Part shown: positions 1 through 64,000 of the stretch, one piece after another | Layout of the letters: every line of letters starts with the position of its first letter | Numbering within the stretch: the stretch's first letter is position 1 | Assembly (NCBI GenBank): GCA_030706405.1 | Contig: JAUZOO010000001.1 | Location: forward strand, 205,762 to 269,761 | DNA length: 64,000 bases | Direction: 5' to 3' | Source: Bacteroidota bacterium | Lineage (GTDB): Bacteria > Bacteroidota > Bacteroidia > Bacteroidales > JAAUTT01 | Translations under genes and position numbers: made by a program | The notes under the pieces: generated by a model | Told to the model about the DNA's origin: nothing | The model's database searches: none | What the model saw: only the letters and a program-made list of their open reading frames with translations

Positions 1-440
1 GTGTTGCCATCGAGCCAAACACCGGTGGCCCCGTCGAGCCGGGCAGTTGGGATACCATAATCAGCAACAGCTTGTATTATGGCATCTTCCAGTTTATTAA
101 TGTACTCGCGCACACCAATGCCAAATTTTTCAAGATTGAAAATGGGGTACCCCACAATCTGTCCCGGACCATGATAGGTAATATCGCCGCCCCGGTTAGT
201 ATGATAATACGTAGCATCAATCTGTTTTAAACGCTCGTCGCTGATTAACAAGTTATTATCCTCACCGCTTTTGCCTAGCGTATAAACGTGCGGATGCTCC
301 ACGAAAAGCAAATAACCACCAAAATCGGCCTGTGCCGGATCGTTCTTGGCATCCATTACTTTTGCAAAAAGTTCTTCCTGCATGTCCCAGGTTTCTTTAT
401 AATCTTTTACTCCGAGGTCGATAAATTTTATGGTTGGCAT
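1..440 (-). CDS. lipB: Lipoyl(octanoyl) transferase LipB, C-terminus beyond the window
   Basis: Transfers octanoate from octanoyl-ACP to lipoyl-domain lysines, the first step of endogenous lipoate synthesis. The minus-strand frame opens with ATG at 440 (MPTIKFIDLG...) and shows the family signature RGGDITYHGPGQIVGYP, preceded by VEHPHVYTLGKSG. About 146 residues are visible. The conserved C-terminal part, with the catalytic Cys/Lys region, lies past base 1, so completeness cannot be judged. It lies 53 bp downstream of lipA on the same strand, which suggests a lipA-lipB operon. The identification is secure from the signature. Confidence 0.93.
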   Translation of the reverse strand, partial: MPTIKFIDLGVKDYKETWDMQEELFAKVMDAKNDPAQADFGGYLLFVEHPHVYTLGKSGEDNNLLISDERLKQIDATYYHTNRGGDITYHGPGQIVGYPIFNLEKFGIGVREYINKLEDAIIQAVADYGIPTARLDGATGVWLDGN

Positions 441-493
441 GAGTGTTGAAATTCAAAAGTTCAAGATTCGAAATTCGTATATTCTCTAATTTG

Positions 494-1363
494 TTATTCT
501 TTTTTGAAAGAAGCAACATGTCGTTCAGCATGGTACGATGAGCGAACCAGCGGACTGCTTTCGACAAAGGCGAAACCTTTTGCAAGGCCAATTTTGCCAT
601 ATTCTTCAAATTTCTCAGGCGATACGTATTGCATCACCGGATGGTTTTGCCGTGTTGGTTGCAGGTATTGCCCGATGGTAAAAACCTTACATCCAACAGC
701 CAATGCATCGTCCATCGTTTGGAGTATTTCTTCTTCGGTTTCGCCAAGGCCAAGCATGATACCGGTTTTAGCGGTTAACCCGCTTTGGGCGATATAACCA
801 AGCACCTGCAAACTGGTGTCGTATTTGGCTTTGGTACGGATTTGTGGTGTTAGTCGTCGTACCGTTTCGAGGTTGTGTGAAATCACTTCGGGCGCAGCTT
901 CAATCACTACCTGAACCAATTCACGTTTTCCATCAAAATCGGGTATGAGTGTTTCGAGCGTGGTTCCCGGGTTAAGTGCTTTTACCTGGCGGATGGTTTC
1001 GGCCCAGTGAGCAGCTCCACCATCGGGAAGGTCGTCGCGATCAACCGAAGTAAGTACACAATGTTTCAGGTTGAGTTCCTTCACCGTTTGGGCAACTTTT
1101 AACGGTTCCTCGGAGTCAGGTAGTAACGGACGGCCGGTGTTAACATTGCAGAATTTACAGGCACGTGTACAGGTATCACCCAGAATCATCAGCGTTGCCG
1201 TGCCCCGTTCCCAGCAATCGGCATGATTGGGACAATTACCACTGGTGCAAATCGTATTTAAATGATATTTCTTTACCAGTGAGTTCACTTTAGCAAATTC
1301 TTCGCCACGCGGAAGTCGTATCTTTAGCCACTCGGGTTTACGGAGATATGATTGTTGAGACAT
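494..1363 (-). CDS. lipA: Lipoyl synthase LipA
   Basis: Radical-SAM enzyme that inserts two sulfurs into protein-bound octanoyl groups. The 289 residues are the usual length. The auxiliary [4Fe-4S] cluster ligands are C39, C44 and C50 (CTSGNCPNHADC), and the radical-SAM ligands are C65, C69 and C72 (CTRACKFC). The C-terminal RSSYHAE holds the serine that ligates the auxiliary cluster. The start is the ATG at 1363 just before SQQSYLRKPEWLK, which aligns with family N-termini. lipB follows 53 bp downstream. A TACATTTG box about 56 bp upstream on the minus strand (1419-1426) could be its promoter. Confidence 0.97.
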   Translation of the reverse strand: MSQQSYLRKPEWLKIRLPRGEEFAKVNSLVKKYHLNTICTSGNCPNHADCWERGTATLMILGDTCTRACKFCNVNTGRPLLPDSEEPLKVAQTVKELNLKHCVLTSVDRDDLPDGGAAHWAETIRQVKALNPGTTLETLIPDFDGKRELVQVVIEAAPEVISHNLETVRRLTPQIRTKAKYDTSLQVLGYIAQSGLTAKTGIMLGLGETEEEILQTMDDALAVGCKVFTIGQYLQPTRQNHPVMQYVSPEKFEEYGKIGLAKGFAFVESSPLVRSSYHAERHVASFKKE

Positions 1364-1418
1364 TAATATACTGTAAGTTAGTGTTATATACTTATAAAAG
1401 TACCGGAATCAGGTCAAA

Positions 1419-1426
1419 CAAATGTA
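1419..1426 (-). promoter_or_regulatory. Candidate lipA promoter -7 box
   Basis: Read on the minus strand the bases are TACATTTG, matching the Bacteroidota -7 consensus TAnnTTTG. No clear TTTG -33 box is seen at the usual spacing, so this is tentative. Confidence 0.35.
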
Positions 1427-1706
1427 TAAATTTCCTTGAGGTTCCTAAAATTTATAAGACATCCTCCCATAAGTTGCTGTTCCTGATTTCCAGCGTAAAC
1501 AACAAACGAATTGTCGGGTTTGTTTTCATAGACGCATTTTAAATCAATCAAATATTTCAGTTCTGAATATATTTCCAATTGAATTGTAAAATTCGTTCAA
1601 TTCTAATAATTTATCTGAATATCAGTTTACTTACTTCTGTAAAATATCTGGTTTATTCTGTCAGAACCTTTATCCGGAGCGCTTCCCCTTCTTAGAAAAG
1701 AAATTG

Positions 1707-1715
1707 TATCTTTGC
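1707..1715 (+). promoter_or_regulatory. lysS promoter -7 box
   Basis: TATCTTTGC is an exact match to the Bacteroidota -7 consensus TAnnTTTGC. It lies 18 bp before the lysS ATG at 1734. An in-frame ATG at 1704 lies upstream of this box, so translation must start at 1734. No good -33 box was found. Confidence 0.6.
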
Positions 1716-1733
1716 AGAAATTTTTTCAGACCT

Positions 1734-3458
1734 ATGAATCCTTTAGAACTTAGTGAACAAGAGATTTTTCGCCGTAATTCGATGGAAGAATTACGCAAAC
1801 TGGGCGTAAACCCGTACCCTGCCGAAGGATACGAAATTAACACCAATACCCGTGAAATTCTCGACAACTATAACCCGGAACTTAATAATTTTCAGGAAGT
1901 ATCGATTGCCGGCCGCGTAATGAGCCGCCGTATCATGGGCAGCGCTTCATTCGCCGAAATTCAGGACGAAAAAGGCCGCATCCAGGTTTACATTAAACGC
2001 GACGACATCTGTCCCGACGAGGATAAAGCCTTATATAACACAGTATTTAAAAAACTTCTTGACATTGGCGATATCATTGGTATCAAGGGTTTTGTATTCA
2101 TCACCCAGATGGGCGAAACATCTATCCACGTAAAAGAACTGAAGGTACTCAGCAAGTCGCTCCGCCCGCTACCGATTGTAAAGGAAAAAGACGGTAAAAT
2201 ATTCGATGCTTTTACCGACCCCGAACAACGCTACCGTCAACGTTATGTTGATTTGGTTGTTAACCCCGGCATCAAGGATACGTTTATCAAACGTTCGCAA
2301 ATAATAAACACCATGCGCGAATTTTTTAATGCGCAAGGTTATCTCGAAGTTGAAACTCCTGTTTTACAACCTATCCCCGGAGGTGCTACCGCCCGTCCGT
2401 TTATTACGCATCACAATGCGCTCGACATTCCGCTGTACCTTCGTATTGCCAACGAACTTTACCTGAAACGCCTCATCGTTGGCGGTTTCGACGGTGTTTA
2501 CGAATTTGCCAAGGACTTCCGTAACGAAGGAATGGACCGCACCCATAATCCGGAATTTACCGTCATGGAAATTTATGTAGCCTACAAAGACTACAACTGG
2601 ATGATGGATTTCACCGAAGAAATGCTCGAACGCGTGGCCATCAAGCTGCATGGAACAACCAAGGTGCCTTTCGGTGACAAAGTGATCGACTTTGCCCGTC
2701 CGTTCCGTCGCGTTACCATGATTGATGCCATCAAGCAATATACCGGTATCGACATCAACGGGATGAACGAAGCCCAGCTTCGCGATGTTTGCGAAAAACT
2801 CGACGTTGAAGTTGACCTTACCATGGGAAAAGGTAAGCTGATCGACGAAATTTTTGGTGAAAAATGCGAAGGCAATTTCATTCAGCCCACCTTCATCATC
2901 GACTATCCGGTGGAAATGTCGCCGCTTTGCAAAAAACACCGCGACAATCCCGAGCTTACCGAACGTTTTGAACTGATGGTAAACGGAAAAGAACTTTGCA
3001 ATGCTTACACCGAGCTCAACGACCCTATCGACCAGTTAAACCGCTTCCGCGAACAACACGCCCTCTCCGAAAAAGGAGACGACGAGGCAATGTTCATCGA
3101 CTACGATTTTGTTCGTTCACTCGAATACGGAATGCCACCAACATCGGGCATGGGCATCGGTATCGACCGTCTTACCATGATTATGACCAACAATGTCTCC
3201 ATTCAGGATGTATTGTTTTTCCCACAGATGCGTCCCGAAAAGAAACCGGTTAACGATAGCGAAGAAGCTTATACTGCTTTAGGAATTCCCGAAGAATGGG
3301 TACCGGTAATCCAAAAAATGGGCTACGTAAAAGTGGATGCTTTAAAACAGGTAAGTTCAGGGAAATTGTTTAACGACCTTTGCGGATATAACAAGAAAAA
3401 CAAGCTCGGGCTTACCAATCCATCGGCCGACGACGTGAAGAAATGGCTTGCCAATTAG
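1734..3458 (+). CDS. lysS: Lysyl-tRNA synthetase, class II
   Basis: Charges tRNA-Lys. 574 residues from ATG 1734 (MNPLELSEQEIFRRNSMEEL). The order is an N-terminal OB-fold anticodon-binding domain (about 55-160) and then the class II catalytic core, with motif 2 around KDFRNEGMDRTHNPEF and motif 3 GMGIGIDRLTMI. The extra C-terminal segment after motif 3 (about 70 residues, with LGIPEEWVPVIQKMGY) makes it longer than the E. coli enzyme; I believe such a tail is usual in Bacteroidota. The -7 box just upstream rules out the longer frame starting at 1704. gpsA and pgi follow on the same strand and may be partly co-transcribed. Confidence 0.97.
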   Translation: MNPLELSEQEIFRRNSMEELRKLGVNPYPAEGYEINTNTREILDNYNPELNNFQEVSIAGRVMSRRIMGSASFAEIQDEKGRIQVYIKRDDICPDEDKALYNTVFKKLLDIGDIIGIKGFVFITQMGETSIHVKELKVLSKSLRPLPIVKEKDGKIFDAFTDPEQRYRQRYVDLVVNPGIKDTFIKRSQIINTMREFFNAQGYLEVETPVLQPIPGGATARPFITHHNALDIPLYLRIANELYLKRLIVGGFDGVYEFAKDFRNEGMDRTHNPEFTVMEIYVAYKDYNWMMDFTEEMLERVAIKLHGTTKVPFGDKVIDFARPFRRVTMIDAIKQYTGIDINGMNEAQLRDVCEKLDVEVDLTMGKGKLIDEIFGEKCEGNFIQPTFIIDYPVEMSPLCKKHRDNPELTERFELMVNGKELCNAYTELNDPIDQLNRFREQHALSEKGDDEAMFIDYDFVRSLEYGMPPTSGMGIGIDRLTMIMTNNVSIQDVLFFPQMRPEKKPVNDSEEAYTALGIPEEWVPVIQKMGYVKVDALKQVSSGKLFNDLCGYNKKNKLGLTNPSADDVKKWLAN

Positions 3459-3468
3459 GATATAAACC

Positions 3469-3508
3469 GTTGCAGGTTACAAGTTTCATGCAACTCGTAA
3501 CCTGCAAC
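3469..3508. repeat. Inverted repeat between lysS and gpsA
   Basis: GTTGCAGGTTAC (3469-3480) and GTAACCTGCAAC (3497-3508) are perfect 12-bp arms with a 16-nt loop. Two tandem CTTGTAA words follow. No T-run follows, so it is a weak terminator at best. The words resemble those in the spacer at 13281-13320. Confidence 0.6.
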
Positions 3509-3529
3509 TTGTAACTTGTAACCAAAATC

Positions 3530-4525
3530 ATGAACGAACAATCGCGCATAGCAGTTATTGGAGGAGGAAGTTGGGCCACAGCGCTGGTAAAAGTGCTGCT
3601 CAACAACGTAAAGTCGCTCAACTGGTATATCCGCGACGCGGAATCCATCGAATTTATTCAACAGCATCATATTAATCCGAAATACCTGAGTTCGGTTACT
3701 CTGGAAATAAACAAACTCAAGATGTTTTCGGATATTGACGATGCTATCCGGCATTCCGACATCATTGTTTTTGCCATCCCTGCGGCATTTTTAAAAGATG
3801 CCATGGAGCCTTTAAAAACGAGTCTTCAGGGAAAATACGTGGTATCGGCCATCAAAGGCATTGTGCCAGGCGATAACATTACCATTGCCGAATTTTTCAA
3901 TCAATATTACAAAGTTTCGTTCGACTATATCGGTGTCATCTCCGGTCCTTGCCATGCCGAGGAAGTAGCTCTCGAACGCCTTTCGTACCTCACCATTGCC
4001 TGCAAGGACGAGGCTAATGCCGAATTTCTGGCCTCGCAGCTCGAATGCCGGTTCATAAAAACCATCATATCGTCCGATATTTACGGAATTGAATATGCAT
4101 CGGTACTAAAAAATATTATCGCCATTGCTGCCGGAATTTGTCACGGCGCGGGTTATGGCGATAACTTCCTCTCGGTACTTATTTCCAACGGTTATAAAGA
4201 GATCAAACGTTTCCTCGAACGCACCTATGCCTGCAAGCGAAAAACCAGCAACTCCGCCTATCTTGGCGATTTATTGGTAACCTGTTATTCGCAGTTTAGC
4301 CGTAACCGGACTTTTGGAACCATGATTGGCAAAGGATATTCGGTTAAAACAGCTCAGCTCGAAATGAACATGGTGGCCGAAGGTTATTATGCGGTGGCCT
4401 GCATCAAGGAAATTAACAGTAAGCATAACGTTAAAATGCCCATCACCGATGCGGTATATAATATTTTGTACGACAAGATTTCGCCAGCTGTGGAAATGAA
4501 GCTTCTTTCCGAAAAATTAAAATAA
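3530..4525 (+). CDS. gpsA: Glycerol-3-phosphate dehydrogenase [NAD(P)+]
   Basis: Reduces dihydroxyacetone phosphate to sn-glycerol-3-phosphate for phospholipid synthesis. 331 residues. The dinucleotide-binding loop is at residues 11-18 (GGGSWATA, a variant of GAGSWGTA). VSAIKG and IEYASVLKNIIAIAAG carry the conserved lysines, with ISGPCHAEEVA between them, and the C-terminal helical domain has NSAYLGDLLVTCYS. It starts 71 bp after lysS and is followed 30 bp later by pgi, so the three probably form one unit. Confidence 0.95.
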   Translation: MNEQSRIAVIGGGSWATALVKVLLNNVKSLNWYIRDAESIEFIQQHHINPKYLSSVTLEINKLKMFSDIDDAIRHSDIIVFAIPAAFLKDAMEPLKTSLQGKYVVSAIKGIVPGDNITIAEFFNQYYKVSFDYIGVISGPCHAEEVALERLSYLTIACKDEANAEFLASQLECRFIKTIISSDIYGIEYASVLKNIIAIAAGICHGAGYGDNFLSVLISNGYKEIKRFLERTYACKRKTSNSAYLGDLLVTCYSQFSRNRTFGTMIGKGYSVKTAQLEMNMVAEGYYAVACIKEINSKHNVKMPITDAVYNILYDKISPAVEMKLLSEKLK

Positions 4526-4555
4526 ACACCTTAATTCATAACTAATTATATTCCT

Positions 4556-5899
4556 ATGGAAACCTTAAAAATTAATATTGACAAAATTTATGATTTTGTC
4601 TCTAAAGAAACCGTTTATGGTTACAAAAAGGAGGCCGAGGCTTTTAATGCAGCCCTGGACAACAAAACCGGTAAAGGAAATGACTTCCTGGGTTGGGTAA
4701 ATCTTCCTTCGTCTATTAAAAACAGCGAACTTGCCGACATTGAAGCTGTTGCAGCTTCGTTGAAAAGTAAAACCGAAGTGGTAGTGGTAATTGGTATTGG
4801 AGGTTCGTACCTTGGTGCCAAAAATGTAGTTGAAGCCCTTTCCAACTCCTTCCAAACCCTGAAGAAAAAACAGGAAAACCCGTTGGTTTTATTCGCCGGA
4901 CAAAACATCAGCGAGGACTACATGCACGAACTCATCGAAATTCTCGATGAACGTAAATACGGAATTGTAGTCATTTCGAAATCAGGAACTACCACCGAGC
5001 CTGCAGTTGCCTTCCGTTTGCTGAAAGGACACCTCGAAGCCAAAGTTGGCAAAGCCGAAGCTAAAGACCTCATCGTTGCTATCACCGACGAAAAACGTGG
5101 TGCACTCCGTACTCTGGCAACTCAGGAAGGCTATAAAACCTTTGCTATTCCTGACGATATTGGAGGTCGCTACTCTGTACTTACCCCGGTAGGATTACTC
5201 CCAATCGCTGTTGCAGGTTTTGACATTCGTGCATTGGTTGAAGGTGCTAAGGCAATGGAAAAAGCTACTGCACAAAATGTTCCGTTTGAACAAAATCCTT
5301 CAGCTATCTATGCCGCAGCCCGCAACGCCCTGTACAAAGCCGGAAAGACCACCGAAATCCTGGCCAGCTACAACCCCAAGCTGGTTTACTTCTCGGAATG
5401 GTGGAAACAACTTTATGGCGAAAGCGAAGGAAAAGAAAGCAAAGGTATCTTCCCTGCAAGCGTCACCTTTACTGCCGACCTCCACTCGATGGGACAATAC
5501 ATTCAGGAAGGATTGCGTAATATTTTCGAAACTGTAATTTCGGTAAACTCCGTAAACTACAAAGTTACCATCCCTAACGACCCCGAAAACCTTGATACAC
5601 TTAACTTCCTTTCGGGTAAACGCATCGACGAGGTAAACAAAAATGCAGAACTCGGCACCATGCTTGCACACGTTGACGGAGGCGTTCCCAACATCCGTGT
5701 TGAAATTCCCAAAATCAACGAATACCACCTTGGTGAGTTGATGTACTTCTTCGAAAAAGCTTGCGGGATAAGCGGTTATATTCTTGGTGTGAATCCGTTT
5801 GATCAACCCGGAGTTGAGGCTTACAAGAAAAATATGTTCGCCCTCCTCGACAAACCCGGTTACGAAGAAGAATCTAAAAAGATTAAGGCAAAACTTTAA
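4556..5899 (+). CDS. pgi: Glucose-6-phosphate isomerase
   Basis: Interconverts glucose-6-phosphate and fructose-6-phosphate. 447 residues, the short bacterial form. Visible signatures are [20 protein letters not shown], the phosphate-binding [30 protein letters not shown], and MGQYIQEG with the catalytic Glu. The C-terminus [17 protein letters not shown] is typical of the family. It lies 30 bp after gpsA and is followed by a clear rho-independent terminator. Confidence 0.97.
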
Positions 5900-5916
5900 T
5901 TTCTAATATTTTACCC

Positions 5917-5946
5917 AAAAGGCGCAGAATACATCTGCGCCTTTTT
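5917..5946 (+). terminator. Terminator after pgi
   Basis: Perfect stem GGCGCAGA (5921-5928) with TCTGCGCC (5934-5941), 5-nt loop, A-run before and TTTTT after. Confidence 0.88.
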
Positions 5947-6011
5947 AGTTTCAGGACATTAAAAATGTCAGCATATTCATAAACAAAAACGGAGGATTCG
6001 TCAAAAATGAC

Positions 6012-6040
6012 AAGCCACTGTAATAGAATTGCAGTGGCTT
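6012..6040. repeat. Inverted repeat in the pgi-tpx spacer
   Basis: AAGCCACTG (6012-6020) and CAGTGGCTT (6032-6040) are perfect 9-bp arms with an 11-nt loop and no T-run. It is the first of three hairpins in this spacer. Confidence 0.55.
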
Positions 6041-6083
6041 ACCTTACCTTCGGTTCGTGATTTAGATTTAAGAAGGGTTCTTT

Positions 6084-6115
6084 AGCTGATTGCCATAAAC
6101 AACGTGGCAACAGCT
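6084..6115. repeat. Second hairpin in the pgi-tpx spacer
   Basis: AGCTGaTTGCCA pairs with TGGCAAcAGCT around a 9-nt loop, with one irregular position. The function is unknown. Confidence 0.45.
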
Positions 6116-6133
6116 TTAAGAGCCTAATCTCCT

Positions 6134-6168
6134 CAAAAAAATGGCCCACCCAAAAACAGGCAGGCCAT
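6134..6168 (-). terminator. Terminator of tpx
   Basis: On the minus strand the stem ATGGCC...GGCCAT (6163-6168 with 6141-6146) is followed directly by a run of T (6134-6140). It lies 28 bp after the tpx stop codon. Confidence 0.75.
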
Positions 6169-6195
6169 CCGCTATTAACAAAAAACTTAAACACT

Positions 6196-6696
6196 TTATT
6201 TTACAGCCTTCAAAGCGGCTTCGTAATTGGGCTCTTGTGCAATTTCGGGTACTTGCTCGGAATAAACCACTTTGCCGGCTTCATCAACCACAACTACGGC
6301 TCGTGAATGCAATCCTGCCAACGGACCATCGGCAATCTTAACGCCATAAGCCTTGCTAAAATTATCGTCGCGGAATTCGGAAAGTGAAACGACATTGTTC
6401 AATCCCTCGGTTGAACAGAAACGCCCGTGGGCAAAAGGTAAGTCTTTCGAAATGCACAATACCACGGTATTAGCCAACGAAGAGGCTTCGGCATTGAACT
6501 TACGGACCGAAGTGGCGCATACACTGGTATCGAGGCTTGGAAAGATATTCAATATCACCTTTTTGCCTGCAAAATCTTTAAGCGAAGCTTCGGATAAGTC
6601 GGTTTTTACGAGTTTAAAATCAGGTGCCAGAGCTCCTGTTGCTGGTAAATTTCCTGCGGTATTAACGGAATTCCCTTTAAATGTAATTGTTGCCAT
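6196..6696 (-). CDS. tpx: Thiol peroxidase Tpx
   Basis: Atypical 2-Cys peroxiredoxin that reduces peroxides at the expense of thioredoxin. 166 residues, the standard length. The peroxidatic Cys is C60 in [14 protein letters not shown] and the resolving Cys is C94 in [20 protein letters not shown] is the thioredoxin-fold entry. It is a single gene with its own terminator; no obvious -33/-7 pair was found upstream. Confidence 0.96.
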
Positions 6697-6811
6697 AGTC
6701 TTATTTATTGGTTTTAGTCAAATTTTCATTGTATAGTTTAAACAAGAAAAAACCAGAAAGGTTTACCAAATTTTATTTTTTATAAATTGTCAAGGCTTTA
6801 AATTAGTCTTT

Positions 6812-8881
6812 TCAAAATTTAAATAAAAGTTGTGCCCTTACCTCCGATTTTTTGTTTCCGGCAATCTCGTAAAGCCCGCTGCCTACCGTATTTTGCCCGG
6901 CATAGATACTTGCCGAATATTTTATCCATAAATCAATATTCTTCGTTGGTGCATATTTTATCATCATAAACTCCCGCGATCCTTTACCCGAAAGTGCAGG
7001 AATATTAAAGGTATATAACAGGTCACTTTCGTAAGCATAGATACGTGCGTTGTAATCGTCGGTATCGAAAAGCCCGTAATGCAGATAAACTTTTAGCGGC
7101 AATTTACGCATCGAAAATTCCAATTCCTGCCCGGTATAAAAGCCTCTGCTATTGCCCATACCTTCGCTGTAATAGTTCGAAAACTCAAGCCGGTTTCTCC
7201 AAATAAGGTTGTTGGTAACGGTATAAGTGGTCTGACAACGAATCCTGTCGGAAGTAGTATTGATGATACTATTTTTAGCTGCTCCTTCCTCCGAGAAGTT
7301 GCCGTTCTTCTTTTTATTTCGATACTGAAAACTTATCTGGAAACGTGATGAAGGAATTACACCAAGCTGTACCATAAGCTCGTGTCCGTCCGATGGCATG
7401 TCAATACCATAAGCCAGCCACGGAAAACGAAAAAGGTCGATATATCCCGACAAGGTTACATACTTAAGCGGTTTAAGCTCTACCCCGACAAACATCCCGG
7501 ATTCGTTACTGATACGCGAGTTCTCCCCAAAAGCATTGCCAAACATTGCCTGGTATTTCTGCTGATAATAGCGGTTGATGAGGCTGATGCCAAACCGCGT
7601 GTTCACCTGCGCCTGAAATCCATTAAGCAGAGCCATACCTCCATTGCGGCAGGCAGCTTCTTCGCCAAAAATTATCACGTTACGGATGCGGTACCTGTAA
7701 TCGAAACTCAGGTTATAATTGGACTCGCCACGAAAATAATAAAGATTGTACGGCAAGCTTTCGGGATTAATAAATCCCGAATATCGATGGTAAATAGCTG
7801 TTGTCCCAATATGCAGGTTGGGCTTTATAAACGAAATATTTTCTCCCAGCACATCGCAACGAAGCGCATCCTCGTCGGCAATATCGCCGGGAGAAGCATG
7901 AAGACCTGAAGTTTGTAGCGAGGACACTTCTTTTGCTGTATTGGTTGCCGAATCCAACGCCGTTACGTTGGCGTCAACCCTGTGACGCGAAACCCATGCC
8001 GATATTTCGAATGGCTTAAAATTTAGCGTCATCGCGGCTCCCCTAAAAAAGTTGTTTTCATCGGCCGACTGATAGGCGCTGATACCCCGGCTTCGTTGCA
8101 TGGAGCTCATTATCGATGGCGTTTTTCCAAAACTAAACCCCGACCATACAGCGAGTCCCTGACCATAGTTAACCCGATAATCGCCCAACACCAACGTCTT
8201 TATAAACTTAAACCTGTTTACCTGCAAGTGAAATGAATAAAAATCAAAGCCATTTTTATTCTTGCCCGAAAAAAACTCTTCTCCTGCATCTTTCTCGCCT
8301 GTAACTCCGACAAGGATACGGTTTTCATAATCGTATGCATAACGCATATAAAGGCTCGATGGTGTTCCTGTAAAATGATTGGAGGCCGTAAGGACTTCGG
8401 GAGTAAGATACCCCTTTTGCTTTTCGAGAATAGAATACGAACGCATAATCAAACGGTTATGCCCATCGGTTAGCCGAGATAAACGTATGGCGTCGTCATG
8501 CTTACGAGTTTCAAAAGAAAGAAATGGCCCCAGAAGCTTTGCGTCCTCTTCGGATATACCCTGAATATACGTAAGTTCGTATTTAGTGGCCAACGGCCCG
8601 TGTTCGAGTATGTATTTACGGATATTCTGCACCTGAAAATCGGAGAGCCAGAAAAGACGTTCTATCTCTTCGGAAGTTGCCGAATTAATAGCTACGGGAC
8701 TGTTTGCCAAGCGATAAAGCATGTCGGCAAGTTCATCTACTCCGGCTGTTTCTTCGGTGCGGGAAACAATCTCGGTGACCACTTCGCGCAACGAATTCAA
8801 CGCATCTTCCGCGGAGTTCTGAGCCTGAACCTGCACAAACATCCCAAAGCAACCGATTATGAATAGTAAATCCTTACGCAT
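6812..8881 (-). CDS. Outer-membrane beta-barrel protein with N-terminal helix-hairpin-helix domain
   Basis: 689 residues with a signal peptide (MRKDLLFIIGCFGMFVQVQA). Residues about 55-125 carry helix-hairpin-helix-like repeats (VAINSATSEEIERLFWLSDF; YELTYIQGISEEDAKLLGPF), the type found in ComEA-like proteins. The remaining 550 residues are alternating-polarity strands ending ...SEVRAQLLFKF, with a terminal aromatic as expected of an outer-membrane barrel. The upstream gene (a PorV-like barrel) ends 4 bp before its start, so the two are co-transcribed. What the exported helix-hairpin-helix part binds is unknown; I do not know of a characterised function for this family. Confidence 0.75.
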   Translation of the reverse strand: MRKDLLFIIGCFGMFVQVQAQNSAEDALNSLREVVTEIVSRTEETAGVDELADMLYRLANSPVAINSATSEEIERLFWLSDFQVQNIRKYILEHGPLATKYELTYIQGISEEDAKLLGPFLSFETRKHDDAIRLSRLTDGHNRLIMRSYSILEKQKGYLTPEVLTASNHFTGTPSSLYMRYAYDYENRILVGVTGEKDAGEEFFSGKNKNGFDFYSFHLQVNRFKFIKTLVLGDYRVNYGQGLAVWSGFSFGKTPSIMSSMQRSRGISAYQSADENNFFRGAAMTLNFKPFEISAWVSRHRVDANVTALDSATNTAKEVSSLQTSGLHASPGDIADEDALRCDVLGENISFIKPNLHIGTTAIYHRYSGFINPESLPYNLYYFRGESNYNLSFDYRYRIRNVIIFGEEAACRNGGMALLNGFQAQVNTRFGISLINRYYQQKYQAMFGNAFGENSRISNESGMFVGVELKPLKYVTLSGYIDLFRFPWLAYGIDMPSDGHELMVQLGVIPSSRFQISFQYRNKKKNGNFSEEGAAKNSIINTTSDRIRCQTTYTVTNNLIWRNRLEFSNYYSEGMGNSRGFYTGQELEFSMRKLPLKVYLHYGLFDTDDYNARIYAYESDLLYTFNIPALSGKGSREFMMIKYAPTKNIDLWIKYSASIYAGQNTVGSGLYEIAGNKKSEVRAQLLFKF

Positions 8882-8885
8882 ATCC

Positions 8886-9719
8886 CTAAAACTCGTAACC
8901 TAACGATACCTGCGGACTAAACCCAAGGATTTGATGCCTCGAAAAAGCCAGATCGGCAATTACTCCTTTAAATTTATAGCCCATGCCCAACGAATATTGC
9001 TCATAACCCGAGCGGTAACCGGCTCGAAAATTTAAATTTTCGATTACGCCCACTTCCACTCCGCCTTTAAACACTGGTTTCTGGCTAATGTCTTTTTCTG
9101 TTTCAAACATTAGTCCGGCTTTTTCTCCAACACGATAGCAAATTCCTAACCGGACTACAGTTGGTATTTTTTCTTCTTCAATAGCGTCCTTCTTGGTCTG
9201 CGTTGGATTAAACACATGAAAACCAATCCATAAATTTGTTAGCGGTTCGGCCATAATTCCCACTTCGCCAGCAACTGTATGGTAATCGCCATATCCGTTC
9301 CCGAAATACGATTGGAGATAATCCACCTGAGCTGCTGCCGAAAAATGTTTGGAAATTTTAAGGCTATAGGTTAATCCAAATTTTGATTCGTTAAATACTG
9401 AATAACCGAATGATCGGTAACTTACCGCTATACATCCCGGTTTAACCGGAAAGGCAAATGCCGCGGCACGCATCGAAAATTCCTTTACCTGAAACCTGTT
9501 TTCGAAATACACCGAAACAACAGGAGATGGAAGCCAGGAAAGTCCTGCCTGATTGTTAAAAGTGCTCCAAACATCGGTCAATGCCACCGAAGCGTTAGAC
9601 AAGGCTGCAGAACGGGCTCCGGCCGGATAATTCTCGTTTCCGGCATAAAGCGGGTACGTTGCACAAACAATAAAAACAGATGTTAGTATTACCTTATTAA
9701 TAATTAAACATTTACTCAT
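8886..9719 (-). CDS. PorV/FadL-like outer-membrane protein
   Basis: 277 residues with a signal peptide ending near YPLYAG. The mature N-terminus GARSAALSNASVALTDVWST followed by FNNQAGLSW is typical of PorV/PorQ and FadL-type barrels. The rest alternates in strands and ends in SLGYEF, with a C-terminal Phe. It is shorter than FadL and closer in size to PorQ-type proteins. The helix-hairpin-helix barrel gene starts 4 bp downstream. A role in outer-membrane transport or in type IX secretion is possible but not shown. Confidence 0.65.
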   Translation of the reverse strand: MSKCLIINKVILTSVFIVCATYPLYAGNENYPAGARSAALSNASVALTDVWSTFNNQAGLSWLPSPVVSVYFENRFQVKEFSMRAAAFAFPVKPGCIAVSYRSFGYSVFNESKFGLTYSLKISKHFSAAAQVDYLQSYFGNGYGDYHTVAGEVGIMAEPLTNLWIGFHVFNPTQTKKDAIEEEKIPTVVRLGICYRVGEKAGLMFETEKDISQKPVFKGGVEVGVIENLNFRAGYRSGYEQYSLGMGYKFKGVIADLAFSRHQILGFSPQVSLGYEF

Positions 9720-9759
9720 AACTGCACGATTTAAATCTTACAAAAAACGCAAACAAAAA

Positions 9760-9789
9760 ATGTCATTCCGTATTTACCCGGAATGACAT
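9760..9789 (-). terminator. Terminator of purE, ATGTCATTCCG palindrome
   Basis: Perfect 11-bp arms ATGTCATTCCG (9760-9770) and CGGAATGACAT (9779-9789). On the minus strand, in which purE is read, the stem runs straight into TTTTT. The same arms recur at 47876-47905. Confidence 0.8.
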
Positions 9790-9804
9790 CTTAGACAGTG
9801 ACTC

Positions 9805-10317
9805 TTAGTTCACTTTATACTCATATTTTATCTTCGAAAGTTCTTCGTTTGCCTGAACAATTTTCTTTTCCAAGCTGGCCTTAAAATCAATAACTTGTTG
9901 CATTATATCAGGTTCTCCGGTGCCAATAATTTGTGCGGCTAAAATGCCGGCATTGCGGGCGCCATCGAGAGCAACAGTAGCTACGGGGATTCCCGGAGGC
10001 ATCTGGATCATGGAAAGCATTGAATCCCATCCGTCCATTGAAATAGAAGCCTTGATAGGCACTCCAATAACCGGTACAGGGGTAAGTGAAGCAACAACTC
10101 CCGGCAAATGGGCTGCCCCGCCAGCTCCGGCAATAATAACCTTAATGCCCCGTTTATAGGCATTGCGGGCAAAATCCATGGCCTGCTGAGGAGTACGGTG
10201 TGCCGATAACGCATTAATCTCGAACGGAATTTTAAAATCATTCAACACTGCCGCCGCTTCCTGCATAATCGAAAGATCGGAGGTACTCCCCATAATAATA
10301 CTTACTTTTGCGTTCAT
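9805..10317 (-). CDS. purE: N5-carboxyaminoimidazole ribonucleotide mutase PurE
   Basis: Converts N5-CAIR to CAIR in purine synthesis. 170 residues, class I length. The signatures are MGSTSDLSIMQEA near the start, NALSAHRTPQQ, and the GAGGAAHLPGVVAS loop. It is divergent from hpt, which acts in purine salvage, so de novo and salvage genes sit back to back across an 88-bp region. Confidence 0.96.
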   Translation of the reverse strand: MNAKVSIIMGSTSDLSIMQEAAAVLNDFKIPFEINALSAHRTPQQAMDFARNAYKRGIKVIIAGAGGAAHLPGVVASLTPVPVIGVPIKASISMDGWDSMLSMIQMPPGIPVATVALDGARNAGILAAQIIGTGEPDIMQQVIDFKASLEKKIVQANEELSKIKYEYKVN

Positions 10318-10370
10318 TAAATTATAAATTAGCGTTTTACATTTCGGGAAATAAAGTTAAATTAATTTTA

Positions 10371-10379
10371 TAATTTCGC
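10371..10379 (+). promoter_or_regulatory. Candidate hpt promoter -7 box
   Basis: TAATTTCGC is one base off the TAnnTTTGC consensus and lies 26 bp before the hpt ATG at 10406. Confidence 0.35.
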
Positions 10380-10405
10380 AGCTATTAATACACAAAAATT
10401 CATTG

Positions 10406-10942
10406 ATGAGAAAGGTGAATATCTTAGACAAGGAATTTAAATTATCCATTCCATCAGCATCAATCAAACGCGCTGTAGAAGAAATAGCTTCGCGGATTAA
10501 CAATGATTATGCAGGTGAAGAAGTACTTTTTGTAAGTGTCCTGAACGGGGCATTCGTTTTTTCTGCTGATCTGATTCAAAAAATTAAAATCGACTGCCAG
10601 ATAACATTCATAAAACTGGCTTCATACGAAGGAACCTCAAGTACCGGCGAGGTGAAAAAACTAATCGGATTAAACGAAGATATTAAAGACCGGCACGTTA
10701 TTGTACTGGAAGATATTGTTGAATCGGGTACCACCCTCGATAATACGATGAAACAGCTCAAAACGATGAACCCTGCATCAATAAAACTAGCCACGTTGTT
10801 ATTTAAGCCCCAGAGCTTTCAGCGCAACATGAAAATTGATTATGTGGGGCTCGAAATCCCCAACGATTTCATCGTAGGTTATGGGTTGGATTATAACGGG
10901 TATGGACGCAATCTCGAAAACATCTATTCTCTTATAAATTAA
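10406..10942 (+). CDS. hpt: Hypoxanthine phosphoribosyltransferase
   Basis: Salvages hypoxanthine or guanine with PRPP. 178 residues from ATG 10406; a TTG three bases upstream could extend it by one codon but has no merit. The PRPP-binding motif is HVIVLEDIVESGTTL, and VGYGLDYNGYGRNL near the C-terminus is typical of the family. adk starts 21 bp downstream, which gives an hpt-adk nucleotide operon. Confidence 0.95.
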   Translation: MRKVNILDKEFKLSIPSASIKRAVEEIASRINNDYAGEEVLFVSVLNGAFVFSADLIQKIKIDCQITFIKLASYEGTSSTGEVKKLIGLNEDIKDRHVIVLEDIVESGTTLDNTMKQLKTMNPASIKLATLLFKPQSFQRNMKIDYVGLEIPNDFIVGYGLDYNGYGRNLENIYSLIN

Positions 10943-10963
10943 CAATTAACAGCTATTTACTTT

Positions 10964-11536
10964 ATGTTGAATCTCGTATTATTTGGCCCTCCGGGCTCAG
11001 GAAAAGGTACTCAATCGGCAAAGTTGATCGAAAAATACCAATTGGTTCATTTATCAACCGGCGATATTTTGCGGGCAGAAATTAAAGCTCAAACCCCGCT
11101 AGGCATCGATGCGAAAACAAGAATTGACAAAGGCGAACTGGTTCCCGACGAAGTTGTTATCAATATGATCAGCAATAAGCTCGATCAGAACCACGATGCC
11201 AAAGGCTTTATCTTCGATGGATTTCCGCGTACTACGGCACAGGCCGAAGCGTTGGACAACCTGTTGAAAGGAAAAGGCACCTCGATTTCTGTAATGCTCG
11301 CACTCGACGTTGACGATCAGGAACTAATTAACCGTATTTTACTGCGTGGCAAAGATTCGGGCCGTGCCGATGACCAGGATTTATCGATCATCGAAAACCG
11401 TATCGCTATTTATAACCGCGAAACAGCCGTTGTAGCCGACTATTACAAAGCTCAGGGAAAATTAAGATTAATCCACGGAGTGGGCAGCATCGACGATATT
11501 TTCGCCAGCCTCTGTTCATCCATCGAAAATAATTAA
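10964..11536 (+). CDS. adk: Adenylate kinase
   Basis: Interconverts ATP + AMP and 2 ADP. 190 residues, the short form without a zinc-type LID. The P-loop GPPGSGKGT is at residues 8-16. LSTGDILRAEI is the AMP-binding segment, FDGFPRTTAQAEAL follows, and the short lid region is GKDSGRADD. It lies 21 bp after hpt and is followed by a terminator. Confidence 0.97.
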   Translation: MLNLVLFGPPGSGKGTQSAKLIEKYQLVHLSTGDILRAEIKAQTPLGIDAKTRIDKGELVPDEVVINMISNKLDQNHDAKGFIFDGFPRTTAQAEALDNLLKGKGTSISVMLALDVDDQELINRILLRGKDSGRADDQDLSIIENRIAIYNRETAVVADYYKAQGKLRLIHGVGSIDDIFASLCSSIENN

Positions 11537-11551
11537 AACACAATCAATTGG

Positions 11552-11608
11552 CAGTTGGCAACAGGAACGACAAATTGTCTTACCTTTGCCAACTGTTATT
11601 TTTTTTAT
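11552..11608 (+). terminator. Terminator of adk; its loop contains a TACCTTTGC box
   Basis: CAGTTGGCAA (11552-11561) pairs perfectly with TTGCCAACTG (11586-11595), followed by TTATTTTTTTT. The loop and right arm hold TACCTTTGC (11581-11589), an exact -7 consensus, with TTGG (11555-11558) 22 bp upstream. The site may therefore end hpt-adk transcripts and start obgE transcripts. Confidence 0.7.
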
Positions 11609-11650
11609 CCATAGTAAATCGGTTGTACTATTTTTTGAACCGTACGTTTT

Positions 11651-11670
11651 AGTACTAAACACTTAGTACT
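11651..11670. promoter_or_regulatory. Palindrome upstream of obgE, possible operator
   Basis: AGTACTAA ACAC TTAGTACT is a perfect 8-bp inverted repeat with a 4-nt centre, 20 bp before the obgE ATG. A TATCTTTT box (11673-11680) follows at once. It could be an operator or an RNA hairpin near the start codon. Confidence 0.45.
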
Positions 11671-11690
11671 TATATCTTTTATTATCAAAC

Positions 11691-12680
11691 ATGTCCGATA
11701 CCAATTTTGTAGATTACATTAAGATTTGTTGCCGTTCAGGCAAAGGAGGAGCCGGTTCGATGCACTTCCGCAGAGAAAAATTTGAGCCTAACGGAGGCCC
11801 CGACGGCGGCGATGGCGGCAGGGGAGGACATGTTATCGTTCGCGGGAATGCCCAGATGTGGACATTGATCCACCTGAAGTACGCCCGTCACATTTTTGCT
11901 GAAAACGGTGTTAACGGCTCGGGAGCCAATTGTACTGGCGCCGACGGGAAGGATTCCATTATCGAAGTTCCCCTGGGTACTGTAGCCAGAGATCCGGAAA
12001 CCGGTAAAATCCTCTTCGAGATTACCCACGACGGCGAAGAGAAAGTCCTCGCCAAAGGCGGACGTGGAGGACTGGGCAACACCAACTTCAAAACAGCCAC
12101 TAACCAAGCTCCGCGCTATGCACAGCCCGGCGAACCTTGCGAAGAAGGCTGGCGCATCCTGGAACTTAAAATCCTTGCCGATGTTGGGCTGGTTGGATTT
12201 CCCAATGCCGGAAAATCTACACTTTTGTCGTCTGTTTCGGCAGCTAAGCCTAAAATCGCCAATTATCCGTTTACCACCCTCGTTCCTAACCTGGGCATTG
12301 TTGAATACCGCAATTCTCGCTCGTTTGTGATGGCCGACATCCCAGGTATTATTGAAGGGGCCAGTGAAGGCAAAGGACTCGGGTTGAGATTTCTACGCCA
12401 TATCGAACGTAACTCGCTGTTACTATTTATGATTTCGGTAGATAGTAATGACATCCGGGAAGAATACCACATCCTGCTTAATGAACTGGAACAGTACAAC
12501 CCCGAACTTTTAGATAAAAAACGGGTACTTGCCATAACCAAATGCGATATGCTCGATGCTGAACTGCTCGAAGAAATGAAAAGCGAAGTTCCTGATGTGC
12601 CGCACGTATTCATCTCGTCGGTTTCAGGCTTGGGACTCGATAAATTAAAGGACCTCTTGTGGAAAGAATTAAACAGCTAA
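11691..12680 (+). CDS. obgE: GTPase Obg/CgtA
   Basis: Ribosome-associated GTPase of the Obg family. 329 residues. The N-terminal glycine-rich Obg fold (residues 1-160) contains [18 protein letters not shown]. The G domain follows, with G1 [10 protein letters not shown]3 [16 protein letters not shown] and the G4 variant TKCD in place of NKxD. There is no C-terminal Obg extension, as in many short Obg proteins. The PAP2 gene begins 7 bp downstream. Confidence 0.96.
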
Positions 12681-12687
12681 CTTCTTC

Positions 12688-13281
12688 ATGCTTCATTTTC
12701 TCGACCAAATAGACCGTAGTGTATTCCTGTTTTTTAATAGTTTACATTGCACATTCCTCGATCCCATTATGTGGCAAATCAGCGGACGCACGATATGGCT
12801 GCCGCTTTATGCTATCCTTATCTGGTTTATTATCCGCGAACGCAAATGGAATGCGGTAATCACGCTTCTTGCTGTTGCTCTGATGATCTTGCTCAGCGAC
12901 CAGCTCTCCGACTTGATTAAGGATTCGGTACAACGATTCCGGCCAACGCATAATCCTGAAATTGCCAGTATCGTTCATGTGGTGATGGATCCCCACGGTC
13001 ATGAATATCGTGGCGGAGATTATGGTTTTGTATCATCGCATGCAGCCAACATGTTTGCCACAGCTACATTTGTATCGCTTTTCTTTGCCCGTAAATGGCT
13101 CACTATAGCCATGTTTGCCTGGGCCGTAGTGGTAGTCTATAGCCGTATGTACCTTGGCGTTCATTACCCGCTCGACCTTTTGGGAGGAGCATTGCTCGGG
13201 GCTTGCATTGGATTTTTAATTTCTAAAGGCGAACAGCTGGCCATTAAAAAAATTGGACTATACCGACAGCATAAATCTTAG
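12688..13281 (+). CDS. PAP2-family membrane phosphatase
   Basis: 197 residues with several transmembrane helices. The three-part acid phosphatase signature is complete: KDSVQRFRP, SSHAANMF (SSHA in place of the usual PSGH), and SRMYLGVHYPLD. Family members dephosphorylate lipid phosphates such as undecaprenyl pyrophosphate or phosphatidylglycerophosphate; the substrate cannot be read from the sequence. It is co-transcribed with obgE (7-bp gap). Confidence 0.88.
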   Translation: MLHFLDQIDRSVFLFFNSLHCTFLDPIMWQISGRTIWLPLYAILIWFIIRERKWNAVITLLAVALMILLSDQLSDLIKDSVQRFRPTHNPEIASIVHVVMDPHGHEYRGGDYGFVSSHAANMFATATFVSLFFARKWLTIAMFAWAVVVVYSRMYLGVHYPLDLLGGALLGACIGFLISKGEQLAIKKIGLYRQHKS

Positions 13282-13288
13282 TTACAAA

Positions 13289-13314
13289 TTTCAGGTTTCA
13301 AGTGTAACCTGAAA
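13289..13314. repeat. Inverted repeat between the PAP2 gene and lplA
   Basis: TTTCAGGTT (13289-13297) and AACCTGAAA (13306-13314) are perfect 9-bp arms. No T-run follows. The surrounding GTTACAA-TTTCA words are shared with the lysS-gpsA spacer. Confidence 0.5.
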
Positions 13315-13341
13315 CTCATAAGTTAAAACCAAGACACACTT

Positions 13342-14289
13342 ATGCTCTGCATTACCAACAACACTAACAATCCATATTTTAACATTGCTGCCGAGGAATA
13401 CCTGCTGAGGAATTTCTCCGACGACATTTTTATGCTTTACCGCAACACTCCGTCGATTATTGTGGGCAAACACCAAAATACGTTTGCCGAACTCAATTAC
13501 TGGTTTGTAAAAGAGCATAATATCGACGTGGTGCGCCGTTTATCGGGAGGAGGAACCGTTTTTCATGATGCGGGAAACCTTAATTTTACCTTTATCCGTA
13601 ACGGCGAGGAAGGCAATTTAGTCGATTTCAGACGCTTTACCCAGCCGATACTCGATGTCCTTCACCAACTGGGAGTCCCTGCGGAACATAGCGGACGTAA
13701 CGATTTAATAATAAATGGACTTAAATTTTCGGGAAATGCCGAGCATGTTTACAAGAAACGCATCCTCCACCATGGTACGTTGCTTTTTTCGTCGCAACTG
13801 GGCGATTTGCGAGAGGCCTTGAAAGTTAATCCCGAACAATACTTGCATCGCGGGGTACAGTCGGTGCGCAGCAAAGTGACCAACATTTCGGAGCACCTAC
13901 CCGCACCTATCGCTATCGATACTTTTCAGGATAAAATCATTAACTATATCGTTTCCCAAAACACTGATTGTCGGGATTATTTCTTTTCCGAAGCCGATAA
14001 TCAGCTCATCCAACAATTAGTCAACGAAAAGTACAGTACCTGGGATTGGAATTTTGGGTATTCGCCACGGTTCGTGTTTAGCAACAAAGGAATTGTTGAG
14101 AATAAACCGATTGAAGTTGAGCTGGAAATTGAAAAAGGGAAAATTCTGCGTGCGGCTCTAAAAATTGACGGCAATGACATCCCTGGCATTTCAGATTTTT
14201 TCTCAGGAACTGTTTATCGGGAAGAAAGTGTTGAACGTATTATTCGTGGTTTAGGGCTACCGGCATCCGCGCTCAGGTTGTTCTTTTAA
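13342..14289 (+). CDS. lplA: Lipoate-protein ligase A
   Basis: Activates free lipoate with ATP and attaches it to lipoyl domains. 315 residues. The signature RRLSGGGTVFHDAGNLNFTF is complete, GLKFSGNAEHV carries the lysine of the activation site, and there is a C-terminal accessory domain (about 240-315). With lipA and lipB at the other end of the window, the organism has both scavenging and de novo routes. Confidence 0.93.
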   Translation: MLCITNNTNNPYFNIAAEEYLLRNFSDDIFMLYRNTPSIIVGKHQNTFAELNYWFVKEHNIDVVRRLSGGGTVFHDAGNLNFTFIRNGEEGNLVDFRRFTQPILDVLHQLGVPAEHSGRNDLIINGLKFSGNAEHVYKKRILHHGTLLFSSQLGDLREALKVNPEQYLHRGVQSVRSKVTNISEHLPAPIAIDTFQDKIINYIVSQNTDCRDYFFSEADNQLIQQLVNEKYSTWDWNFGYSPRFVFSNKGIVENKPIEVELEIEKGKILRAALKIDGNDIPGISDFFSGTVYREESVERIIRGLGLPASALRLFF

Positions 14290-14297
14290 ATAACAAA

Positions 14298-14314
14298 GGC
14301 GCCTTAAAAGCGCC
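14298..14314. terminator. Short convergent hairpin lplA / 14322 gene
   Basis: GGCGC (14298-14302) and GCGCC (14310-14314) around a 7-nt loop, lying between two convergent stop codons. It is weak, with only short T-runs on either side. Confidence 0.45.
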
Positions 14315-14321
14315 CTGTCAT

Positions 14322-14912
14322 TTATTTAGTATCTTTTTTATCTACCACATCCGTTCCTTTTTCGAGAGGTTCCATGCCATAAGCAATGCCCTCCATGTAA
14401 TATCCCGGCGGATCGCTGTAACCACCGGTTGAGTATTCGTTGGTAATAAGCACAATGTATGCTTTCTTGGCCACGGCCTGTTTTTGAAGTTTAACAGTTG
14501 CACTTTCCATGGCTTTTTTCTTGCTTTTCAGGTTACGACTAGAGCTTGCCGTGAAAAAACCCCGGTTATACATTCCTTCCACTTCTTTCTTGTCTCGGGT
14601 AATAAGGATAGACTGCCATTGGTCGTCCTTAACCACCATTAATACCGGTTTATTATAAACATCTATACGACCGTCTTTGCGGATTACTTTTTCAATTTCT
14701 TTGCGGTTCAGCTCAATTACGGAATCAGGACGGGACGGAATGGTATAATAAACGGACGAGAACGTGGTCTGCCTCACAATCCCCAATACTTTTCTCCCAC
14801 CCATACGAACAATAGTGTCCGGAACAACAGGTTTAGCTGCCGTCGCTGGCTTGGTTTGGGCAAATACTTCCCCGCCTATAAGGAGTAGGGTTAAAATTAG
14901 TATATCCTTCAT
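14322..14912 (-). CDS. Secreted protein of unknown function
   Basis: 196 residues with a signal peptide (MKDILILTLLLIGGEVFA). The mature part opens with Thr/Lys/Pro/Ala-rich linker residues, then an Ile/Val-rich beta segment (VIELNRKEIEKVIRKDGRID), a basic stretch KSKKKAMESATVK, and a Gly/Tyr-rich segment YSTGGYSDPPGYYMEG. I recognise no family. A textbook -33/-7 promoter lies 42-72 bp upstream. The tail is charged (VDKKDTK). Confidence 0.7.
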   Translation of the reverse strand: MKDILILTLLLIGGEVFAQTKPATAAKPVVPDTIVRMGGRKVLGIVRQTTFSSVYYTIPSRPDSVIELNRKEIEKVIRKDGRIDVYNKPVLMVVKDDQWQSILITRDKKEVEGMYNRGFFTASSSRNLKSKKKAMESATVKLQKQAVAKKAYIVLITNEYSTGGYSDPPGYYMEGIAYGMEPLEKGTDVVDKKDTK

Positions 14913-14953
14913 AATTAAATATTTATTAGCAAACGCGTGGATGTTTCAGGAAC

Positions 14954-14984
14954 CAAAGATAAAATTTCAGTTTCTATCCTCAAA
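14954..14984 (-). promoter_or_regulatory. Bacteroidota -33/-7 promoter for the 14322-14912 gene
   Basis: On the minus strand, TTTG (14984-14981), exactly 19 bp, then TATCTTTG (14961-14954). This is the best promoter match in the window. Confidence 0.72.
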
Positions 14985-15018
14985 TTCCATTTATCAAATT
15001 CAATGCCACCGGAATAAA

Positions 15019-15360
15019 TTATTTATCGTTCCCATTAGTCAGAAAATAGAAACCGATGGCAAAAGGGATGAAGTGATGCAGCCAAATTGTTCCTGCCAGT
15101 CCATCAAATGATACAATCATCTTATAACCAGATAATAGCCAAATTACTAAACCTGAAATAATTGTCAGCAAAGGTTTGGTCAACATCCCACCTATAATAT
15201 TGGCCCCACCGGCTACCAGGGCAAAAAATGCAAGCAGAAAAAAGCGGTTCGAAAAATTTAAGGTAGTTACCGCATTGAAATAAATAAGGTAAAGGTTAAT
15301 CATTAGGGCAATCCGTAAAAGCCAGTTGGCTAAAGGTTTGCCCGATTTAAAAGGTTTCAT
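15019..15360 (-). CDS. Small membrane protein of unknown function
   Basis: 113 residues from ATG 15360; a TTG one codon upstream is a poorer start. Three or four hydrophobic segments (LLRIALMINLYLIYFNAV; FFLLAFFALVAGGANIIGGM; LLTIISGLVIWLLSGYKM; LHHFIPFAIGFYFLT). I recognise no family. It is divergent from the PlsC-type gene. Confidence 0.6.
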   Translation of the reverse strand: MKPFKSGKPLANWLLRIALMINLYLIYFNAVTTLNFSNRFFLLAFFALVAGGANIIGGMLTKPLLTIISGLVIWLLSGYKMIVSFDGLAGTIWLHHFIPFAIGFYFLTNGNDK

Positions 15361-15512
15361 CAAGATTATCTGTTTATGTTATTGGGGACATGGAATATAG
15401 GCTATAAAAATACACTTATTCCTTTATTGATGTCTCATCAAGTTTTTTTTAAATATGCAAAATATGGTATTTTTACGGCGTTCAAAAAAGCAAAGGTTTA
15501 AAGATTTCTGGT

Positions 15513-16253
15513 ATGTATTATTTTATCGTTACAATTTTTGTATGGCTGGTATTTCTGGTCACTTCGGTAATTTTCTTTCCAATTGCATGTCTCATCTGGT
15601 TAACAACACAACTTTTCGATCGCCGGCTAACATTTTTGCACTATGTGTCGTGCTTCTGGGCCTCCATTTATACTTGGGCTAACCCGCTTTGGAAGGTTAA
15701 AATTGAAGGGCGTGAAAAAATCGACCCCGATCAAACTTATGTCATGGTTTGCAATCACCAGTCGATGGCTGACATTTTAGTACTTTATCGCTTATTTATT
15801 CATTATAAATGGGTTTCTAAAGCAGAGATGTTTAAAATACCCATTGTTGGCTGGAATATGTGGCTTAACCGCTACGTGGCTCTCGACCGTGGAAGCCGGA
15901 GCAGCCACATGAAAATGATAAAGGAATGTGCCAAAAACCTGAGTATGGGCAACTCTTTGATGATTTTTCCAGAAGGTACCCGTTCGGAAGATGGCAAAAT
16001 CCACAAATTTAAAGAAGGTGCCTTTGCAGTTGCCAAAATAGGAAAATCGGACATCCTCCCCATTGTGCTCAACGGCTCCTCGGATGCGCTGCCCAAGAAA
16101 GGGTTTATCCTCAAAAAGAAACAAACCATCCACGTAAAAATACTCGATCCTGTTTCTTACGAAAGCTTTGCCAAGAATTCGGTCCACGAGCTTAGCGAAA
16201 AAATATACAAGCTTATGAATGAAGAATTTAAGCAGATTAAACACAAAAAATGA
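15513..16253 (+). CDS. plsC: 1-acyl-sn-glycerol-3-phosphate acyltransferase (PlsC family)
   Basis: Acylates lysophosphatidate in phospholipid synthesis. 246 residues. An N-terminal membrane segment (about 4-30) is followed by the acyltransferase core, with the NHxxxxD motif at N81-D87 (NHQSMAD) and the phosphate-binding FPEGTRS at 152-158. The start at ATG 15513 gives the expected membrane anchor. Family-level assignment is sure; some members use other lysolipids. Confidence 0.88.
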   Translation: MYYFIVTIFVWLVFLVTSVIFFPIACLIWLTTQLFDRRLTFLHYVSCFWASIYTWANPLWKVKIEGREKIDPDQTYVMVCNHQSMADILVLYRLFIHYKWVSKAEMFKIPIVGWNMWLNRYVALDRGSRSSHMKMIKECAKNLSMGNSLMIFPEGTRSEDGKIHKFKEGAFAVAKIGKSDILPIVLNGSSDALPKKGFILKKKQTIHVKILDPVSYESFAKNSVHELSEKIYKLMNEEFKQIKHKK

Positions 16254-16302
16254 CGAACAAACGGGATAACGAATAACTTCGAGCCTTAAACCAAATTTGT
16301 AC

Positions 16303-16310
16303 TACATTTG
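16303..16310 (+). promoter_or_regulatory. Candidate mutL promoter -7 box
   Basis: TACATTTG matches TAnnTTTG and lies 26 bp before the mutL ATG at 16336. It overlaps the longer reading frame that opens at 16297, which argues against that start. Confidence 0.5.
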
Positions 16311-16335
16311 TAGTCCGATAAAAAAGTCTATTTCA

Positions 16336-18177
16336 ATGGCCGATATTATTAAGCTTCTTCCCGATTCCGTTGCCAACCAGATTGCCGCAGGTGAGGTTAT
16401 CCAGCGTCCTGCTTCGGTTGTAAAAGAGCTCGTGGAAAACGCCATTGATGCCGGAAGCACGTCCATCGGTATCTATATTAAAGATGCCGGCCGGACTTCT
16501 ATTCAGATTATTGACAACGGTTGCGGAATGTCGGCCACCGATGCACGCATGTCATTTGAACGGCATGCAACCTCCAAAATACGCGATGCCCGCGACTTAT
16601 TTTCAATCCGTACCCTTGGGTTCCGGGGCGAGGCATTGGCGTCGATTGCGGCCGTAGCAGAAGTAAAGCTTCGCTCCAAACGCATGGAAGATGAGCTTGG
16701 TACCGAAATAGACATGGCCGCCACACAGGTAATACAGCAGGAGCCGGTAAACTGCCCCAACGGAAGTAACTTTTTGGTGCGTAACCTTTTCTTCAATACT
16801 CCCGCACGGCGTAAATTCCTGAAAGCCAATACTACCGAACTAAAACACATCATCAACGAGTTTCAGCGTGTAGCCCTTACCCATCCCGAAATCGAGTTTA
16901 CGCTCCATCACAATAATTCAGAGATTTACAATGTGCCGTTCAGCAATTTCAGGCACCGTATCTGCAATGTTTTTGGCAAAAGCATGAACCAACACCTGGT
17001 ACCCATCAATGCTGATACATCTATTGTAAAAGTATCGGGACTGATTGGAAAACCGGAAATCGCCAAGAAATCGCCCGGCGAACAGTTTTTCTTTGTCAAC
17101 CACCGGTACATACGGCATCCATTTCTGCACAAAGCGGTGATGAAAGCCTATGATCAACTGCTTCCTTCGGATTCGATTCCTTCCTATTTCATCTATTTTG
17201 AGCTTGACCCGGAAGCCATCGATATCAATATTCACCCCACCAAAACCGAAGTTAAATTTGAAGACGAACGCAGCATTTATCAGATATTGCTGGCTTCGCT
17301 GAAAGAGGCACTGGGCAAGTTCAACATCATCCCTACGCTCGATTTTACTATTGATACATCTATCGATATTCCTGTAATGCGAAATGACGACGAGATACGG
17401 ATGCCAACTATCGACATCAACCCCGATTATAATCCTTTCGACGAAAAACCGGCGTATTCAAGACCCTCATACTCATCGTTCGATCGTAGTAGCGTGACTC
17501 CTCCCGATAACTGGGAAAAGCTATATTCCGGACTAGAAAGTCAATCGTTTGAACCCCGAAACATTCCCGAGCCTGAAACGCTTTATAAGGATGAAGATAT
17601 TGAAGAAAAGGCTGAAACATCAAACATCAATACCTTTCAGTTGAAAAACAGGTATATCCTTACTCCGGTAAAATCGGGACTAATGATTATCGACCAACGA
17701 CGAGCACATGAGCGGATACTGTTCGAACGGTACCTGAGCATGATTAGCAATCGGCAAGGTGTAGTGCAACGAAGCCTTTTCCCCGAAACCCTCGAACTTG
17801 GCAATGCTGAAACCAACTGCCTGATGGAGATTATTGATGATATCCGCGCGCTAGGTTTCGACCTTGATTTTAACGGCGAAAATAAACTTCAGGTAAACGG
17901 TTATCCGTCCGACCTTACATCGTCGCCAACAGCCCTTTTACGCGACATCATTGCCGCATTTATGAACGAAACGCCCGATATTGAAGGTGAACAACGCGAA
18001 CAGATTGCGCGCGAAATGGCCATGGCATCGGCTATACCCTACGGCAAAAACCTGACACACGAAGAGATGCGCGAACTGGTGGATCACCTTTTTGCGTGTA
18101 GCATGCCTAACTTTTCGCCCACGGGAAAAGCCATTATTAACATCCTGAATTTGGATGAAATAGAAAAACGTTTTTAA
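16336..18177 (+). CDS. mutL: DNA mismatch repair protein MutL
   Basis: Couples mismatch recognition to strand removal. 613 residues. The GHKL ATPase region holds NQIAAGEVIQRPASVVKELVENA, DNGCGM, and TLGFRGEALASIAAV. After the transducer domain there is a linker (about 350-430), then the C-terminal dimerisation domain. The endonuclease motif, expected as DQHxAHERI, reads DQRRAHERI at residues 453-461, so the metal-binding His is Arg455. The start at 16336 gives the normal MutL N-terminus. The rhomboid gene follows after 12 bp. Confidence 0.95.
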   Translation: MADIIKLLPDSVANQIAAGEVIQRPASVVKELVENAIDAGSTSIGIYIKDAGRTSIQIIDNGCGMSATDARMSFERHATSKIRDARDLFSIRTLGFRGEALASIAAVAEVKLRSKRMEDELGTEIDMAATQVIQQEPVNCPNGSNFLVRNLFFNTPARRKFLKANTTELKHIINEFQRVALTHPEIEFTLHHNNSEIYNVPFSNFRHRICNVFGKSMNQHLVPINADTSIVKVSGLIGKPEIAKKSPGEQFFFVNHRYIRHPFLHKAVMKAYDQLLPSDSIPSYFIYFELDPEAIDINIHPTKTEVKFEDERSIYQILLASLKEALGKFNIIPTLDFTIDTSIDIPVMRNDDEIRMPTIDINPDYNPFDEKPAYSRPSYSSFDRSSVTPPDNWEKLYSGLESQSFEPRNIPEPETLYKDEDIEEKAETSNINTFQLKNRYILTPVKSGLMIIDQRRAHERILFERYLSMISNRQGVVQRSLFPETLELGNAETNCLMEIIDDIRALGFDLDFNGENKLQVNGYPSDLTSSPTALLRDIIAAFMNETPDIEGEQREQIAREMAMASAIPYGKNLTHEEMRELVDHLFACSMPNFSPTGKAIINILNLDEIEKRF

Positions 18178-18189
18178 ATTGATTTAGAT

Positions 18190-18930
18190 ATGTTTGGATT
18201 TGGAAGAGCAGGAGGAACTACTCCAGTAGTTAAAAACCTGATTTATATTAATGTAATCATGCTTTTGGGCACGTTCATTATCGATGCCCGTTTCAATGAT
18301 TTTGCTACCCGTAACCTGGCACTCTATTTTTTCGAGTCCCCTAATTTTAAGCCCTTACAACTTGTTACCCATATGTTTATGCATGGCGGGCTTGCTCACC
18401 TTTTTTTCAATATGTTCGCCCTCTGGATGTTTGGGAACGTACTTGAAAGCGTATGGGGAAGCAAACGCTTCTTCATCTATTATATGGTAACCGGACTTGG
18501 GGCTGCGGCACTCCATTCGTTTGTTAACTTTATTGAATTTCAAAGTGTTGCATCAAAACTGGAACCCGGCCAATTACAACTGGTTTTAAGCCAGGGATTT
18601 GAAATACTGGATCAGGGCAAAAATTATTCAGACCCCCTTATGGGAAAACTTAACCTCATTCTGAATACCCCAACCGTTGGGGCTTCCGGGGCAGTTTTTG
18701 GGGTATTGTTAGCTTTTGGAATGCTATTCCCGAACACCGAGCTTATGTTGCTTTTCCCGCCTATACCAATCAAAGCAAAATACTTTGTTATCGGTTACGG
18801 AGCTATTGAACTGTACCTTGGGCTCAGCCAGCCAGGAAGTAATGTTGCACACTTTGCTCATTTGGGTGGCATGCTTTTTGGGTTCATCCTTATCAAAATT
18901 TGGAACAGCAAACGGACTAATTTTTATTAA
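18190..18930 (+). CDS. Rhomboid-family intramembrane serine protease
   Basis: 246 residues with about six transmembrane helices. The catalytic dyad is S166 in GASGAVFG and H224 in FAHLGGMLFG. The HLFFNMFALWMFGNVLE helix carries the conserved His-Asn pair. Substrates are unknown. It is the second gene of a mutL-rhomboid-rhomboid-EEP operon (12-bp gap upstream, 41 bp downstream). Confidence 0.92.
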   Translation: MFGFGRAGGTTPVVKNLIYINVIMLLGTFIIDARFNDFATRNLALYFFESPNFKPLQLVTHMFMHGGLAHLFFNMFALWMFGNVLESVWGSKRFFIYYMVTGLGAAALHSFVNFIEFQSVASKLEPGQLQLVLSQGFEILDQGKNYSDPLMGKLNLILNTPTVGASGAVFGVLLAFGMLFPNTELMLLFPPIPIKAKYFVIGYGAIELYLGLSQPGSNVAHFAHLGGMLFGFILIKIWNSKRTNFY

Positions 18931-18971
18931 ATTTAGAGATAGATTCCCAATTCAACATTAAAAGAAAAGCA

Positions 18972-19841
18972 ATGACAAACAGCATAATTCAGGATTTAAG
19001 AAGCACTATCAAAAACGGAGACATGCTGATTAAGCTGATTTTTGTAAACAGTGCGGTATTCGTCATTTTCCGGATAATCTATCTGTTTTATTTTCTCTCG
19101 GGTCAGCCTTTTACGCTCGGCTACTGGATGTCATTACCGTCCGACCCGGCAGGACTTCTTTACAAACCATGGACGCTGGTAACGTATATGTTTTACCACG
19201 AAGGCCTGCTCCATTTCTTTTTTAATGTACTGAACCTCTATTGGTTCGGAAAAATATTCCTCCTTTATTTTGACGAAAAAAAACTATTAAGCATCTATTT
19301 GTTAGGCGGTTTAACAGGAGGGCTTTTTTACTTTGCAGTTTATAACCTGCTTCCTAACATTTTCCCTCCGGCAATATTATTAGGAGCTTCGGCATCGGTA
19401 ATTGCCATACTTTTTGCAGTGGCTTTTTACGCGCCCAACTTCAAGGTTTTCATGGTTTTTGTGGGTGAGGTTAAACTAATTTACATTGCCATTTTCTCGT
19501 TATTGTTGTATGTCATCCTGATTGCATCGGACAATCCCGGCGGAAACCTAGCTCATATCGGAGGAGCCCTGTTTGGTTACTTGTGGGTTAGACGATACCA
19601 ACGCGGACGCGATATTACCCGTGGATTCGGAAAATTCCTCGAATCATTTTTTGCCCTCTTTAAACGACGCAAAATGAAGGTGACCTATAAACGTCCAGTA
19701 AGTGATATGGATTATAACCACAAAAAAAATATCGACCAACAGGAAATTGATCGTATCTTAGACAAGATATCAAAGGCCGGCTACGGCAGCCTATCTAAAG
19801 ATGAGAAAGATATCCTGTTCAGAATGAGTAACAAAAACTAA
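18972..19841 (+). CDS. Rhomboid-family intramembrane protease, second copy
   Basis: 289 residues. Helix HFFFNVLNLYWFGKIF matches the rhomboid His-Asn helix. The nucleophile is S140 in GASASV (GASA instead of GASG), and the base is H195 in LAHIGGALFGY. A soluble C-terminal tail of about 75 residues is rich in Lys, Arg and Asp and follows the last helix. It differs clearly from the preceding rhomboid, so this is not a recent tandem copy. Confidence 0.88.
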   Translation: MTNSIIQDLRSTIKNGDMLIKLIFVNSAVFVIFRIIYLFYFLSGQPFTLGYWMSLPSDPAGLLYKPWTLVTYMFYHEGLLHFFFNVLNLYWFGKIFLLYFDEKKLLSIYLLGGLTGGLFYFAVYNLLPNIFPPAILLGASASVIAILFAVAFYAPNFKVFMVFVGEVKLIYIAIFSLLLYVILIASDNPGGNLAHIGGALFGYLWVRRYQRGRDITRGFGKFLESFFALFKRRKMKVTYKRPVSDMDYNHKKNIDQQEIDRILDKISKAGYGSLSKDEKDILFRMSNKN

Positions 19842-19846
19842 TTTTT

Positions 19847-20947
19847 TTGCGCAAATTTTTTTCAAACATATTATTTAATATAAACCTGGTTGTAGCAGTA
19901 CTTCTTGTATTAGCTTACCTCTCGGTTTATATAAACCCGCAACATTTCTGGCCTCTAGCCTTTCTGGGACTATTATATCCATTCCTGCTCATTGCAAACA
20001 TTGCATTTATCATTATTTGGGCTATCCGTTTAAAACGGCAGGTATTTCTATCCCTTATCGTTATTCTTGTCGGCTGGACTTTTCTGTCCAGATACATTCA
20101 ACTTAATCTACCCCTATCTTCAAAAAAAGAAAATAGTGAGAAACATATTGATTTTAAAATACTAAGCTATAACGTCCGGTTATTTGACCTGTATAATTGG
20201 GTTAAGAAGCCAAATACTGGTCAGGGAATATTTGGGCTGGTAAAACGGGAAGCCCCGGATATTATTTGTTTTCAGGAATTTTATACCCGCGAAAAAGGGA
20301 ATTTTTCGGAAAGCGGGATTATTGGTCAATTAAAACACGCTAAATATCAACACATAAAATATACTTTAAGAAAATCAAAAGGTTCCAGTTTTGGCATAGC
20401 CACGTTCAGTACCTATCCGATTGTGAAGCGGGGAGAGATTCATTTCAGCAAAACATACAACGCCTGTATTTTCAGTGATATAAAGATTGACGAAGATACC
20501 ATTCGGGTTTATAACTGTCATCTACAGTCGGTGCGTTTCATAAAAAGCGACTATGATTTTATTGATACCTTAAAATTTAAGTATAGCCAAAAACAAGTAA
20601 ACAGCGTTTTCGATATAACAACCAGGTTGAAATGGGCCTTCAGGCGAAGGGCTTTACAAGCCGACAGCATTGCCGCACACATCCGTCGTTCGCCACATCC
20701 GGTAATCGTTTGCGGCGATTTTAACGACTCTCCGGTATCGTATACCTACCAAACTATCCGCCAAAATCTCCACGATGCTTTTATCGAAGCTGGCTCGGGC
20801 ATTGGGCATACCTATCTTGGGAAATTTCCTGCATACCGCATCGATTATATTCTATACGACAAATCTTTTGAAGCCGAAAAATACCATTCGCCCAAATTGG
20901 AGCTCTCCGACCACTATCCCGTTTTATGTGAAATATCAAAGAAATAA
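19847..20947 (+). CDS. Membrane-anchored endonuclease/exonuclease/phosphatase-family protein
   Basis: 366 residues. It starts at TTG 19847, 5 bp after the previous stop; no ATG occurs before the conserved domain, and the TTG start keeps three N-terminal transmembrane helices (about 8-95). The EEP domain shows LSYNVRLFDL, PDIICFQEF (Mg-binding Glu), VYNCHLQS, VIVCGDFNDSP, and the C-terminal LSDHYPVLCEI. The substrate (nucleic acid, phosphoinositide or other phosphodiester) is not predictable. It is the last gene of the mutL operon. Confidence 0.85.
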   Translation: MRKFFSNILFNINLVVAVLLVLAYLSVYINPQHFWPLAFLGLLYPFLLIANIAFIIIWAIRLKRQVFLSLIVILVGWTFLSRYIQLNLPLSSKKENSEKHIDFKILSYNVRLFDLYNWVKKPNTGQGIFGLVKREAPDIICFQEFYTREKGNFSESGIIGQLKHAKYQHIKYTLRKSKGSSFGIATFSTYPIVKRGEIHFSKTYNACIFSDIKIDEDTIRVYNCHLQSVRFIKSDYDFIDTLKFKYSQKQVNSVFDITTRLKWAFRRRALQADSIAAHIRRSPHPVIVCGDFNDSPVSYTYQTIRQNLHDAFIEAGSGIGHTYLGKFPAYRIDYILYDKSFEAEKYHSPKLELSDHYPVLCEISKK

Positions 20948-21195
20948 TCATTTTCGTCCCCGGAACATCCCCATATAACGTTATTAACAATCTGTTCATA
21001 AGTTTTTTAAAATGAGGAAGGTGAAATTGTGGTTTTTGATGTAACTTGCCATCACTAACTTGCATTCGGCTATTGTAGTAAACCGTTAGCGACAGGCCTT
21101 CTTTTTACAAAATTTTCGGTCTTTCTGCATAAATCATCTATGAAATTATATTCACAAACCTGACATAACTTATCCTAACCCTAAATCCCAAACAG

Positions 21196-21510
21196 ATGCT
21201 CGACGAATACGACAAGTACCAGCTATTGCGGGAACAACTCATAAAAACGGCAGTATCCTTCTCACGGAACATTACCGCTTTTGCCCTGCTCGAAGAACAA
21301 TCCGACCTATTTGGAATGTTTGGTTTTTCGCCAAACGACCTTCCCGGACTACAAGACGAAGAGCTTATCAAACGATGTAATCTGATGCTAGGTGTAATAC
21401 AGGAGTTTAATAAAGACCTTAATGATTATGGCATCAACGAAGAAAATGCCAAGGCTTTCAGACTATTGACAGACCGTTTAAAACTGACTTTAAAATCGAC
21501 TGTAGTATAA
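21196..21510 (+). CDS. Small acidic cytoplasmic protein of unknown function
   Basis: 104 residues, predicted largely helical and acidic, with no signal peptide or membrane segment (MLDEYDKYQLLREQL at the start, EEQSDLFGMFGFSPNDLPGL in the middle). I recognise no family. It stands alone, with about 250 bp of featureless DNA before it and a bidirectional terminator after it. Confidence 0.6.
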   Translation: MLDEYDKYQLLREQLIKTAVSFSRNITAFALLEEQSDLFGMFGFSPNDLPGLQDEELIKRCNLMLGVIQEFNKDLNDYGINEENAKAFRLLTDRLKLTLKSTVV

Positions 21511-21522
21511 CATAAAAACAAT

Positions 21523-21557
21523 AAAACCGGCCCGTTTAAACAACAAGCCGGTTTTAT
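21523..21557. terminator. Bidirectional terminator between the 21196 gene and dapL
   Basis: AAAACCGGC (21523-21531) pairs with GCCGGTTTT (21547-21555). It is flanked by A-rich and T-rich sequence, so it can serve both convergent genes. Confidence 0.8.
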
Positions 21558-21575
21558 AACAATACTTTATACCGA

Positions 21576-22808
21576 TTAGAAGGTCAAATTTTTAATTCGT
21601 TCCATGGCATCGTAAACGTTGTCGCGGTCGGCAAAGGCCGAAAAACGGAAATACCCTTCGCCCGAAGGACCGAATCCTGAGCCGGGAGTGCCAACTACGT
21701 TAGCTTCGTTGAGCAATTTATCAAAGAAATCCCACGATTTCATGCCGTTTTTAGTCTTCACCCAAACGTAAGGAGCGTTTACACCTCCATAAACCATATA
21801 GCCGGCTTTGGTAAGGCTTTCGCGCATGATCCGGGCGTTTTCGAGGTAATAAGCGATTACTTCTTTCACTTCCTTCCGGCCCTGTTCGGTATAAATTGCA
21901 GCAGCAGCCTTTTGTACAGGGTACGACACGCCATTAAACTTGGTGGTATGACGTCGGGTCCACAACGGTTTTACAGGATGAGCCTGTCCGTTACTGTCGT
22001 AAGCTACTAATTCTTCAGGAATTACGGTAAAAGCACATCGAGTACCGGTAAATCCAGCTGTTTTCGAAAAACTACGAAATTCGATAGCTACTTTCTTAGC
22101 ACCTTCAATCTCATAAATTGAATGCGGAATAGATTCATCAGTAATGAATGCTTCGTAAGCGGCATCGTAAAGAATAACACTCTTATTGGCGATGGCATAG
22201 TCAACCCATTTTTTCAATACTTCTTTGGATGCAACCGTTCCGGTAGGATTATTAGGGAAACAGAGGAAAATCAGGTCGGGACGTTCCGAAGGAAGTTCGG
22301 GAACAAATCCGTTGTCGTCGGTACAAGGCATGTAGATAATGCCTTCGAAATAACCGTTATCGAGACAAACACCAGTTTTGCCCGACATCACGGTAGTATC
22401 GGCATATACAGGGTAAACGGGATCACAAATCGCAATTTTGTTATTCTGCCCAAAAATTTCCTGAATATTTCCGGTGTCGCATTTAGATCCGTCCGAAACA
22501 AAAATATCGTCGGCCTTAATATCTACGCCACGAGCCTGGTAATCGTTAACCGCAATAGCTTCGCGCAGGAAGTCGTACCCTTGTTCGGGGCCGTAACCTT
22601 TAAAAGTTGTAGCATTACCCAATTCTTCAACACCTTCGTGAAATGCTTTAAGCACCGAAGGAACCAAAGGCTGGGTAACATCGCCAATACCCATGCGGAT
22701 TACTTTCTTATCGGGGTTTGCCTGTGTATATTCGCGGACACGACGGCCGATTTCGGGGAATAAATACCCGGCTTTCAGCTTCAGGTAATTTTCGTTTATT
22801 AATGCCAT
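21576..22808 (-). CDS. dapL: LL-diaminopimelate aminotransferase
   Basis: PLP enzyme that makes LL-diaminopimelate directly from tetrahydrodipicolinate, bypassing the succinyl steps. 410 residues, the family length. Visible are [58 protein letters not shown] and the PLP lysine segment [16 protein letters not shown]. It is divergent from dapF, the next enzyme of the pathway, with back-to-back -7 boxes between them. Confidence 0.96.
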
Positions 22809-22905
22809 ATTTCCAGTTTTAATTATTTATCTACTTAATAAGTACATCCCAACCTCATCAATTGTTGAACGTTGTATGGATATTTTGTTACTTTAAATCC
22901 GAACT

Positions 22906-22914
22906 GCAAATATA
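22906..22914 (-). promoter_or_regulatory. dapL promoter -7 box
   Basis: The minus strand reads TATATTTGC, an exact TAnnTTTGC match. It predicts a leader of roughly 90 nt before the dapL ATG. Confidence 0.55.
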
Positions 22915-22932
22915 ACCATTTAAACAATTTGG

Positions 22933-22941
22933 TACTTTTGC
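22933..22941 (+). promoter_or_regulatory. dapF promoter -7 box
   Basis: TACTTTTGC is an exact TAnnTTTGC match, 27 bp before the dapF ATG. The dapL -7 box lies only 18 bp away on the other strand, so each -33 region would overlap the opposite -7 box. Confidence 0.6.
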
Positions 22942-22968
22942 ATCTCCATAAACCTCAAAAAACGCGAC

Positions 22969-23820
22969 ATGCAAAACTTTTTTGTAAAAACTCACGGTCT
23001 GGGCAACGAATATATTGTACTGGATAGCAACAACATAAATTTCGAACTCTCCATCGAACGTATCAAACGGATTTGCAATGTGCACTTTGGCGTTGGCTCC
23101 GATGGTATCCTTCTGAAAGTACCCACGACCAAAGCCGATTTCGGACTCCGTATTTTTAATCCCGATGGTTCGGAAGCTGAAAAAAGTGGCAACGGGCTCC
23201 GCATCTTTTCTAAATTTCTTTACGATTACAAACATGCCGATTCAAAAGAATTTACCATCGACACCTTGGGCGGAATAGTGACTGCGCACGTGATTAAAGA
23301 AAAAAACGGCAAGGCCTCGATAATTAAGGTGGACATGGGCAAAGCCATCTTCCGTTCGGCCGATATTCCCGTAAAATGCGATCAGGAAGAATGTTTTGAC
23401 CAAACGCTTGTGGCTAAAGATAAAACATTTACTATCAATTGTGTATCGGTAGGAAATCCGCATTGCGTTATCTTAAAAGATTCACTCGACGAAACTGAAA
23501 TTAAGGAATATGGAACATATATCGAAAACCATGCGATGTTCCCCAATCGGATTAACGTTCAATTTGTCAAGGTAATATCGCGCAATGAAGTGGAAGCGCT
23601 CATCTGGGAACGGGGTGCCGGATTTACGCTGGCTTCGGGAAGTTCGTCGTGCGCCGTAGCTTCGGCAGTTATTAAAAAAGGCCTTACCGACCGCAACGTA
23701 ACGGTTAAAATGCCCGGCGGTTCGCTGAAAATTGAAATCGACGAAGCCTGGAATATCCGGATGACAGGCGAAATCAAAGAAATTGCCTCCGGAACATTAA
23801 GCGACGAGGTACTCTACTAA
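22969..23820 (+). CDS. dapF: Diaminopimelate epimerase family protein; catalytic cysteines replaced by serine
   Basis: DapF interconverts LL- and meso-diaminopimelate with a two-cysteine proton relay. This 283-residue protein keeps the fold signatures: THGLGNEYIVLD at the start, GVGSDGILL, NPDGSEAE, VSVGNPHCVIL, and ERGAGFT. At the first catalytic site the usual CGNG reads SGNG (S73, codon AGT at 23185). At the second, ACGTGACA reads ASGSSSCA (S223, codon TCG at 23635); the remaining C228 is not the catalytic position. The location next to dapL argues for a role in lysine or peptidoglycan synthesis. It may be an active serine variant, an epimerase of another substrate, or inactive. Confidence 0.85.
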   Translation: MQNFFVKTHGLGNEYIVLDSNNINFELSIERIKRICNVHFGVGSDGILLKVPTTKADFGLRIFNPDGSEAEKSGNGLRIFSKFLYDYKHADSKEFTIDTLGGIVTAHVIKEKNGKASIIKVDMGKAIFRSADIPVKCDQEECFDQTLVAKDKTFTINCVSVGNPHCVILKDSLDETEIKEYGTYIENHAMFPNRINVQFVKVISRNEVEALIWERGAGFTLASGSSSCAVASAVIKKGLTDRNVTVKMPGGSLKIEIDEAWNIRMTGEIKEIASGTLSDEVLY

Positions 23821-23829
23821 TTCTATACA

Positions 23830-23863
23830 AAAAACGTTGTCCCAAACAAGACAACGTTTTTTG
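23830..23863 (+). terminator. Terminator of dapF
   Basis: AAAAACGTTGTC (23830-23841) pairs with GACAACGTTTTT (23850-23861), followed by more T. It is strong and symmetrical. Confidence 0.88.
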
Positions 23864-24022
23864 TATCGTTAAGTAAATTAATTGATTTGCCTCTAAAACT
23901 ACTAATAAAAGGAGCTTGTTAAAACAAATCGACACGTCTTCTATATTATAATCGCCACTAAATCTATTGTTTAATCAAAAAATTTCATACCTTAAAACAA
24001 AATTTAGGGATACGATACTTTT

Positions 24023-26950
24023 ATGAGACAAGAGAACCTCAACCGAATGACCAACTACCATTCTGAAAAATATACATCATTGCAATATATTAAACCAATT
24101 ATATTATTCGTTCTTCTTGTAGTTACCTCCGGAATTTGGGCGGGTCCGCTGCAAACAGTTCCCCGGGTCACTAACTTTTCAAAAAATGACTATCACGCAT
24201 CCAACCAAAACTGGAATATTGCCCAGGATAGGAATGGAATCCTCTATTTTGCCAATAACGAAGGCCTTTTGCAATACGACGGCAGTACCTGGCAGGTTCA
24301 CCGGCTGCCTAACCGCATGGGGCTGCGTTCCGTAACAATCGGAGAAAATAACCGCATCTATACTGGTTCGTACGAAGAATTTGGGTATTGGGAATCTGCT
24401 GCCGATGGCACCCTGGTTTATCATTCACTGTCTAAGCTGCTAAAAAACTATAAATTCACCAACGATGAGATATGGCGGATAATCATCGATGGACATAAAG
24501 CTTATTTTCAATCTTTTGACTCGTATTTTGTTTATGACGGACAAAAAGTAACGTCTTTTCATACACCAGGTACAATTTTATTTTTCTTGAAAGCTGGTAA
24601 TAATATTTATACACAGGGTATTGGATCCGGGCTGTTCAAACTTCAAAATGATCTGCTGAAACTCGTTCCTCAATGCTCAAATTTTAGCAAAGAATTAATT
24701 TATAGTGCTATACAGTTAAACTCTAATACCCTGTTATTGGGCACAGCCTCTAACGGATTGTATTTGTACCAGATAAAAGAGAATAAATTTACACGTTGGA
24801 AAACCGAAGCCGACGATATTCTTACCAATGGCCAGATAAATTGTGGCATCATCACAGCCGATTCTGTCCTTTGTTTTGGTACCATTAGCAAGGGTATTGT
24901 GGCACTGGACCGTAAAGGCAAAATTCTATGGCATTTTCGTAAGGACTACTCGCTAAACAATAATACCGTATTGTACCTATTTAACGACAAACAAAATAAC
25001 GTATGGGCAGCTCTGGACAAAGGGATTGCGCTTATTCACCGAAATTCTCCGTTTCGGTTTACCATGGCCCGGGCCGATGATATCGAATCGGTATATACCG
25101 CAGTTTCATTTCAAAATAATATATACCTTGGTTCCAATCAGGGTGTTTTTCAGTTAGATGCAAACAATCAGCAATCCAGGTTCAGCTTCGTTCCCGGAAC
25201 GCAGGGGCAGGTATGGCAATTGTCGGTGATTGACAATCAGTTAATTTGCGGACATAACGAGGGAACTTTCCGTATTGAGGGAGATAAAGTTACCCGCCTT
25301 TCAGCAGTTACCGGAGGAACATCGATAAAATCAATAACAGCGAATAATCAGGAATATCTTATACAAGGTACATATACCGCTTTGGTTGTGTATAAAAAAG
25401 ATAAATCAGGGAATTGGGTGTTTAGTCATAAAGTCAAGGGCTTTTCGCATCCGGTAAGGTATTTGGAAGTTGACCACCTGGGTTATGTATGGGCTTCGCA
25501 CATTTTAAAAGGATTATACAGGATTAAATTAAACCGCGATCTAACCGAGGTTGTTGAAACAAAATCCTATGGTATCAGCGACGGACTTCCGGGCGATTTC
25601 AAAATAAATGTATTTAAAATTTCGGGGCGGGTAGTATTCTGCACAGGGGTAAAGTTTTTTACCTACGACGACCTGAAACAACAAATGGTGCCATATGCCG
25701 GTCTAAATCAAAAAGTTGGAGAGTTTGCTGCAGCCCATGCCATTATTCCTGCCGGAGACCAGCGTTACTGGCTCGTAACTAAAGGAAAATTTGCATTGAT
25801 AGAAACCGACCGGGACAATGTAACCCTTTTGGATGTAGTACCCTTTTCTTTTTTAAACAATGCATTAATTGATGATAATGAATATATTGCACCAATTGAT
25901 GAGAATAAATATCTTTTTTGCCTCGACAATGGTCTTGCTATTTATGACCGAAAGCTGAAAAGGAAGAGTAACGGGTTCCTGCCCGAGATTGTTTTTCGAC
26001 AAATCCGGGCTATTTCGAATAAGTCGAGCATCTATTTACCGGTATCCACAAGTAATCAGGCTAAAGCGAAGATTCCCTATACCTTCCGGCGGATTGTGTT
26101 TTCGTTTGCTTATCCGGAATTTAGCAACCGAAAAGTAAATTTTTGCACTACCCTCAACGGACACAAAGAGGAAGGCCAGGATACGATATCAACATCCGTC
26201 AGAACGTTTACTTATTTAGCCCCGGGGCAATACGTTCTGGATGTTTCCGTCCACGACGAAACCGGCAAAACGCTTACCTCATCAAAATATTATTTCGAAA
26301 TTTCCCCTCCATTTTATGCGTCTCCTGCCGCCTATATCTTCTATTTGGTGGTATTAGGGCTAACAATCTACTATTCGCGCCGGGCTCTTACTAAACATAT
26401 TGAAAAGAAAAACCGCGAAGTCCGTATTGAGCAGATGAAGCTTCAACAACAGCGCATTGAACGAAGAGAACAAAAAATTGTTCATTTAAAAAATGAAAAG
26501 CTACAAGCCGAACTCGTCTTTAAAAGCAAAGAACTGGCAAGCTCTACCATGGCAATTATCCGTAAAAACGATATGCTTACCCAACTCAGACAAGAACTTG
26601 AATTTCAGAAGCAAAAGCTGGGAAGCCAGTATCCCAATAAATATTACGACAGGTTGGTTCAGCTTATCGATCAGAATATCAGCAGCGACGATGACTGGCA
26701 TATCTTTCAGCAGAATTTCGATATGATTCACGAAAATTTCTTTCGAAACATAAAAAAGCGGTTTCCCGACCTCACTTCCAACGACCTAAAACTGTGTGCT
26801 TACCTCCATTTAAACCTATCCACCAAAGAAATAGCCTCGCTGCTAAATATCTCCATAAGGGGCGTAGAGGCAGCCCGTTACCGGTTACGCAAAAAGCTTT
26901 CACTGACTCCGGAAGCAAATCTTACCGAATTTTTCATTGCCTATAAATAA
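24023..26950 (+). CDS. Membrane propeller/Y_Y_Y regulator with LuxR-type HTH output
   Basis: 975 residues. After an N-terminal hydrophobic signal/anchor (about 30-48) comes a long periplasmic region of propeller-like repeats (NWNIAQDRNGILYFANNEGL, ...VWAALDKGIALIHR) and a Y_Y_Y-type domain (FTYLAPGQYVLDVSVHDE). A transmembrane helix follows (about 768-790), then a coiled coil rich in Gln, Lys and Glu (about 795-870). The C-terminal HTH is TSNDLKLCAYLHLNLSTKEI then ASLLNISIRGVEAARYRLRK. No kinase or receiver domain is present, so it would act as a one-component sensor. Its place directly before susC suggests that it controls this PUL. The start could instead be ATG 24047, since a TACTTTTA box overlaps the first ATG. 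Confidence 0.85.
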   Translation: MRQENLNRMTNYHSEKYTSLQYIKPIILFVLLVVTSGIWAGPLQTVPRVTNFSKNDYHASNQNWNIAQDRNGILYFANNEGLLQYDGSTWQVHRLPNRMGLRSVTIGENNRIYTGSYEEFGYWESAADGTLVYHSLSKLLKNYKFTNDEIWRIIIDGHKAYFQSFDSYFVYDGQKVTSFHTPGTILFFLKAGNNIYTQGIGSGLFKLQNDLLKLVPQCSNFSKELIYSAIQLNSNTLLLGTASNGLYLYQIKENKFTRWKTEADDILTNGQINCGIITADSVLCFGTISKGIVALDRKGKILWHFRKDYSLNNNTVLYLFNDKQNNVWAALDKGIALIHRNSPFRFTMARADDIESVYTAVSFQNNIYLGSNQGVFQLDANNQQSRFSFVPGTQGQVWQLSVIDNQLICGHNEGTFRIEGDKVTRLSAVTGGTSIKSITANNQEYLIQGTYTALVVYKKDKSGNWVFSHKVKGFSHPVRYLEVDHLGYVWASHILKGLYRIKLNRDLTEVVETKSYGISDGLPGDFKINVFKISGRVVFCTGVKFFTYDDLKQQMVPYAGLNQKVGEFAAAHAIIPAGDQRYWLVTKGKFALIETDRDNVTLLDVVPFSFLNNALIDDNEYIAPIDENKYLFCLDNGLAIYDRKLKRKSNGFLPEIVFRQIRAISNKSSIYLPVSTSNQAKAKIPYTFRRIVFSFAYPEFSNRKVNFCTTLNGHKEEGQDTISTSVRTFTYLAPGQYVLDVSVHDETGKTLTSSKYYFEISPPFYASPAAYIFYLVVLGLTIYYSRRALTKHIEKKNREVRIEQMKLQQQRIERREQKIVHLKNEKLQAELVFKSKELASSTMAIIRKNDMLTQLRQELEFQKQKLGSQYPNKYYDRLVQLIDQNISSDDDWHIFQQNFDMIHENFFRNIKKRFPDLTSNDLKLCAYLHLNLSTKEIASLLNISIRGVEAARYRLRKKLSLTPEANLTEFFIAYK

Positions 26951-27312
26951 CGTCGATATCCAAAACGAAACCGGTATTTGTTATACTTTTTAGTCCAACA
27001 TTTCAAAAGTTGACGTTCCTAACGATTATACAGATAAGTAGCGTAGTTGTTTTAGCCCATAAACGATACTTAAAAAGGTGTAAAATATCCGGATTACACC
27101 ATTCGTCAATCTAAAATTTTTTAAAAAAATAAACATTATTACACACTTATTATTAAGTAATTAATAAAAGTATGAAGTAATGATGACGTACCAAAATTGT
27201 ACCTCTGTTTAAAGCAAAATTAAACTGCTGTAGTGTTGTGTAGGTTCGAAAATTGACTGCCCTTTAACGTTTTCGTAAGTTTGGGTTATTGACCAAATAA
27301 AACTTTAATCGT
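26951..27312. other. Regulatory region upstream of susC
   Basis: 362 bp, AT-rich, with no gene. It holds the susC promoter near 27253-27283 and the word pair GTACC-AAAATT-GTACC (27188-27203), a possible regulator site upstream of the promoter. The rest shows nothing that I can name. Confidence 0.5.
27253..27283 (+). promoter_or_regulatory. susC promoter
   Basis: TTGA (27253-27256), 19 bp, then TAAGTTTG (27276-27283): a good -7 box with an acceptable -33 box. It predicts a leader of about 25 nt. Confidence 0.55.
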
Positions 27313-30300
27313 ATGAAAAAAACACTACTAATTAAAAGCAACCTGCTAATGCTTTTATTGTTCTTTATTATGGCTGTTGCCAGAGGACAGCAAGGAACAG
27401 TAAATGTAACCGGAACCGTTATCAGCAGTGAAGACAATAATCCCATTCCGGGGGTTACTGTCGCTATTAAAGGAACTCAGAAAGCTACCGCAACCAATTC
27501 GGATGGTAAGTATTCCCTTCAAAATGTTCCGTCTGACGGTATTTTGGTGTTTACCTTTATAGGTATGGGAACTGAAGAACAGGCTATTAATAACCAAAGT
27601 GTGATAGATGTTAAATTGAGTCCCGCTGTTAAACAACTCGAAAGTGTTGTGGTTGTGGGGTATGGAACACAACGGAAAATTGATGTTACCGGTTCTGTAG
27701 TTCAGATGAAAGGAGATGAAATCTCAAAACAGGCCTCGATTAACCCGATTAGTGCCCTACAGGGAAAAGTTGCCGGGGTTCAGATCACCAACAGCGGTAA
27801 ACCTGGAGCATCACCCGAAATCAGAATCAGAGGCGTAGGTACTATTTATGGTAATGCCAACCCTCTTTATGTGGTGGACGGAGTTTGGTATGACGACATA
27901 AACTTTTTAAGCCCTGCAGATATTGTGAGCATGAACATCTTAAAGGATGCTTCCAGTGAAGCCATCTATGGAATCAGGGCTGCCAATGGTGTCGTTATTA
28001 TCGAAACCAAAAAAGGTAAAGCCGGAGAAACAATCGTCACATACAACGGTTCGGTTGGCTATCAGAAGGTTACTAATCAGATAAAGATGGCTAATGCCAA
28101 CGAATATACCACGATGATAAATGAGCTATACGGAACCCAGCAGCTCGACCCAACGCTGTACGCAAAGGGCAGCGCCTTCGAAAAGGGAACCGACTGGTAT
28201 CATCAGGTACTTCGTGACGCCGTTGTCACCAATCATCAATTATCATTGAGCGGAGGATCAGAAAAATCGACCTTTAACCTTTCTCTGAGCTTTCTGGATC
28301 AGCAGGGCATTGTTGAACAAAATGACTATAAACGATATACCTTAAGGGTGCAGAATGATTTTTCACTCGGAAAATATCTTAAAATCGGTTACACCGCTAC
28401 GGGAGCACACACTGCATCCAACGATGTAAATGGGGCTATCTTCCATCAAATTTATTCGGCATATCCGGTACTTCCTGTTTATTATGCAGACGGTAGCTAT
28501 GGCGACCCGGGCGATTATCCATTAGGCGATGGTGCAAAATTTAACCCTCAGGCAACCATCGATTTATACGACCAGACAACCAAAACCTACAAGGCTACCG
28601 GAAACATGTATGCCGACCTTAAATTTGCGCAGCATTTTACATTCCGTTCGAGTATTGGTGGGGAATTTAATGTAGGAAAGATCCAAAACTATGTTCCTGT
28701 TTACAATGGCTCGGCCACTTTCAAAAATACCGTAAGTAAACTGACAATTACCGACAGCCAAAACCGAAACTGGATTTGGGAAAATACCTTAACGTATGAT
28801 AATCGGTTTAACGATCATGCTATAAAGGTTCTACTTGGACAATCAGCACAATCGTACCGCTATAACAACCAGATTAACTATAGTGAAAATGTTCCGGTAA
28901 CCACCGACGGTAACCACTACTTTGCTTTAGGTAATAACTACCGCATTACGGATGTAGATATTAATAACACGCAGCTTCCGGCATATCCGTTATATACAAC
29001 TGTAGCATCTTACTTCGGAAGGGTAAATTACTCCTTTAAAAACAAGTATTTACTGAATTTATCGATGCGGGCCGATGGTTCGTCAAAATTCTCCCCGGCA
29101 GACAGATGGGGCTATTTCCCTTCAGTTGGTGCAGCGTGGGTTGCCAGCGAGGAATCGTTCATGAAGGACATTAACTTTTTAAATAGTCTTAAGTTCAGGG
29201 CAAGCTGGGGAAAAATCGGAAATGCATCTGTTCCCGGAAACCTTTCGGCTCAAAAAGTAACTACCAGCGATGCTTTAACCGCTGTTTGGAATAATCTGGC
29301 AGCTTCCGGAGCAAGCATCAACACCATTGTTCCTCCGACGATTATTTGGGAAAAAGGCGTTGGTACCGATGTTGGCATCGAATTTTCAATCTTAAAAAGC
29401 AGGCTTAGCCTCGACGTCGACTATTACAACAAAAAGACAGAGAATGCCATCTTTGCCATACCAATATTAAGTTCGTTGGGTATGAGTGGAAACCAGCTAA
29501 TTGGAAACCAAGCCAATTATCAGAACCGTGGTTTTGAAATTGCCGCATCGTGGAAAGACAATATCAATAAGGATTTCTCCTACAGCATTAATGCCAACCT
29601 TGGATTTAACAAGAATAAGGTCCTCTCGGTTTCAACGGGAGCTAACCCGATTTACCAAGCCGTGGGAACAACCGGATCCAATAACTTCAACACTAAAACC
29701 GTGGTTGGAAGGCCAATTGGTGAATTCTTCGGATATGTAGTCGATGGTATTTTCCAAACCGATGCCGAAGCTCAGGCTTCGCTTCAGAAGGCCTCAGCCA
29801 AAGCCGGAGATTTTAAATACCGCGATATCAGCGGTCCCAACGGAGTTCCTGACGGCGCCATCAACGACTTCGACAAAACCGCCATTGGCAATCCTAACCC
29901 CAAATACACATATGGGATTAACACCACTTTTAACTATAAAGAGTTCGACCTCGCGATTGATCTCCAGGGTGTTGCCGGAGTAGATGTTTATAATGCCAAC
30001 ATGGGTTTGAGGTATGGTAGCGAAAACTTCACCAAAGATTTTTACGACCATCGCTGGCACGGACAAGGAACCTCCAATTCCTACCCTTCGGTAAGGATAG
30101 GTGGCGGCCAGAACTATCTCGCCAATTCATTTTATGTTGAAAACGGAAGTTATATAAGGATCCGGAATATTCAACTGGGGTATTCTCTTCCGACTCAATT
30201 GTCTGAAAAATACGGAATTAAAAAGCTCCGGATTTTTGTTGATGCCCAAAATCCTTTCAATTTCTTCAGTTATAAAGGATTCAGCCCTGAAGTTGGCGGA

Positions 30301-30381
30301 GGCCCTACTAAAGCGGGAGTCGACGTAGATGTATATCCGCTTTCTGCCACTTACAGGTTTGGCGTAAATGTAACTTTCTGA
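27313..30381 (+). CDS. susC: SusC/RagA-type TonB-dependent outer-membrane transporter
   Basis: Imports oligosaccharides through the outer membrane together with SusD. 1022 residues. The signal peptide ends near VARGQ. A carboxypeptidase-like domain follows (about 33-115: GTVISSEDNNPIPGVTVAIK), then the plug with VVVVGYGTQRKIDVTGSV, SALQGKVAGVQI, IRIRGVGTIYGNANPLYVVD and ILKDASSEAIYG. A 22-strand-type barrel ends in RFGVNVTF. There is no N-terminal STN domain, so it is not built to signal to an anti-sigma factor. susD starts 23 bp downstream. Confidence 0.96.
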   Translation: MKKTLLIKSNLLMLLLFFIMAVARGQQGTVNVTGTVISSEDNNPIPGVTVAIKGTQKATATNSDGKYSLQNVPSDGILVFTFIGMGTEEQAINNQSVIDVKLSPAVKQLESVVVVGYGTQRKIDVTGSVVQMKGDEISKQASINPISALQGKVAGVQITNSGKPGASPEIRIRGVGTIYGNANPLYVVDGVWYDDINFLSPADIVSMNILKDASSEAIYGIRAANGVVIIETKKGKAGETIVTYNGSVGYQKVTNQIKMANANEYTTMINELYGTQQLDPTLYAKGSAFEKGTDWYHQVLRDAVVTNHQLSLSGGSEKSTFNLSLSFLDQQGIVEQNDYKRYTLRVQNDFSLGKYLKIGYTATGAHTASNDVNGAIFHQIYSAYPVLPVYYADGSYGDPGDYPLGDGAKFNPQATIDLYDQTTKTYKATGNMYADLKFAQHFTFRSSIGGEFNVGKIQNYVPVYNGSATFKNTVSKLTITDSQNRNWIWENTLTYDNRFNDHAIKVLLGQSAQSYRYNNQINYSENVPVTTDGNHYFALGNNYRITDVDINNTQLPAYPLYTTVASYFGRVNYSFKNKYLLNLSMRADGSSKFSPADRWGYFPSVGAAWVASEESFMKDINFLNSLKFRASWGKIGNASVPGNLSAQKVTTSDALTAVWNNLAASGASINTIVPPTIIWEKGVGTDVGIEFSILKSRLSLDVDYYNKKTENAIFAIPILSSLGMSGNQLIGNQANYQNRGFEIAASWKDNINKDFSYSINANLGFNKNKVLSVSTGANPIYQAVGTTGSNNFNTKTVVGRPIGEFFGYVVDGIFQTDAEAQASLQKASAKAGDFKYRDISGPNGVPDGAINDFDKTAIGNPNPKYTYGINTTFNYKEFDLAIDLQGVAGVDVYNANMGLRYGSENFTKDFYDHRWHGQGTSNSYPSVRIGGGQNYLANSFYVENGSYIRIRNIQLGYSLPTQLSEKYGIKKLRIFVDAQNPFNFFSYKGFSPEVGGGPTKAGVDVDVYPLSATYRFGVNVTF

Positions 30382-30404
30382 TAAACTAAAAAAATTAACA
30401 TATT

Positions 30405-31886
30405 ATGAATAAAAATATTATACACAAGTATAAACTGAATGCGGCACTCTTACTGTCTGCATTCATGGTCTTCACGGGCTGTGGCAATAACTTTCTGGAA
30501 ATTGAGCCTCAGGGACAAACCGAAGCTGTTCAGTTCTGGACAAGTTCGGGCGATGCAACCAAGGCCGTCAATGCCATGTACGCCAATCTTCATGCCTGGA
30601 ACAATGTAGCTTTTGCTGCCATAGCCGTAGAAAGCATGGGCTCTGACGATGCCGAAAAAGGGAGTAGTGCGGCAGATGCTACGTTCATGAATGATTTTGA
30701 TAATTTCTCCGCATCCTCCAACGAAGGACAGCTCTCCGATTTCTGGTCAGGAATGTATCAATCCATTAATTATTGTAATCAAATACTCGATAATGTTCCT
30801 AACATCAACATGGATGCAGCCTTGAAGGCCAGGTATCTGGGCGAAGCAAAATTTGTAAGGGCTTACTGCTATTTCAGGCTGGTACGGGCATTTGGAGACG
30901 TTCCTCTACGGCTTAAAGTTCCGGCATCATCGGCCGAATACAACATTGCCCGCACACCTAAAGATCAGGTTTGGGCTGCTATTGAACAGGACCTGACTGA
31001 TGCTGCTGCCGTATTACCCAAAACTTACGGTTCTGCCGATATTGGGCGAGCAACCAAAGGTGCTGCACTCTCATTGCATGCCAAAGTAGCCCTGTACCTG
31101 AAAAAATGGAGCGATGTTCTGACGTATACTAATGAAGTGATGACTTATGGTTACAGCTTGTTCCCAAATTACGAACAACTGTTCAGGGTAGGCAACGAAA
31201 ATTGCTCGGAATCAATTTTTGAACTTCAATGTGCGTTAATCCCTGGTAATCCGGCCGCGTCAAACTCGCAGTACTCGCAGGTACAGGGAGTAAGAGGATC
31301 GGTAGGAGGAGGATGGGGATTTAACGTCCCCACTGCCGACCTTGCCGCAGCCTATGAAACAGGCGACCCTCGACGCGATGCTACCATCATTTTCAGAGGA
31401 GAGACAACTCCCGAAGGCGATGCTATCCCTGCCACAGGCGACAACCCGATGTATAACCAAAAATCGTACGTTCCTTTTAGTCAGTATGTAAGCGGTTACA
31501 ATGAAGGTTGTCAGCAAAACATTCGGGTAATCCGGTATGCCGAAGTTCTGCTTATGAATGCCGAAGCTGCCAACGAAACCGGCAACTCAACATTAGCATT
31601 GTCTTCGCTCGAACAGGTACGTGCTCGTGCTCGCGGCTCAAATAATGCTATTCTTCCAAAGGTTACCACCACCGATCAGGCAGCTCTTCGCTTAGCCATC
31701 TATAACGAACGCAGGGTTGAACTTGCCATGGAATTTGACCGCTATTTCGATGTTATCCGTCAAGGACGGGCTGCAACAATCTTTGGCCCTAAAGGTTGGA
31801 AAGCAAATAAAAACGAAGTGTGGCCAATTCCTCAAAGCGAAATTGATTTGAGTGCTGGATTGCTTAAACAAAATCCTGGTTATTAA
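30405..31886 (+). CDS. susD: SusD/RagB-type glycan-binding lipoprotein
   Basis: Surface lid and glycan-binding partner of SusC. 493 residues. The lipobox VFTGC gives a lipidated C26. The mature start NNFLEIEPQGQTEAVQFWTS and the TPR-like helices (LGEAKFVRAYCYFRLVRAFG) are typical. The C-terminus has IYNERRVELAMEFDRYFDVI and LKQNPGY, as in the family. It is tightly linked to susC and to the LamG lipoprotein gene, 18 bp downstream. Confidence 0.95.
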   Translation: MNKNIIHKYKLNAALLLSAFMVFTGCGNNFLEIEPQGQTEAVQFWTSSGDATKAVNAMYANLHAWNNVAFAAIAVESMGSDDAEKGSSAADATFMNDFDNFSASSNEGQLSDFWSGMYQSINYCNQILDNVPNINMDAALKARYLGEAKFVRAYCYFRLVRAFGDVPLRLKVPASSAEYNIARTPKDQVWAAIEQDLTDAAAVLPKTYGSADIGRATKGAALSLHAKVALYLKKWSDVLTYTNEVMTYGYSLFPNYEQLFRVGNENCSESIFELQCALIPGNPAASNSQYSQVQGVRGSVGGGWGFNVPTADLAAAYETGDPRRDATIIFRGETTPEGDAIPATGDNPMYNQKSYVPFSQYVSGYNEGCQQNIRVIRYAEVLLMNAEAANETGNSTLALSSLEQVRARARGSNNAILPKVTTTDQAALRLAIYNERRVELAMEFDRYFDVIRQGRAATIFGPKGWKANKNEVWPIPQSEIDLSAGLLKQNPGY

Positions 31887-31904
31887 CCCTAAAAAAACAA
31901 GAGT

Positions 31905-32738
31905 ATGAAAAAACTAAATATAAAACCGCTGTTAATCATTGCAGTAACCGGGTTATTGCTTTCCTCCTGCTATGAAAAGTTCGACCCGGCCAGCTATGCT
32001 CCTGCCCTTAATATCGGAGGCTACACCAGCTCCAAACAGATAGCTCCGTCAAATCTGGTAGGTTTCTGGGCATTCAATGGCAGCCTCATCGATAGTGTGT
32101 CGAATTCAGCAGGCGTGGCTACCGGAACAGGCTTCTCTGCAGGCTTTAAAAATTTGGGAATGCAGGGTGCCGATAAGGGTTACGTATTATTCACCCCCGG
32201 GAGTGCTATTACCGGAATGCACAGTTTTACCATCGCTTATTGGGTTAACAGCCCTGTAAACGCCAATGGAATTGTAGGGTTGGTAAATCTTGCCAATACC
32301 AAGAACTTCTGGGGAAATATCGATATGTTTTTTGAAAATGGAAGCACACTTGATGCTGCTAAATTCAGAGCACATATAACTAACGGAACTGCTGAAACAT
32401 GGATTTCGAAGGACGGACTTCCCAATATCTTTACAAAATGGGCGCATTTTGCCTTATCGTACGATGCTACTTCCGAAACCTTTAAACTTTATGTAAACGG
32501 TTCGCTAATCGTTACCCAGGTACAAACCGGCTTTGGACCGATAAATTTTACCAACAGCGGAAACTTAGTTTTTGGCACGGTACAGTTCCAAACGACACCA
32601 AGCCAGACCTCTGCTACCGATGCGCAAAGCTGGGCCAGTTATCTTACAGGCCAGTTGGACGAAGTAAGAATCTATAATAAAGCTTTGGCAGATGGTGAAG
32701 TTAATGCATTAGTGCTGCTCGAAGGAAGAGGTAAATAA
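31905..32738 (+). CDS. LamG-type (concanavalin-like) surface lipoprotein
   Basis: 277 residues. The lipoprotein signal ends at C22 (LLLSSCYEKFD). Acidic residues soon after the Cys fit the surface-export signal described for Bacteroidota lipoproteins. From residue about 50 on there is a LamG/concanavalin-like jelly roll (NLVGFWAFNGSLIDSVSN; FTIAYWVNSP; KWAHFALSYDA; LTGQLDEVRIYNKAL). It takes the SusE position after SusD, so it is probably a surface glycan-binding protein. No catalytic signature is seen. A strong terminator follows. Confidence 0.85.
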   Translation: MKKLNIKPLLIIAVTGLLLSSCYEKFDPASYAPALNIGGYTSSKQIAPSNLVGFWAFNGSLIDSVSNSAGVATGTGFSAGFKNLGMQGADKGYVLFTPGSAITGMHSFTIAYWVNSPVNANGIVGLVNLANTKNFWGNIDMFFENGSTLDAAKFRAHITNGTAETWISKDGLPNIFTKWAHFALSYDATSETFKLYVNGSLIVTQVQTGFGPINFTNSGNLVFGTVQFQTTPSQTSATDAQSWASYLTGQLDEVRIYNKALADGEVNALVLLEGRGK

Positions 32739-32755
32739 TTAATTGGTTATGTAAT

Positions 32756-32797
32756 AAAAAGGAGGTTGCCTTGCTTATATGGCAACCTCCTTTTTTT
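32756..32797 (+). terminator. Strong terminator inside the PUL
   Basis: AAAAAGGAGGTTGCC (32756-32770) pairs with GGCAACCTCCTTTTT (32781-32795) around a 10-nt loop, with a longer T-run. It separates susC-susD-LamG from the enzyme genes. Confidence 0.92.
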
Positions 32798-32825
32798 AAA
32801 CATAAAATAATATTACATCAAGTAT

Positions 32826-34496
32826 ATGAAAATTATATCATTATACAGTTTGTTTATTTTTTCGGCAGTTGTAGGCAGTTGTCACAAAGAGTCAGCAAAT
32901 AATCCTGAACCACCGCCTCCCTCCTCTTTTGCTTTTAATTCATTAAAAATTGATGGCGTTTTTAAAGGATTTACCTATTTCAACGTCAGCAAGCAACCCG
33001 TTATAAAATTAAACTTTCAGGCTAAGTTAAGCCAAACCTCGATTGCCAGCAGTGTCTCAATAAGGGATAATGCAGGGGTTAGCGTTCCCTATATTACATC
33101 ATTTGAAAATCAGGACAGTACGCTGATTATCAAACCTTCCATTTCTCTCAATTTTATCACTAAATACGTAGTTGATGTATCAACGGCTTTACAATCTGTC
33201 GGGGGGGGAGCACTGCAATCGGCTATCAGCGTAACCCTTACCACAGCCATCGACTCCACTGATAAATTCACGCGAGTGACAGACGATGCCCTGCTTACAT
33301 TGATTCAAAAACAAACGTTTAAATATTTCTGGGATTTCGGACATCCCACATCGGGAATGGCAAGGGAACGAAATACTTCAGGCGATGTGGTTACAACCGG
33401 AGGAACCGGCTTTGGAATTATGAGCATGTTAGTTGGTATTGAACGGGGATTTATCGCAAGAGCTGACGGTTTGTCCCGTATTTCTACAATTACTTCATTC
33501 CTCAAAAATAATTGTACCCGCTATCATGGGGCATTTTCGCATTGGATTAACGGCTCATCTGGAGCAACCATCCCGTTTGGCACTAAAGATGATGGCGCCG
33601 ACGTGGTTGAAACTGCTTATCTTATGGAAGGATTACTCTGTGCCCGTCAGTATTTTAACAGAACCGATGCGACCGAAACTAATTTACGTACCGACATTAA
33701 CACACTCTGGAATGCTGTGGAATGGAACTGGTTCAGGCAGAACAATCAGAACGTTCTATACTGGCACTGGAGCCCGGTGTATAATTGGGACATGAACATG
33801 CCCATTCACGGATGGGACGAGGCGCTGATAACGTATGTGCTGGCAGCATCATCGCCCAATTATTCCATTCCAAAAGTTGTGTACGATAATGGCTGGGCTA
33901 ATAATGGAGCTATAAAAAATGGCAATACCTACTATGGTTATACTTTACCTTTAGGCCCTCCAAATGGTGGCCCCTTATTTTTCGAGCATTATTCTTTTGT
34001 GTGCATAAACCCCAACCACCTTACCGATGCTTATGCTGATTATCAAACACAAACAATTAATCATTCTAAGATCAATTATAGCTATTGTGTCGATAATCCG
34101 TTGACATACAATGGATACAGCAGTGAGTGCTGGGGCTTAACGGCCAGCGACGATAATATCAGCGGTTACTCGGCACATGCGCCAGGTAACGACCTTGGTA
34201 TTATCTCCCCAACGGCAGCGATATCTTCTTTGCCCTATACTCCAACCGAATCGATGAATGCCCTGCGGTTTTTCTATTACAAACTGGGCGATAAAATTTG
34301 GGGTAATTATGGATTTACCGATGCATTCAACCTTACCAATATCTGGTTTGCCAACTCCTATCTGGCTATCGACCAGGGACCCGAAATTGTTATGATAGAG
34401 AACTACCGGACAGGTTTACTGTGGAACCTGTTTATGAGCTGCCCCGAAGTAAAAACCGGCATGAAAAACCTCGGTTTTCAAAGTTCCAATCTTTAA
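32826..34496 (+). CDS. GH144-like glucoamylase-family lipoprotein with N-terminal Ig-like domain
   Basis: 556 residues. Lipobox VVGSC gives C19, followed by a Pro-rich linker (NPEPPPPSS). Residues about 36-140 look like a bacterial Ig-like (Big_5) domain. The catalytic domain (about 150-550) matches the glucoamylase-type family that includes GH144 endo-beta-1,2-glucanases: LIQKQTFKYFWDFGHPTSGM, the KDDGADVVETAYLMEGLL acidic cluster, EWNWF, YWHWSP, and AIDQGPEIVMIENYRTGLLW. The predicted role is surface cleavage of a beta-glucan; GH144 members act on beta-1,2-glucan, but specificity is inferred. A run of eight G (33191-33198) lies in the linker codons. Confidence 0.85.
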   Translation: MKIISLYSLFIFSAVVGSCHKESANNPEPPPPSSFAFNSLKIDGVFKGFTYFNVSKQPVIKLNFQAKLSQTSIASSVSIRDNAGVSVPYITSFENQDSTLIIKPSISLNFITKYVVDVSTALQSVGGGALQSAISVTLTTAIDSTDKFTRVTDDALLTLIQKQTFKYFWDFGHPTSGMARERNTSGDVVTTGGTGFGIMSMLVGIERGFIARADGLSRISTITSFLKNNCTRYHGAFSHWINGSSGATIPFGTKDDGADVVETAYLMEGLLCARQYFNRTDATETNLRTDINTLWNAVEWNWFRQNNQNVLYWHWSPVYNWDMNMPIHGWDEALITYVLAASSPNYSIPKVVYDNGWANNGAIKNGNTYYGYTLPLGPPNGGPLFFEHYSFVCINPNHLTDAYADYQTQTINHSKINYSYCVDNPLTYNGYSSECWGLTASDDNISGYSAHAPGNDLGIISPTAAISSLPYTPTESMNALRFFYYKLGDKIWGNYGFTDAFNLTNIWFANSYLAIDQGPEIVMIENYRTGLLWNLFMSCPEVKTGMKNLGFQSSNL

Positions 34497-34514
34497 ATCT
34501 TTAAAATTATAATT

Positions 34515-35870
34515 ATGAAGCGCCGTTTGATCCATTTCATGTTAATCCTGATAAATCTGGGAATAACTTTCCAGGTATCGGCACAGGAACCAGAAACTAA
34601 AGAAACTAAGGATACAACCATCAGTCAGGGTAATTTATCCGACACCGCTTTACTTACCTTGGTTCAAAAGCAAACGTTCCGTTATTTCTGGGATTTTGCA
34701 CATCCTGTAAGCGGCCTGGCCCGCGAACGAAGTAATGCCGCATACGGTTATGGCGACGAAACCGTAACCACTGGTGGCAGTGGCTTTGGAGTGATGGCGG
34801 TGATTGTGGCTGCTGAACGCAAATGGATAAGCAGGGAGCAAGCGGTAGAGCACCTGCTCAAAATGGTAAAATTCTTAAGCAAAGCCAATAGCTATCATGG
34901 CATTTTCCCGCATTGGATGAACGGCGCAACCGGTCAGACTATTCCTTTCGGTCGTAAGGACGATGGTGGCGACTTGGTTGAGACCTCGTTCATGTTTCAG
35001 GGATTATTGTGTGCCCGGCAATATTTTAATCAGGATAACCCCAAGGAAAACGAGTTGCGCAACCGTATTACCTGGTTTTGGGAAGAAGCCGAATGGAACT
35101 GGCACACTCGCGGAGGCCTCGACCTGCTGTATTGGCACTGGAGTCCCAACAACGGTTGGGCAATGAATTTTGAACTTCGTGGATGGAACGAATGCCTTAT
35201 CACGTATATCCTGTCCGCATCTTCCCCCAAATATGCAATCAATCCGCAGGTTTACCACAAATGCTGGGCTCAAAGCAACCATTTTACCAATGGCAAAGAA
35301 TTTTACGGCATTAAACTACCGCTGAGTTTCGATTATGGCGGACCTCTGTTTTTTACGCATTATTCATTTTTGGGTCTCGACCCTCACGGACTTAAAGACC
35401 GTTATGCCGATTATTGGGAACAAAACCTTAACCATACGCTGATAAATTATAAGCACTGCGTATTAAATCCCAAGCATTTTAAAGGATATGGCGAAAATTG
35501 CTGGGGCCTCACCGCCTGCGATACTTATGACGGGTATAATGCCTACTCTCCTGCTAACGACTGGGGAACAATAGCTCCAACGGCAGCGTTATCGGCATTT
35601 CCGTACACCCCGGAGTACTCCATGAAAGCGTTAAAGCATTTTTATAACGACTTAGGAAACAAATTATGGAGCGGTTATGGCTTTGTCGATGCTTTCAACG
35701 AAACGCAAAACTGGTATGCAAAGTCCCATCTGGCCATCGACCAAGGACCCATCATCGTGATGATTGAAAATTACCGCACCGGCTTACTCTGGAAGTTATT
35801 CATGACTATTCCCGAGATTCAAGAAGGTTTGAAAAAACTTGGGTTTGAAAGTCCCTGGTTAAAAAAATAA
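34515..35870 (+). CDS. GH144-like glucoamylase-family enzyme, periplasmic
   Basis: 451 residues with a standard signal peptide (ending near FQVSAQ) and no lipobox. It is a single catalytic domain clearly paralogous to the preceding gene: LVQKQTFRYFWDFAHPVSGL, KDDGGDLVETSFMFQGLL, EWNWH, YWHWSPNNGW, and AIDQGPIIVMIENYRTGLLW. The Ig-like domain is absent. Together the pair suggests a surface endo-acting enzyme and a periplasmic one for the same backbone. The gaps on either side are 18 and 10 bp, so it sits inside one operon. Confidence 0.86.
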   Translation: MKRRLIHFMLILINLGITFQVSAQEPETKETKDTTISQGNLSDTALLTLVQKQTFRYFWDFAHPVSGLARERSNAAYGYGDETVTTGGSGFGVMAVIVAAERKWISREQAVEHLLKMVKFLSKANSYHGIFPHWMNGATGQTIPFGRKDDGGDLVETSFMFQGLLCARQYFNQDNPKENELRNRITWFWEEAEWNWHTRGGLDLLYWHWSPNNGWAMNFELRGWNECLITYILSASSPKYAINPQVYHKCWAQSNHFTNGKEFYGIKLPLSFDYGGPLFFTHYSFLGLDPHGLKDRYADYWEQNLNHTLINYKHCVLNPKHFKGYGENCWGLTACDTYDGYNAYSPANDWGTIAPTAALSAFPYTPEYSMKALKHFYNDLGNKLWSGYGFVDAFNETQNWYAKSHLAIDQGPIIVMIENYRTGLLWKLFMTIPEIQEGLKKLGFESPWLKK

Positions 35871-35880
35871 AACACCAATC

Positions 35881-37638
35881 ATGAAAAACTACTGGTTTTA
35901 TCTGTATATCCAGCTTTTAATCTTATTCTCGTTGCAATCTTCATTTGCACAGGAAAAAAGACAGACCTATTGCAATCCAATCAACATCGATTATGGCTAC
36001 TGCCCTATCCCCAATTTCACAACTACCGGGAAACACCGGGCTACAGCCGATCCGGTGATTACCGTGTATAAAGGCGATTATTATCTGTTCTCGACCAATC
36101 AATGGGGGTATTGGTGGAGCAACGACTTGCTTCACTGGAATTTTATCTCCCGTTCTTTTCTTAAGCCGTACCACAAGGTTTACGACGATTTGTGTGCTCC
36201 TGCCGTTTGGGTTCAGGGCGATACCTTGCTCGTTTTCGGCTCTACGTATTCAACCAATTTTCCCATTTGGATGAGTACTAATCCCAAAGCAAACCTTTGG
36301 AAAGAAGCGGTCGACTCGTTTGCCATTGGTGGCTGGGATCCCGATTTTTTTCTTGATGACGACGGGCGGCTTTATATGTATAACGGCAGCAGTAATTCAT
36401 ATCCTATTTACGGAATTGAGATTAACCGCAAAACCTTTCAACCCCTCGGCGCACGAAAAGAGCTCATGCTGTTAAACCCCGATCGTTACGGTTGGCAACG
36501 TTTTGGCGAATACCTCGACAATACCTTCCTCGATCCCTTTATGGAAGGCGCCTGGATGACCAAATACAACAGCAAATACTATCTTCAGTACGGAGCACCG
36601 GGCACCGAGTTCAGCAGTTATGCCGACGGAGTAATGGTCAGCGACCATCCGTTGGGACCTTTTACTCCGCAGGCTCATAATCCTTTTTCGTATAAACCCG
36701 GAGGATTTGCCCGTGGAGCCGGGCATGGAAGCACGTTTCAGGATACCTGGGGAAACTGGTGGCATATCAGTACGATGGTTATTTCGGTGAAAAACAACTT
36801 TGAGCGGAGACTGGGCTTATGGCCAGCAGGTTTCGACAAAGACGGAACCCTTTACAGCAACACCGTATTTGGCGATTATCCAACGTGGCTGCCAAACGGG
36901 AAAGAAGACCATCAGCAGGGAAATTTTACCGGTTGGATGTTGCTCAACTACAATAAACCGGTTGTTGTTTCGTCCACATTGGGAAGTCATCTGCCAAACT
37001 ATGCAGTTGATGAGAACATCAAAACCTATTGGAGCGCAGCCTCGGGCAATAAAGGCGAATGGCTGCAGTCCGATCTGGGCACAGTGAGTACCGTTCGGGC
37101 CATCCAGATTAATTATGCCGATCAGGATGCCGAATTTCTTGGTAAGCAGAGCGGCATCTTTCATCAATATAAAATTTATGAATCTGTGGATGGAAAACGA
37201 TGGAACGTGCTGGTGGACAAAAGCAATAACAAAACCGATGTTCCTCATGATTACATTGAATTGCCGAAACCTGTCAATACCCGTTTTTTAAAGCTCGAAA
37301 ATATTCATATGCCAACCGGAACGTTCGCTATCAGCGGATTTCGGGTATTTGGCAACGGCAATGGCAATAAACCGTCAGTTGTGAAGGATTTTGTTGTACT
37401 CCGAACCGAAAAAGACAAACGTAGTGCCTGGCTTAAATGGGCGTCATCCGATAATGCGTATGCTTATAATATTTACGTTGGCATTGCCCCCGACAAACTT
37501 TACAGCTGCATCATGGTACATGGCAGTAACGATTACTATTTCAAAGGAATGGATAAAGACCTTCCGTATTATTTCTGCATCGAAGCCATCAACGAAAACG
37601 GAGTATCCTCCATGTCTAAAATTATAAAATCAGAATAA
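35881..37638 (+). CDS. GH43-family enzyme with discoidin (F5/8C) and fibronectin-III-like domains
   Basis: 585 residues with a signal peptide (ending SSFAQ). The five-blade propeller shows the GH43 catalytic residues: D57 in ATADPVITV (base), the Asp in GWDPDFFLDDDG, and the Glu in FMEGAWMTK. A discoidin-like domain follows (about 360-490: SSTLGSHLPNYAVDENIKTY), then an Fn3-like domain (about 500-585). GH43 enzymes usually remove arabinose, xylose or galactose side groups, so its presence suggests a decorated substrate. It lies 10 bp after GH144 and 12 bp before GH3. Confidence 0.82.
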   Translation: MKNYWFYLYIQLLILFSLQSSFAQEKRQTYCNPINIDYGYCPIPNFTTTGKHRATADPVITVYKGDYYLFSTNQWGYWWSNDLLHWNFISRSFLKPYHKVYDDLCAPAVWVQGDTLLVFGSTYSTNFPIWMSTNPKANLWKEAVDSFAIGGWDPDFFLDDDGRLYMYNGSSNSYPIYGIEINRKTFQPLGARKELMLLNPDRYGWQRFGEYLDNTFLDPFMEGAWMTKYNSKYYLQYGAPGTEFSSYADGVMVSDHPLGPFTPQAHNPFSYKPGGFARGAGHGSTFQDTWGNWWHISTMVISVKNNFERRLGLWPAGFDKDGTLYSNTVFGDYPTWLPNGKEDHQQGNFTGWMLLNYNKPVVVSSTLGSHLPNYAVDENIKTYWSAASGNKGEWLQSDLGTVSTVRAIQINYADQDAEFLGKQSGIFHQYKIYESVDGKRWNVLVDKSNNKTDVPHDYIELPKPVNTRFLKLENIHMPTGTFAISGFRVFGNGNGNKPSVVKDFVVLRTEKDKRSAWLKWASSDNAYAYNIYVGIAPDKLYSCIMVHGSNDYYFKGMDKDLPYYFCIEAINENGVSSMSKIIKSE

Positions 37639-37650
37639 ATAAGAAAACTC

Positions 37651-39939
37651 ATGAAAACATTCCGAATCATTGCCGTGTTGCTGACGGTGTTTATGTTTGC
37701 AAATTCCCATGCACAAACAAAGCCTCAATCAAAAATGGATAAATTTATCACTTCCCTGATGAGCAAAATGACGCTGGATGAAAAGCTCGGCCAGTTGAAC
37801 CTGCCGGGAGCCGGCGATATCACTACCGGTCAGGCTTCAAGTTCGGACATTGGGCAAAAAATTAAGGAAGGAAAAGTTGGTGGGCTTTTTAACATTAAAT
37901 CTTTAAGTAAAATTCGCAATGTTCAGAAAGTCGCCGTAGAAGATAGCCGGTTGAAAATACCTTTGATTTTTGGGATGGACGTAATCCATGGTTATCAGAC
38001 CGAATTTCCTATTCCATTAGCACTGTCCTGTAGCTGGGACATGAGCCTGATTGAAGAAAGTGCCCGTATTGCCGCTCAGGAAGCCAGTGCCGACGGCATC
38101 TGCTGGACATTTTCGCCCATGGTTGACATTGCCCGTGACCCCCGCTGGGGACGTATTGCCGAAGGCAGCGGCGAAGACCCTTATCTCGGCTCTCAAATTG
38201 CCAAAGCAATGGTGAAGGGGTATCAGGGCGACGACCTGTCGAAAAACAATACCATCATGGCCTGTGTGAAGCATTATGCCCTGTACGGTGCAGCCGAAGC
38301 AGGCCGCGATTATAATACCACCGATATGAGCCGGGTGCGGATGTATAACGAATATTTCCCGCCATACAAAGCTGCTGTGGAAGCCGGTGCGGGCAGCGTG
38401 ATGAGTTCTTTTAACGAAGTGGACGGCATTCCGGCTTCGGCCAATAAGTGGCTGATGACCGATATTTTGCGGGATGCCTGGGGGTTCAATGGTTTTGTAG
38501 TAACCGATTATACCGCCATCAACGAAATGATCGATCATGGCCTGGGCGATTTAAAAACCGTGTCGGCAAAGGCTTTGAATGCCGGAATAGACATGGATAT
38601 GGTTGGAGAAGGATTTCTGACCACACTGAAAAAGTCATTGCAGGAAGGCAAAGTAACCATGGCACAGATCGATGCCGCATGCCGCCGTATCCTCGAAGCA
38701 AAATATAAGCTCGGATTATTTGACGATCCTTATCGTTACTGCGACGAACACCGCGCTGCCACCGAAATATTTACCGATGCCAACCGAAAGGAAGCCCGTA
38801 AAATTGCTGCTCACAGTTTTGTACTACTAAAAAATCAAAATCAGCTGTTACCGTTAAAGAAAAACTCGAAAATTGCTTTGGTCGGGCCATTGGCCAACAA
38901 CCGCGAAAACATGCCCGGGACATGGAGCGTAGCGGCCGATTTCTCAAAATCCGTTTCGTTGATGGAAGGCATCAAATCCGTAGCCGGCGAGGGCTGCGTT
39001 ATACAGTATGCCAAAGGTGCCAATTTTGTAAGTGATTCGGCATTAGAGTCACGGATAAGCGTTTTCGGAAAACTTACAGCCAGGGATAATCGGTCTGAAG
39101 AAGACTTAATTGCCGAAGCCGTTGATGTTGCCCAACAGTCAGATGTAGTAGTTGCTGCTATGGGAGAGGCTGCCGAAATGAGCGGCGAGTGTTCCAGTCG
39201 TTCGGATATAGGAGTTCCTGAAAATCAACAAAATTTATTGAAAGCGTTATTAAAGACCGGAAAACCGGTAGTGCTGGTATTGTTTACCGGCCGTCCGCTC
39301 ACGTTAAAATGGGAAAACGAGAATATACCCGCGATCCTGAACGTGTGGTTTGGAGGTTCCGAGGCCGGTAATGCCATTGCCGATGTGCTGTTTGGCGATG
39401 TTAACCCGTCCGGAAAACTCACCGCTACCTTTCCACAGAACGTTGGACAAATTCCTCTCTTCTATAATCATAAAAATACCGGTCGCCCGCTGGCCGAAGG
39501 AAAATGGTTTACGAAATTCCGTTCCAATTATCTCGACGTTTCCAACGACCCGGTATATCCGTTTGGCTACGGACTAAGCTATACAACATTTAAATATAAC
39601 GATTTAAAACTGAGTAAAAATACTTTAAAACCCGGCGAAGAGATCCAGGTTTCGGTTGATGTTTCCAATATTGGCAAGTACGACGGCGAAGAGGTGGTAC
39701 AGCTTTACATTCGCGACATGGTTGGTTCAATAACCCGTCCGGTGAGGGAACTAAAAAACTTCAAAAAGTTATTCCTGAAAGCTGGCGAAACCCAAACTGT
39801 AACGTTTTCCGTTGCGGAATCAGATCTTCGATTTTACGATAGTAATATGAAATTCATCTCTGAATCCGGTGATTTTAAAGTATTTGTAGGAACAAACTCA
39901 AAAGAGGTTAAAGAGGCTGATTTTACACTTCTTAAATAA
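37651..39939 (+). CDS. bglX: GH3 beta-glucosidase, BglX type
   Basis: 762 residues with a signal peptide (ending near ANSHAQ). The layout is an N-terminal TIM barrel with FGMDVIHGYQTEFPIP and the nucleophile D286 in GFVVTDYTAI, then the alpha/beta sandwich (NREEDL-type segment, VVVAAMGEAAEMSGE) and a C-terminal Fn3-like domain (YDGEEVVQLYIRDMVGS). It removes terminal beta-linked glucose from oligosaccharides in the periplasm. It is the last gene of the first enzyme run and is followed by a 14-bp hairpin. A second, diverged GH3 closes the PUL. Confidence 0.92.
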   Translation: MKTFRIIAVLLTVFMFANSHAQTKPQSKMDKFITSLMSKMTLDEKLGQLNLPGAGDITTGQASSSDIGQKIKEGKVGGLFNIKSLSKIRNVQKVAVEDSRLKIPLIFGMDVIHGYQTEFPIPLALSCSWDMSLIEESARIAAQEASADGICWTFSPMVDIARDPRWGRIAEGSGEDPYLGSQIAKAMVKGYQGDDLSKNNTIMACVKHYALYGAAEAGRDYNTTDMSRVRMYNEYFPPYKAAVEAGAGSVMSSFNEVDGIPASANKWLMTDILRDAWGFNGFVVTDYTAINEMIDHGLGDLKTVSAKALNAGIDMDMVGEGFLTTLKKSLQEGKVTMAQIDAACRRILEAKYKLGLFDDPYRYCDEHRAATEIFTDANRKEARKIAAHSFVLLKNQNQLLPLKKNSKIALVGPLANNRENMPGTWSVAADFSKSVSLMEGIKSVAGEGCVIQYAKGANFVSDSALESRISVFGKLTARDNRSEEDLIAEAVDVAQQSDVVVAAMGEAAEMSGECSSRSDIGVPENQQNLLKALLKTGKPVVLVLFTGRPLTLKWENENIPAILNVWFGGSEAGNAIADVLFGDVNPSGKLTATFPQNVGQIPLFYNHKNTGRPLAEGKWFTKFRSNYLDVSNDPVYPFGYGLSYTTFKYNDLKLSKNTLKPGEEIQVSVDVSNIGKYDGEEVVQLYIRDMVGSITRPVRELKNFKKLFLKAGETQTVTFSVAESDLRFYDSNMKFISESGDFKVFVGTNSKEVKEADFTLLK

Positions 39940-39964
39940 AATTTAATATCCGGATAACACACCT

Positions 39965-40004
39965 GCGGCTTTCGACTCTGTAATTTAATCGAGTTGAAAG
40001 TCGC
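39965..40004 (+). terminator. Hairpin after the first GH3 gene
   Basis: GCGGCTTTCGACTC (39965-39978) pairs with GAGTTGAAAGTCGC (39991-40004): a 14-bp stem including two G-T wobbles. No T-run follows, so it is a possible terminator or a processing site. Confidence 0.55.
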
Positions 40005-40114
40005 TTGCTTCTAACTGACTCCAAAGCCAATCCGGCAAATAATCCAAAAAAACATCAAATCCCCTTAGTGGTTTTGGGAGACAGAATCGTCGATATATAA
40101 ATTCCCCCTCTCAG

Positions 40115-41095
40115 ATGAGCGATTTCAATATTGACGAATATAAAATCCTTAAATATATTCAGGGACAGTGTAGTCCGGCTGAACGGGAAGAAATTCTTCA
40201 ATGGCTGACCACTTCGGAAAAAAACCGAAAAGTATACTTTCGGCTAAAAGCCTTATGGTATGCACTCAGAGCAGGAATAAATGCCAAAAGTGAAAATCTG
40301 GAACAAAAACTTGCTGCCTGCCGAAAAAAAGCCCGGCCCTCAGGTCAGCCCGGTATTTCAGTGTCGTTTGCCAAATATGCTGCGATATCAATCATGGTTT
40401 TAGGAATCCCTTCACTAATTTGGTACTCATATATTTATCGCCCAAAACTAATTACATTGCAGGTAGGTGCCCGGGAAGAGGTCAAATCCATTGTACTCAG
40501 CGACAGCACCAAGGTATGGCTAAATAAAAATAGCAAAATTACATACCCTCAGCCCTTTTCCGGCAAGGATCGCTTGATAAAGCTTGAAGGCGAAGCGTAT
40601 TTCGAAGTAGAGAAAGACAGTCAACATCCTTTTAAAGTACAAACACCTGCCATTACCGTTTGTGTTATGGGAACATCGTTTAATGTTAAAACTCAGAACA
40701 AACTCCAATTAACCGAAACCACGCTTACAGAAGGGACTGTAGCCCTGCAGGAAAAAGGAGGAAAAGATATTGCTGTAATGAAGCCCGGAGAACAGGCCCG
40801 ATTCGACGCCCGAACCAATAAATTAACTGTGAAACAGGTAGATGTAAACACATACACTGCTTGGCACCAAGGGATTACCTTATTAAAAAATGTTACTGTT
40901 GCAGAAATTGCGAAGGTCATAGAGAAAATGTTTCATATAGAGGTTCGGGTAAATATAACCGGACTAGAATCTGATAAATACGATTTTACTATTCTCAAAG
41001 GCCAGGCAGTTGACACGGTAATGGAAATGCTCCGTTTTATTGCCCCTATAAAATATACAGTAACCAACGCTCAAATCAATATATCTAAAAAATAA
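40115..41095 (+). CDS. FecR-family anti-sigma factor, orphan
   Basis: 326 residues. The N-terminal cytoplasmic anti-sigma part has YIQGQCSPAEREEILQWL. One transmembrane helix is near 90-108 (YAAISIMVLGIPSLIWYSYI). The periplasmic FecR domain reads VGAREEVKSIVLSDSTKVWL, EGEAYFEVEKDSQHPFKV and MGTSFNVKT, and a DUF4974-like C-terminus follows (TVAEIAKVIEKMFHIEVRVN). FecR normally pairs with an adjacent ECF sigma factor and a SusC that has an STN domain. Neither is present here, so its partner lies elsewhere or was lost. Spacers of 175 and 396 bp isolate it from the enzyme operons. Confidence 0.92.
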   Translation: MSDFNIDEYKILKYIQGQCSPAEREEILQWLTTSEKNRKVYFRLKALWYALRAGINAKSENLEQKLAACRKKARPSGQPGISVSFAKYAAISIMVLGIPSLIWYSYIYRPKLITLQVGAREEVKSIVLSDSTKVWLNKNSKITYPQPFSGKDRLIKLEGEAYFEVEKDSQHPFKVQTPAITVCVMGTSFNVKTQNKLQLTETTLTEGTVALQEKGGKDIAVMKPGEQARFDARTNKLTVKQVDVNTYTAWHQGITLLKNVTVAEIAKVIEKMFHIEVRVNITGLESDKYDFTILKGQAVDTVMEMLRFIAPIKYTVTNAQINISKK

Positions 41096-41491
41096 ACCAG
41101 ATAAATGACAAAAAAATCGGAGAAGTGTTACCAGCACCTCCCCGATAGCAAAATTTAACGCTAATCGAACTATACTAACATTAAATCGCCACGAAATTAT
41201 GAATAAACCTCAATGATAAGTTCATAATTCTCGTTAATTAATGTTAAATATGAATTAGTTATATATTAAGTTAAAATTTTTGTTTAATAAAAACATTCAA
41301 AAGTGTACAGATATCGGCATTTCTGCATGTTTTTTTGTGAACGATTTTACGAAGGAATTTTCGAAAAAAAATTGCTCCGCAAATAGCGTTCGGGAAAAAT
41401 TTAACTCTGGCTGGTTCAATAAAATAAATTTTACGCTTTCCAAAGTCTCCGTTAGAGATTTAGGAGCCAACCATATATTAAACAACTGATT
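41096..41491. other. Long leader region before the GH30 operon
   Basis: 396 bp, strongly AT-rich, with an imperfect hairpin at its start (41116-41146). I see no clear -33/-7 pair. A 69-codon open frame at 41280-41489 starts with TTG and has no family features. The region probably contains the promoter and an untranslated leader for GH30-GH16 and the following genes. Confidence 0.5.
41116..41146 (+). terminator. Imperfect hairpin after fecR
   Basis: ATCGGAGAAGTG pairs with CACCTCCCCGAT with two mismatches around a 7-nt loop. There is an A-run before it but no T-run after it, so its role is uncertain. Confidence 0.4.
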
Positions 41492-42889
41492 ATGAAAATT
41501 AACTATAAACCATTTATCGTTAGTACAGCTTTAATGCTGTCGGCTACTGCCGGAGCTCAAAATGTTCAGTATTGGCTAACGAATACTGACAAGTCGGTTC
41601 TTTTCCAAAAACAGGAAACTTCTCAAAAATTTAAAAAATCGGACAGCACCAGCCTCCCGGTTATCAAAATTGACGAAAAGCAAAGCTATCAATCCATCGA
41701 CGGGTTTGGATTTGCTTTAACCGGCGGTAGTGCCCAACACATCGTAAAGATGAGCCCGGCAGCAAGAGCCGCCTTGCTAAAGGAACTGTTTGCTGTTGAC
41801 GGGAACAACATCGGCACAAGCTATTTGCGCGTAAGTATCGGAGCTTCGGACCTCAACGACCATGTTTTTTCGTACGACGATCTTTCCGAAGGCCAAACCG
41901 ATATGGATCTTTCCCACTTCGACCTTGGTCCGGACAAAACCGAAGTTATCCCGGTATTGAAAGAAATTTTGACCATTAACCCCAACATCAAAATTCTGGG
42001 TTCGCCATGGTCGGCACCGGCCTGGATGAAGACCAACCACGATACTCGTGGCGGAAGTCTTAAACCCGAATATTACGATGTATATGCAAAATACATTGTA
42101 CGGTACATTACCGAAATGAAAAAACAAGGCATCCGCATTGATGCTATCACCGTTCAAAACGAACCTCTTCACCCGGGTAATAATCCCAGTATGTTAATGC
42201 TCGCTCCTGATCAATGCGAATTTGTAAAGAAACACCTCGGACCGGCATTTAAAACCGCGAAAATTGACACTAAAATCATCATTTACGATCATAATGCCGA
42301 TCGCCCTGATTATCCAATATCCATCCTTAACGATGCCGAAGCCCGCAAATATATCGACGGTTCTGCATTCCACTTATACGGCGGTAAGATCGATGTGCTC
42401 TCCGGCGTTCACGATGCACATCCGGATAAAAACCTGTACTTTACCGAGCAATGGGTAGGCGCACCCGGCAATTTTGCAAAAGACATTCCGGATCATATCA
42501 ACAAACTGATAATAGGCGCTACTCGTAACTGGTGCAAAACTGTGATAGAATGGAATATGGCTGCCGATCCTAAATACGACCCTCATACCGACCGGGGAGG
42601 ATGCGACGTTTGTCTTGGTGCAATCACCATCGACGGCGATAAAATTACCCGTAACCCGGCCTATTACATCGTTGCCCATGCCGCTAAATTTGTTCGTCCC
42701 GGCTCGGTTCGTATCGCTTCTAATACTTCGAAAACCTTGTCCAACGTGGCTTTTAAGACTCCCGATAATAAAAAGGTACTTATTGTAATCAACAATGCAT
42801 CGCACAAACAGGAGTTTGTTGTCCGTATCAACGGAAAGGATTATCAGTCGGCACTTAACGCTGGTTCCATCGGTACTTATGTTTGGTAA
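41492..42889 (+). CDS. GH30-family glucanase/glucosidase
   Basis: 465 residues with a signal peptide (ending ATAGAQ). TIM barrel plus C-terminal beta domain: YQSIDGFGFALTGGSAQ at the start, the acid/base E224 in TVQNEPLHPGNNPS, the nucleophile E319 in LYFTEQWVG, and SPWSAPAWMKTN. This pattern fits the GH30_1/GH30_3 group, whose Bacteroidota members often cleave beta-1,6-glucan. It lies 12 bp before GH16. Subfamily assignment is by motif only. Confidence 0.88.
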   Translation: MKINYKPFIVSTALMLSATAGAQNVQYWLTNTDKSVLFQKQETSQKFKKSDSTSLPVIKIDEKQSYQSIDGFGFALTGGSAQHIVKMSPAARAALLKELFAVDGNNIGTSYLRVSIGASDLNDHVFSYDDLSEGQTDMDLSHFDLGPDKTEVIPVLKEILTINPNIKILGSPWSAPAWMKTNHDTRGGSLKPEYYDVYAKYIVRYITEMKKQGIRIDAITVQNEPLHPGNNPSMLMLAPDQCEFVKKHLGPAFKTAKIDTKIIIYDHNADRPDYPISILNDAEARKYIDGSAFHLYGGKIDVLSGVHDAHPDKNLYFTEQWVGAPGNFAKDIPDHINKLIIGATRNWCKTVIEWNMAADPKYDPHTDRGGCDVCLGAITIDGDKITRNPAYYIVAHAAKFVRPGSVRIASNTSKTLSNVAFKTPDNKKVLIVINNASHKQEFVVRINGKDYQSALNAGSIGTYVW

Positions 42890-42901
42890 AAAATTTTAAA
42901 G

Positions 42902-43984
42902 ATGAAAACCTTTCTTCCCATATTTCTGGCTGTTATCTTGATTGTTTCCTGCAGCTCAAAGCCCGATTTCAAATTTGAACCGCTTACACTGCCAACGTCA
43001 ACTTCGCCAGTTGAAGCCGACTTTACCTTTACACCTAAAAACATTTCGGATAGCTCAAACTACATAGTTTTATCGGCCAAAATAAAAGGTACTTATCAGC
43101 TTTTGGAATGGACTTTGCCGGACCGAACGGTACAAAAAGATGTGGCAACAACTTATTACTTCCCTAAGAAAGGTACCTATTCCGTTACTCTCAAAGTATG
43201 GCAAACCGACGGAACCGTGGTTACAACAAAAAAGAACATCGTTATAGCCTCTGACGATCCGGCCTACGTCCCCTTTAAACTTATATGGAGCGAGGAATTT
43301 AGCGGTAACTCGCTAAATACTAAAGATTGGACTAATGAAACCAAAATCGATGTGAACAACGAATGGCAACGATATACCGATGGCGAAAACCTTTCAATTC
43401 ACGATGGAATTCTTACCATTACCGCCCAAAAAATAGGCGAGGGTCAGAAAAAATATGATTATACCTCTGGACGCATTAATACTTCCGGAAAGCGGGAGTT
43501 CCTCTACGGCCGGTTTGAGATACGAGCTAAAATGCCCGTTGGCAGAGGAACATGGCCTGCCACATGGATGCTAGGCGCAAATGTTCATACCGTTGGGTGG
43601 CCTGCCTGTGGCGAACTCGACATCATGGAACATGTAGGATACGATCCGCTTTGGATTCAAGGTTCTATCCATACGCCCTCAAGTTATGGCAACACCATCA
43701 ATAGCGGACGTTTACAGGTTTCGGATTGCGAAGGTAGTTTTCATGTTTACGGAATGACCTGGACGCCCGATAAAATAGAGTACTATGTTGATAATCCCGA
43801 AACGCCGTATTACACCTACAAACCCGCCATAAAGACTTCAGCAACCTGGCCTTTCGACAAACCTTTTTACATCATTCTGAACCTGGCCATTGGCGGTAAT
43901 TGGGGCGGAGCCAAAGGGGTTGACGACAGCATTTTCCCCGTTGAAATGCAGGTCGATTACGTTCGCGTTTATAATTACCAGTAA
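42902..43984 (+). CDS. GH16-family beta-glucanase lipoprotein with PKD-like domain
   Basis: 360 residues. Lipobox LIVSC gives C17. An Ig/PKD-like domain spans about 35-115 (FPKKGTYSVTLKVWQTDGTV). The GH16 jelly roll spans about 120-360, with FKLIWSEEFSGNSLNTKDW and the catalytic ExDxxE as E238-D240-E243 (ELDIMEHVG). FYIILNLAIGGNWGGAKG near the end is typical of laminarinase-type GH16. The predicted role is surface endo-cleavage of beta-1,3-glucan. Confidence 0.92.
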   Translation: MKTFLPIFLAVILIVSCSSKPDFKFEPLTLPTSTSPVEADFTFTPKNISDSSNYIVLSAKIKGTYQLLEWTLPDRTVQKDVATTYYFPKKGTYSVTLKVWQTDGTVVTTKKNIVIASDDPAYVPFKLIWSEEFSGNSLNTKDWTNETKIDVNNEWQRYTDGENLSIHDGILTITAQKIGEGQKKYDYTSGRINTSGKREFLYGRFEIRAKMPVGRGTWPATWMLGANVHTVGWPACGELDIMEHVGYDPLWIQGSIHTPSSYGNTINSGRLQVSDCEGSFHVYGMTWTPDKIEYYVDNPETPYYTYKPAIKTSATWPFDKPFYIILNLAIGGNWGGAKGVDDSIFPVEMQVDYVRVYNYQ

Positions 43985-44016
43985 TGCTTTTAGTTACACA
44001 ATAATAATTTAGATCA

Positions 44017-44682
44017 ATGAAAAAAATTCTTATTCTCATTTTGCTCACTGTAATATGTTACAGCTCAAAATTATCAGCACAAGATAAACCCCATTTTTGG
44101 GACGATGTTCAAACCATAAAAAAATACGATAAGATATATAACCCACCCACAAATCCTATCGTCTTTATCGGCAGCTCGTCCATCCGTAAATGGGACAATC
44201 TCGAACGTACCTTTGCCGATTACGTGGTTATGAACCGCGGTATTGGGGGCGCTGTTGTTAACGACATTACCTACTACATTAACGATATTTTGTTTCCATA
44301 TAATCCACGGCAGATTGTAATCTATGTTGGCGAGAACGAACTTCCCGATCCAACGGCAACTCCCGATTCTATCTTTAACCGTACCAAACGTCTTTTAAAA
44401 GTAATTCGAGCCAAACTGCCCGAGGTCCCCATTGCTTATATCTCCATTAAGCCAAGTCCGGTTCGCGAAAAGTTTGTCAACAAAGCCGCCGAAGCCAATA
44501 AGCTGATTAAAAACTACCTGGCTTCCGAAAAGAATATTGTTTACATCGATATTTTTGGTTCCATGCTAACTACGGAAGGTAAAACCCGTCCGGAATTATT
44601 CGTTGAAGACATGTTGCACATGAACCTTCAGGGGTACGAAATCTGGACAAAGGCTGTAAAACCTCGCCTCTTGAAACGCTAG
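44017..44682 (+). CDS. SGNH/GDSL-family esterase
   Basis: 221 residues with a signal peptide (ending KLSAQ). SGNH blocks: FIGSSSIRKW (nucleophile block), NRGIGGAVVND, IVIYVGENELPDP (GEN in place of GxND), and the C-terminal DMLHMNLQGYEIW with the Asp-His pair. Such enzymes often remove acetyl groups from glycans. It lies in the GH30-GH16-esterase-esterase-GH3 run, 5 bp before the next gene. Confidence 0.85.
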   Translation: MKKILILILLTVICYSSKLSAQDKPHFWDDVQTIKKYDKIYNPPTNPIVFIGSSSIRKWDNLERTFADYVVMNRGIGGAVVNDITYYINDILFPYNPRQIVIYVGENELPDPTATPDSIFNRTKRLLKVIRAKLPEVPIAYISIKPSPVREKFVNKAAEANKLIKNYLASEKNIVYIDIFGSMLTTEGKTRPELFVEDMLHMNLQGYEIWTKAVKPRLLKR

Positions 44683-44687
44683 CAAAT

Positions 44688-45608
44688 ATGCTGATAAAAC
44701 GAATTTTGCTGTTAGTATTTATGGTTTGCTGTGCATTAATTATTAATGCACAGCAAACCATGCCGTTATATCCCGATAGTATTCCGAATTGTCATAATTG
44801 CGATAATCATGAATCTTTTGGTGGAAATACCAATGGACGAAAATTTCTAAAAAACGTTACTCTCCCAACGTTAACCGTATTCCTTCCCGAAAAGCCTGCA
44901 ACAAACAGAACGGCTGTCATTATTTGTCCGGGAGGAGGTTATTCCAGTCTTTCCATTGAAGATGGAGGCTTTGATGCTGCCAGAGAACTAACCAAAAACG
45001 GAATCGTTGCTATTGTTCTAAAGTACAGAACTACCGGCGAGAAATGCATCTCCGGCTATTCCATTGTTCCGTTGCAGGATGTGCAACAAGCCATTTATCA
45101 AACACGGTTAAATGCCTCCAAATGGCAAATAGATCTTCATAAAGTCGGCTTGCTGGGCTTTTCTGCCGGAGGGCACTTATCCGGTATGGCTGCAACACAA
45201 TACAATTCCCTTCAGATAGATGCCAAAGGGATTAGCCTACGGCCCGATTTTACTATCCTTGCTTATCCGGTTATCAGTTTTACCGATGCGTTAACCTCCC
45301 GCAATTCAAAATCGAGGCTGAATCTGTTAGGAAAGAATCCCTCGGAACAACAAAAGTGTTGGTATTCGCCCGAGCTTAACGTTACGGCCGCTACACCTCC
45401 GTCATTTCTCGTACATGCCTCTAACGACAGCACTGCAAAGGTCGAAAACAGCATTGCTTATTATCAGGCTCTCCACAACTTTGGCATATCTGCTAAGTTA
45501 ATGATATATCAAAGAGGCGGACACGGCTTTGCCCTGTATAACAAGGAAGAAGACGATTATTGGCTTCCGTATGCTGTTAAATGGCTCAAACTTAATTTGT
45601 TTCTGTAA
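44688..45608 (+). CDS. Alpha/beta-hydrolase esterase (acetyl-esterase type)
   Basis: 306 residues with a signal peptide (about 1-21, ending INAQ). The oxyanion segment is IICPGGGYSSLS, the nucleophile elbow GFSAGGHLSG, the acid HASNDST and the base His GGHGFALY, as in secreted BD-FAE/Aes-like carbohydrate esterases. It is 5 bp after the SGNH gene, so two different esterases are co-expressed. Codons 12-25, over the signal peptide cleavage region, are an exact 41-bp palindrome. ATG 44688 is chosen because it gives a full signal peptide; the in-frame ATG at 44721 would remove most of it. Confidence 0.87.
   Translation: MLIKRILLLVFMVCCALIINAQQTMPLYPDSIPNCHNCDNHESFGGNTNGRKFLKNVTLPTLTVFLPEKPATNRTAVIICPGGGYSSLSIEDGGFDAARELTKNGIVAIVLKYRTTGEKCISGYSIVPLQDVQQAIYQTRLNASKWQIDLHKVGLLGFSAGGHLSGMAATQYNSLQIDAKGISLRPDFTILAYPVISFTDALTSRNSKSRLNLLGKNPSEQQKCWYSPELNVTAATPPSFLVHASNDSTAKVENSIAYYQALHNFGISAKLMIYQRGGHGFALYNKEEDDYWLPYAVKWLKLNLFL
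44721..44761. repeat. Perfect 41-bp palindrome inside the esterase signal-peptide codons
   Basis: Arms of 20 bp (44721-44740 and 44742-44761) are exact reverse complements around the single base T44741. The left arm starts ATGGTTTGCTGTGC and the right arm ends GCACAGCAAACCAT. The transcript would form a very stable stem starting 33 nt inside the gene. Confidence 0.95.
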
Positions 45609-45632
45609 TTACATATTAAATAATCTAAATTT

Positions 45633-47861
45633 ATGATGTTGAAATCCAAACATTTAATGTTGCTTCTGCTCTGTACATTCCTTGTTTCTTTTTCGGCCGA
45701 AGCCCAAAAAAAGACCATTGAACAGCGAGTCGACTCTGTGTTAAAATTGATGACACTCGATGAAAAAGTAGGGCAGCTCAACCAGTACACCAGTGCATGG
45801 GCCACCGGTCCCGTATCGCCCGAAGGCAATAAAATTCAGGAAATTAAAGAAGGTAGACTCGGCTCTCTCCTTAACGTAAAGGGTTTCGATAAAACCCGCG
45901 CCATGCAGGAAGTTGCCATGCAGTCGCGCCTTAAAATTCCACTCTTATTCGGTTTAGACGTAATTCACGGGTACAAAACCACATTCCCTATTCCTTTAGC
46001 CGAAGCCGCCAGCTGGGATTTGGGAGCCATTGAACAAGGCGCCCGTATTGCTGCTGTAGAAGCTGCTGCATCCGGGGTTCATTGGACTTTTGCACCGATG
46101 GTGGACATTGCCCGTGACCCACGCTGGGGACGTGTAATGGAAGGCGCCGGCGAAGATACCTACCTGGGATGCCTCATTGCCAAAGCCCGTGTAAAAGGAT
46201 TTCAGGGTAAGGGCCTTGGAAATACCGATGCCGTTATGGCCTGTGCCAAGCACTTTGCTGCCTACGGAGCCGCTATCGGCGGACGCGATTATAATTCGGT
46301 GGATATGAGCGACCGTACCCTGTGGGAAGTTTACCTGCCTCCTTTTAAAGCTGCCGTTGATGCCGGCGCTGCTACCTTCATGAACAGCTTTAACGACCTT
46401 AATGGAGTCCCGGCTACCGGAAATGCATATCTGCAACGCGACATCCTCAAAGGTAAATGGGGATTTAAAGGTTTTGTAGTAAGCGACTGGGGGTCCATTG
46501 GCGAAATGATTCAACACGGATTTGTAAAAGACAACTACGAAGCTGCCCAGGCTGCCATCAAAGCAGGTAGCGACATGGACATGGAAAGTCGTAGCTATAT
46601 TAAAAACCTTGCTCAACTGGTGAAGGACGGAAAAATCTCCGAAGCTTTAATTGACGATGCTGTTAAACGAATCCTGCAAAAAAAATTCGAATTGGGATTG
46701 TTTGAAGATCCTTACAAATTCAGTAATCCAGACAGGGAAAAACAAGCCCTGAACAATCCCGAACACCGTGCTATCGAAAGGGACATGGCCCGTAAAAGCA
46801 TCGTATTACTTAAAAACGAAAACAACATCTTGCCCTTATCCTCCGGCAAGAAAATTGCACTTATCGGTCCCCTGGCAAAATCGAAAGACGATATGCTCGG
46901 TTTCTGGAGCGTTGCCTGGCCCGATAACAGCGATGTAATTTCTCAGTTCGAAGGACTGGAAAAACGCGTAGGCAAAGGAAAACTTCTCTATGCCAAAGGT
47001 TGCGGCATAAGCGATTCTTCGAAAGCTGATTTTGCCGAAGCCATTGCTGTTGCTCTAAAAGCCGATATTGTTATCCTCAGCATGGGCGAAAAGCGTGATA
47101 TGAGCGGTGAAGCTAAAAGTCGCTCCAACATTCATATTCCCGGTATTCAGGAGGAATTGATTAAAGCGATCTGTGAAACCGGAAAACCCGTAGTTGTGCT
47201 CATCAATGCCGGTCGTCCTCTGGTTTTCAACTGGACTGCCGATCATGCTCCTGCTATCCTCTATACCTGGTGGCTAGGCAGCGAAGCCGGTAATGCCATT
47301 GCCGACGTCCTTTTTGGCGATTATAACCCTGCCGGTAAATTACCCATGACATTCCCCCGTAGCGAAGGGCAAGTTCCGATTTATTATAATTACATGAATA
47401 CTGGTCGTCCGGCGGCAGATAACGGCACTTTTGCCAACTACCGTTCGGGGTACATCGATATGGTTAAAAGCCCCAAATTTCCCTTTGGCTATGGTTTAAG
47501 CTATACTTCGTTTAAATACAGTGATTTAAAATTAAGCTCCAGCCAAATGGATTCGAACGGCACTATCGACGTATCTTTTACCCTCACCAACACCGGTAAA
47601 TATGCCGGCGAAGAAGTGGCTCAGCTTTATCTCCGCGATCAAGTTGCTTCGGTAGTACGACCTGTAAAGGAATTGAAAGATTTCCAAAAGCTTATGCTTA
47701 AACCCGGAGAAAGTAAAATCATCCATTTCACCATCGACAAGCAAAAACTTTCCTTCTATAACAATAAGTTGGAATGGGTTGCCGAACCCGGCACTTTTGA
47801 TCTGATGATTGGCTCATCGTCTGCCGATATTAGATTGAAAGATAAATTTGAATTGCAATAA
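45633..47861 (+). CDS. bglX: GH3 beta-glucosidase, BglX type, second copy
   Basis: 742 residues with a signal peptide (ending AEAQ). Same layout as the earlier GH3: FGLDVIHGYKTTFPIP, nucleophile D285 in GFVVSDWGSI, the alpha/beta sandwich with LSMGEKRDMSGEAKSR, and the Fn3-like end YAGEEVAQLYLRDQVAS. It is related to but well diverged from the 37651 gene, so linkage preference may differ. ATG 45636 is an equally good start. It is the last gene of the second PUL operon, followed by a palindrome and a terminator. Confidence 0.92.
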   Translation: MMLKSKHLMLLLLCTFLVSFSAEAQKKTIEQRVDSVLKLMTLDEKVGQLNQYTSAWATGPVSPEGNKIQEIKEGRLGSLLNVKGFDKTRAMQEVAMQSRLKIPLLFGLDVIHGYKTTFPIPLAEAASWDLGAIEQGARIAAVEAAASGVHWTFAPMVDIARDPRWGRVMEGAGEDTYLGCLIAKARVKGFQGKGLGNTDAVMACAKHFAAYGAAIGGRDYNSVDMSDRTLWEVYLPPFKAAVDAGAATFMNSFNDLNGVPATGNAYLQRDILKGKWGFKGFVVSDWGSIGEMIQHGFVKDNYEAAQAAIKAGSDMDMESRSYIKNLAQLVKDGKISEALIDDAVKRILQKKFELGLFEDPYKFSNPDREKQALNNPEHRAIERDMARKSIVLLKNENNILPLSSGKKIALIGPLAKSKDDMLGFWSVAWPDNSDVISQFEGLEKRVGKGKLLYAKGCGISDSSKADFAEAIAVALKADIVILSMGEKRDMSGEAKSRSNIHIPGIQEELIKAICETGKPVVVLINAGRPLVFNWTADHAPAILYTWWLGSEAGNAIADVLFGDYNPAGKLPMTFPRSEGQVPIYYNYMNTGRPAADNGTFANYRSGYIDMVKSPKFPFGYGLSYTSFKYSDLKLSSSQMDSNGTIDVSFTLTNTGKYAGEEVAQLYLRDQVASVVRPVKELKDFQKLMLKPGESKIIHFTIDKQKLSFYNNKLEWVAEPGTFDLMIGSSSADIRLKDKFELQ

Positions 47862-47875
47862 CGAACTAAATTTTG

Positions 47876-47905
47876 ATGTCATTCCGGCGCAGGTCGGAAT
47901 GACAT
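47876..47905. repeat. ATGTCATTCCG palindrome, second copy
   Basis: ATGTCATTCCG (47876-47886) and CGGAATGACAT (47895-47905), the same arms as the purE terminator at 9760-9789, with a different 8-nt loop. No T-run follows directly. Confidence 0.75.
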
Positions 47906-47950
47906 TCCCCATTTTTCCATACAGCCTCAAATTTTCTGCATTAAAGCCTT

Positions 47951-47975
47951 AAGCCCTCTTTATGAGGGTTTTTTT
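47951..47975 (+). terminator. Terminator of the second PUL operon
   Basis: AAGCCCTC / GAGGGTTT stem around a 5-nt loop (47951-47970), followed by a run of T. Confidence 0.75.
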
Positions 47976-48056
47976 GTATATTGCGGCGGATAGTTGCCGG
48001 CAAGGTTTATATTCCTGAAAAAGAAAATAGGCAACCGTAACTGAAACATTTAGAGC

Positions 48057-48536
48057 ATGTCCGATACACTTCGCCCATATAAAGACAAACAATTACAATT
48101 TGACCGCCGTTATCTTGAGATGGCCCGAATCTGGGCGTTAAACTCGTATTGCAAACGCCGCCAGGTTGGGGCACTGATAGTTCAGGAGAAAATGATTATC
48201 AGCGACGGATACAACGGCACCCCTTCAGGTTTCGAAAATATTTGCGAGGACGACAATAATAAGACCAAGCCATATGTGCTTCATGCCGAAGCAAATGCAA
48301 TAACTAAAGTAGCCAAATCGAATAACAGCAGTGAGAATGCCACACTTTACGTGACCACTTCGCCTTGCCTCGAATGTGCCAAACTCATCATCCAATCCGG
48401 TATTCGCAGGGTGGTTTATTGCGATAAATACCATACCGAAGATGGGCTTCGCCTTCTGGAACGCGCCGGAATCGACGTCGTATTCATCGATCTGGACAAA
48501 GAGCACATAAATGAAATTCTTTCGCAATTAAAATAG
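48057..48536 (+). CDS. Deoxycytidylate (dCMP) deaminase
   Basis: Deaminates dCMP to dUMP for thymidylate synthesis. 159 residues. The zinc site is HAEANAI (H76, E78) with SPCLECAK (the two Cys). CKRRQVGALIVQ and YNGTPSGFEN are the family's substrate-side motifs. It is a single gene, with a weak TATATTGC box about 80 bp upstream, just after the PUL terminator. Confidence 0.92.
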   Translation: MSDTLRPYKDKQLQFDRRYLEMARIWALNSYCKRRQVGALIVQEKMIISDGYNGTPSGFENICEDDNNKTKPYVLHAEANAITKVAKSNNSSENATLYVTTSPCLECAKLIIQSGIRRVVYCDKYHTEDGLRLLERAGIDVVFIDLDKEHINEILSQLK

Positions 48537-48557
48537 TCTACTTTACGAAATTCCCCG

Positions 48558-48565
48558 TAATTTTG
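48558..48565 (+). promoter_or_regulatory. Candidate promoter -7 box for the S41 protease gene
   Basis: TAATTTTG matches TAnnTTTG exactly and would leave a leader of about 75 nt that contains a short open frame. Confidence 0.45.
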
Positions 48566-48582
48566 TCTTCTTGAAAATCGCC

Positions 48583-48651
48583 ATGAGATTGGTATCCACT
48601 TTGATAGGAGATAACATGTTTTGGCAATATAACTTAGTAAGTAGTAAATGA
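48583..48651 (+). CDS. Possible 22-codon leader peptide coupled to the S41 protease gene
   Basis: A short frame from ATG 48583 (MRLVSTLIGDN...) ends in a TGA that overlaps the protease ATG (ATGA at 48648-48651). An internal in-frame ATG at 48616 has AGGAG 6 bp upstream, an unusually good Shine-Dalgarno for this phylum, and would give an 11-residue peptide MFWQYNLVSSK. The layout suggests translational coupling. No homology is claimed. Confidence 0.35.
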   Translation: MRLVSTLIGDNMFWQYNLVSSK

Positions 48652-50321
48652 ATATTCAAAATAAGAGGTCAGTTATAGTATTCCCGTTAATATTATCGTT
48701 AGTACTGATTGTTGGGATTATTATTGGAGTGAGACTTAGTAATTCGGGTATAGGCGACAGGTTGCTTATTTATCCTCGTACCGATAAGGTAAGCACTATT
48801 CTTAACATGATTGAAGATTCGTATGTAGATACCATATCGCGCGAACGGCTGGAGGAAAAGGCTATCAGCTCCATCCTTAAAAATCTCGACCCTCATTCGG
48901 TTTACATTCCTGCCGACGAAGTTCAGGCCATGAACGACCCACTCGAAGGTAATTTCAGCGGTATTGGCATTATTTTTAATAATCTCAACGATACGGTTAT
49001 AGTGGTTAGCACCGTTCCTAACGGACCTTCGGCAAAAGCCGGTATTAAAGCCGGAGACCGTCTGGTAAAAGTGAACGACTCAATAGTGGCAGGAAAAAAT
49101 ATACACATCGATGCCGTAGTAAAACGTCTTAAAGGAAAGAAGGGTACATTAGTGAGTGTTGCTGTTAAGCGCCCTGGTACGCGTCAGCTTCTTCAATTTA
49201 AAATTCAACGGGGAATGATTCCCATTTACAGTATTGATGCCTCATACATGATAGCTCCGTCCATCGGATATGTTAAGATTAATAAATTTGCCAAGACAAC
49301 ACACGACGAATTTGTTTCCGCAGCCAAAAAGCTTCATAAGCAAGGCATGAAAAAAATTATCGTGGACCTGCGTGGTAATGGTGGCGGACTTTTGGAAACG
49401 GCCATCGACATTGCCGACGAGTTTCTCGACAACCACAAACTCATTGTCTATACACAAGGCCGTTCCCGCTCCCGCACCGATGCTTATTCCACACCGGGTG
49501 GCGAATGCCTTAAAGACTCCGTAGTTGTACTTATTGACGAATATACAGCCTCGGCCAGCGAAATTTTTGCCGGAGCAATTCAGGATAACGACCGTGGTTG
49601 GATAGTAGGGCGTCGAAGTTTTGGCAAGGGCCTTGTGCAGGAACAATCCCCGCTTCCCGGCGGAGCAGCCTTCAGACTCACCATTGCCCGTTATTATACG
49701 CCTTCGGGCCGTTGCATACAAAAATCGTATAAAAACGGGAAAGAAGAATATTTCGGAGAGGTACATAACCGGGCTATTCATGGAGAGTTGGAAGATGCCG
49801 ACAGCATCAAACTAAACCTTCATCAGCATTATAAAACGCGCGGAGGCCGTGAGGTCTATGGCGGAGGGGGAATTATGCCCGACTTCTTTATTCCGGTTGA
49901 TACTTCGGCCTATACCCGATATTACTACTATTTGTACGAAAAAGGGCTGGTTAGCCAGTTTGCTTTCCGATACGCCGACAATAACAGATTTACATTGAGT
50001 AAGTTAAAAACTTACAAAGAGATGCAAAATTATGTTCGTAAGGACGATATTCTCGATAAAATGGTAAAATATGCCGAGGCCCATGGTGTAAAGAAAAACA
50101 ATCGCGATTTAAAAATTTCGTCGTCGGTATTGCAAACTCAGCTCGAAGCATACGTAGTACGCAATTTCTTTGATGATGCAGGGTTTTATCCTGTGCTCAA
50201 TATTGCCGATAACACACTGCGCGAAGCGGTTGCGATATGTGATAAAGGGAAAGTAGCTTACACCCACTACCTGAAAAAGTCGGCCAAAAGCAAATCAAAC
50301 CAAACCCCTCTTCTCGATTAA
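48648..50321 (+). CDS. CtpA-type S41 carboxy-terminal processing protease
   Basis: 557 residues. An N-terminal membrane anchor (about 9-28) is followed by the S41 N-terminal helical part (LKNLDPHSVYIPADEV), then a PDZ domain (about 95-190: PNGPSAKAGIKAGDRLVKVN) and the protease core with IVDLRGNGGGLLETA, the catalytic Ser in EYTASASEIFAGA and the catalytic Lys in GRRSFGKGLVQ. It degrades or trims periplasmic proteins. Its 3' end overlaps the convergent response regulator by 27 bp. Confidence 0.93.
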   Translation: MNIQNKRSVIVFPLILSLVLIVGIIIGVRLSNSGIGDRLLIYPRTDKVSTILNMIEDSYVDTISRERLEEKAISSILKNLDPHSVYIPADEVQAMNDPLEGNFSGIGIIFNNLNDTVIVVSTVPNGPSAKAGIKAGDRLVKVNDSIVAGKNIHIDAVVKRLKGKKGTLVSVAVKRPGTRQLLQFKIQRGMIPIYSIDASYMIAPSIGYVKINKFAKTTHDEFVSAAKKLHKQGMKKIIVDLRGNGGGLLETAIDIADEFLDNHKLIVYTQGRSRSRTDAYSTPGGECLKDSVVVLIDEYTASASEIFAGAIQDNDRGWIVGRRSFGKGLVQEQSPLPGGAAFRLTIARYYTPSGRCIQKSYKNGKEEYFGEVHNRAIHGELEDADSIKLNLHQHYKTRGGREVYGGGGIMPDFFIPVDTSAYTRYYYYLYEKGLVSQFAFRYADNNRFTLSKLKTYKEMQNYVRKDDILDKMVKYAEAHGVKKNNRDLKISSSVLQTQLEAYVVRNFFDDAGFYPVLNIADNTLREAVAICDKGKVAYTHYLKKSAKSKSNQTPLLD

Positions 50322-51026
50322 GTCATAAAATACTTTCTTATAACTGTCGCTCACCGGAATAAGCGTATTGCCAATTTTTATGCGGTTGCGCTCAATACAT
50401 TCAATTTTGTCCATAGCCACAAGGTATGATTTGTGAACACGACAAAAATTATTTTCAGGGAGAAGTTCCTCCACCTTTTTAAAATTTTGCAGCGTCATAA
50501 TCTTTTTGTCGGACGTATGTATCATCAGGTAATCGCCCATCCCTTCGATATAAAGAACCTCGGAAAATTTTAATCGTTCAAGACGAAACTCTGTTTTCAC
50601 AAAAAAATAATCATCGCCGCACATACTGCTGTTTCCAGAAGCTGTAACCGGAGCCGGTTCCTCCTTTTTGTTCATCCGTTCGTACACTTTTTCAACGGCT
50701 TTCATAAACCGCTCAAAAGAGATAGGTTTCAGCAGATAATCGACAGCATCGAGTTCATATCCCTGAACGGCATAGCTGTCATAAGCAGTGGTGAATATAA
50801 CCAGTGGTTTGGTTTTAAGAATGTTAAGCAGTTGAATGCCGGTAAGCTCATCCATTTGAATGTCCAGAAATAGTAAATCGACGGTATTGCTCTTTAAGAA
50901 ATCGATAGACTCTATGGCGTTATCGAATGTGGCCATAAGATTGAGGTACGGAATCTTTGTGGTATACTCCCTGATGATGTCGAGGGCCAGCGGTTCGTCG
51001 TCAATAGCAATGCAGGAAATCTTCAT
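50295..51026 (-). CDS. LytTR-family response regulator
   Basis: 243 residues. Receiver domain 1-120 with acidic pocket D9-D10, phosphoacceptor D55 (LLFLDIQMD), the Thr of FTTAYD and the Lys of LLKP. A LytTR DNA-binding domain spans about 145-240 (RLERLKFSEVLYIEGMGDYL; FCRVHKSYLVAMDKIECIER). It follows its kinase by 12 bp, so the two form one system. The last 27 bp overlap the end of the protease gene on the other strand. Confidence 0.94.
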   Translation of the reverse strand: MKISCIAIDDEPLALDIIREYTTKIPYLNLMATFDNAIESIDFLKSNTVDLLFLDIQMDELTGIQLLNILKTKPLVIFTTAYDSYAVQGYELDAVDYLLKPISFERFMKAVEKVYERMNKKEEPAPVTASGNSSMCGDDYFFVKTEFRLERLKFSEVLYIEGMGDYLMIHTSDKKIMTLQNFKKVEELLPENNFCRVHKSYLVAMDKIECIERNRIKIGNTLIPVSDSYKKVFYDLIEKRGLV

Positions 51027-51038
51027 ACAATTAACAGC

Positions 51039-54000
51039 TTATTCAGTAATGGTTAGTTTAACATGATGTTCATCGCCCTTCTTCTCGATACGGAGATCGA
51101 ACCTGTTGGGGCACAGAAGCTCGAGCCTCCGCCGGATATTTACGAGCCCGATTCCTCCGGTTTGATCTTTATTTCCGGAATCGCCAGGTTTCCAATAATT
51201 TATCACCTCAAAGGTAAGGGTATTACCAGTGACGTCCAAGTTAATGATAATGCCGGGATTAATCCCTTTTTTCACACCATGTTTAAAAGCATTTTCAACA
51301 AAGGCGATCAGGAGCATTGGCGAAATGGTGCGGCCTGTAAAATCTCCGGAAATGTTAAAAGATACGAAATCACGATTTTTGATGCGGAGCAGCTGCAATT
51401 CGATAAAGCTTTTAAGATAATTTATCTCTTTTTCGAGCAGGACCTTTTCGGCAGAAGCCTCATAGAGCATGTACCGCATGATTTCGGAGAGTTTCATCAC
51501 TGCCTCCGGAGCATTTTCGGAACGCTGATAAACCAACGAATATATGTTATTGAGGGTGTTAAAAAGAAAATGAGGGTTTATCTGCGACCTCAGAAGTGCA
51601 ATTTCGCTTGTTTGGTTATGAGCCGTCAGTTCGTTTTGTAGCTGCATGGCTTGTATGGCAATCTCTTCTTTTTGTTGTAATATTTGAGCATTACGAAGTT
51701 CAAGTTCTTCATTTTTTTCTTCTATCTGACGGGTACGTTGTTTTATTTTAAGTTCGAGTTTGGCTTTGGCATGTTTCAGGTTTTTTTCGCGTAGCCTTAC
51801 CACAAGAATAATAACCGCAGCCGCCGTTAGCAATTCCAAAGCAATAAACCACCAGGTACGCCAGAAGGGAGGAAGTATCCGTATTTTCAGGACTGTGGGA
51901 ACTGGGTTCCAAACGCCGTCGGCATTGGCGGCGGTAACTTTAAAAGTATATTCCCCGGCTGGAAGGTTGGTATAGGTTGCAAAGCGTCGTCGTCCGGCAT
52001 TGTTCCATTCAGTATCAAAGCCTTCCATCATATAGCGGTACGTAGTTTTTTCGGGTGTGTTAAAGCCCAATGCTGCATACTCGAAGGTGAATACTTTTTC
52101 GTGATGGGTAATGGTGAGGCGGTTAAGGTAGGTAATGTTCTGCGGAAGATATACGGCATTGTTATCGCGAATTATCAGGAACGAATCGCGCGGATTAGAC
52201 AGGTTGCGTTTATCGACGGGAACGACAGGCACTTCCTTATTGGCAATCTGAAAGCCGGTAATCACCGTATGCGGCGTGATGGAATCCTTTGAGATATCTT
52301 TGGCGTAAAAGCTGTTAAAACCGTTAATGCCCCCAAAATACAATTTATTGTCGTGTGTCCTGAGGTAGGCTCCCATGTTAAACTCGTTGCTTTGCAAACC
52401 GGCACTCTCGTCGAAGTTGGTAAACGTACCGTTTTTTATGTCGAAGCGGGATAATCCACGATTGGTACTAAGCCACAAGTGGCTACTTTCGTCTTCGAGT
52501 ATCCCATAAATAACGTTGTTGGGCAGTCCCTCTTCCTCTGTCCAATGCCGGAACTTGCCGGTTTTCGGGTTTAGCCGGCTTAATCCTCCTCCCGAAGTTC
52601 CAAACCACATGTTACCTTTTAAATCTTCATAAATGCATAAAGCCTTGTCGGCAATAAGACCCGTAGAATCTGAGCTTTTGGAACGAAAATGAGTAAATTT
52701 TCGGGTAACGGGATTATAACGGTCGATATATCCCGCACACGCAATCCAAATATCGTGGTTGCGGGCCTCGTACAAGCACCATATATTATTGTCGGCAAGA
52801 CTATTATTATTACCAGGCTCGTTTTTAATCCGTTCAATCTTGTTGGTGCGGGTATTGAGGACGTCGATTCCGTCAGATAAGGTTCCTATCCAAAGGTTCC
52901 CGGAATAATCGACCATTACCTTGCGCACCATATTACTCGTAATAGTTGGTTCCTGCCCCGGCTTATGCCTGTAATTACTTCTATTTTTTGAGTAGATATT
53001 ATACTTAATTATGCCATCACCCAATGTTGCGAGCCATAAGTCCCCATTTTTGCCGGCCGCAATAGATAATATGCTGCTGCTTTGTTTATTGCTGCTGTTT
53101 AAAGGAATATGGGTAAACCGACGGGTACGCGGGTCGAATTTGTCAAGCCCCTGGTCATAAAGCGGAATCCACAGGTTGCCTTCTTTGTCTTCGGCAAAGC
53201 CCCATACCGAGTAGGTACTGCCGGGTTGCGATTGATAAAGTCCAAATTTTTTATCGGAAGGGATACCCTGAATAATACCCGCTCCATAAGTTCCCAGCCA
53301 AAGGTTCCCTGATTTATCTTTAAACGTCTGATAAATAAAAGTGCTGGGAATACTATTGGGTTTGCATCGGTTACTGAGCAACGGGGTAAATACCTTGTTT
53401 TTTTTGTCTACAAGACTCAGATAACCACCCTTGCAGGATTCTATCCAGCCGAGTACCCATAGCCGGCTGTTTCTGTCTTCGATTATTTGCGATATATAAT
53501 TATTAAACCGGTTGTTGTCTTTGTTAAAATAATGGTCGAAACTCCCGTTTGAAGGGTTAAAACGGTTTAATCCAAAGGCAGTTCCTATCCAGATGTTCCC
53601 GATTTTGTCTTCAAAAAGATGGGTAACTTCATCATTGGTAATGCCCCGGCTTCCCTGTTTCGAATTATAATAGAAAAACTGATGGCTGGATGGCTCAAAA
53701 CGGAAAGCCCCATGGTTTGTAGCTATCCATATAGAACCATTTTGAGACGAGAATGCCGAAGAAATACGAAGACCGCCTCCGATCGTTTGAGAGGACGAAA
53801 ACCAATAAGAAACGAATGAGCCGGAACTTCGGTCGAAACTGTTTAGCCCGTTATTGGTAAGTGCCCAAAGACGCTTGTTTCCATCAGTCCATACTTTAAC
53901 AACCTGGTTGGACGAAATCCCTGATGACTTTCCTTTCTGAGGTAAAAAACAGGTATACGTATTTGACTTAAAGTCGTACCTATACAAACCATTATTGCCT

Positions 54001-54569
54001 GAAAACCACATTTTACCGTCGATGTCCTCAAATATATGTTTGAAGATAAGCTTGGCCGGCAGTTTTGTTTCGGGAATAAATTTTCCGGTTCGCGAGGTAT
54101 AGCGTAAAAGACCCTTATCTGTTGATAACCATACGATTTTATGAGAATCCTCACATATAAAGTATATCATCTCAACCGGCTGACGACTTTTGTCGCTCAG
54201 AAAGACAGGCGGGAAGTGAGAAAACTCGCGGGTACGGAGGTTAAATTTATTAAGATTACGGTCGGCAGTAATAAGCCAGAGGTTATTTTCGGAATCTTCA
54301 AAAAGAATATCGTGTATCCAGCTGTCGGATAAACTATTGCTATTAAGATGATTATTCTTGTAAACGGTAAATTTATAACCGTCAAACTGGTTTAGTCCGT
54401 CGGAGGTAGCAAACCATAAAAAACCTTTCTTATCCTCAAATATCCGTTCGATGGTGCTTTGCGACAATCCGTCGGTAATACTGAAGCTTTTAAATTTCAA
54501 AGCATCGTTTTGCCCCTGCACCAGAGCTGTGCAAATGAATAAGAATGCCGATATCAGTATTATGCGCAT
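51039..54569 (-). CDS. Propeller/Y_Y_Y sensor histidine kinase, LytS (HisKA_7TM-less) type
   Basis: 1176 residues from ATG 54569, which gives a proper signal peptide (MRIILISAFLFICTALVQGQ); the reading frame runs 20 codons further upstream but through a TATTTTTG -7 box. About 750 residues of two-component propeller repeats (GLSQSTIERIFEDKKGFLWF; GNIWIGTAFGLNRFNPSNG) are followed by a Y_Y_Y domain (LPAGEYTFKVTAANADGVWN), a transmembrane helix, a coiled coil, and a LytS-type kinase with H1000 in RSQINPHFLFNTLN and the ATP site VENAFKHG and GGIGLVNIRRRLE. It has no HTH, so output goes through the adjacent LytTR regulator. The ligand is probably extracellular glycan-derived, by analogy only. Confidence 0.9.
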   Translation of the reverse strand: MRIILISAFLFICTALVQGQNDALKFKSFSITDGLSQSTIERIFEDKKGFLWFATSDGLNQFDGYKFTVYKNNHLNSNSLSDSWIHDILFEDSENNLWLITADRNLNKFNLRTREFSHFPPVFLSDKSRQPVEMIYFICEDSHKIVWLSTDKGLLRYTSRTGKFIPETKLPAKLIFKHIFEDIDGKMWFSGNNGLYRYDFKSNTYTCFLPQKGKSSGISSNQVVKVWTDGNKRLWALTNNGLNSFDRSSGSFVSYWFSSSQTIGGGLRISSAFSSQNGSIWIATNHGAFRFEPSSHQFFYYNSKQGSRGITNDEVTHLFEDKIGNIWIGTAFGLNRFNPSNGSFDHYFNKDNNRFNNYISQIIEDRNSRLWVLGWIESCKGGYLSLVDKKNKVFTPLLSNRCKPNSIPSTFIYQTFKDKSGNLWLGTYGAGIIQGIPSDKKFGLYQSQPGSTYSVWGFAEDKEGNLWIPLYDQGLDKFDPRTRRFTHIPLNSSNKQSSSILSIAAGKNGDLWLATLGDGIIKYNIYSKNRSNYRHKPGQEPTITSNMVRKVMVDYSGNLWIGTLSDGIDVLNTRTNKIERIKNEPGNNNSLADNNIWCLYEARNHDIWIACAGYIDRYNPVTRKFTHFRSKSSDSTGLIADKALCIYEDLKGNMWFGTSGGGLSRLNPKTGKFRHWTEEEGLPNNVIYGILEDESSHLWLSTNRGLSRFDIKNGTFTNFDESAGLQSNEFNMGAYLRTHDNKLYFGGINGFNSFYAKDISKDSITPHTVITGFQIANKEVPVVPVDKRNLSNPRDSFLIIRDNNAVYLPQNITYLNRLTITHHEKVFTFEYAALGFNTPEKTTYRYMMEGFDTEWNNAGRRRFATYTNLPAGEYTFKVTAANADGVWNPVPTVLKIRILPPFWRTWWFIALELLTAAAVIILVVRLREKNLKHAKAKLELKIKQRTRQIEEKNEELELRNAQILQQKEEIAIQAMQLQNELTAHNQTSEIALLRSQINPHFLFNTLNNIYSLVYQRSENAPEAVMKLSEIMRYMLYEASAEKVLLEKEINYLKSFIELQLLRIKNRDFVSFNISGDFTGRTISPMLLIAFVENAFKHGVKKGINPGIIINLDVTGNTLTFEVINYWKPGDSGNKDQTGGIGLVNIRRRLELLCPNRFDLRIEKKGDEHHVKLTITE

Positions 54570-54585
54570 AGCCTTTATGTTTATC

Positions 54586-54593
54586 CAAAAATA
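54586..54593 (-). promoter_or_regulatory. Candidate promoter -7 box of the LytS-type kinase operon
   Basis: The minus strand reads TATTTTTG, an exact TAnnTTTG match 16 bp before the ATG at 54569. This supports that start codon over the longer frame. Confidence 0.5.
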
Positions 54594-54792
54594 GGAATTG
54601 TTGGGATGAATCTGAAATAAGTTCGCCATCTACCCCCATTTGAACGGTGAAATCTTCATTTCGGACGGTAACCTGCATATCGGTTTGTTGGGGATACTCA
54701 TCGATTTCATTTTAACAGGCCATTGAGGCGAAATATCTTTACATCGGTTTTAATGAACAACCCAAACTCAATAATAAATGGAGGATAATGCC

Positions 54793-55275
54793 ATGAAAAA
54801 GTTAATGTTTACCATCTCGTTATTTTTGTTTTGTATTGCTGCTATTGCCAACATTTCGGCTGGAAATTATTATGTAACTGCCACCGGAGAAACGCTCTCC
54901 TGTAAAAAAATCCGCCTGGGAAAAGATATAACAACTGCGGTTCTTGATAATGGCCAAAAGGTAACTGTTCCTACGGCACACATTAAGATGTACCAGCTCA
55001 AAGGCAAAATCTACGAAAAACTACCACTTTATGCAAACAACCAGAAAACCAGCAAAGAAGTATTTATGCAGTTTATAGGCATTCGAAGCGGATTAAAACT
55101 TTATAAATACTCAAAATTTGTAGAAGGTTATGATAAAGCTACCGGCGCATATTCCGCACCTTCGCTGGTTGACTACTATTTTGTCTTCCGTGGCGATAAA
55201 TTCTGGGTAGAGGTTACCAGCCAAAACTACCCTACCCTTTTCGAATTTTTCAGAATTAACGTCCGCGAATCATAA
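54793..55275 (+). CDS. Secreted protein of unknown function
   Basis: 160 residues from ATG 54793, which has GGAGG 8 bp upstream and begins a clean signal peptide (MKKLMFTISLFLFCIAAIAN); the frame could also open at ATG 54778. The mature part is beta-rich: LSCKKIRLGKDITTAVLDNG then KLPLYANNQKTSKEVFMQFI, and it ends FRINVRES. I recognise no family. It stands alone between the kinase and the MG2 module, with a hairpin terminator downstream. Confidence 0.65.
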   Translation: MKKLMFTISLFLFCIAAIANISAGNYYVTATGETLSCKKIRLGKDITTAVLDNGQKVTVPTAHIKMYQLKGKIYEKLPLYANNQKTSKEVFMQFIGIRSGLKLYKYSKFVEGYDKATGAYSAPSLVDYYFVFRGDKFWVEVTSQNYPTLFEFFRINVRES

Positions 55276-55316
55276 GCTATTGTTATATAAATTCTTTTGT
55301 GATTTAGATTCAGAAG

Positions 55317-55345
55317 CAGCTACGTCGTGATGACGTGGCTGTTTT
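55317..55345 (+). terminator. Terminator after the 54793 gene
   Basis: CAGCTACGTC (55317-55326) pairs with GACGTGGCTG (55332-55341), one G-T wobble, followed by TTTT. Confidence 0.7.
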
Positions 55346-55357
55346 GCTTTAAAGGGT

Positions 55358-55495
55358 TTATTTTATGGAAGTTGAAACAGAACTAATCAGCGTTTGTCCT
55401 TCACCGGTTTCGGGTAGGTTCTGAGCGGAAAGGTTGAGATAAAAAAATAGTGTAAATAGGATTGTAACGATATGGTAAGGTAGGTTTAGCTTCAT
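55358..55495 (-). pseudogene. Relic of a second B-type MG2 gene (signal peptide only)
   Basis: A 45-codon frame from ATG 55495 reads MKLNLPYHIVTILFTLFFYL then NLSAQNLPETGEG and stops at 55358. It matches residues 1-31 of the 967-residue gene at 58820-61723 (MKSNLPHYIV...NLSAQESPETG). It lies 20 bp after gene A2, exactly as the intact gene lies 20 bp after A1. Similarity ends abruptly at base 55403, and the last 14 codons are unrelated. I read it as the stump left after deletion of the rest of a duplicated B gene; it might still make a short secreted peptide. Confidence 0.75.
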
Positions 55496-55740
55496 AAGGC
55501 GTTTTTTGATATGCTTTATTTCAAAGGGTTAGCGATCTTTCTTTTTACAACAAAGAAGTCGAATTCTTTGGATCCTAGCAATCCTTCCCCGCTTACGCCT
55601 TCTATTTTGCCAACAAATCCGGTATTAATGTCGGAACAGAAAAACTCCAGCGTAGCTTCTCCTTTTTGGTCGGTAATAACATTCGGTTGCCAGAGCAAAG
55701 TGTTTCGGAAATCAGGAATTTGAATATCTCCCGGGTCCTT
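55403..55740. repeat. Duplicated segment, copy 2 (A/B junction)
   Basis: Near-identical to 61631-61968 and collinear at a constant offset of 6228 bp with no indel. It covers the B start, the 20-bp A-B spacer and the 3' end of A. Words such as GCTTTATTTCAAAGGGTTAG are identical in both. Confidence 0.9.
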
Positions 55741-57876
55741 GTCGTAATTAGGTTGGTAAAACTCACGATGAACATAATAGGCTTTTAATCGCGAGAGATT
55801 ATATCTTTCTAAAAGCTCTTCTTCAGTAAAATGTTGATTAGGATTATGATAAGTAATAGTCATATCTCCAAAATAATAATTATTAGGCCAGTCAGGTCCC
55901 AAAATTTCACCACTTTTACCTAAACATACATTATAATTTTTCCCATCTATAGGCTTTTTGGATCGATCTGTTTTATGAAAAGGGCAATTTAATGTATTGC
56001 ATGGGATTCCTACATAGTCGTGAGTAACTTCAAACTTTGCCAAACTATCTAAATGTCCGATATATTTATCCCTGAAAGTTGCAACTCCACGCCCTTTCAC
56101 CGTAACCTCTGCCAGTTTAACGGCGTTGTGGCCTTCAACAATTGGGTTGAAAAGTTCGTCTGCTTTTGGGACAATTAAAGCAGGCAATGGATAATTTACT
56201 TCTTTTATTTTAGTGATTCCGTTGATTACCCTGAAAGGGTCCGCAATGCTGATATGGGGCCTAAACTCTTCCGGGGCCATCGGTTTGAGATAAACATAAC
56301 CTCCCTGGCATAATTTTAGATGTAAAGGGGCAACCGCAAACTTACCGGCAGAGTCGGACATAACTAAATCCTTGCTATCATTTTTATCCGGGTTAAAGGC
56401 CATCACAAACTGTTCGATCCCTTTTACTTTCTTAGGCCGCCGGGTAGCATGAACTTCTCCCCGGATACTATCAAAAATTACGGGGCGGTTCTTATTGTGT
56501 TTGGCCTGTAAGGCGGCCTCGCCCCAAACATACCGACGCCAGCCCTGGGTTAGCAACAACAAATCCAGAGCTTCCTCCCTGTCTTTGTTCTTATTGTCAA
56601 AATAGTAAGCAGGATCATAGATTCTGCCTTTAAGCTGCGAACTCAGAAAACAATGGGAGAGAATATTTTCAGGATCTGCCGGGTTATGGTAAAGTTTATC
56701 ATAAACATTCACTCCCAGGTTGGCAACTACCGGTTGGTCGTTTTCATCGGTTACTTTTATTTTCAGAATGGCTTTTCCTCGTGTCTCGTACCGGTCTTTA
56801 TCCAAATGAGCTTCAATAGTAAGCTTCTTCTCCGGATTTATATATACCAGCCGCTCGGCAACGGGAACAAGACTGTCGCTAAAAAGGGTAAACTCGGCAA
56901 TGCCCTGACTGGGAAATTCCTTTAGAGGTATTTTTATTTTCAGTTCCTTATCCAGTGTCCCTGTTGCTATACAATAAACAATACCTCTGATTTGTCCTCT
57001 CAGGTAAACTTTTTGTTTTGCGAACGATGAATTTTGAGAAACCCTAAATTCCAGCGATTCTTTGTCCTTTCCATTCAGATGCAGGGTTATCCCTTGCGGG
57101 TAAACCAAGGGTAACAAAAATATACTGTCTGTTACCGGCTCAGAAAGCCGGATCCAATACTTTTTACCTGCCAAAGGAGTAAATGTAAGGCTCCCCATCC
57201 CTGCATGCACACTTTTAAATTGCACAAGAGGTATCGTATCTTCAAACAAAGTGCCTTGAACATCGGTAGGCATGCCTTGCTGACTTACAGCTTTAAAGGC
57301 CAATTTATTTTGTATTCCCGATATCAGGTTACCTCCTTCGGGAAAAGTACTGAATTGAATCGGTTGTTTTTCGTTAGGTTTTATCTTTCCCTTAACAGTT
57401 ATTGGCGGCCGGGGTTTCATATCTTTCCTGACCTCAATTTTGCGAACAGTCTTTAAGTCGGAGCTATCGTTAAACAAAGAATGTTGGGTAAAAGCTACCA
57501 AAAAGTAAGAACCTTCAGGCAAGGTATCCTGCAAAAAAACATGCCCGTCGGCAAAACCGTTTTGTATTTCGTATTTCTCCTGCCAAACGATCTGTTTAGT
57601 GTTTTCGTTAAACATTTGCAGGTAGAGCGTTTTGCTAAGCGGCGAAGGAACAAAATACTGAACGTTGAGGAGATAGGTTTTAAACCAGAGGTCCTCGCCT
57701 GTCTCGTAAATGTTTTTATTGGTTTGGATGTATGCCAATTCAGAAGGACTATTCTTGGCAAGCGTTTGGAGCTCTCCGGCTAGCTTTTCTGCTAAAGGGT
57801 TTTCCTGGGCAGAGAGGTTGGACGAAAGGGATATTGTAAGTAGAATTATGACGAAAAGGTAGAGGTAGGGTTTCAT
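55516..57876 (-). CDS. Large MG2 (macroglobulin-like) secreted protein, gene A2
   Basis: 786 residues from ATG 57876, which starts the signal peptide MKPYLYLFVIILLTISLSSN; an ATG 15 bases upstream only adds MPYHL. An MG2-type domain spans about 40-145 (YIQTNKNIYETGEDLWFKTY; KTLYLQMFNENTKQIVWQEK). A second macroglobulin-like region follows (KKLTIEAHLDKDRYETRGKA). Near residue 640 is CNTLNCPFH, a possible metal or disulfide site. The C-terminus NTLLWQPNVITDQKGEATLE resembles the segment of alpha-2-macroglobulin-like proteins before the bait region. No thioester motif is seen. The function is unknown. It follows lepB by 17 bp and is a paralogue of the frameshifted gene at 61744. Confidence 0.75.
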   Translation of the reverse strand: MKPYLYLFVIILLTISLSSNLSAQENPLAEKLAGELQTLAKNSPSELAYIQTNKNIYETGEDLWFKTYLLNVQYFVPSPLSKTLYLQMFNENTKQIVWQEKYEIQNGFADGHVFLQDTLPEGSYFLVAFTQHSLFNDSSDLKTVRKIEVRKDMKPRPPITVKGKIKPNEKQPIQFSTFPEGGNLISGIQNKLAFKAVSQQGMPTDVQGTLFEDTIPLVQFKSVHAGMGSLTFTPLAGKKYWIRLSEPVTDSIFLLPLVYPQGITLHLNGKDKESLEFRVSQNSSFAKQKVYLRGQIRGIVYCIATGTLDKELKIKIPLKEFPSQGIAEFTLFSDSLVPVAERLVYINPEKKLTIEAHLDKDRYETRGKAILKIKVTDENDQPVVANLGVNVYDKLYHNPADPENILSHCFLSSQLKGRIYDPAYYFDNKNKDREEALDLLLLTQGWRRYVWGEAALQAKHNKNRPVIFDSIRGEVHATRRPKKVKGIEQFVMAFNPDKNDSKDLVMSDSAGKFAVAPLHLKLCQGGYVYLKPMAPEEFRPHISIADPFRVINGITKIKEVNYPLPALIVPKADELFNPIVEGHNAVKLAEVTVKGRGVATFRDKYIGHLDSLAKFEVTHDYVGIPCNTLNCPFHKTDRSKKPIDGKNYNVCLGKSGEILGPDWPNNYYFGDMTITYHNPNQHFTEEELLERYNLSRLKAYYVHREFYQPNYDKDPGDIQIPDFRNTLLWQPNVITDQKGEATLEFFCSDINTGFVGKIEGVSGEGLLGSKEFDFFVVKRKIANPLK

Positions 57877-57893
57877 AAGATGATAGGGCATGG

Positions 57894-58718
57894 TTAATTA
57901 GAAGTAACTGGTATTGATTTGAATAACCGATTCCATTGCCATCCATAATTGCCATTTGAGAACAGGATAAGTGCAACTCTTCCTATTATATTTTTTTCAG
58001 GGACGAAGCCCCAATATCGGGAGTCCTGACTACCATAGAAATTGTCCCCTTTCATAAAATAGTAATTGGTTGTAAATGTAAAATGAGTTGAATATCGATT
58101 ATTTAAAAAAGCAGAATCGTTTCGGATAGTGATATTGTAGCCCTCGTACTTAATGACATCTTTATAGATTATGGCATTCTGAGCCGAAAGATTTATCGTT
58201 TTGCCTTTACCTGGAACAAACAGAGGACCAAAATCATTGATAGTCCAATGTATCGTACTATCGTGGGGAAATAAATCTAATTTTTTTGAAGGGTTAATTT
58301 CAATCTCTGCATTAATCTCATCATCTTTAATAATTACGGTATCTCCCGGTATGCCACAACAACGTTTAACAATGCATTCACCATACATGTTTGGGGCAGA
58401 GGTATACAATGTATAATATCCGGGCCAGTTAAAAACAACAAGGTCATTTCTGTTTATTTTTTGAAAACTACCTGCCCGTAAATAGTCAATTTCTTTTTGT
58501 TTGATAAGTTTATCTATTTTCAATAACCTGGCTCCATAGTTTATTTTACTAACAACAATAAAATCTCCCGGGATCAGGGTAGGCATCATTGATTGGGAAG
58601 GAACTTTATATATTTCGATTAAAAAAATTTTGATAAACAAAGCCAACAGGATTGATACGAATATTCCACCAGTCCAGTGTAATGCTTTTCGGGGAATCCG
58701 TGATGGTATATTGCGCAT
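57894..58718 (-). CDS. lepB: Signal peptidase I
   Basis: Removes signal peptides from exported proteins. 274 residues from ATG 58718; the frame is open up to a TTG at 58769, but that codon lies inside a 12-bp inverted repeat. One N-terminal membrane segment (GGIFVSILLALFIKIFLIEI) is followed by the Ser box VPSQSMMPTLIPGD, the Lys box VKRCCGIPGDTV and box E, GDNFYGSQDSRYWGFVPE. The CC in the Lys box is unusual (normally VV or VI). It lies between the duplicated MG2 genes and may be a dedicated or second signal peptidase. Confidence 0.92.
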   Translation of the reverse strand: MRNIPSRIPRKALHWTGGIFVSILLALFIKIFLIEIYKVPSQSMMPTLIPGDFIVVSKINYGARLLKIDKLIKQKEIDYLRAGSFQKINRNDLVVFNWPGYYTLYTSAPNMYGECIVKRCCGIPGDTVIIKDDEINAEIEINPSKKLDLFPHDSTIHWTINDFGPLFVPGKGKTINLSAQNAIIYKDVIKYEGYNITIRNDSAFLNNRYSTHFTFTTNYYFMKGDNFYGSQDSRYWGFVPEKNIIGRVALILFSNGNYGWQWNRLFKSIPVTSN

Positions 58719-58758
58719 GGAAGAACTTTTTTTGAGATGCTTTATATTACTCACTGAT

Positions 58759-58794
58759 AATCCTTCCAAGCTATAGTTTTAACTTGGAAGGATT
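58759..58794. repeat. 12-bp inverted repeat between gene B1 and lepB
   Basis: AATCCTTCCAAG (58759-58770) and CTTGGAAGGATT (58783-58794) are perfect arms with a 12-nt loop. On the minus strand no T-run follows, so it is a possible attenuator or processing hairpin just before lepB. Confidence 0.65.
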
Positions 58795-58819
58795 AACTAA
58801 ATCTGGAAAATCAATTGAA

Positions 58820-61723
58820 CTATCGCTTATTAGCGACATTGAGCTTTTCTTTAGGGCCAGCCGTTGAATTTATCACAGTCTCGCCTTGGGCTGGATATCC
58901 TGAGTAGGTTCCTATCCCGTTAACGATAACCTTAAAATCGGTCTGTCGGTCACCGGTATAGAAATCGACTTTGGCAGTTCCTGTGCTGTCGGTTTTAATG
59001 GACGGACTCCAGAAAAGCGTAGCCCTGCCATCAAAGCGGGAATTGTTCTTAACCGGTCTGTCATAGCGGGGAGCATAAAAAGCCCGGGGAGCATCCAATC
59101 CATCCATAAGAAATGTTTTTATTCCTACCGGATTGCCACGGTAAGTATTTTTAGAATAGGTCTCGATGACTACGAGGGATTGTTTGATACCTCCTTTACA
59201 TTTGTTATTGGGATCGGGGTCGATAAGAAGAAGGGCAGGGTCAGCATAAGATGCAGCAATATCTTTAGGGGGTAAAACCATTATCCTTTTAATTTCATTA
59301 ACTCGCATGACGGATAAACTATTAGTCGATGCAATAAATCGATTTTCATCCAAGTCGTCGGATGTATTGAAATAAATATAATCATCGATTACATAAATCG
59401 GGTAATAATAACCGGGTACGCCAAGTCGTCGATTAGTGATACAGGGTAATAATACGGTCTCTAAACCCTGGGGAATATTGTTTGTGAGATATTCAGAGAT
59501 GGTAATCATCGTGCCATCGTTATTAGAATATCCATTAACAACTTTTTCCAGTTTACCACCAAACTCCCGAATCAATAGGTCATATAAGCTCTTATACCTG
59601 TTGCCATTAGGGTCGATGGAGTCGAGGTTAACGATTTTGAGGGCATTGGAAGCGAAGTTACGGCGCCAGTTGCGGTCGCGTCCTTTAACGGTAACCTCTT
59701 TAAGGGTAATGTGCCATTTGTCGGGATTGTCTCCTTGCGAAAGCTCGGCTTTTCTTGCCGCTTGTAACTGCCGGATATAATCCATCGATGGTGGGGCTAA
59801 TGTATTGGATGGCAAAAATGGCGGGTTAAATTGTGGCGGGGCCAAAGGCTCATCGAGAACAATTCGTCCTTCGAGTGGTTTTTTGTTGGGTGTTTTAGCC
59901 TGCAGGAGCGCACTTCCTTTCCCGAATATCAAAGTCATTTGTGTTTTAAACGTTCCGGTGCTGTCGGGGAGAAACTGGTTCAGGAATGAATTTTTGTTTT
60001 GGCAAAAGAGGGTCATGTCGATACTCCGGAAATCGAAGTTTTTCTTCTTTTTAGAAGGTTCGAGTTTTCCCGATATTTCGAAGGCTTTTTCGGGCTGAAA
60101 CAATGCTTTGGCAGGCGATTCGGTAACGGACAGAAACCTTCTGTAGCCCTGGGTCAAGAGCAGTAAATCCAGCGCAGCAAGCTTAACCGATGAGTCAGAT
60201 TTGAAATAGAAGTCCGGGTTCTCGATAAAGCCTTTGAGCTCCGACTCCAGCAACTTGTATGCCTGTATCCCTGTGATGTTTTCGGTATTTCCAACCTGCT
60301 GGCGGTCGAGTACAGCCATCGACAGGTCGGTTTCCGCCGGAGAACCGTCGGGACGGGTTGCTTTAACAGTCAACGTCACTTTGGACCGATTTTTATAAAC
60401 TAGCGAATCGGGAATGACTTCAACCTTAATCCTGTTTTTCTTTTCCACATAGAAAAGGCGTTCGCAGAGCGGTTTAAAATCGTGGTTTAAAACGGTAAGG
60501 CGTCCAATCCCTTCGGGAAATTTATCTTTTGGAATAGGGATAAAGCAGGAATCTTTGGGAACATCAACCGCCATAACAAACCGTATTTTTCCGGATGAAG
60601 TCCCCACAATATATTTTTTGAAACTGAGTTGCGCAAGGGAAGATTTAAGCACAAGAAATGGTTTTGGTTTTTCCGATACCTTCATCACGCATCCTTCGGG
60701 TTGAGCTACAGGCAGCGAAAACTTGTACTGCTGGTGATTATATTCGATCAGGGCAAAATAAGACTTTCTAACCTCAGGCTTAAACTCAAAACTGCCCATT
60801 CCTTTGAGCGAACTTACAAATCGGCTAATGGTGTCACCCGCTTCATTCTTTATAAAGCCTCTCACTTCGCGGCTCAACCCGTCGGAGCCAATGGCTTTAA
60901 AAGCAACGCGGCTTTTAATACCATCGACGAGCGCTCCTCCTTCGGGAAAGAATTGAACGTCGATGTGTTCTTTAAAAGGAATGCGGATTTGTTTTTGAAA
61001 CGATAGCCGCTCGTCGTTAATGGAGAGGTTGAGCACAGCCGTGGAGTCGGTAGTTTCGAGTTTTGGTAACCGGCACCGAAATACTTCTTCGTTGGCATTG
61101 GAGGTAATCTCCTGCTTGGCTTCCATCATCTTGTCGCCAATGGACAAAGTATAGTTTACCGGATGCTTGTATTGAGCATTGAGGTCGCCCAAGGTGTTCA
61201 TCTCCAAAAAGCGAAAGCGAACCTCGAGCGAATCTCCGTCGTTGTTTTTAACAATCACCGGGGAGTAATCCACCATAAAATTGTCTTTGGGCGAATTGAC
61301 AGTGATGGTTTGGTAAAACGGCTCCCCGGCATCGGGGTTTTGCATCCATCGGGTATAAGCCCTTACAAAATATTTGCCGGCAGTAAAACTGCTGTCGATG
61401 CGGATGTATCCGTTTGCGGTGCCGTTTTCGATGAGCAGTTTTTTATTCTGCAACACCTTACCCTGAGCATCGAACAACTCCAGATGAAGCACACGGCTCG
61501 CGGTATCGGGCAGTTGTTCGTACCCAAACCAGAGGTAAGCTTTCGCCCAGATGGTATCACCCGGCAGGAAAGTGTTCCGGTCGAGATGGAGATAGACTTT
61601 CTCGCCTTGCGCGGCCTGAAAAAGTTGCTTACCGGTTTCGGGTGATTCCTGGGCAGAAAGGTTGTGAGAAAAAAATAGTGCAAACAAGATTATAACGATG
61701 TAGTGAGGTAGGTTTGATTTCAT
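58820..61723 (-). CDS. Large MG2 secreted protein with TonB-plug-like C-terminal domain, gene B1
   Basis: 967 residues with a signal peptide ending LSAQ. An MG2 domain spans about 38-145 (EKVYLHLDRNTFLPGDTIWA), with repeated macroglobulin-like regions to about 500 (RIKVEVIPDSLVYKNRSKVT). From about 670, ITLKEVTVKGRDRNWRRNF leads into a plug-like stretch: LYDLLIREFGGKLEKV, VNEIKRIMVLPPKDIAASYA and SLVVIETYSK parallel the TonB plug pattern IERIEVLKG...GVIIITTK. The end has ATLFWSPSIKTDSTGTAKVD. There is no beta-barrel. The function is unknown; such proteins are common in Bacteroidota envelopes. It follows A1 by 20 bp. Confidence 0.78.
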   Translation of the reverse strand: MKSNLPHYIVIILFALFFSHNLSAQESPETGKQLFQAAQGEKVYLHLDRNTFLPGDTIWAKAYLWFGYEQLPDTASRVLHLELFDAQGKVLQNKKLLIENGTANGYIRIDSSFTAGKYFVRAYTRWMQNPDAGEPFYQTITVNSPKDNFMVDYSPVIVKNNDGDSLEVRFRFLEMNTLGDLNAQYKHPVNYTLSIGDKMMEAKQEITSNANEEVFRCRLPKLETTDSTAVLNLSINDERLSFQKQIRIPFKEHIDVQFFPEGGALVDGIKSRVAFKAIGSDGLSREVRGFIKNEAGDTISRFVSSLKGMGSFEFKPEVRKSYFALIEYNHQQYKFSLPVAQPEGCVMKVSEKPKPFLVLKSSLAQLSFKKYIVGTSSGKIRFVMAVDVPKDSCFIPIPKDKFPEGIGRLTVLNHDFKPLCERLFYVEKKNRIKVEVIPDSLVYKNRSKVTLTVKATRPDGSPAETDLSMAVLDRQQVGNTENITGIQAYKLLESELKGFIENPDFYFKSDSSVKLAALDLLLLTQGYRRFLSVTESPAKALFQPEKAFEISGKLEPSKKKKNFDFRSIDMTLFCQNKNSFLNQFLPDSTGTFKTQMTLIFGKGSALLQAKTPNKKPLEGRIVLDEPLAPPQFNPPFLPSNTLAPPSMDYIRQLQAARKAELSQGDNPDKWHITLKEVTVKGRDRNWRRNFASNALKIVNLDSIDPNGNRYKSLYDLLIREFGGKLEKVVNGYSNNDGTMITISEYLTNNIPQGLETVLLPCITNRRLGVPGYYYPIYVIDDYIYFNTSDDLDENRFIASTNSLSVMRVNEIKRIMVLPPKDIAASYADPALLLIDPDPNNKCKGGIKQSLVVIETYSKNTYRGNPVGIKTFLMDGLDAPRAFYAPRYDRPVKNNSRFDGRATLFWSPSIKTDSTGTAKVDFYTGDRQTDFKVIVNGIGTYSGYPAQGETVINSTAGPKEKLNVANKR

Positions 61724-61968
61724 AAGGCGTTCTTTGATATGCTTTATTTCAAAGGGTTAGCGATCTTTCTTTTTACAACAAAGAAGTCAAAATCTTTGGA
61801 TCCTAGCAATCCGTCTCCGTTTACTCCTTCTATTTTGCCAGTAAAACCGGTATTGATGTCAGAGCAGAAAAACTCCAGCGTAGCTTCTCCTTTTTGGTCG
61901 GTAATAACGTTTGGCTGCCAGAGCAAAGTGTTTCGGAAATCAGGTATCTGGATATCTCCCGGATCTTT
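61631..61968. repeat. Duplicated segment, copy 1 (A/B junction)
   Basis: The partner of 55403-55740. It contains the start of gene B1, the 20-bp spacer and the 3' end of A1. Confidence 0.9.
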
Positions 61969-64000
61969 ATCATAATTGGGTTGGTAAAATTCACGTTTGG
62001 AATAATAAGCTTTTATACGCGAGAGATTATTCATTTTCAAAAGCTCTTCTTCTGTAAAGTTAGGATAATGATACACTAAATCTTCCTCCTCTTCATTCTT
62101 ATAAGCAAATGGATGTGGACCGGGATATCTATTACCAATCCATTTAAAATATCTTTTCCCTTCGATAGGCTTAGTCCCATCTTTACAAACAGGGCAATTT
62201 AAAAGGCCACATTTCCCGACATAATCAAAACACATATCAAGTTTTGCCAAACTATCCAAATGCCCGATATATTTATCCCTGAAAGTTGCAACTCCACGTC
62301 CTTTCACCGTAACCTCGGCCAGTTTAATGGAGTTATGCCCGTCAACAACCGGGCTGAAAGGGTCTTCCACATTCTTAACGATTAATTTAGGTAACGGGTA
62401 GTTGATTTCTTTGTATTTTGTTTTTTCATTAATAATTCGGAATGGGTCTGATATACTTATACGAGGCCTAAATTCTTCTGAAGTCATAGGTTTAAAGTAA
62501 ATATAGCTCCCTTGCCATAACTTAAAATGTTGTGGAGTAACCGTAAATTTATCAGTAGAATCGACCTCAATTAAGTTATTCGTTTCTTTTTTATCCGGAT
62601 TGAAAGCCATTATAAATTGTTGAATTCCTTGAGCTGCTTTTTGTTTCTTGACGACCTTGACAATTCCTTTTATCCCGTCAAAAATAATCGGCTGTCTTAT
62701 ATTGGGGAATTCTTTTAGAGCAGGTTCACTCCAAACATATCGTCTCCAGCCCTGAGTGAGTAACAATAGGTCGAGGGCTTCTTCGCAGTCTTTGTTTTTG
62801 TTGTCGAAGTAATAAGCCGGGTCATAAATCTTCCCTTTTAACTGGGACGACAAGTAACAATGGGATAGAATGTTTTGGGATTCAACAGGGCTTTGGTAAA
62901 GCTTATCATACACGTTTACACCAAGATTAGCAACTACGGGTTGCCCGCTCTGGTCGGTCACTTTAATGGATAACAGGACTTTTTCGCGGGTTTCATAATG
63001 CTCCTTGTTCAGTTTAGTTTCGATGTTCAGCTTTCGTTCGGGGTTTATATACACCAAACGCTCGGCAATAGGCATCAGGCTGTCGTTGAAAAGCGTAAAC
63101 TCAGCTATTCCTTGGTCGGGAAATTCTTTCAGGGGAATCTTTATGGTTAAATCTTTATTTAGTGTTCCGCTGGCAATACAATAAACCACGCCCCGGATTT
63201 GTCCCCTGAGGTAAACTTTTCTTTTTGTGAACGGAGTGCTTTGCGATACGATAAATTCGAGAAAGTCTTTATTTCGGGAACTTAACTGAAGGGAAATGCC
63301 CTGGGGATAGATCTCGGGCAAACGAAAGGTTGTATCGTTGGCAGGTTCGCTAAGCCGGATGCGGTACTTTTTATCGGGCAAAGGGGTAAACAAGAAGGCT
63401 CCCATTCCGGCATGGCTGCTTTTGAACCGGGTTATGGGAATCGTATCGTCGAACAAAGTTCCGTGGACATCAACAGGCATTCCATCTTTATTCACAGCCT
63501 TAAAGGCAAGGTTGCATGGAAGCCCGGATACCAGGTTGCCTCCTTCGGGAAAGATGTTAAACTGAGCAAGCTGCTTTTCTGAAGACTTCTTTGCATTATC
63601 GGCCGGAGTTGACGGCCGCGGCTTCATATCTTTTCGGATCTCAATCCTTCGAACTGCTTTCAATTCCGAACTGTCGTTAAGTAACGAATGTTGTGTAAAA
63701 ACAGCTAACAGGTAATAGCCTTCAGGCAAGGTATCCTGCAAAAAAACATGCCCGTCGGCAAAAACGTTTTGTATTTCGTATTTCTCCTGCCATACTACCT
63801 GTTGTGTTTTCGTTAAATATTTGCAGGTAGAGCGTCTTGCTTAAGGCTGACGGAGTGAAATAGTGAGCATCGAGCAAATAGGCTTTAAACCACAAATCTT
63901 CGCCGGTTTCGTAAATACCTTTGCTTGTTTGGATGTAAATTAACTCCGGGGTGCTGTTTTGGGCAAGGGTTTGCAACCGGTCAACAAGCTTTTTGCTTAT
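61744..64000 (-). pseudogene. MG2 secreted protein gene A1, frameshifted, 5' end beyond the window
   Basis: Paralogue of gene A2. The upstream part (to 63722) reads LIYIQTSKGIYETGEDLWFK then KTLYLQIFNENT and loses frame at about 63795-63813, where it lacks 2 bases relative to A2; the rest continues from 63741 (MQDTLPEGYYLLAVFTQHS) to the stop at 61744. The downstream part keeps all A2 regions. The site equivalent to the A2 Cys/His motif is CGLLNCPVC, with four-residue spacing and a third Cys. The 3' end is almost identical to A2. It is either a true frameshift or a sequencing error; the downstream frame has no plausible start of its own. Confidence 0.72.

Follow-up and report, generated by a model that had tools for sequence, protein, structure and literature searches.

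The window, the whole 64,000-nucleotide stretch of Bacteroidota DNA analysed here, contains an uninterrupted open reading frame that runs from ATG to TAA and encodes a 283-residue protein resembling the diaminopimelate (DAP) epimerase DapF, with serine at both positions of the catalytic cysteines (Table 1). The gene faces dapL, as the first-pass annotation had stated, and the two are divergently oriented across a short intergenic region in which TACTTTTG on the forward strand and TATATTTG on the reverse strand fit the Bacteroidota −7 consensus, TAnnTTTG, a match made by eye and with no control. The gene is followed by one encoding a regulator-like protein of 975 residues, a homologue of which occupies the same position in a Paludibacter locus (L043).

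Table 1. Features of the dapL–dapF-like region, in window coordinates.
Feature	Position	Strand	Basis or remark
dapL, LL-diaminopimelate aminotransferase, divergent partner	21576..22808	−	TIGR03542, 631.8 bits (cut-off 364.7)
Divergent intergenic region, 160 bp	22809..22968	.	Between dapL and the Ser/Ser DapF gene
Ser/Ser DapF-like gene	22969..23820	+	TIGR00652, PF01678; sole PF01678 locus found in the genome
Lys72 codon, immediately 5' of the Ser73 codon	23182..23184	+	Residue counts, 214 distinct sequences
Ser73 codon (AGT), first catalytic Cys position	23185..23187	+	Alignment to solved DapF structures
Gln198 codon; Glu in most Cys-type DapFs	23560..23562	+	Residue counts
Ser223 codon (TCG), second catalytic Cys position	23635..23637	+	Alignment to solved DapF structures
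Ser226 codon; Gly in Cys-type DapFs	23644..23646	+	Residue counts
Regulator-like gene, 975 aa	24023..26950		Homologue in the same position in L043

The protein scored 247.8 bits against the NCBIfam DapF equivalog model TIGR00652 (cut-off 114.65), a threshold exceeded by all ten other scanned members of the serine group described below, and PF01678 (189.2 bits) was the sole Pfam family found at E-values up to 0.001. The histidine racemase and PrpF families, named for comparison in the first-pass annotation, matched poorly or not at all: the CntK/HisR model NF033599 gave 20 bits (cut-off 300), and the PrpF and proline racemase families gave no match in the same Pfam search. The model for bifunctional DapF/glutamate racemases, NF038284, reached 71.7 bits against a cut-off of 350. 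An AlphaFold2 model built from 60 sequences (mean pLDDT 95.9) has the DapF fold, its best Foldseek match being Anabaena DapF with a DAP analogue (9mro; TM 0.90/0.92, rmsd 2.1) and the next the C73S mutant of H. influenzae DapF (2q9h); the hydroxyproline epimerase 4lb0 and the dehydratase 4k7g were also matched at E-values below 1e-13.

Textbook accounts of DapF, an enzyme that belongs to the lysine and cell-wall pathway, centre on its thiol–thiolate pair. In the window protein the two catalytic cysteines are absent, and Ser73 and Ser223 align exactly with them in the solved enzymes of H. influenzae, Arabidopsis and Anabaena, which upholds the double replacement called in the first-pass annotation at the level of both codons and alignment. 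The PROSITE signature of DapF, N-x-[DN]-[GS]-[SENGFT]-x(4)-C-[GI]-N-[GA]-x-R (PMC8225329), fails solely at its cysteine and matches once that C is changed to S. Residues corresponding to the DAP contacts listed for Anabaena DapF (PMC12039745) are present (N13, N64, N75, N163, N196, E214, R215, G224 and S225), and helices of the predicted structure begin at positions 74 and 224, which would place both serines at helix N-termini. It had also been considered that other cysteines might occupy the active site. The cysteines most conserved in the serine form are those at 36, 166 and 228; because Arabidopsis and Anabaena DapF share these three yet keep the catalytic pair, we reject them as substitute catalysts as far as sequence tells, and no other replacement cysteine was apparent at sequence level. 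A sequencing error or a pseudogene is ruled out by the recurrence of the same two serines, with varied codons, in relatives of about 46–73% identity and in 125 of 214 distinct homologues. Among the 32 rows in which codons were read, residue 73 is encoded by AGT, AGC or, once, TCC, and residue 223 by TCA, TCC, TCG or TCT; such codon drift within kept serines speaks for long selection for serine.

Residue statistics over the 214 distinct sequences covering these sites revealed that the serines are accompanied by further changes. Residues 72-73-223 read K-S-S in 125 sequences, M-C-C in 81, N-C-S in five, and K-S-N, M-C-T and L-C-C in one each; Lys72 is thus found in 126 sequences, always with Ser73, and position 72 is occupied by Met, Asn or Leu in each of the 88 sequences that keep Cys73. 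Gln198 and Ser226 are present in every K-S-S sequence, compared with Glu198 in 72 and Gly226 in all of the 81 M-C-C sequences, and the five N-C-S sequences have Gln198 and Ser226 as well. The window protein differs from most cysteine-type DapFs not only in its two serines but also in having Lys72, Gln198, Ile79 and Ser226 in place of Met, Glu, Cys and Gly, respectively. The DAP ligands N64, N75, N163, N196, E214 and R215 are conserved in all 125 K-S-S sequences, and N13 in 124 with one X. On sequence grounds, the window protein is a member of a widely spread Ser/Ser subfamily defined by the coupled changes Lys72, Gln198 and Ser226.

The exclusive pairing of Lys72 with Ser73 also fits an arrangement in which Lys72 would itself act directly as general base on this side of the substrate, leaving Ser73 only to position the substrate or relay a proton. 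In solved DapF structures the loop carrying residue 72 wraps around the substrate, and the authors of the same source find no basic residue within 4 Å of the catalytic sulphurs in Anabaena DapF (PMC12039745). That source, however, reports the equivalent residues as making no direct hydrogen bond to inhibitor or substrate (PMC12039745), and the Lys72–Ser73 association could reflect shared ancestry, save for one concerted Lys-Ser/Asn-Cys difference; we regard a catalytic role of this kind for Lys72 as improbable.

The phylogeny strongly supported a distinct serine group. In a tree of 71 rows, rooted at the midpoint only, omitting L117 for its long branch and including as cysteine rows those nearest to the query rather than a sample of all DapFs, 44 serine-group rows (38 Ser/Ser, 5 Cys/Ser and 1 Ser/Asn) were split from 27 Cys/Cys rows by a 100/100 branch; an earlier 60-row tree was concordant (32 serine-group versus 28 cysteine rows). 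The five Asn72-Cys73-Ser223 sequences (L008, L188, L190, L191 and L192) form one clade (100/100), and its sister position to the remaining Bacteroidota branch is weak (95/65). This clade may represent a reversion or a retained intermediate, two scenarios that entail equal numbers of residue-73 changes on the 71-row tree as counted by eye; three of its five genomes (G248, G328 and G390) also encode Ddh. Serine-type DapFs from records labelled Bacillota or Clostridium sp. LS (L038, L040) and Aquificota (L036, L039) were placed within the Bacteroidota branch, and these may be recent transfers or the result of binning errors or contaminated assemblies.

The first-pass annotation had treated the double serine as a peculiarity of one lineage; the genome surveys revealed instead a widely spread subfamily that, in another phylum, supplies the single DapF match of nearly every genome. 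Among 30 loci compared from a search of 99 related genomes, four genomes had SGNG/ASGSS at 60–67% identity and a fifth CGNG/ASGSS. A scan of named genomes, comprising at least 80 loci, added members from records titled Prolixibacteraceae, Marinilabiliales, Candidatus Dadabacteria, Rokuibacteriota, Methylomirabilota, FCPU426, Chloroflexi and Spirochaetes, together with two Lachnospiraceae. Within the window's own order, 18 of 393 genomes matched at E-values up to 1e-70 (13 Ser/Ser and 5 Cys/Ser). Of two other genomes of the window's genus, one (G001) has, in place of the serine form, a Cys/Cys DapF (L021) that falls close to a Veillonellaceae sequence, a point against the serine form as the DAP epimerase of the cell, and the other (G004) gave no match to the window protein. 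The phylum that holds the Dadabacteria records (a set including records titled Dadabacteria, one Thermodesulfobacteriales and one 'bacterium') showed exactly one match at E-values up to 0.001 in 54 of 57 genomes and none in three, and all 54 were Ser/Ser. For the phylum of Rokuibacteriota and Methylomirabilota, 71 of 95 genomes matched at E-values up to 1e-30, a threshold that could miss an additional cysteine copy, 67 of them with at least 59% identity across the aligned region, fragments included; the 30 of these 67 loci that were read are all Ser/Ser, as is the copy of genome G117, the remaining four matches (G490, G491, G496 and G499; 38–39%) lie outside the read set, and G114 and G117 are single-copy by TIGR00652. 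Chloroflexota matches at E-values up to 1e-70 came from 11 of 400 genomes, all Ser/Ser; copy number was checked there in genome G119, which has one TIGR00652 match.

A second dapF elsewhere in the window's genome (99.71% complete), a possibility left open at first pass, was not found: profile searching returned one PF01678 locus, and neither profile nor homologue searches recovered a normal dapF. Among 30 further genomes searched with TIGR00652, 24 had a single match (23 Ser/Ser and 1 Cys/Ser) and six had more than one (G104, G106, G109, G121, G122 and G123), the best-scoring copy being Cys/Cys in each of the six; these and the other gene absences given here refer to profile searches of genomes that include partly incomplete MAGs. 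The Ser/Ser form is thus apparently the sole enzyme copy in many unrelated bacteria, which suggests that the reaction is possible without cysteine. A cultured isolate with only a serine-type DapF is Tangfeifania diversioriginum.

In Anaeromicropila populeti (G121), two Ser/Ser copies (L195 and L057) accompany a Cys/Cys DapF, and one of the two is clustered with genes for an AMP-forming ligase, an aminotransferase and ABC-transporter-like proteins (L195, 2609–9009), perhaps a natural-product pathway. Faecalicatena faecalis (G123) encodes a Ser73/Asn223 member whose second site reads ANGTG (L063; L197, 5567–6433) alongside a Cys/Cys DapF and Ddh, and this protein probably has another function. 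Since the serine form stands beside a Cys/Cys DapF in 6 of 30 genomes, with one copy in a biosynthesis-like cluster, the serine group may be functionally heterogeneous.

The same observations count in favour of an alternative in which the window protein no longer works as an epimerase, or has a different substrate, and meso-DAP is supplied by some unrelated enzyme such as a PLP-dependent racemase. Proteins of the DapF fold annotated as DapF can indeed differ in substrate, as does the Fusobacterium histidine racemase HisR (PMC11602996), and Cys-to-Ser mutants of relatives are almost inactive, single mutants of PddB retaining under 0.1% activity (PMC8225329) and those of HisR having greatly reduced activity (PMC11602996). 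These mutants, like the Cys-to-Ser glutamate racemases reported to perform eliminations of chloroglutamate (PMC8142540), are engineered and lack the coupled changes of the Ser/Ser DapFs. Another substrate is further opposed by the conserved DAP contacts, by the low CntK/HisR score and by the dapL neighbourhood described below, and a substitute epimerase would have to be the same one in at least four phyla in which Ser/Ser is the single TIGR00652 match. We therefore consider this alternative unlikely, though less so than a direct catalytic role for Lys72.

The gene neighbourhood links the serine form to DAP metabolism. In the window's order, dapL is divergent from it in 10 of the 18 matching genomes, the window's own and 9 of 17 others, in compared loci that reach only 1.5 kb; one of these nine has lysA and another two small open reading frames in between. 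Comparison of 41 loci, of which many are short, showed a LysA-cluster gene next to the serine-type gene in 9; one such neighbour (L182) was typed, as was the LysA of the window's genome, which lies apart from the serine-type gene. In Chloroflexota, an aminotransferase 24–31% identical to the window's DapL lies beside 7 of 11 Ser/Ser copies, and the one that was typed scored 541.2 bits against the LL-diaminopimelate aminotransferase model NF006756 (cut-off 507) and 545 bits against TIGR03540 (cut-off 593.25), its gene running off the contig. Dadabacteria-type loci have conserved neighbours, none of which belongs to the dapL or lysA clusters apart from an aminotransferase three genes away in L056.

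Furthermore, the surrounding pathway was surveyed in the window's genome and the 30 further genomes. No Ddh bypass was found in the window's genome, where Ddh gave no profile match; a match over the cut-off was found in 1 of the 31 genomes, with weak partial matches of 20–27 bits in nine others. An additional set of 80 genomes, taken from 143 candidates, contained four with Ddh over the cut-off (G140, Ser/Ser; G248, G328 and G390, Cys/Ser), and a bypass of DapF is possible in these four Ser223-type genomes, which counts against the epimerase reading. DapB of the window's genome scored 134.9 bits (cut-off 122) and was over the cut-off in 29 of the 31 genomes; MurE was matched in 28 and over the cut-off in 27. 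The motif DNPR in MurE is a mark of meso-DAP, and it is present in the window's genome and in 26 of 30 MurE loci overall (26 genomes), the exceptions being two G119 pieces (DDPY and DDPL), a second G117 copy (DNPA) and one G111 piece that is too short. In the Chloroflexota genome G119, whose sole DapF is Ser/Ser and whose MurE pieces (L177 and L180) have DDPY and DDPL where others have DNPR, the cell wall may lack meso-DAP, which is a further point against the epimerase reading.

LysA was matched in 30 of the 31 genomes and exceeded the cut-off of 297.9 bits in 20. The LysA of the window's genome (296.4 bits) and one beside the gene in G203 (294.4 bits) fall just under this cut-off and carry GSLCENND, compared with GPICE[ST]GD in three higher-scoring LysAs. 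Such divergence would fit a scheme without any epimerase, in which LL-DAP is both built into peptidoglycan and decarboxylated, so that the protein would be only a leftover or else a regulator that binds DAP. We find this highly improbable: other genomes with only a Ser/Ser copy have LysA over the cut-off (372–388 bits in G103, G107, G046 and G002; over 500 bits in the Dadabacteria-type genomes G110–G113), and a leftover would not be expected to conserve both serines and the ligands so strictly. The divergent LysA lacking CE[ST]GD was accordingly set aside as a clue to a new pathway. As for a PLP-dependent racemase, the lysA model found only three fold-III candidates in the window's genome, namely LysA itself, a 632-residue frame, which we take to be MurF-Alr, and a 385-residue protein, presumably NspC.

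Taken together, dapB, lysA and murE are present and Ddh is absent in most genomes in which the serine form is the sole DapF. Of the three options offered in the first-pass annotation, the genome context favours a serine-based epimerase over a different substrate or a separate enzyme for the epimerization: the window's genome yielded no second DapF and no Ddh but has dapB, a gene of the LysA type and a murE with the DNPR motif. We conclude that the window protein is probably the working LL/meso-DAP epimerase of its cell, in which the hydroxyls of Ser73 and Ser223 would move the alpha proton instead of a thiolate/thiol pair.

A serine base requires a far larger pKa shift than a cysteine, a point against this conclusion. 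In the proposed serine-based mechanism, Ser73 and Ser223 would act as acid and base for the LL-to-meso exchange, removing the alpha proton of LL-DAP on one face and returning it on the other, while backbone NH groups would hold the carboxylate in the manner of DapF. Lys72 may lower the pKa of Ser73 or shuttle its proton, so that the Ser/Ser pair is perhaps activated by this lysine, and Gln198 and Ser226 may tune the site around Ser223; the positive charge gained with Lys72 and the negative charge lost with Gln198 would favour the alkoxide form. More tentatively, and at somewhat less than an even chance in our estimation, the subfamily could constitute a class of amino acid epimerases that need neither cofactor nor thiol, in which a Lys72–Ser73 unit and, from the opposite face, Ser223 within an SGSS turn perform 1,1-proton transfer at an unactivated alpha carbon, and which has served since long ago as the sole DAP epimerase of whole phylum-level lineages.

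Fold, length, DAP-binding residues and gene neighbours are common to the window protein and the DapFs covered by TIGR00652, such as those of H. influenzae, Arabidopsis and Anabaena. The H. influenzae mutants C73S and C217S (2q9h and 2q9j) have serine at one of the same two places, but they are engineered single mutants in a cysteine background without the coupled changes. Natural serines at such a site are known from the proline racemase superfamily, which has the same broad fold class: 4-hydroxyproline 2-epimerase has Ser93 opposite a cysteine (printed as Cys236 in a legend and Cys255 in the text), the dehydratase t3HypD has the pair Ser90/Thr256, and the natural first-face serine has been proposed as a catalyst (PMC4113996). 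This superfamily differs in family and substrate, its epimerase has serine on one face only and its Ser/Thr member is a dehydratase; its Ser/Cys and Ser/Thr members are the closest precedents for a Ser/Ser DapF. The histidine racemases CntK and HisR share with the window protein a DapF-like fold and independence of cofactors but use two catalytic cysteines (PMC11602996). In the E. coli aspartate/glutamate racemase Ecl-DER (Cys/Thr), a hydroxyl residue likewise replaces a catalytic cysteine, but this enzyme belongs to another family, has only one cysteine replaced and converts in one direction (PMC8142540). Searches of the open-licence PMC literature found no report of a natural double-serine DapF, of cell-wall data for Prolixibacteraceae or of a PLP-type DAP epimerase of Thermotoga.

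Inhibitors such as aziDAP act by alkylating the catalytic cysteines of DapF. If a natural double-serine DapF does serve as the sole copy, thiols would be dispensable for the reaction, and inborn insensitivity to thiol-directed inhibitors would be predicted in bacteria that depend on it. The natural series Cys/Cys, Cys/Ser, Ser/Ser and Ser/Asn provides ready material for asking what sets the pKa of the active-site base. For the family as a whole, a curated 'equivalog' model, TIGR00652, gives the name DapF to proteins in which both catalytic residues are missing.
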